From NCBI GenBank assembly GCA_019240375.1, contig JAFAYN010000203.1:1-11968 (forward strand): a stretch of 11,968 nucleotides of DNA. The letters are read 5' to 3'. The position numbers and the translations under genes were made by a program. Of this stretch, positions 1 through 11,968 are shown piece after piece. The DNA comes from Gemmatimonadota bacterium. GTDB taxonomy: Bacteria; Gemmatimonadota; Gemmatimonadetes; Longimicrobiales; Longimicrobiaceae. Numbering within the stretch: position 1 is the first letter of the stretch; the number at the start of each line of letters is the position of its first letter. The notes below the pieces were generated by a model that saw only the letters and a list, made by a program, of their open reading frames with translations, searched no databases and was not told where the DNA came from.

Positions 1-53
1 TCGTGCCGAATTGTACGCCGGATCCTCCCCCGGCGCGAGGGGCGGACCGGCAG

Positions 54-73
54 AAGGCCCTCCTCCGGGCCTT
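54..73. terminator. Small hairpin, possible terminator of a gene left of the window
   Basis: AAGGCCC (54-60) and GGGCCTT (67-73) are perfect inverted repeats around a 6-base loop. Only a short T run follows (72-74), so it is a poor intrinsic terminator. It could equally be an unrelated inverted repeat. The gene it might terminate is not visible. Confidence 0.2.
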
Positions 74-114
74 TCCCGACCGGGTGCCGACGGGGCTTCG
101 CCGGGCCCCGGAGG

Positions 115-136
115 GAATTCCGGAGCCGCGGAATTC
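115..136. repeat. Perfect 8-bp inverted repeat
   Basis: GAATTCCG at 115-122 and CGGAATTC at 129-136 are exact reverse complements separated by GAGCCG. The repeat is palindromic enough to be an operator or a small cruciform. It lies about 60 bp upstream of the first enhancer-like dyad. No T run follows, so it is not a terminator. Its role is unknown. Confidence 0.4.
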
Positions 137-194
137 GTGGCGGGATCCGTGTGCAGCATTCTGGCGCGTAAAACCACGGGGAGCGGGGGTGGAT

Positions 195-253
195 TGTCGC
201 ATTGTGATGCAGAATGTACGGCGGGCGGAAATTGATTGTTTCGATGTGAGACA
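195..253 (+). promoter_or_regulatory. Tandem 17-bp dyads, predicted enhancer sites of the c-di-GMP operon
   Basis: Two imperfect palindromes share the pattern TGTCTCA-N3-TGAGACA. They are TGTCGCA-TTG-TGATGCA at 195-211 and TGTTTCG-ATG-TGAGACA at 237-253. They lie 42 bp apart (about four helical turns), centred near -143 and -101 relative to the start predicted from the sigma54 promoter at 319-335. The same pair with almost the same geometry occurs before the lipoprotein gene at 7126. Position and dyad form fit the upstream activating sequences of sigma54 enhancer-binding proteins, which commonly carry a Fis-type HTH. The binding protein is not proven. Confidence 0.6.
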
Positions 254-318
254 GTTGCCGGATTTCCGTTGCAGTCGCTGAAAACATCCGAACTTGTTCT
301 CCGCGAAAATCACGGAAT

Positions 319-335
319 CTGGTATGTGGGTTGCA
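319..335 (+). promoter_or_regulatory. Sigma54-type (-24/-12) promoter of the c-di-GMP operon
   Basis: CTGGTATGTGGGTTGCA carries the invariant GG (321-322) and GC (333-334) with exactly 10 bases between them. It also matches the TGGYAYG and TTGCA parts of the known consensus YTGGCACG-N4-TTGCW. The predicted transcript starts near 346. The promoter overlaps an in-frame ATG at 324, so translation of the first gene more likely begins at 435. Confidence is raised by the dyads at a fixed distance upstream. Confidence 0.62.
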
Positions 336-434
336 TCTGTTTCCGGAGCCGGACGAAGTGCGGAAAGCGCCTCCCCGCGCCCCGCCCCCGCAACCTTCCG
401 CGGCGGGTCCTCCCCGCTCCCCGAGCCGCTCCCG

Positions 435-3400
435 ATGGGAATGCCTGCAATCGTCCACCACGTCCTCGACGTGGACGCCTCCACCCGCGACCCGCTCACC
501 GGGGCGCTCCCCCGGTCCGCGCTCGCGCGGCTGCTGGCGCGCGAGGTAGTCGCCGCCGCGGAGGAGGGCCGGCCGCTCTCGCTGCTGGTGATCGACCTGG
601 ACCACTTCAAGAGCGTCAACGACGCCTTCGGGCACCTGCGCGGCGACCAGGTGCTCCAGGAGTTCGGGTTCCGGTGCCGCGTGGCGCTCCCGGCGGAAAG
701 CCACATGCTGCGCTACGGCGGGGACGAGTTCGTGCTCCTCCTCCCCGGGAGGGCGGCGGGAGAGGCCGCGGAGGTCGCGCGTGCGCTGGTGGGAGCGGTG
801 CGCGCGTCGCTGTTCGCGGGCGATCCTCCCCTGGCCCTTTCGCTCAGCATCGGGGTCGCTTCCTTCCCCGCCGACGGGAGGGATCCCGACGCGCTGTTCG
901 CCCGGGCGGACGCGCGCCTCTACCGGGCCAAGCGCGGGGGGCGCGGGCAGATCGTCGCGGGGGAGGGTGTCGTGGACCCGGGGGCGGCGGCGCACGGTAC
1001 CCGGCGCATCATCGAGCAGGACGAGGCGCTGGGGGAGCTGCACCTGTTCCTGTGCGCCCTCCCCAGGACCCGGCGCGGGCTGCTGCGGGTGGCGGGGACG
1101 GGCGGGTCAGGGAAGACGCGCGTGCTGGCGGAGGCCCGCACCGCCGCGGAGCTGCAGGGCTTCCACGTAGTCCCGCTGCAGGGGCGTCCCGCCTGGAGCG
1201 CCCGGATGCTCGGCGCGCTCCAGGAGGCCGGGGACGGGCTGGCGGCGCTCTTCGGGCAGGACCCCGCCGACGCCGCCCGGGAGCTGGCCTGCCGCACCGC
1301 GGAAGCCGGACGGAAGGGCGTGGTCTTCGTCGTCGACGACATCGACACCTTCGACCCGTACTCCATCGAGTACCTGCGCTCCGTCCTCCTCTCCGACCGG
1401 GTGGGGACGGCGGGGGTGATCTGCTCCGGAGAGCCGGAGCGCATTGCCCGGCTCCTCGACGTCCAGGCGCTCCCGGCCACGGTGGTCGAGCTGCGCCCGC
1501 TCCCGGCGCGGGGGCTGCGGACCTGGGTCCGCTACGAGCTGGCGCGCGAGCCCTCGCGCGACTTCCTCGCCTGGCTCGCCCGCGAGACGGGCGGGGTCCC
1601 GGCCCGGGTGGCCCGCGCGCTGGGGGCGGTGAGGGCGCTGGACCTGGCGGACGCCGTCGAGGGGGAGTGGCCCGCCGATCCCTCGGCGGCCGGCGCCCTC
1701 CGCGACGCCCTCGCCCCGGACTCCGGCGCCCCCCGCGCGCACCTCCCCGCGCCAGCGACGCTGCTGGTGGGGCGCCAGGCCGAGCTGCGCCGGCTGGCCG
1801 CGCTGCTGGCGGGGCACCGGCTGGTCACGCTCACCGGGCCCGGGGGGATCGGGAAGACCCGCCTGTCCGTGCAGGTCGCCCGGGAGTCGAGCGACCGCTA
1901 CCCCGACGGGATCTACCTGGCCCCGCTGGCCAGCCTGGAAGCCTCGGACTACGTCCTGTCGGCGGTGGCGCGGGCGCTGGACCTTTCCTTCGCCAGCGGG
2001 CGCGATCCGGAGCGGCAGCTCCTCGACTACCTGCGCGACAAGCGGCTCCTCCTCGTCCTGGACAACTTCGAGCACGTGATGGAGGGGGTGGGGCTGGTGT
2101 CCCGCATCCTGGAGTCGGCGCCGAAGGTCACGCTGCTGGTCACCTCGCGCGAGCGGCTGAACCTGCGCGAGGAGGTCGCCTTCCCCCTGGCCGAGATGCC
2201 CGTCCCCGAGCCCACCCGCGTGGGAGGGGCCGACCGGTACCCCTCGGTGCAGCTCTTCCTGGAGCGGGCGCGCGCCCACGCCGCGGACTTCCACCCCTCC
2301 GAGGCCGGGCTGGCGGCGGTGGCGCGGATCTGCGCCGCGCTGGGCGGGATCCCGCTGGGGATCGAGCTGGCGGCCTCGCTGGTCCGGGTGCTGGACGTGG
2401 AGGAGATCGCGGACGAGATCACCCGCGACATCGACGTGCTTGCCTCCCCGCTGCGCGACCTCCCCGACCGGCACCGCTCGCTGCGCGCCGTGTTCGAGTA
2501 CTCGTGGAAGCTCCTCGCCCCCGCCGAGCAGGAGGTGTTCCGCGCGGTGTCGGTGTTCGTGGGCGGCTTCCACCGCGAGGCGGCCGAGCGGGTGGCCGGG
2601 GCGCGGCTGACGGCGCTACGCGCCCTGGCCGACAAGTCGCTCCTGCGCCGCTCGCCCGAGGGGCGCTACGAGGTGCACGAGGTCTACCGCCGCTTCGGGA
2701 TCGAGCGCCTGGCCGCGGACCCGGCCGCGGCGGACGAGGTGCGCGGGCGCCACACCGCCTACTACCTGGAGCTGCTCCGGCAGGCGGCCCGCTCCGACAC
2801 CGCGACGCGGCGCAAGGCGCTCTTCGGGGTGATCGAGACCGAGATCGAGAACGTCCGCCTGGCCTGGAGGTCGGCGCTCGAGTCGGAGTCCGCGGCGGCG
2901 GTGGAGGCGGCGATGGACGGGCTCTTCCACTTCTACGACGTGCGCGGCTGGTACACCGAGGCGCGGCGCGTCTTCCGGCGGGCCGCCGGCGCCAAGTCCC
3001 TCCCCCCGGCGCTGGCCGCCTCGCTGCTCGCCCGCTCCGGCTACTTCGCCGTGCGCTCCGGCGACCTGGCGGAGGGCGCGGCCAGGCAGCGGCGGGCGCT
3101 GGAAGCGCTGCGCCGCGAGGGGGATTCGGCCGCCATGGCCTTTCCGCTCGCCACGCTGGGCCACATCTTCTTCCAGCGGGGGCGCTACGAGCCGGCCCGG
3201 CGGCTCTGCCGGGCCGCGCTCCGGCGCTACGCCCGCTCCGGCGACACCACCGGCAGGGCATGGTGCCTCAACGACCTGGGCGCCATCGCGCTGACCCGGG
3301 GACAGCACGACCGGGCCCGCCGCCTGATGGAGCGGAGCCTACGTCTCCGGCGCCGGACCGGCGACCTGGCGGGGGTGGCGCGCTGCACCAACAACCTGGC

Positions 3401-4004
3401 GACCATCGCCGACTACGTGGGCGACGTGGAGCGGGTCAAGCGCATGTTCGAGCGCAGCCTGGAGCTGGCGCGCGAGATCGGCGACCGCCGCACCACCGGC
3501 CACGCGCTCCACAACCTGGGGGTGTTCGCCCAGCGGCAGGCGGAGCGCACCGGCATGGTGGACGGGCTCTGGGAGGCCCGCGCCCTGCTGGAAGAGAGCC
3601 TCCGCATCTACCGCGACATCGGCGCCGAGTCGCACGTGGCGCTCACCGAGTCCAACCTGGGGCGGATCGCCGCGCAGCTCGGCCTGCGCGACGCGGCGGT
3701 CCGGCACTACCGCGAGGCGTTCGGGCTGGCCCGGCGGCTGGAGCTGGTCCCGCTCTCGCTGGCGGTGCTGGCGGGGGTGGGGGAGATCCTGGTGGAGGAG
3801 GACGCCGAGCTGGCGGCGCGGATCCTGGGATGCTGCGCCGCCGACCCCGCCACGGCGGACGACGTGCAGCAGCGGATCCGGGACTGCCGCTCGCGCCTGG
3901 GGGCGCCGGACGGCGCGGGCGAGGACGAGGAGCTGGACCCGCTGTTCCGGGAGGCGATGGAGCGCTTCCCGCACCCGGCGCCCCGGCTCCAGGTGCACCC
4001 ATGA
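435..4004 (+). CDS. Diguanylate cyclase fused to tandem P-loop NTPase (STAND-like) and TPR domains
   Basis: Predicted cytoplasmic signalling protein of 1189 residues that makes c-di-GMP under control of a large sensor region. The GGDEF domain spans about residues 19-170, with metal aspartates in IDLDHF (54, 56) and an intact GGDEF at 95-99. The product-inhibition RxxD site is replaced by PAES (86-89). A first NTPase module has Walker A GTGGSGKT (221-228) and Walker B VVFVVDDID (296-304). A second, AfsR/NB-ARC-like module has GPGGIGKT (468-475), LLLVLDN (538-544) and GGIPL (637-641), then a winged-helix-like part with a VHE motif near 747. TPR helices fill about 858-1103. No membrane segment is visible. 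The start is uncertain: ATG 435 is preferred because the sigma54 promoter covers the in-frame ATG 324 and TTG 294; ATG 441 is also possible. None has a strong ribosome site. The stop overlaps the next start (ATGA). The family assignment is firm; the signal sensed is unknown. Confidence 0.88.
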   Translation: MGMPAIVHHVLDVDASTRDPLTGALPRSALARLLAREVVAAAEEGRPLSLLVIDLDHFKSVNDAFGHLRGDQVLQEFGFRCRVALPAESHMLRYGGDEFVLLLPGRAAGEAAEVARALVGAVRASLFAGDPPLALSLSIGVASFPADGRDPDALFARADARLYRAKRGGRGQIVAGEGVVDPGAAAHGTRRIIEQDEALGELHLFLCALPRTRRGLLRVAGTGGSGKTRVLAEARTAAELQGFHVVPLQGRPAWSARMLGALQEAGDGLAALFGQDPADAARELACRTAEAGRKGVVFVVDDIDTFDPYSIEYLRSVLLSDRVGTAGVICSGEPERIARLLDVQALPATVVELRPLPARGLRTWVRYELAREPSRDFLAWLARETGGVPARVARALGAVRALDLADAVEGEWPADPSAAGALRDALAPDSGAPRAHLPAPATLLVGRQAELRRLAALLAGHRLVTLTGPGGIGKTRLSVQVARESSDRYPDGIYLAPLASLEASDYVLSAVARALDLSFASGRDPERQLLDYLRDKRLLLVLDNFEHVMEGVGLVSRILESAPKVTLLVTSRERLNLREEVAFPLAEMPVPEPTRVGGADRYPSVQLFLERARAHAADFHPSEAGLAAVARICAALGGIPLGIELAASLVRVLDVEEIADEITRDIDVLASPLRDLPDRHRSLRAVFEYSWKLLAPAEQEVFRAVSVFVGGFHREAAERVAGARLTALRALADKSLLRRSPEGRYEVHEVYRRFGIERLAADPAAADEVRGRHTAYYLELLRQAARSDTATRRKALFGVIETEIENVRLAWRSALESESAAAVEAAMDGLFHFYDVRGWYTEARRVFRRAAGAKSLPPALAASLLARSGYFAVRSGDLAEGAARQRRALEALRREGDSAAMAFPLATLGHIFFQRGRYEPARRLCRAALRRYARSGDTTGRAWCLNDLGAIALTRGQHDRARRLMERSLRLRRRTGDLAGVARCTNNLATIADYVGDVERVKRMFERSLELAREIGDRRTTGHALHNLGVFAQRQAERTGMVDGLWEARALLEESLRIYRDIGAESHVALTESNLGRIAAQLGLRDAAVRHYREAFGLARRLELVPLSLAVLAGVGEILVEEDAELAARILGCCAADPATADDVQQRIRDCRSRLGAPDGAGEDEELDPLFREAMERFPHPAPRLQVHP

Positions 4005-5080
4005 GCGGCCCGGCGGCGGTCGCCGCACCCGGGGCGCGCAGGCGGGCTCATTCTGCGGGAGTGACATTCGGCGTGACACAGACCACCGGCGGGGGGGCGG
4101 GAACGTCGTCCGGGGGCTTCGGCTTCCAGAGCATCGTCGGGGAGAGCCCGGAGCTGCGGCGGGCGCTCGCCCTGGCGCGCAAGCTCGCGGAGATGCGCGA
4201 CCCCGTCCTGATCGTGGGGGCCACGGGGACGGGGAAGGAATTGTTCGCGCGCGGGCTCCACTACGCGGGCCCCAGCGCCGCCGAGCCGTTCGTGGCGGTC
4301 AACTGCGCCGCCATCCCCGAGGCGCTGCTGGAGTCCGAGCTGTTCGGGCACGAGGTGGGCGCGTCCGCGGGCGCCGGCCCCAAGCGGGGGCTGCTGGAGC
4401 TGGCCGGGGCGGGGACGCTCTTCCTGGACGAGGTGGCGCAGCTGCCCCCCGCGGTGCAGCCCAAGCTGCTCCGCGTCCTGGAGGACCGGCGCATCCGCCG
4501 CCTTTCGGGCGAGGCGGAGATCGAGGTGCGCTGCCGGATCGTCACCGCCACCAACACCGTCCTGGAGGACGAGGTGGAGCGTGGCTCCTTCCGCGAGGAC
4601 CTGTTCCACCGGCTCAACGTGTTCCGGCTGGAGCTCCCCCGCCTGCGCGACCGCGGCGCCGACATCGAGCTGCTGGCCCGGCACTTCCTGGCGCGCATCG
4701 TCCACGACCGGGGCGGCGAGCCCCGGCGCCTCTCTCCCGACGCCATTGAGGCGCTGCACGTCCACGGCTGGCCCGGGAACGTGCGCGAGCTGCGCAACGT
4801 GCTGGAGCAGGCGGTGCTCCGCACCGAGGGGCCGGTGATCCGGGCCGAGCACCTGATCATCCAGCGCCGCACCTCCCACCCCGCCTCGCAGGGGGCGGCG
4901 GACTCCGGCTGCGAGATCCGCATCCCCGCCGCGGGGAAGACGCTGCTGGAGGTGGAGGAGGAGATGATCGCGATCGCGATGCGGCTCTCGGGGCAGAACC
5001 AGAGCGCGGCGGCGCGCATGCTGGGGATCAGCCGCGCCACGCTCCTGCGCAAGCTGGAGCGGCTGGGGCTCCGCGGATGA
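4001..5080 (+). CDS. Sigma54-activator-type AAA+ regulator with degenerate GAFTGA loop and Fis-like HTH
   Basis: A DNA-binding AAA+ protein of 359 residues. A low-complexity head (1-40) replaces the usual receiver or sensor domain. Walker A GATGTGKE (73-80), Walker B LFLDEV (140-145), sensor I TATN (182-185), the paired arginines of FREDLFHRL (R198, R204) and sensor II GNVREL (259-264) are present, so ATP binding and hydrolysis look possible. The sigma54-contact loop GAFTGA is GASAGA (120-125), and the stretch after it is one residue shorter than usual. A Fis-type HTH ends the protein (about 333-356). Family members with altered GAFTGA, such as TyrR, Rhodobacter HupR and VpsR, do not act as ordinary sigma54 activators, and VpsR binds c-di-GMP. 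Here the FleQ LFRS arginine is replaced (GFQS, 41-44). It overlaps both neighbours by ATGA and has an AGGTG ribosome site at 3991-3995. A c-di-GMP-effector role is inferred from context. Confidence 0.88.
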   Translation: MSGPAAVAAPGARRRAHSAGVTFGVTQTTGGGAGTSSGGFGFQSIVGESPELRRALALARKLAEMRDPVLIVGATGTGKELFARGLHYAGPSAAEPFVAVNCAAIPEALLESELFGHEVGASAGAGPKRGLLELAGAGTLFLDEVAQLPPAVQPKLLRVLEDRRIRRLSGEAEIEVRCRIVTATNTVLEDEVERGSFREDLFHRLNVFRLELPRLRDRGADIELLARHFLARIVHDRGGEPRRLSPDAIEALHVHGWPGNVRELRNVLEQAVLRTEGPVIRAEHLIIQRRTSHPASQGAADSGCEIRIPAAGKTLLEVEEEMIAIAMRLSGQNQSAAARMLGISRATLLRKLERLGLRG

Positions 5081-6747
5081 GCGGCGGCGAGCAGGGACTC
5101 GACGTGGCGCCGGAGACCGGGGCCGTCCAGGTGGTGGAGATCGTGTCGGCGGCGACGCTCCTGGACGACGGGAAGCTCGCCGAGCGGCAGGGGCAGCGCC
5201 GACTCGCGCGCGGCTGCTACGAGCAGGCGCTCTCGCTCCTGGCCGGCACCGACGCGCCCGCGCTGGCGGCCGAGGCCGCGCGCTCCATCGGGCGTACCTA
5301 CCGCGACGACGGCGACCTGGACGCCGCCGGGGAGGCCGCGCTCCTTTCCCTGGCCATCGCCGAGGCGGCCGGCGACGCGCGGGGGATCGCGCACGCGCTG
5401 AACCTGCAGGGGAGCCTGTGCCAGTTCCGGGGCGACCTGGACCACGCCCGCGCCCTGTACGAGCAGGCGCGCACGGTGGCGGCGCAGCCGGGCGACCTGC
5501 ACCTGGTGGCGATGATCGACCAGAACCTGGGGATCGTCTCCAACATCCGCGGCGACCTGGGGGCGGCGCTGGAAGCGTACCAGTCGGCGCTGGACGGCTA
5601 CCGCGCGCTGGGCCACACCGAGCACGCGGGGCTGGTCCTCAACAATATGGGGATGCTGTACACCGACCTGGGGCGCTGGGACGAGGCGGACGCCTGCCTG
5701 GCCGAAGCGTCGACCGCGTGCGAGACGGTGGGGAACCTGAGCGCGGCGGTGATGGTGCAGGTCAACCGGGCCGAGCTGCGGATCGCGCAGGAGGACTTCG
5801 CGCAGGCGAAGGAAGCGTGCGACCTGGCCTTCCGACTCGGGGAGCGGGTGGAGGACCCGCGGGCGCTGGGCGAGGTGCACAAGAACTACGGGATCATCTT
5901 CCGCGAGTCGCACTCGTACCGCCAGTCCGACGAGCACCTGTCGCGCGCCTTCGACCTGGCCACCCAGACCGGCGACCTCCTCCTCCTGGCCGAGACCGCG
6001 CGCGAGCAGGCGGAGCTGGCCTGGCGCCGGCAGCAGAACCAGAAGACGCTGCAGTGCCTGAACCTGGCGCACCGCACCTTCGCCCAGCTCCGGGCGCGGC
6101 GCGACCTGGCCGACATCCGCGGCCGGATGGAGAGCCTGGAAACGACCTTCCTGGAGATCGTCCGCCGGTGGGGCGAGTCGATCGAGTCGGCCGACCAGTA
6201 CACGCAGGGGCACTGCACCCGGGTGGCCGACTACGCCTGCCTCCTGGCCGAGGCCGCGGGGATGGACCGGGAAACGCTCTTCTGGTTCCGTATGGGGGCG
6301 CTGCTGCACGACGTGGGGAAGATCGTGGTCCCCGCAGGGATCCTGAACAAGCCGGGGTGGCTCACCCCCGAGGAGCGCGCCGTCATGGAGCGCCACCCCG
6401 ACGCCGGGGTCGAGCTGCTGGCCGAGGTGGAGTTCCCCTGGGACATCCGCCCCATGGTCCGCCACCACCACGAGCGCTGGGGCGGCGGCGGATATCCCAC
6501 CGGAATCGCCGGGGAGGAGATCCCGCTCTCCGCGCGCATCCTGTGCATCGCCGACGTGTGCGACGCGCTCTCGTCCGAGCGCCCTTACCGCAAGGCCAAC
6601 TCGCTGGACAAGAGCCTGGAGGTGATGAGCACCGAGATGGCCAGCCACTTCGACCCGGAGCTGCTGCGCCTCTTCCACGACCTGCACCAGCAGGGGAAGC
6701 TCGCCGAGATCGCGGGGGGAACACAGAGCTGGGCGCTGGCGAGCTGA
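5077..6747 (+). CDS. TPR-HD-GYP cyclic-di-GMP phosphodiesterase
   Basis: Predicted cytoplasmic c-di-GMP hydrolase of 556 residues. TPR-type helical repeats occupy about residues 35-345, with repeated NLG/GDL-type helix turns. A linker leads into an HD-GYP domain (about 360-540). Metal and catalytic residues are present: H379 in the GHCTRV stretch, H411-D412 with K415 (LLHDVGK), H440, H464-H465 and D493 (IADVCDAL). The signature HHExxDGxGYP reads HHERWGGGGYP, so the usual aspartate is glycine at 469 while GYP itself is intact. HD-GYP enzymes hydrolyse c-di-GMP to pGpG or GMP. The start ATG overlaps the stop of the AAA+ gene, implying translational coupling. It is the last gene before the terminator at 6776. 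Together with the GGDEF gene it makes a synthesis/breakdown pair, each with its own TPR sensor region. Activity is probable but unproven given the altered signature. Confidence 0.9.
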   Translation: MSGGEQGLDVAPETGAVQVVEIVSAATLLDDGKLAERQGQRRLARGCYEQALSLLAGTDAPALAAEAARSIGRTYRDDGDLDAAGEAALLSLAIAEAAGDARGIAHALNLQGSLCQFRGDLDHARALYEQARTVAAQPGDLHLVAMIDQNLGIVSNIRGDLGAALEAYQSALDGYRALGHTEHAGLVLNNMGMLYTDLGRWDEADACLAEASTACETVGNLSAAVMVQVNRAELRIAQEDFAQAKEACDLAFRLGERVEDPRALGEVHKNYGIIFRESHSYRQSDEHLSRAFDLATQTGDLLLLAETAREQAELAWRRQQNQKTLQCLNLAHRTFAQLRARRDLADIRGRMESLETTFLEIVRRWGESIESADQYTQGHCTRVADYACLLAEAAGMDRETLFWFRMGALLHDVGKIVVPAGILNKPGWLTPEERAVMERHPDAGVELLAEVEFPWDIRPMVRHHHERWGGGGYPTGIAGEEIPLSARILCIADVCDALSSERPYRKANSLDKSLEVMSTEMASHFDPELLRLFHDLHQQGKLAEIAGGTQSWALAS

Positions 6748-6775
6748 TCCCGTCCGCTCCCTTCCGGCGGTCCGA

Positions 6776-6812
6776 CCGCGCACGCCCCCGGGGCGTGCGC
6801 GGTTTTCTTTTT
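6776..6812 (+). terminator. Strong intrinsic terminator of the c-di-GMP operon
   Basis: CCGCGCACGCC (6776-6786) pairs perfectly with GGCGTGCGCGG (6792-6802) around a CCCGG loop. TTTTCTTTTT follows at 6803-6812. It begins 28 bases after the HD-GYP stop codon. The stem and T run are a textbook rho-independent terminator. Confidence 0.92.
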
Positions 6813-6932
6813 CCCACAAACTGTGGCGTCGCCGCAACAGTGCCCCTCCTCGTCCCGGGCTCCGGACCGCCCCCCGGTCCTTTTCGCGGGTGCATCGGAA
6901 TGAGGTGGACGGAGGCCGCCGGGAGCCGGCGG

Positions 6933-6992
6933 TGTCTCACAATGAGGCAGCCTGGTGGTCCGGGCAGAAATTTATTGTTTACTTATGAGGCA
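6933..6992 (+). promoter_or_regulatory. Tandem 17-bp dyads, predicted enhancer sites of the lipoprotein genes
   Basis: TGTCTCA-CAA-TGAGGCA (6933-6949) and TGTTTAC-TTA-TGAGGCA (6976-6992) are 43 bp apart. They match the pair at 195-253 in form and placement. Around the second copy, similarity to the first region extends over 32 bases (6963-6994 against 224-255, 25 identical). The dyads are centred near -145 and -102 from the start predicted by the promoter at 7060-7074. The left arm of the copy at 6976 is weak. They are predicted binding sites for one Fis-HTH enhancer-binding protein. Confidence 0.6.
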
Positions 6993-7059
6993 GTATACTG
7001 AAAAATGGTGTAGTATATGGAATAAGCCGATGGATGACGGAAGCAGTTTTTGGGAAATA

Positions 7060-7074
7060 TGGCACGAGCATTGC
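7060..7074 (+). promoter_or_regulatory. Sigma54-type (-24/-12) promoter of the lipoprotein genes
   Basis: TGGCACGAGCATTGC is a near-perfect match to the sigma54 consensus TGGCACG-N4-TTGC, with GG at 7061-7062 and GC at 7073-7074 separated by 10 bases. Predicted +1 is near 7086, giving a leader of about 40 bases with a GGAGAA ribosome site (7115-7120) before ATG 7126. Of the sigma54-like sites in the window this is the best match. Confidence 0.78.
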
Positions 7075-7125
7075 CGTGTGTGTGGGCTCATTGGAGGGCG
7101 GTGTACCTGAACCTGGAGAACGATC

Positions 7126-7734
7126 ATGAAGAGTCCCATCACCCGGATCGGCAGCCTTCTCCTGGGGCTGACGCTGGTCGCCGCGGCCTGCAGCGAGAGC
7201 CCGGAATCGCCCCGCCTCACCGCCCCGGCCCAGACGCAGCCGCGGAAGGCGCTGGATCCGGTGGCCACCCTGGCGACGGTGGGGGTACTCACGCGCAGTG
7301 TCCCGCTGGCGAGCGACATCTCGGTGACGGTGCCGGTCACCAAGCAGGGCGGGACCATCCAGATCCAGGAGGCGGGGATCACGGTCATCTTCCCCCAGAA
7401 CGCCCTCCAGCCGCCGGCCAAGCAGCACCAGGTGGACGTGACGGTGACCGCGCTCAAGGGCGGTCAGGTCGCCTACACCTTCGAGCCGCACGGGCTCGTC
7501 TTCCGGGTGCCGGTGACCATCAAGCAGAGCCTGAAGGGGACCAACGCCTTCAAGCTGGCGAACCAGCTCTCCCTGGAAGGGGCGTACTTCCCCAGCCTGG
7601 CGGACCTGTCCACGATCACCTCGACGGCGACGGTGAGCGAGTTCCAGCCCACCTCGGTCGACGTCAGCAACGCGAAGATCACCTTCACGGTCGACCACTT
7701 CTCCGGCTACCTGGTCGCCACCGGGCGCCGGTGA
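7126..7734 (+). CDS. ZU5-like domain lipoprotein
   Basis: A predicted exported lipoprotein of 202 residues. A lysine/arginine start and hydrophobic core (8-21) lead to a lipobox-like VAAAC, with the lipidated cysteine at 22. The mature part begins with a Ser/Pro-rich linker. Residues about 70-140 resemble a ZU5 beta-sandwich: a GGTI turn, an ITVIFPQNAL strand and loop, and an EPHGLVFRVPVTI strand pair. The C-terminus ends in VDHFSGYLVATGR, a tail repeated in the next gene. The start has a good GGAGAA ribosome site at 7115-7120. It is the first gene after the sigma54-type promoter at 7060 and its dyads, so expression is probably tied to the same regulator as the upstream operon. Function is unknown; an envelope structural or protein-binding role is a guess from the fold. 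Confidence 0.85.
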   Translation: MKSPITRIGSLLLGLTLVAAACSESPESPRLTAPAQTQPRKALDPVATLATVGVLTRSVPLASDISVTVPVTKQGGTIQIQEAGITVIFPQNALQPPAKQHQVDVTVTALKGGQVAYTFEPHGLVFRVPVTIKQSLKGTNAFKLANQLSLEGAYFPSLADLSTITSTATVSEFQPTSVDVSNAKITFTVDHFSGYLVATGRR

Positions 7735-7780
7735 CCGGCGGATGCGGAACGTTTCTCTCCCCGTACCTCCGGAGCGGCAG

Positions 7781-8023
7781 GTGAACCGCCCGGGGAGGAT
7801 CGTCCTCCCGGCCCTCGTGGTGCTGGCCGCGGCCTCGTGCGGGCGCGCGGAGCCGCCCACCGCCGCGAGCGTCCCCTCGCGGGACGCGGTGGAGGCCGTG
7901 AGCACCGCGTCACCCCTCCGGAGCGCCCCGACGGGCGGCCCTTCGGGCGTCACCCGGACGCTGGACAGAAAAGGGGGCGATCTCGCCCGCTTCTCGGGCT
8001 ACGCCATCGCCACCGGGATGTAG
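7781..8023 (+). CDS. Short lipoprotein sharing the C-terminal tail of its neighbour
   Basis: A small predicted lipoprotein of 80 residues. GTG 7781 is chosen over the in-frame ATG 7742 because GGAG (7771-7774) lies 6 bases before it. It also gives a clean signal sequence: positive start, hydrophobic IVLPALVVLAAA, and cysteine at residue 20 (AASC). The mature part is a short disordered linker ending in FSGYAIATGM, matching FSGYLVATG of the preceding protein, while the ZU5-like core is absent. It lies 46 bases after the first lipoprotein gene and before a terminator, so both are probably co-transcribed. It may be a degenerate paralogue produced by internal deletion or a genuine small lipoprotein. 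No function can be assigned. Confidence 0.6.
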   Translation: MNRPGRIVLPALVVLAAASCGRAEPPTAASVPSRDAVEAVSTASPLRSAPTGGPSGVTRTLDRKGGDLARFSGYAIATGM

Positions 8024-8047
8024 ATAGGGTCCGGGAGCAGCGGACGA

Positions 8048-8079
8048 GGGGGGGCGAGACCCGGTCTCGCCCCCCCTTT
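8048..8079 (+). terminator. Intrinsic terminator after the lipoprotein pair
   Basis: A 13-bp perfect GC-rich stem (8048-8060 with 8064-8076) has a 3-base loop and is followed by TTTCTCGT. The T run is short, but the stem is very stable. It lies 25 bases after the stop of the short lipoprotein gene and separates it from the plug-like gene. Confidence 0.75.
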
Positions 8080-8155
8080 CTCGTCCCGCTCCGGCTGTCC
8101 TGCACCGGTACGCGGTGTCCCGGAGCGCTACACTCGCGGGGCGTGGAAGGTGAGA

Positions 8156-8181
8156 CAGATCCCCTGTTTCCCCGGGATCTG
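8156..8181. repeat. Perfect 8-bp inverted repeat upstream of the plug-like gene
   Basis: CAGATCCC (8156-8163) and GGGATCTG (8174-8181) are exact reverse complements with a 10-base spacer. The arms are about 18 bp apart centre to centre, compatible with a dimeric repressor operator or an RNA hairpin. The next gene starts at 8355. I see no convincing -35/-10 or -24/-12 element in 8087-8354. Confidence 0.4.
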
Positions 8182-8354
8182 CGACGTGGAGCCGGAGCAC
8201 GCGGATTGCATGGCCTGGAGGGGACACGACAGCTATGGGACGGTGCCGCCCCGTAACTGCCACGGCGGATCTCCCCGGTCCGCCGAAGCCACCACCATCA
8301 GCACGTGTGGCGGGCACCCGGAGCAGCGGTCCGGGGCGCCGTCAGGAGGGCTTC

Positions 8355-9113
8355 ATGCACACCATCCGCACGCTCGCACCGGCGGCACTCCTGCTCGTGG
8401 CCCACGCCGGGGCCGCCCAGGAGCTTCGCGACCCCTCCCGCTTCTCCGCCCCGGCCGCGCCCGTGCCGGCGTCCCTCCCCGCGCCGGGCTTCGCGGAAGC
8501 GGCGGGCGTCCGCGGCCCGGTGTCCGTCACCCGCTCGCTGCTGCACACCGTGGGCGGGGCGGCGGTCGGGGCGTGGGTCGGGTTCTTCACCTCGCAGATG
8601 TTCAAGAGCGACTGGGCCAAGAAGACCGACCGCGAGGTCGCGGGGTACCGGGCCACCTTCGCGGCGGGGGGAGCGCTCTTCGGCGGGGCGGGCGGGCTGG
8701 CGATCGGGCGGAGGCGGGAGCAGCTGGTGGTGCTCCCGGTGCCCGCGCAGGCGAAGGGGGCCCGGGAGATGATCACGGTGGAGGAGATCGACGGCTCGGG
8801 CGAGACCACGGCCTTCGACCTGATCTCGTCGCTCCGCCCCGACTGGCTGCGGATGCGCGGGATCCAGACGCTCAACGAGGGGGGACGCTTCCACCAGGGG
8901 ACCACGCAGCTGGTGGTGGTCACGCCCGGCGAGGACCCCTTCCTGGTCTACCTGGACAACGCGAAGCTCGGCGGCGGCCCCGGGACGCTCCGGGAGGTCC
9001 CGGTGGCGGACCTGGGCTCGCTGCAGTTCCTCACCCCCGCCGAGGCCAACTACAAGTGGGGCGTCAACCGGCCGGTGATCTGGCTCCAGTCGCGCCGGCC
9101 TATGGAAACCTGA
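8355..9113 (+). CDS. Secreted glycine-rich protein with a TonB-plug-like C-terminal domain
   Basis: A predicted exported protein of 252 residues. ATG 8355 is chosen over the longer frame from 8235 because AGGAGG (8344-8349) sits 5 bases before it and a signal peptide follows directly (hydrophobic 7-17, cleavage near AGA-AQ around 20-23). Two glycine-rich hydrophobic stretches (about 62-83 and 100-118) could be transmembrane or glycine-zipper hairpins. The C-terminal half (about 150-247) has the order FDLISSLRPDWLRMRG, LVYLDNAKLGG, then LQFLTPAEANYKWG. This recalls the isolated plug domains common in Gemmatimonadota. The usual ending, in which RYG is followed by GVI-V, is replaced here by KWGVNRPVIWL. 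It is convergent with the DUF72 gene, with 8 bases between the stop codons and no terminator seen. An envelope location is likely; function unknown. Confidence 0.8.
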   Translation: MHTIRTLAPAALLLVAHAGAAQELRDPSRFSAPAAPVPASLPAPGFAEAAGVRGPVSVTRSLLHTVGGAAVGAWVGFFTSQMFKSDWAKKTDREVAGYRATFAAGGALFGGAGGLAIGRRREQLVVLPVPAQAKGAREMITVEEIDGSGETTAFDLISSLRPDWLRMRGIQTLNEGGRFHQGTTQLVVVTPGEDPFLVYLDNAKLGGGPGTLREVPVADLGSLQFLTPAEANYKWGVNRPVIWLQSRRPMET

Positions 9114-9121
9114 GCGGGGGC

Positions 9122-9946
9122 TCAGAAGAGCGAGGTCTGCTCCGCCAGGGTGTCCGGCTCAGTGGGCGTCTGCCCGAGCAGGCGCTGCATCGCCCGGGCG
9201 GAGGCGGGGGCGTGTCCCGCCCAGTAGTTGCTGAAGTACCCGAACACCTCCACCCGCCGCTCGGGGAGCCTGCGCAGCGTCTCGGCCCAGGCCTGCTCCT
9301 CGTCGGTGCGGTCGGCCTGCACGTGCGAGTGGTCGGTGATGCTCCGGTCGGGGCCCATCCAGCGCACGTAGTGGAAGTCGGCGGTGGGGCGCAGCGCCAG
9401 CGCCAGGAGGATGTCGCGCGGGATCCAGGGGCCGTCGTTGAGCGCGAAGGCGATCCCGTGCCCCGCCAGCAGCGAGAGCACGGTGGGGAGGACGCGCCGG
9501 TCGGCCCACTTGTGGTTGCGGAACTCGATCGCCACGCGCAGGTCGTCCGGCACGCGCGGGACGAACTCCGCCAGCGCCGGCAGCTCGTCCGGCTGGAAGT
9601 CGGGCCCGAGCTGCACCAGGATCGGCCCCAGCTTCTCCCCCAGCTCGCGCGCCCGCCCGAAGAACTCCGTCTCCACCTCTTCCGTGCCGCGCAGCCGCCG
9701 CTCGTGCGTCACCTCCTGCGGCATCTTGAGCGCGAAGGTGAACCCGTCCGGGGTGCGCCCCGCCCACCCGTGCACCGACTTCGACGGCGGAACGGCATAG
9801 AAGGTGGAGTCCACCTCCACCGTGTCGAAGGCCCGGGCGTAGGTCGCCAGGAAGTCCGCGGCGCGCGTCCCCTCCGGGAAGAACCCGCCCAGCCACGCCG
9901 CGTAGTTCCACCCCTGGGTGCCGATCCGCAGGCCCGCCCCGTCCAT
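9122..9946 (-). CDS. DUF72 (YecE-like) family protein
   Basis: A 274-residue soluble TIM-barrel protein of the DUF72 family, whose biochemical role is not settled. The family pattern is complete: IGTQGWNYAAWLGGFFP at 8-24, YARAFDTVEVDSTFY (36-50), FTFALKMPQEVTH (69-81), LVQLGP (110-115), VAIEFRNHKW (138-147) and a FGYFSNYWAGHAP end (235-247). Length is near the family norm. ATG at 9946 is preceded by GGGAGG at 6 bases on the minus strand; GTG 9952 is an alternative that would overlap the amidase stop. Only two bases separate it from the amidase stop codon, so it is probably the last gene of a leftward operon. Confidence 0.92.
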   Translation of the reverse strand: MDGAGLRIGTQGWNYAAWLGGFFPEGTRAADFLATYARAFDTVEVDSTFYAVPPSKSVHGWAGRTPDGFTFALKMPQEVTHERRLRGTEEVETEFFGRARELGEKLGPILVQLGPDFQPDELPALAEFVPRVPDDLRVAIEFRNHKWADRRVLPTVLSLLAGHGIAFALNDGPWIPRDILLALALRPTADFHYVRWMGPDRSITDHSHVQADRTDEEQAWAETLRRLPERRVEVFGYFSNYWAGHAPASARAMQRLLGQTPTEPDTLAEQTSLF

Positions 9947-9948
9947 CG

Positions 9949-10611
9949 TCACCCTCCCACCATCGCGCGCAGCCGGGGGAGCTCCGGCGTCAGGTTCTTT
10001 CCCGGGCAGAGGGTCACCGCGTAGTCGTTGTGCTTGCCGATGGCCGAGGCGGGGACGTGCCACTTCCACGCCGCCCAGCGCACCAGGGAGCGGAGCGATT
10101 CGAGCTGCGCCGCGGTGGGCTGCTCGTTCTCGAAGTTCCCCTCCACCACGATCAGCAGGTGCCCGGTGGGGTCGTAGGTGGTGTTGGTGTCCCCGGCGTA
10201 GGCGATTTCGCGCCCCTCGGCGATGCGCCCCGCGGTGTCGATGTAGTAGTGGTAGGGGACGTCGGGCCAGGGGTCGCGGACGCGCCCGTCCTCCAGCGTG
10301 GCCGGCGCCTGCGAAAACTTCTGCAGCCCGCGCAGCTTGTCCTCGATCGTCCGCTCCGGGTGCGAGGGCTCGCCGGTGTGGTGGATGGTGATGTGGTCGA
10401 TGGTGTGGGTCTTCATCGGGAGCACCGGCTCCCTGGCGCCCCACGCCGCCCGGGGGAGGATCTCCGGTGCGGGGACAGGGGCCGTCGCGGACGCCGCCGG
10501 CGCCGCTTCCACGGCGGATGCCGGGTGCAGGGCGGCGGGGCGAGGTGCGCACCCGGCCAGCGCCAGGGCGAGGGAGCAGAGCGCGATGGTGGGGAGCGGA
10601 CGGGTCGACAA
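9949..10611 (-). CDS. Lipoprotein N-acetylmuramoyl-L-alanine amidase (amidase_2/PGRP type)
   Basis: A predicted envelope zinc amidase of 220 residues that cuts the bond between N-acetylmuramic acid and L-alanine of peptidoglycan. The N-terminus has a lipoprotein signal (residues 1-21, lipobox LAGC with C21) and an Ala/Pro-rich linker. The catalytic domain (about 53-215) contains ITIHHTG with zinc ligand H77, VPYHYYID (118-125), H194 in GKHNDY and C202 in TLCPG as the other ligands. T200 occupies the position of the catalytic lysine of T7 lysozyme. No in-frame ATG or GTG precedes the signal sequence, so TTG 10611 is taken as start, without a clear ribosome site. The gene lies 50 bases after the PAP2 gene and 2 bases before the DUF72 start, suggesting one leftward transcript for envelope maintenance or recycling. 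Confidence 0.88.
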   Translation of the reverse strand: MSTRPLPTIALCSLALALAGCAPRPAALHPASAVEAAPAASATAPVPAPEILPRAAWGAREPVLPMKTHTIDHITIHHTGEPSHPERTIEDKLRGLQKFSQAPATLEDGRVRDPWPDVPYHYYIDTAGRIAEGREIAYAGDTNTTYDPTGHLLIVVEGNFENEQPTAAQLESLRSLVRWAAWKWHVPASAIGKHNDYAVTLCPGKNLTPELPRLRAMVGG

Positions 10612-10661
10612 GGGATCGGTGCGCCGGGTTCGGGGGAAGGGTCGTCGCCCGCAATATACGG

Positions 10662-11492
10662 CTACCGGCCGCCGCGCGCCTCCGCCGCGCGCAGCGCCGC
10701 GATCACCGACGCCAGCCACGCCGCGCCGATCAGCGCCCCCGCGACGATGTCGCTGGGCCAGTGCGCCCCGAGCCGCAGGCGGGCCAGCCCCACCACCGCC
10801 ACCAGCGCCAGGAGGAGGAGGACGGCCACCGCCCGCTCCGACCGGCTCCGGGTGGCGCGGGCCCACAGGTACACGAACAGCCCGTACGAGACCACCACCT
10901 GCGAGATGTGCCCCGAGGGGAAGGAGTGGAACCCCGGCGAGGCCAGGCCGCCCGCGATCAGGTGCGGCCGGGGGCGATCCCAGGTGTGCCACCCCAGCAG
11001 CACCATCACGTCGATCAGAAAGAACCCCGCCAGCAGGGTGAGCGCCTGGAGCGGCCTTCCGGCCCACGCCATGAACGCCGCCGCGGCCAGGATCACCGGG
11101 ATCAGGAACACGCCGTTCCCGGGCGTCTCCGCCCAGATGGCGTTGCTGAAGGAGCGGGGGAGCTCGTCGGCGATCCAGCGCAGCAGGCGCGCGTCTGTTT
11201 CCTGCATCCCCCGCGGGGCGAGCCACATCCCCAGCTTCGCGATCCCGAGCATCAGCGCGCAGCAGAGCGCCAGCCCCAGCGCGGCGACGCCGAGCCAGCG
11301 GAGCCACGACTCGCGCGGGAGCGTCCGCCACCCGTCGCGGAAGCGGCGCAGCGTCCGTCGGACGCCCCGCACCACCAGCCAGCCGCCCCGCCGGGGGGCG
11401 GGGGCTTCTTCGGCGGACTCGTCGCGGACCAGGCGCAGTGTCGCCATCGGGGTGGGGTCGCGGTGGTGGGGGGCCGGTTTCCCGCTCGACAC
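10662..11492 (-). CDS. PAP2-family membrane phosphatase with altered first motif
   Basis: An integral membrane protein of 276 residues with about six hydrophobic helices (roughly 65-87, 127-145, 149-168, 196-212, 221-238, 248-266) after a basic cytoplasmic head. PAP2 proteins dephosphorylate lipid phosphates such as phosphatidate, phosphatidylglycerol phosphate or undecaprenyl pyrophosphate. Motif 2, PSGH (192-195), and the histidine and aspartate of motif 3 (ARLRLGAHWPSD, H244, D248) are present. In motif 1 (HTWDRPRP) the usual lysine seven residues before the final RP is tryptophan (W168). The first serine of motif 3 is alanine (A237). GTG 11492 has GGAAGG eight bases upstream; ATG 11447 is an alternative. 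It is the first gene of the leftward cluster. The substrate is unknown. Confidence 0.88.
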   Translation of the reverse strand: MSSGKPAPHHRDPTPMATLRLVRDESAEEAPAPRRGGWLVVRGVRRTLRRFRDGWRTLPRESWLRWLGVAALGLALCCALMLGIAKLGMWLAPRGMQETDARLLRWIADELPRSFSNAIWAETPGNGVFLIPVILAAAAFMAWAGRPLQALTLLAGFFLIDVMVLLGWHTWDRPRPHLIAGGLASPGFHSFPSGHISQVVVSYGLFVYLWARATRSRSERAVAVLLLLALVAVVGLARLRLGAHWPSDIVAGALIGAAWLASVIAALRAAEARGGR

Positions 11493-11592
11493 GCAAGGAG
11501 CCTTCCACGGTTGAAACCTTCGGGCGCCGGGCCCCGTAGTCTCACCCAGGCGGATGAAATCGTTCCCCGGAAACCGTCAGGGAGTCCAGAAA

Positions 11593-11817
11593 ATGAAAGA
11601 CAAGAGCCTGCTCAGCACCCTGCTCACGTGGCTCGCCGTGGGCGTTCTCGCGATCATCGCGCTCAAGGTCGTGTTCGCCCTCCTGGGGGTGACGCTGTTC
11701 CTGGTGGCGATCGCGTTCAAGCTCCTTCCCATCCTGCTCGCCGTCTGGCTGGTGATGCTGGTGGTCCGCTGGTTCCGCAAGGACCGTGGACCCGGCGCGG
11801 ATCCGATGGACCTGTAG
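11593..11817 (+). CDS. Small two-helix membrane protein of unknown function
   Basis: A 74-residue protein with two long hydrophobic segments (about 7-33 and 35-59) and a short basic, polar tail (RWFRKDRG and onward). ATG 11593 is chosen because AGGGAG (11579-11584) sits 8 bases upstream; an in-frame ATG at 11554 has no such site. It is divergent from the PAP2 gene and is followed by a terminator at 11848, so it is probably a single-gene unit. I do not recognise the family. It could be a membrane stress or accessory peptide, but nothing in the sequence settles this. Confidence 0.7.
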   Translation: MKDKSLLSTLLTWLAVGVLAIIALKVVFALLGVTLFLVAIAFKLLPILLAVWLVMLVVRWFRKDRGPGADPMDL

Positions 11818-11847
11818 TCTTCCGCGGGTCCGGGGTTCGATGGGCTT

Positions 11848-11883
11848 CGGGGAGGCGCCGGTTTCGGTGGCCTCCCCGTTTTT
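11848..11883 (+). terminator. Intrinsic terminator after the small membrane protein gene
   Basis: CGGGGAGGC (11848-11856) pairs perfectly with GCCTCCCCG (11870-11878) around a 13-base loop and is followed by TTTTT (11879-11883). It lies 30 bases after the stop codon at 11817. It also stands between two convergent genes, though the leftward side lacks a T run. Confidence 0.85.
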
Positions 11884-11899
11884 GCTGGTCGACCGGGAG

Positions 11900-11968
11900 C
11901 TACCGGGCCAGGGCGGCGAGCAGGTAGGCGAGGACGGCGGTGCCGTCCATGATCGGCTCGTTGGTGGA
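11900..11968 (-). CDS. C-terminal end of an unidentified leftward gene, cut by the window edge
   Basis: On the minus strand an open frame enters from the right edge and ends at TAG (11902-11900). It gives 22 residues ending in AVLAYLLAALAR. GC-rich third positions and the stop placed just before a terminator support a real gene. Most of the protein lies outside the window, so no family can be named. Confidence 0.45.
   Translation of the reverse strand, partial: STNEPIMDGTAVLAYLLAALAR

What the first reader, a model, noticed from the sequence alone, without database searches (positions are those of the whole stretch)
195..7086. Two sigma54 promoters with the same double-dyad enhancer layout
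Seen in the sequence: 17-bp dyads at 195-211, 237-253, 6933-6949 and 6976-6992 fit TGTCTCA-N3-TGAGACA. They form two pairs spaced 42 and 43 bp. From the second dyad of each pair to the -24 GG of a sigma54-type promoter is 84 and 85 bp. A 32-base stretch around the second dyads is 25/32 identical (224-255 against 6963-6994). Known: sigma54 promoters depend on enhancer-binding proteins at -80 to -150. Inference: one regulator controls both the c-di-GMP operon and the ZU5-like lipoprotein pair, which makes the lipoproteins a probable output of the signalling module.
Basis: partly seen in the sequence, partly recalled or inferred. Interest (0 to 1): 0.8.

Follow-up and report, generated by a model that had tools for sequence, protein, structure and literature searches.

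The report
Paired sigma-54 promoters, likely borrowed activator
Two neighbouring gene units in a Gemmatimonadota-type bacterium, one for a signalling molecule and one for a surface lipoprotein, carry matching genetic switches of a kind that recurs in related bacteria, but the regulator encoded beside them has lost the part normally needed to work such switches, so another regulator may do it.

Summary
In detail: the four dyads, both sigma54 boxes and the 42/43 and 84/85 bp spacings are where stated and beat shuffled controls. Relatives carry a module (ZU5-type lipoprotein, TPR protein, AAA+ regulator EBP1, TPR-HD-GYP) whose promoter has the same anatomy, a sigma54 box with 17-bp 7-3-7 dyads upstream: 34 hits in 43 loci against 0-1 per shuffle. 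Co-control of lipoprotein and c-di-GMP genes is therefore well supported. The proposed regulator is not: the AAA+ protein at 4001-5080 has GASAGA in place of the sigma54-contacting GAFTGA loop and groups (weakly, 0.54) with five others that lost it. The window's dyads lack the AA typical of EBP1 boxes (0 of 8 half-sites against 53 of 64) and resemble boxes of another regulator, EBP2 (0 of 30), which has an intact loop and is encoded elsewhere in this genome. Against this: one variant of the EBP2 matrix does not favour EBP2, and the other loop-less genome with DNA keeps EBP1-type dyads. Best reading: a conserved sigma54 promoter type, perhaps captured here by EBP2. The second lipoprotein is an internally deleted copy.

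The parts
152..168 (+). possible weak extra dyad in phase (43 bp before 195)
   Evidence: tentative, rank 37 (EBP1 matrix) and 30 (EBP2 matrix) in the window
195..211 (+). distal dyad of the c-di-GMP operon promoter, TGTCGCATTGTGATGCA
   Evidence: (rank 9 of 11,952 with a matrix from other genomes)
237..253 (+). proximal dyad of the c-di-GMP operon promoter, TGTTTCGATGTGAGACA, 84 nt before the -24 GG
   Evidence: (rank 1)
320..335 (+). sigma54 -24/-12 box TGGTATGTGGGTTGCA; start site expected near 346 (inferred)
   Evidence: second best of the window
435..4004 (+). GGDEF - NB-ARC/STAND - TPR protein (start codon chosen by me)
4001..5080 (+). EBP1: AAA+ regulator with Sigma54_activat, AAA lid and HTH_8; overlaps both neighbours by ATGA
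4358..4375 (+). degenerate sigma54-contact loop, GASAGA at residues 120-125 where GAFTGA or GAFTDA is expected
5077..6747 (+). TPR - HD-GYP phosphodiesterase-type protein
6774..6804 (+). intrinsic-terminator-like stem (14 pairs, T run) between the operon and the lipoprotein gene
6891..6907 (+). possible weak extra dyad in phase (42 bp before 6933)
   Evidence: tentative
6933..6949 (+). distal dyad of the lipoprotein promoter, TGTCTCACAATGAGGCA
   Evidence: (rank 8)
6976..6992 (+). proximal dyad of the lipoprotein promoter, TGTTTACTTATGAGGCA, 85 nt before the -24 GG
   Evidence: (rank 17)
7060..7075 (+). sigma54 -24/-12 box TGGCACGAGCATTGCC; start site expected near 7086 (inferred)
   Evidence: best of the window
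7126..7734 (+). LP1: lipoprotein with predicted ZU5 fold
   Evidence: best PDB matches are ankyrin ZU5 domains; three homologues tested pass the Pfam ZU5 cut-off, LP1 itself had no Pfam match
7742..8023 (+). LP2: internally deleted lipoprotein copy (signal peptide, N-terminal part and C-terminal FSGYxxATG tail, no ZU5 core)

Best explanation
The two regions are sigma54 promoters, each read by an enhancer-binding protein (EBP) bound at two 17-bp dyads 42-43 bp (about four helical turns) apart, the nearer one starting 84-85 bp before the -24 GG. They are this genome's version of a promoter found before a module of ZU5-type lipoprotein, TPR protein, EBP1 and TPR-HD-GYP genes in relatives. Here the module is split into a GGDEF/EBP1/HD-GYP operon and a separate lipoprotein unit, each with such a promoter, so both would be switched on together. 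Shown: sequences, spacing, recurrence of promoter anatomy and gene linkage, loss of the GAFTGA loop in EBP1. Inferred: binding, activation, and that the activator is EBP2 (G000:C463, loop GAFTDA intact) or a protein of the same DNA specificity, while EBP1, which keeps Walker A, Walker B, arginine fingers and HTH, no longer activates sigma54 by itself and may act as modulator or repressor. About 0.9 for sigma54 plus a shared EBP, about 0.5 for EBP2 as that EBP; the stated confidence is for the whole statement.
For: (controls; ranks with an outside matrix); 19 of 27 lipoprotein genes, the window's included, have a sigma54 score of 13.4 or more at -56 to -88; expected 0.007 per 75-nt window; palindromic motif from 18 other promoters, log-likelihood 245 and 251 against 41-78 in 14 shuffles; 34 sigma54-plus-dyad hits in 43 loci, 0 or 1 in each of 10 shuffles; 15 of the 20 loci not used to train the matrix have one; module gene order. 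GASAGA; 8 of 136 aligned EBPs lost the loop, six of them (window, G014, P0002, P0004, P0006, P0013) grouped with the window. EBP2 loci carry a box TGTNNCG-N3-CGNNACA (170 against 33-43 in six shuffles; after the stop codon alone 115 against 36-41); window dyads score 14.1, 19.2, 14.3, 5.7 on the EBP2 matrix and 8.9, 12.5, 8.9, 7.6 on the EBP1 matrix; best EBP1 sites of the 34 hits score 12.9-21.8 and best EBP2 sites of 18 of 21 loci 14.5-20.8 on their own matrix. AA at half-site positions 4-5 in 53 of 64 EBP1 half-sites (32 of 36 in loci not used in training), 0 of 30 EBP2, 0 of 8 window. PMC3162934 (passages) says changes in GAFTGA, above all of the central F and T, mostly abolish activity.
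Against: An EBP2 matrix made only from dyads after the EBP2 stop codon scores the window dyads 7.1, 14.1, 6.7, 2.2 and does not favour EBP2 over EBP1; much of the EBP2 advantage rests on a dyad that overlaps the end of the EBP2 gene. The sigma54 boxes of the EBP2 loci are weaker (12.0-13.2 in ten loci). G014, the other loop-less genome with DNA at hand, keeps EBP1-type dyads and also has EBP2. Position 7 of the window half-sites is A in 6 of 8, in EBP2 sites in 7 of 30 and in EBP1 sites in 32 of 64. Sites compared were the best-scoring per locus, partly circular. 8 of 32 loci with EBP1 have no sigma54-plus-dyad hit. The grouping of the loop-less EBPs has support of only 0.54 (0.93 with the intact P0008 included). 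Nothing is experimental.
Confidence: 0.5

Rival explanations
1. EBP1, the operon's own AAA+ protein, is the activator (autoregulation), as its position in relatives suggests; its DNA specificity drifted from TGNAACG to TGTCTCA and its odd loop still works, or works with a GAFTGA-bearing partner in a mixed ring.
For: In relatives dyads go with the linked EBP1 gene: 24 of 32 loci with EBP1 have a sigma54-plus-dyad hit, 0 of 9 stretches without it (p 7e-5); two further stretches without EBP1 that have hits were set aside because the contig ends, with them it is 2 of 11 (p 0.0015; counted, tested). In G207 and G384 the nearest module gene behind the promoter is EBP1 itself (L281, L283). Walker A, Walker B, arginine fingers and HTH_8 are intact.
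Against: GASAGA lacks the F and T of the loop and one residue; 0 of 8 half-sites have the AA of EBP1 boxes. The window does not reach the hit threshold.
Confidence: 0.25
2. EBP1 is a loop-less regulator that binds the dyads to repress or antagonise the true activator, or works with sigma70, like Caulobacter or Rhodobacter NtrC.
For: Six grouped loop-less EBPs, five with all checked ATPase motifs (G014 has lost the first arginine finger); precedents in PMC10274813 (passages).
Against: Both units keep good sigma54 boxes, and no sigma70-type promoter was found at 1-600 or 6700-8200 (a simple E. coli-type consensus scan). Whether EBP1 binds these dyads is unknown. It does not exclude activation by EBP2.
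Confidence: 0.2
3. Chance: AT-rich intergenic stretches that happen to contain dyad-like words and GG-N10-GC.
For: Loose dyad matches in the genome are at control level; the literal sequence is at control level in the order; the dyads are imperfect.
Against: Shuffle controls and outside-matrix ranks, recurring anatomy in relatives.
Confidence: 0.04

Closest known systems
sigma54 promoters with NtrC-type EBPs bound at tandem upstream dyads (general knowledge, recalled)
   Same: -24/-12 box, tandem dyads about 80-130 bp upstream, AAA+ HTH_8 regulator
   Different: targets are a ZU5 lipoprotein and GGDEF/HD-GYP genes; the linked AAA+ protein has lost the contact loop
Caulobacter and Rhodobacter NtrC lacking GAFTGA (PMC10274813, passages seen)
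   Same: EBP family member with the loop lost
   Different: those are two-component response regulators reported to act at sigma70 promoters; EBP1 has no receiver domain by Pfam and its own promoter looks sigma54-type
EBP homologues with defective GAFTGA called non-functional for sigma54, e.g. TyrR, HupR (PMC3162934, passages seen)
   Same: substitutions or deletion in the loop
   Different: the loss here sits inside a family of mostly intact EBPs with a recurring module and promoter
ZU5 domains of ankyrin and UNC5
   Same: predicted fold; Pfam ZU5 in homologues
   Different: here a 202-residue bacterial lipoprotein; fold similarity is moderate (TM-score about 0.4-0.45)

Membership tests
sigma54-dependent promoter | GG-N10-GC in TGGCAC-N5-TTGC context | tested here: met
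   two best sites of the window
sigma54-dependent promoter | rpoN in the genome | tested here: met
   E 2.4e-64
sigma54-dependent promoter | upstream activator sites, conserved in relatives | tested here: met
   (architecture; the literal sequence is not)
sigma54-dependent promoter | transcription start about 12 nt after the -12 GC, dependent on rpoN | not testable with these tools
   no expression data
sigma54 activator (protein 4001-5080) | Sigma54_activat AAA+ domain with Walker A/B and arginine fingers | tested here: met
sigma54 activator (protein 4001-5080) | GAFTGA loop | tested here: not met
   GASAGA, one residue deleted
EBP1 box (YGNAACG-N3-CGTTNCR) | AA at half-site positions 4-5 | tested here: not met
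   0 of 8, against 53 of 64 in relatives
EBP2 box (TGTNNCG-N3-CGNNACA) | T at 3, no A at 5, C at 6, G or A at 7 | tested here: inconclusive
   fits on the full matrix, no advantage on the post-stop matrix
ZU5 domain (LP1) | fold | tested here: met
ZU5 domain (LP1) | Pfam ZU5 score over cut-off | tested here: not met
   LP1 itself gave no match at E 0.001; three of three homologues tested did

The most novel reading that the evidence does not exclude
Regulatory capture: in a Longimicrobiaceae-type lineage a sigma54 activator (EBP1) lost its sigma54-contact loop while its module kept sigma54 promoters, because the promoter dyads were rewritten into the box of a sister activator (EBP2) that already drives another lipoprotein gene. 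EBP1 stays as a DNA- or protein-binding AAA+ modulator of the c-di-GMP and ZU5-lipoprotein programme.
Probability: 0.38. Interest if true: 0.75.

Novelty: new variant of a known kind. Interest (0 to 1): 0.6.

Why it matters
It defines, from sequence, a sigma54 promoter class of Gemmatimonadota-type bacteria with its box, its probable regulator gene and a surface lipoprotein target tied to HD-GYP enzymes; none of the papers listed by my searches (short lists out of larger hit sets) describes it. It also offers a natural series of EBPs before and after loss of the GAFTGA loop, with promoters at hand for two of the loop-less ones, so that the fate of a loop-less activator and its binding sites becomes directly testable.

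Tried and rejected
The literal pattern TGAGNCA plus sigma54 box over 154 genomes of the order gave only background. A strict EBP1 box plus sigma54 pattern over 394 genomes of the class gave 25 sites in 18 genomes against 7 in the reversed control; several lie at the module, the others were not followed up. The genome-contig scan with an EBP alignment returned EBPs of many phyla, the best 48% identical, and was not used. The GGDEF-STAND protein has a near full-length relative in G144:C195, but no module gene and no sigma54-plus-dyad site was found in that 18-kb stretch. The nine stretches with a lipoprotein relative but no EBP1 have no good EBP1 dyad (best 2.5 to 8.4, L152 none over threshold) and no good EBP2 dyad (best 7.6). 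Coding constraint was considered for the EBP2 dyad at the end of the EBP2 gene: in the ten loci with that dyad the gene ends in GTN-NCG-GAR-TGA with P, A or S encoded by NCG, and the bases after TGA read GACA (8) or TACA (2), which speaks for a constraint on the DNA; the motif after the stop alone is also far above shuffles.

Caveats of method: the sigma54 weights and consensus are recalled, not fitted; sigma54 and dyad thresholds were set after looking; the EBP1 matrix was trained on 18 promoter regions of loci that are also in the 43-locus scan; the real set had 60 seeds and the shuffles 30, repeated with equal seeds. Eight of 32 loci with EBP1 have no hit (window, L087, L162, L284, L285, L286, L290, L293), some because the contig ends. 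In some searches only the best candidates per genome were scored (see their tables). Site lists were picked by hand and left out eight loci; one search repeats the count with all 34 hits.
Full report
OBSERVATION. The dyads, boxes, spacings and identity are as reported. Shuffle controls and an outside matrix put them beyond chance. The own genome (3.46 Mb, 632 contigs, 61.9% complete) has rpoN and 12 Sigma54_activat matches, ten of them strong. Dyads with at most one mismatch occur at three places only: 237, 6933 and C463:1143. The pattern TGAGNCA plus sigma54 box finds both window promoters and one further site (reversed control 1).

SURROUNDINGS. The first unit encodes GGDEF-NB-ARC-TPR (435-4004), an AAA+ HTH_8 protein (4001-5080) and TPR-HD-GYP (5077-6747), with overlapping ends. 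A strong terminator-like stem follows at 6774-6804, and no sigma70-type promoter was found at 6700-8200 or 1-600, so the lipoprotein gene probably needs its own promoter. LP1 (7126-7734) is predicted with mean pLDDT 85 and matches ZU5 domains of ankyrin best, then UNC5 (best E 3.8e-5, TM-score about 0.4-0.45); three of three homologues tested pass the Pfam ZU5 cut-off, LP1 itself does not match. LP2 (7742-8023) has the signal peptide, the N-terminal part and the C-terminal tail of LP1 but no core: a deleted copy.

THE MODULE IN RELATIVES. LP1 relatives occur in 19 of 154 genomes of the order and close EBP1 relatives (E up to 1e-84) in 33 of 394 genomes of the class. Around these genes the order lipoprotein, TPR, EBP1, TPR-HD-GYP recurs, with variations. 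Before the lipoprotein gene there is usually a sigma54 box (19 of 27 genes, window included; two more at -137 and -140, six without) and, in loci with EBP1, upstream dyads YGNAACG-N3-CGTTNCR, found without supervision from 18 regions that exclude the window. A scan of 43 loci gives 34 sigma54-plus-dyad hits, 29 of them directly before a gene of the module by my reading, and 0 or 1 in each of ten shuffles. In family f7 a dyad starts 79-82 nt before the GG in 11 of the 14 loci with a hit; the window has 84 and 85. Loci with EBP1 have a hit in 24 of 32 cases, stretches without it in 0 of 9 (2 of 11 with two stretches cut at the contig end). The window itself does not reach the thresholds of that scan, because its dyads score 10.3 at most on that matrix.

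THE REGULATOR. EBP1 of the window reads GASAGA where intact relatives read GAFTGA or GAFTDA. Among 136 aligned EBPs eight lost the loop; six group together with the window (support 0.54; 0.93 when one intact sister is included), and P0009 with P0017 are a second case. Walker A and B are kept in all eight and the arginine fingers in seven. G014 (98% complete) has one EBP1, loop-less; its next best EBP is at E 2e-76, with all 73 candidates scored. Passages of PMC3162934 say that changes of the loop mostly abolish activity, and passages of PMC10274813 that loop-less NtrC proteins act at sigma70 promoters.

A SECOND REGULATOR. The third dyad place of the genome lies at the end of the gene of EBP2 (C463, GAFTDA), 78 nt before a GG-N10-GC and ahead of a lipoprotein gene. 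I compared 21 EBP2 loci (C463, same-genus C320 and 19 more): 18 have a candidate sigma54 box (score 11.9 or more, a low bar) within 260 nt after the stop, ten of them at +63 to +67. Their box TGTNNCG-N3-CGNNACA comes out of 18 regions without the window's genus, and the best site scores at least 14.5 in 18 of 21 loci, among them the two not used in training (18.8 and 14.5). In half-site positions 4-5 the window agrees with EBP2 and not with EBP1: AA in 53 of 64 EBP1, 0 of 30 EBP2 and 0 of 8 window half-sites. The score comparison depends on which EBP2 dyads train the matrix, and G014 does not follow the pattern. I therefore put EBP2, or a protein with its specificity, at about even odds.

PRINT. 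None of the papers listed by searches (10 of 254 shown; 15 of 768; 8 of 487; 4 of 4; 6 of 79; 1 of 1) describes this module by title or start of abstract. PMC12316311, a survey of sigma54 regulons, does not contain words beginning Gemmatimon, HD-GYP or c-di-GMP in its main text. Only passages of PMC10274813, PMC12316311 and PMC3162934 were seen.

Noticed in passing
G000:C463:1-2231 (L089) and G004:C320 (L091): EBP2, lipoprotein and TPR genes in a row, with a GG-N10-GC 63-64 nt after the EBP2 stop and two 17-bp dyads 19 bp apart.
   Followed up: yes
7742-8023; L088 (G014:C72): LP2 is an internally deleted lipoprotein copy; G014:C72 has four lipoprotein genes of this family.
   Followed up: partly
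L161 (G004:C205) and L168 (G144:C277): Other EBPs (GAFTGA) also sit next to LP1-like lipoprotein genes with sigma54 boxes at -60 and -68 but without EBP1 dyads.
   Followed up: no
L087 (G005:C24:2969-5548): The TPR-HD-GYP protein is fused to a C-terminal GGDEF domain there.
   Followed up: no
G144:C195:18635-22069: Near full-length relative (39%) of the GGDEF-STAND-TPR protein away from the module.
   Followed up: partly
L166:9023, L283:3605, L294:4029: Sigma54-plus-dyad hits not in front of a recognised module gene; possible further regulon members.
   Followed up: no
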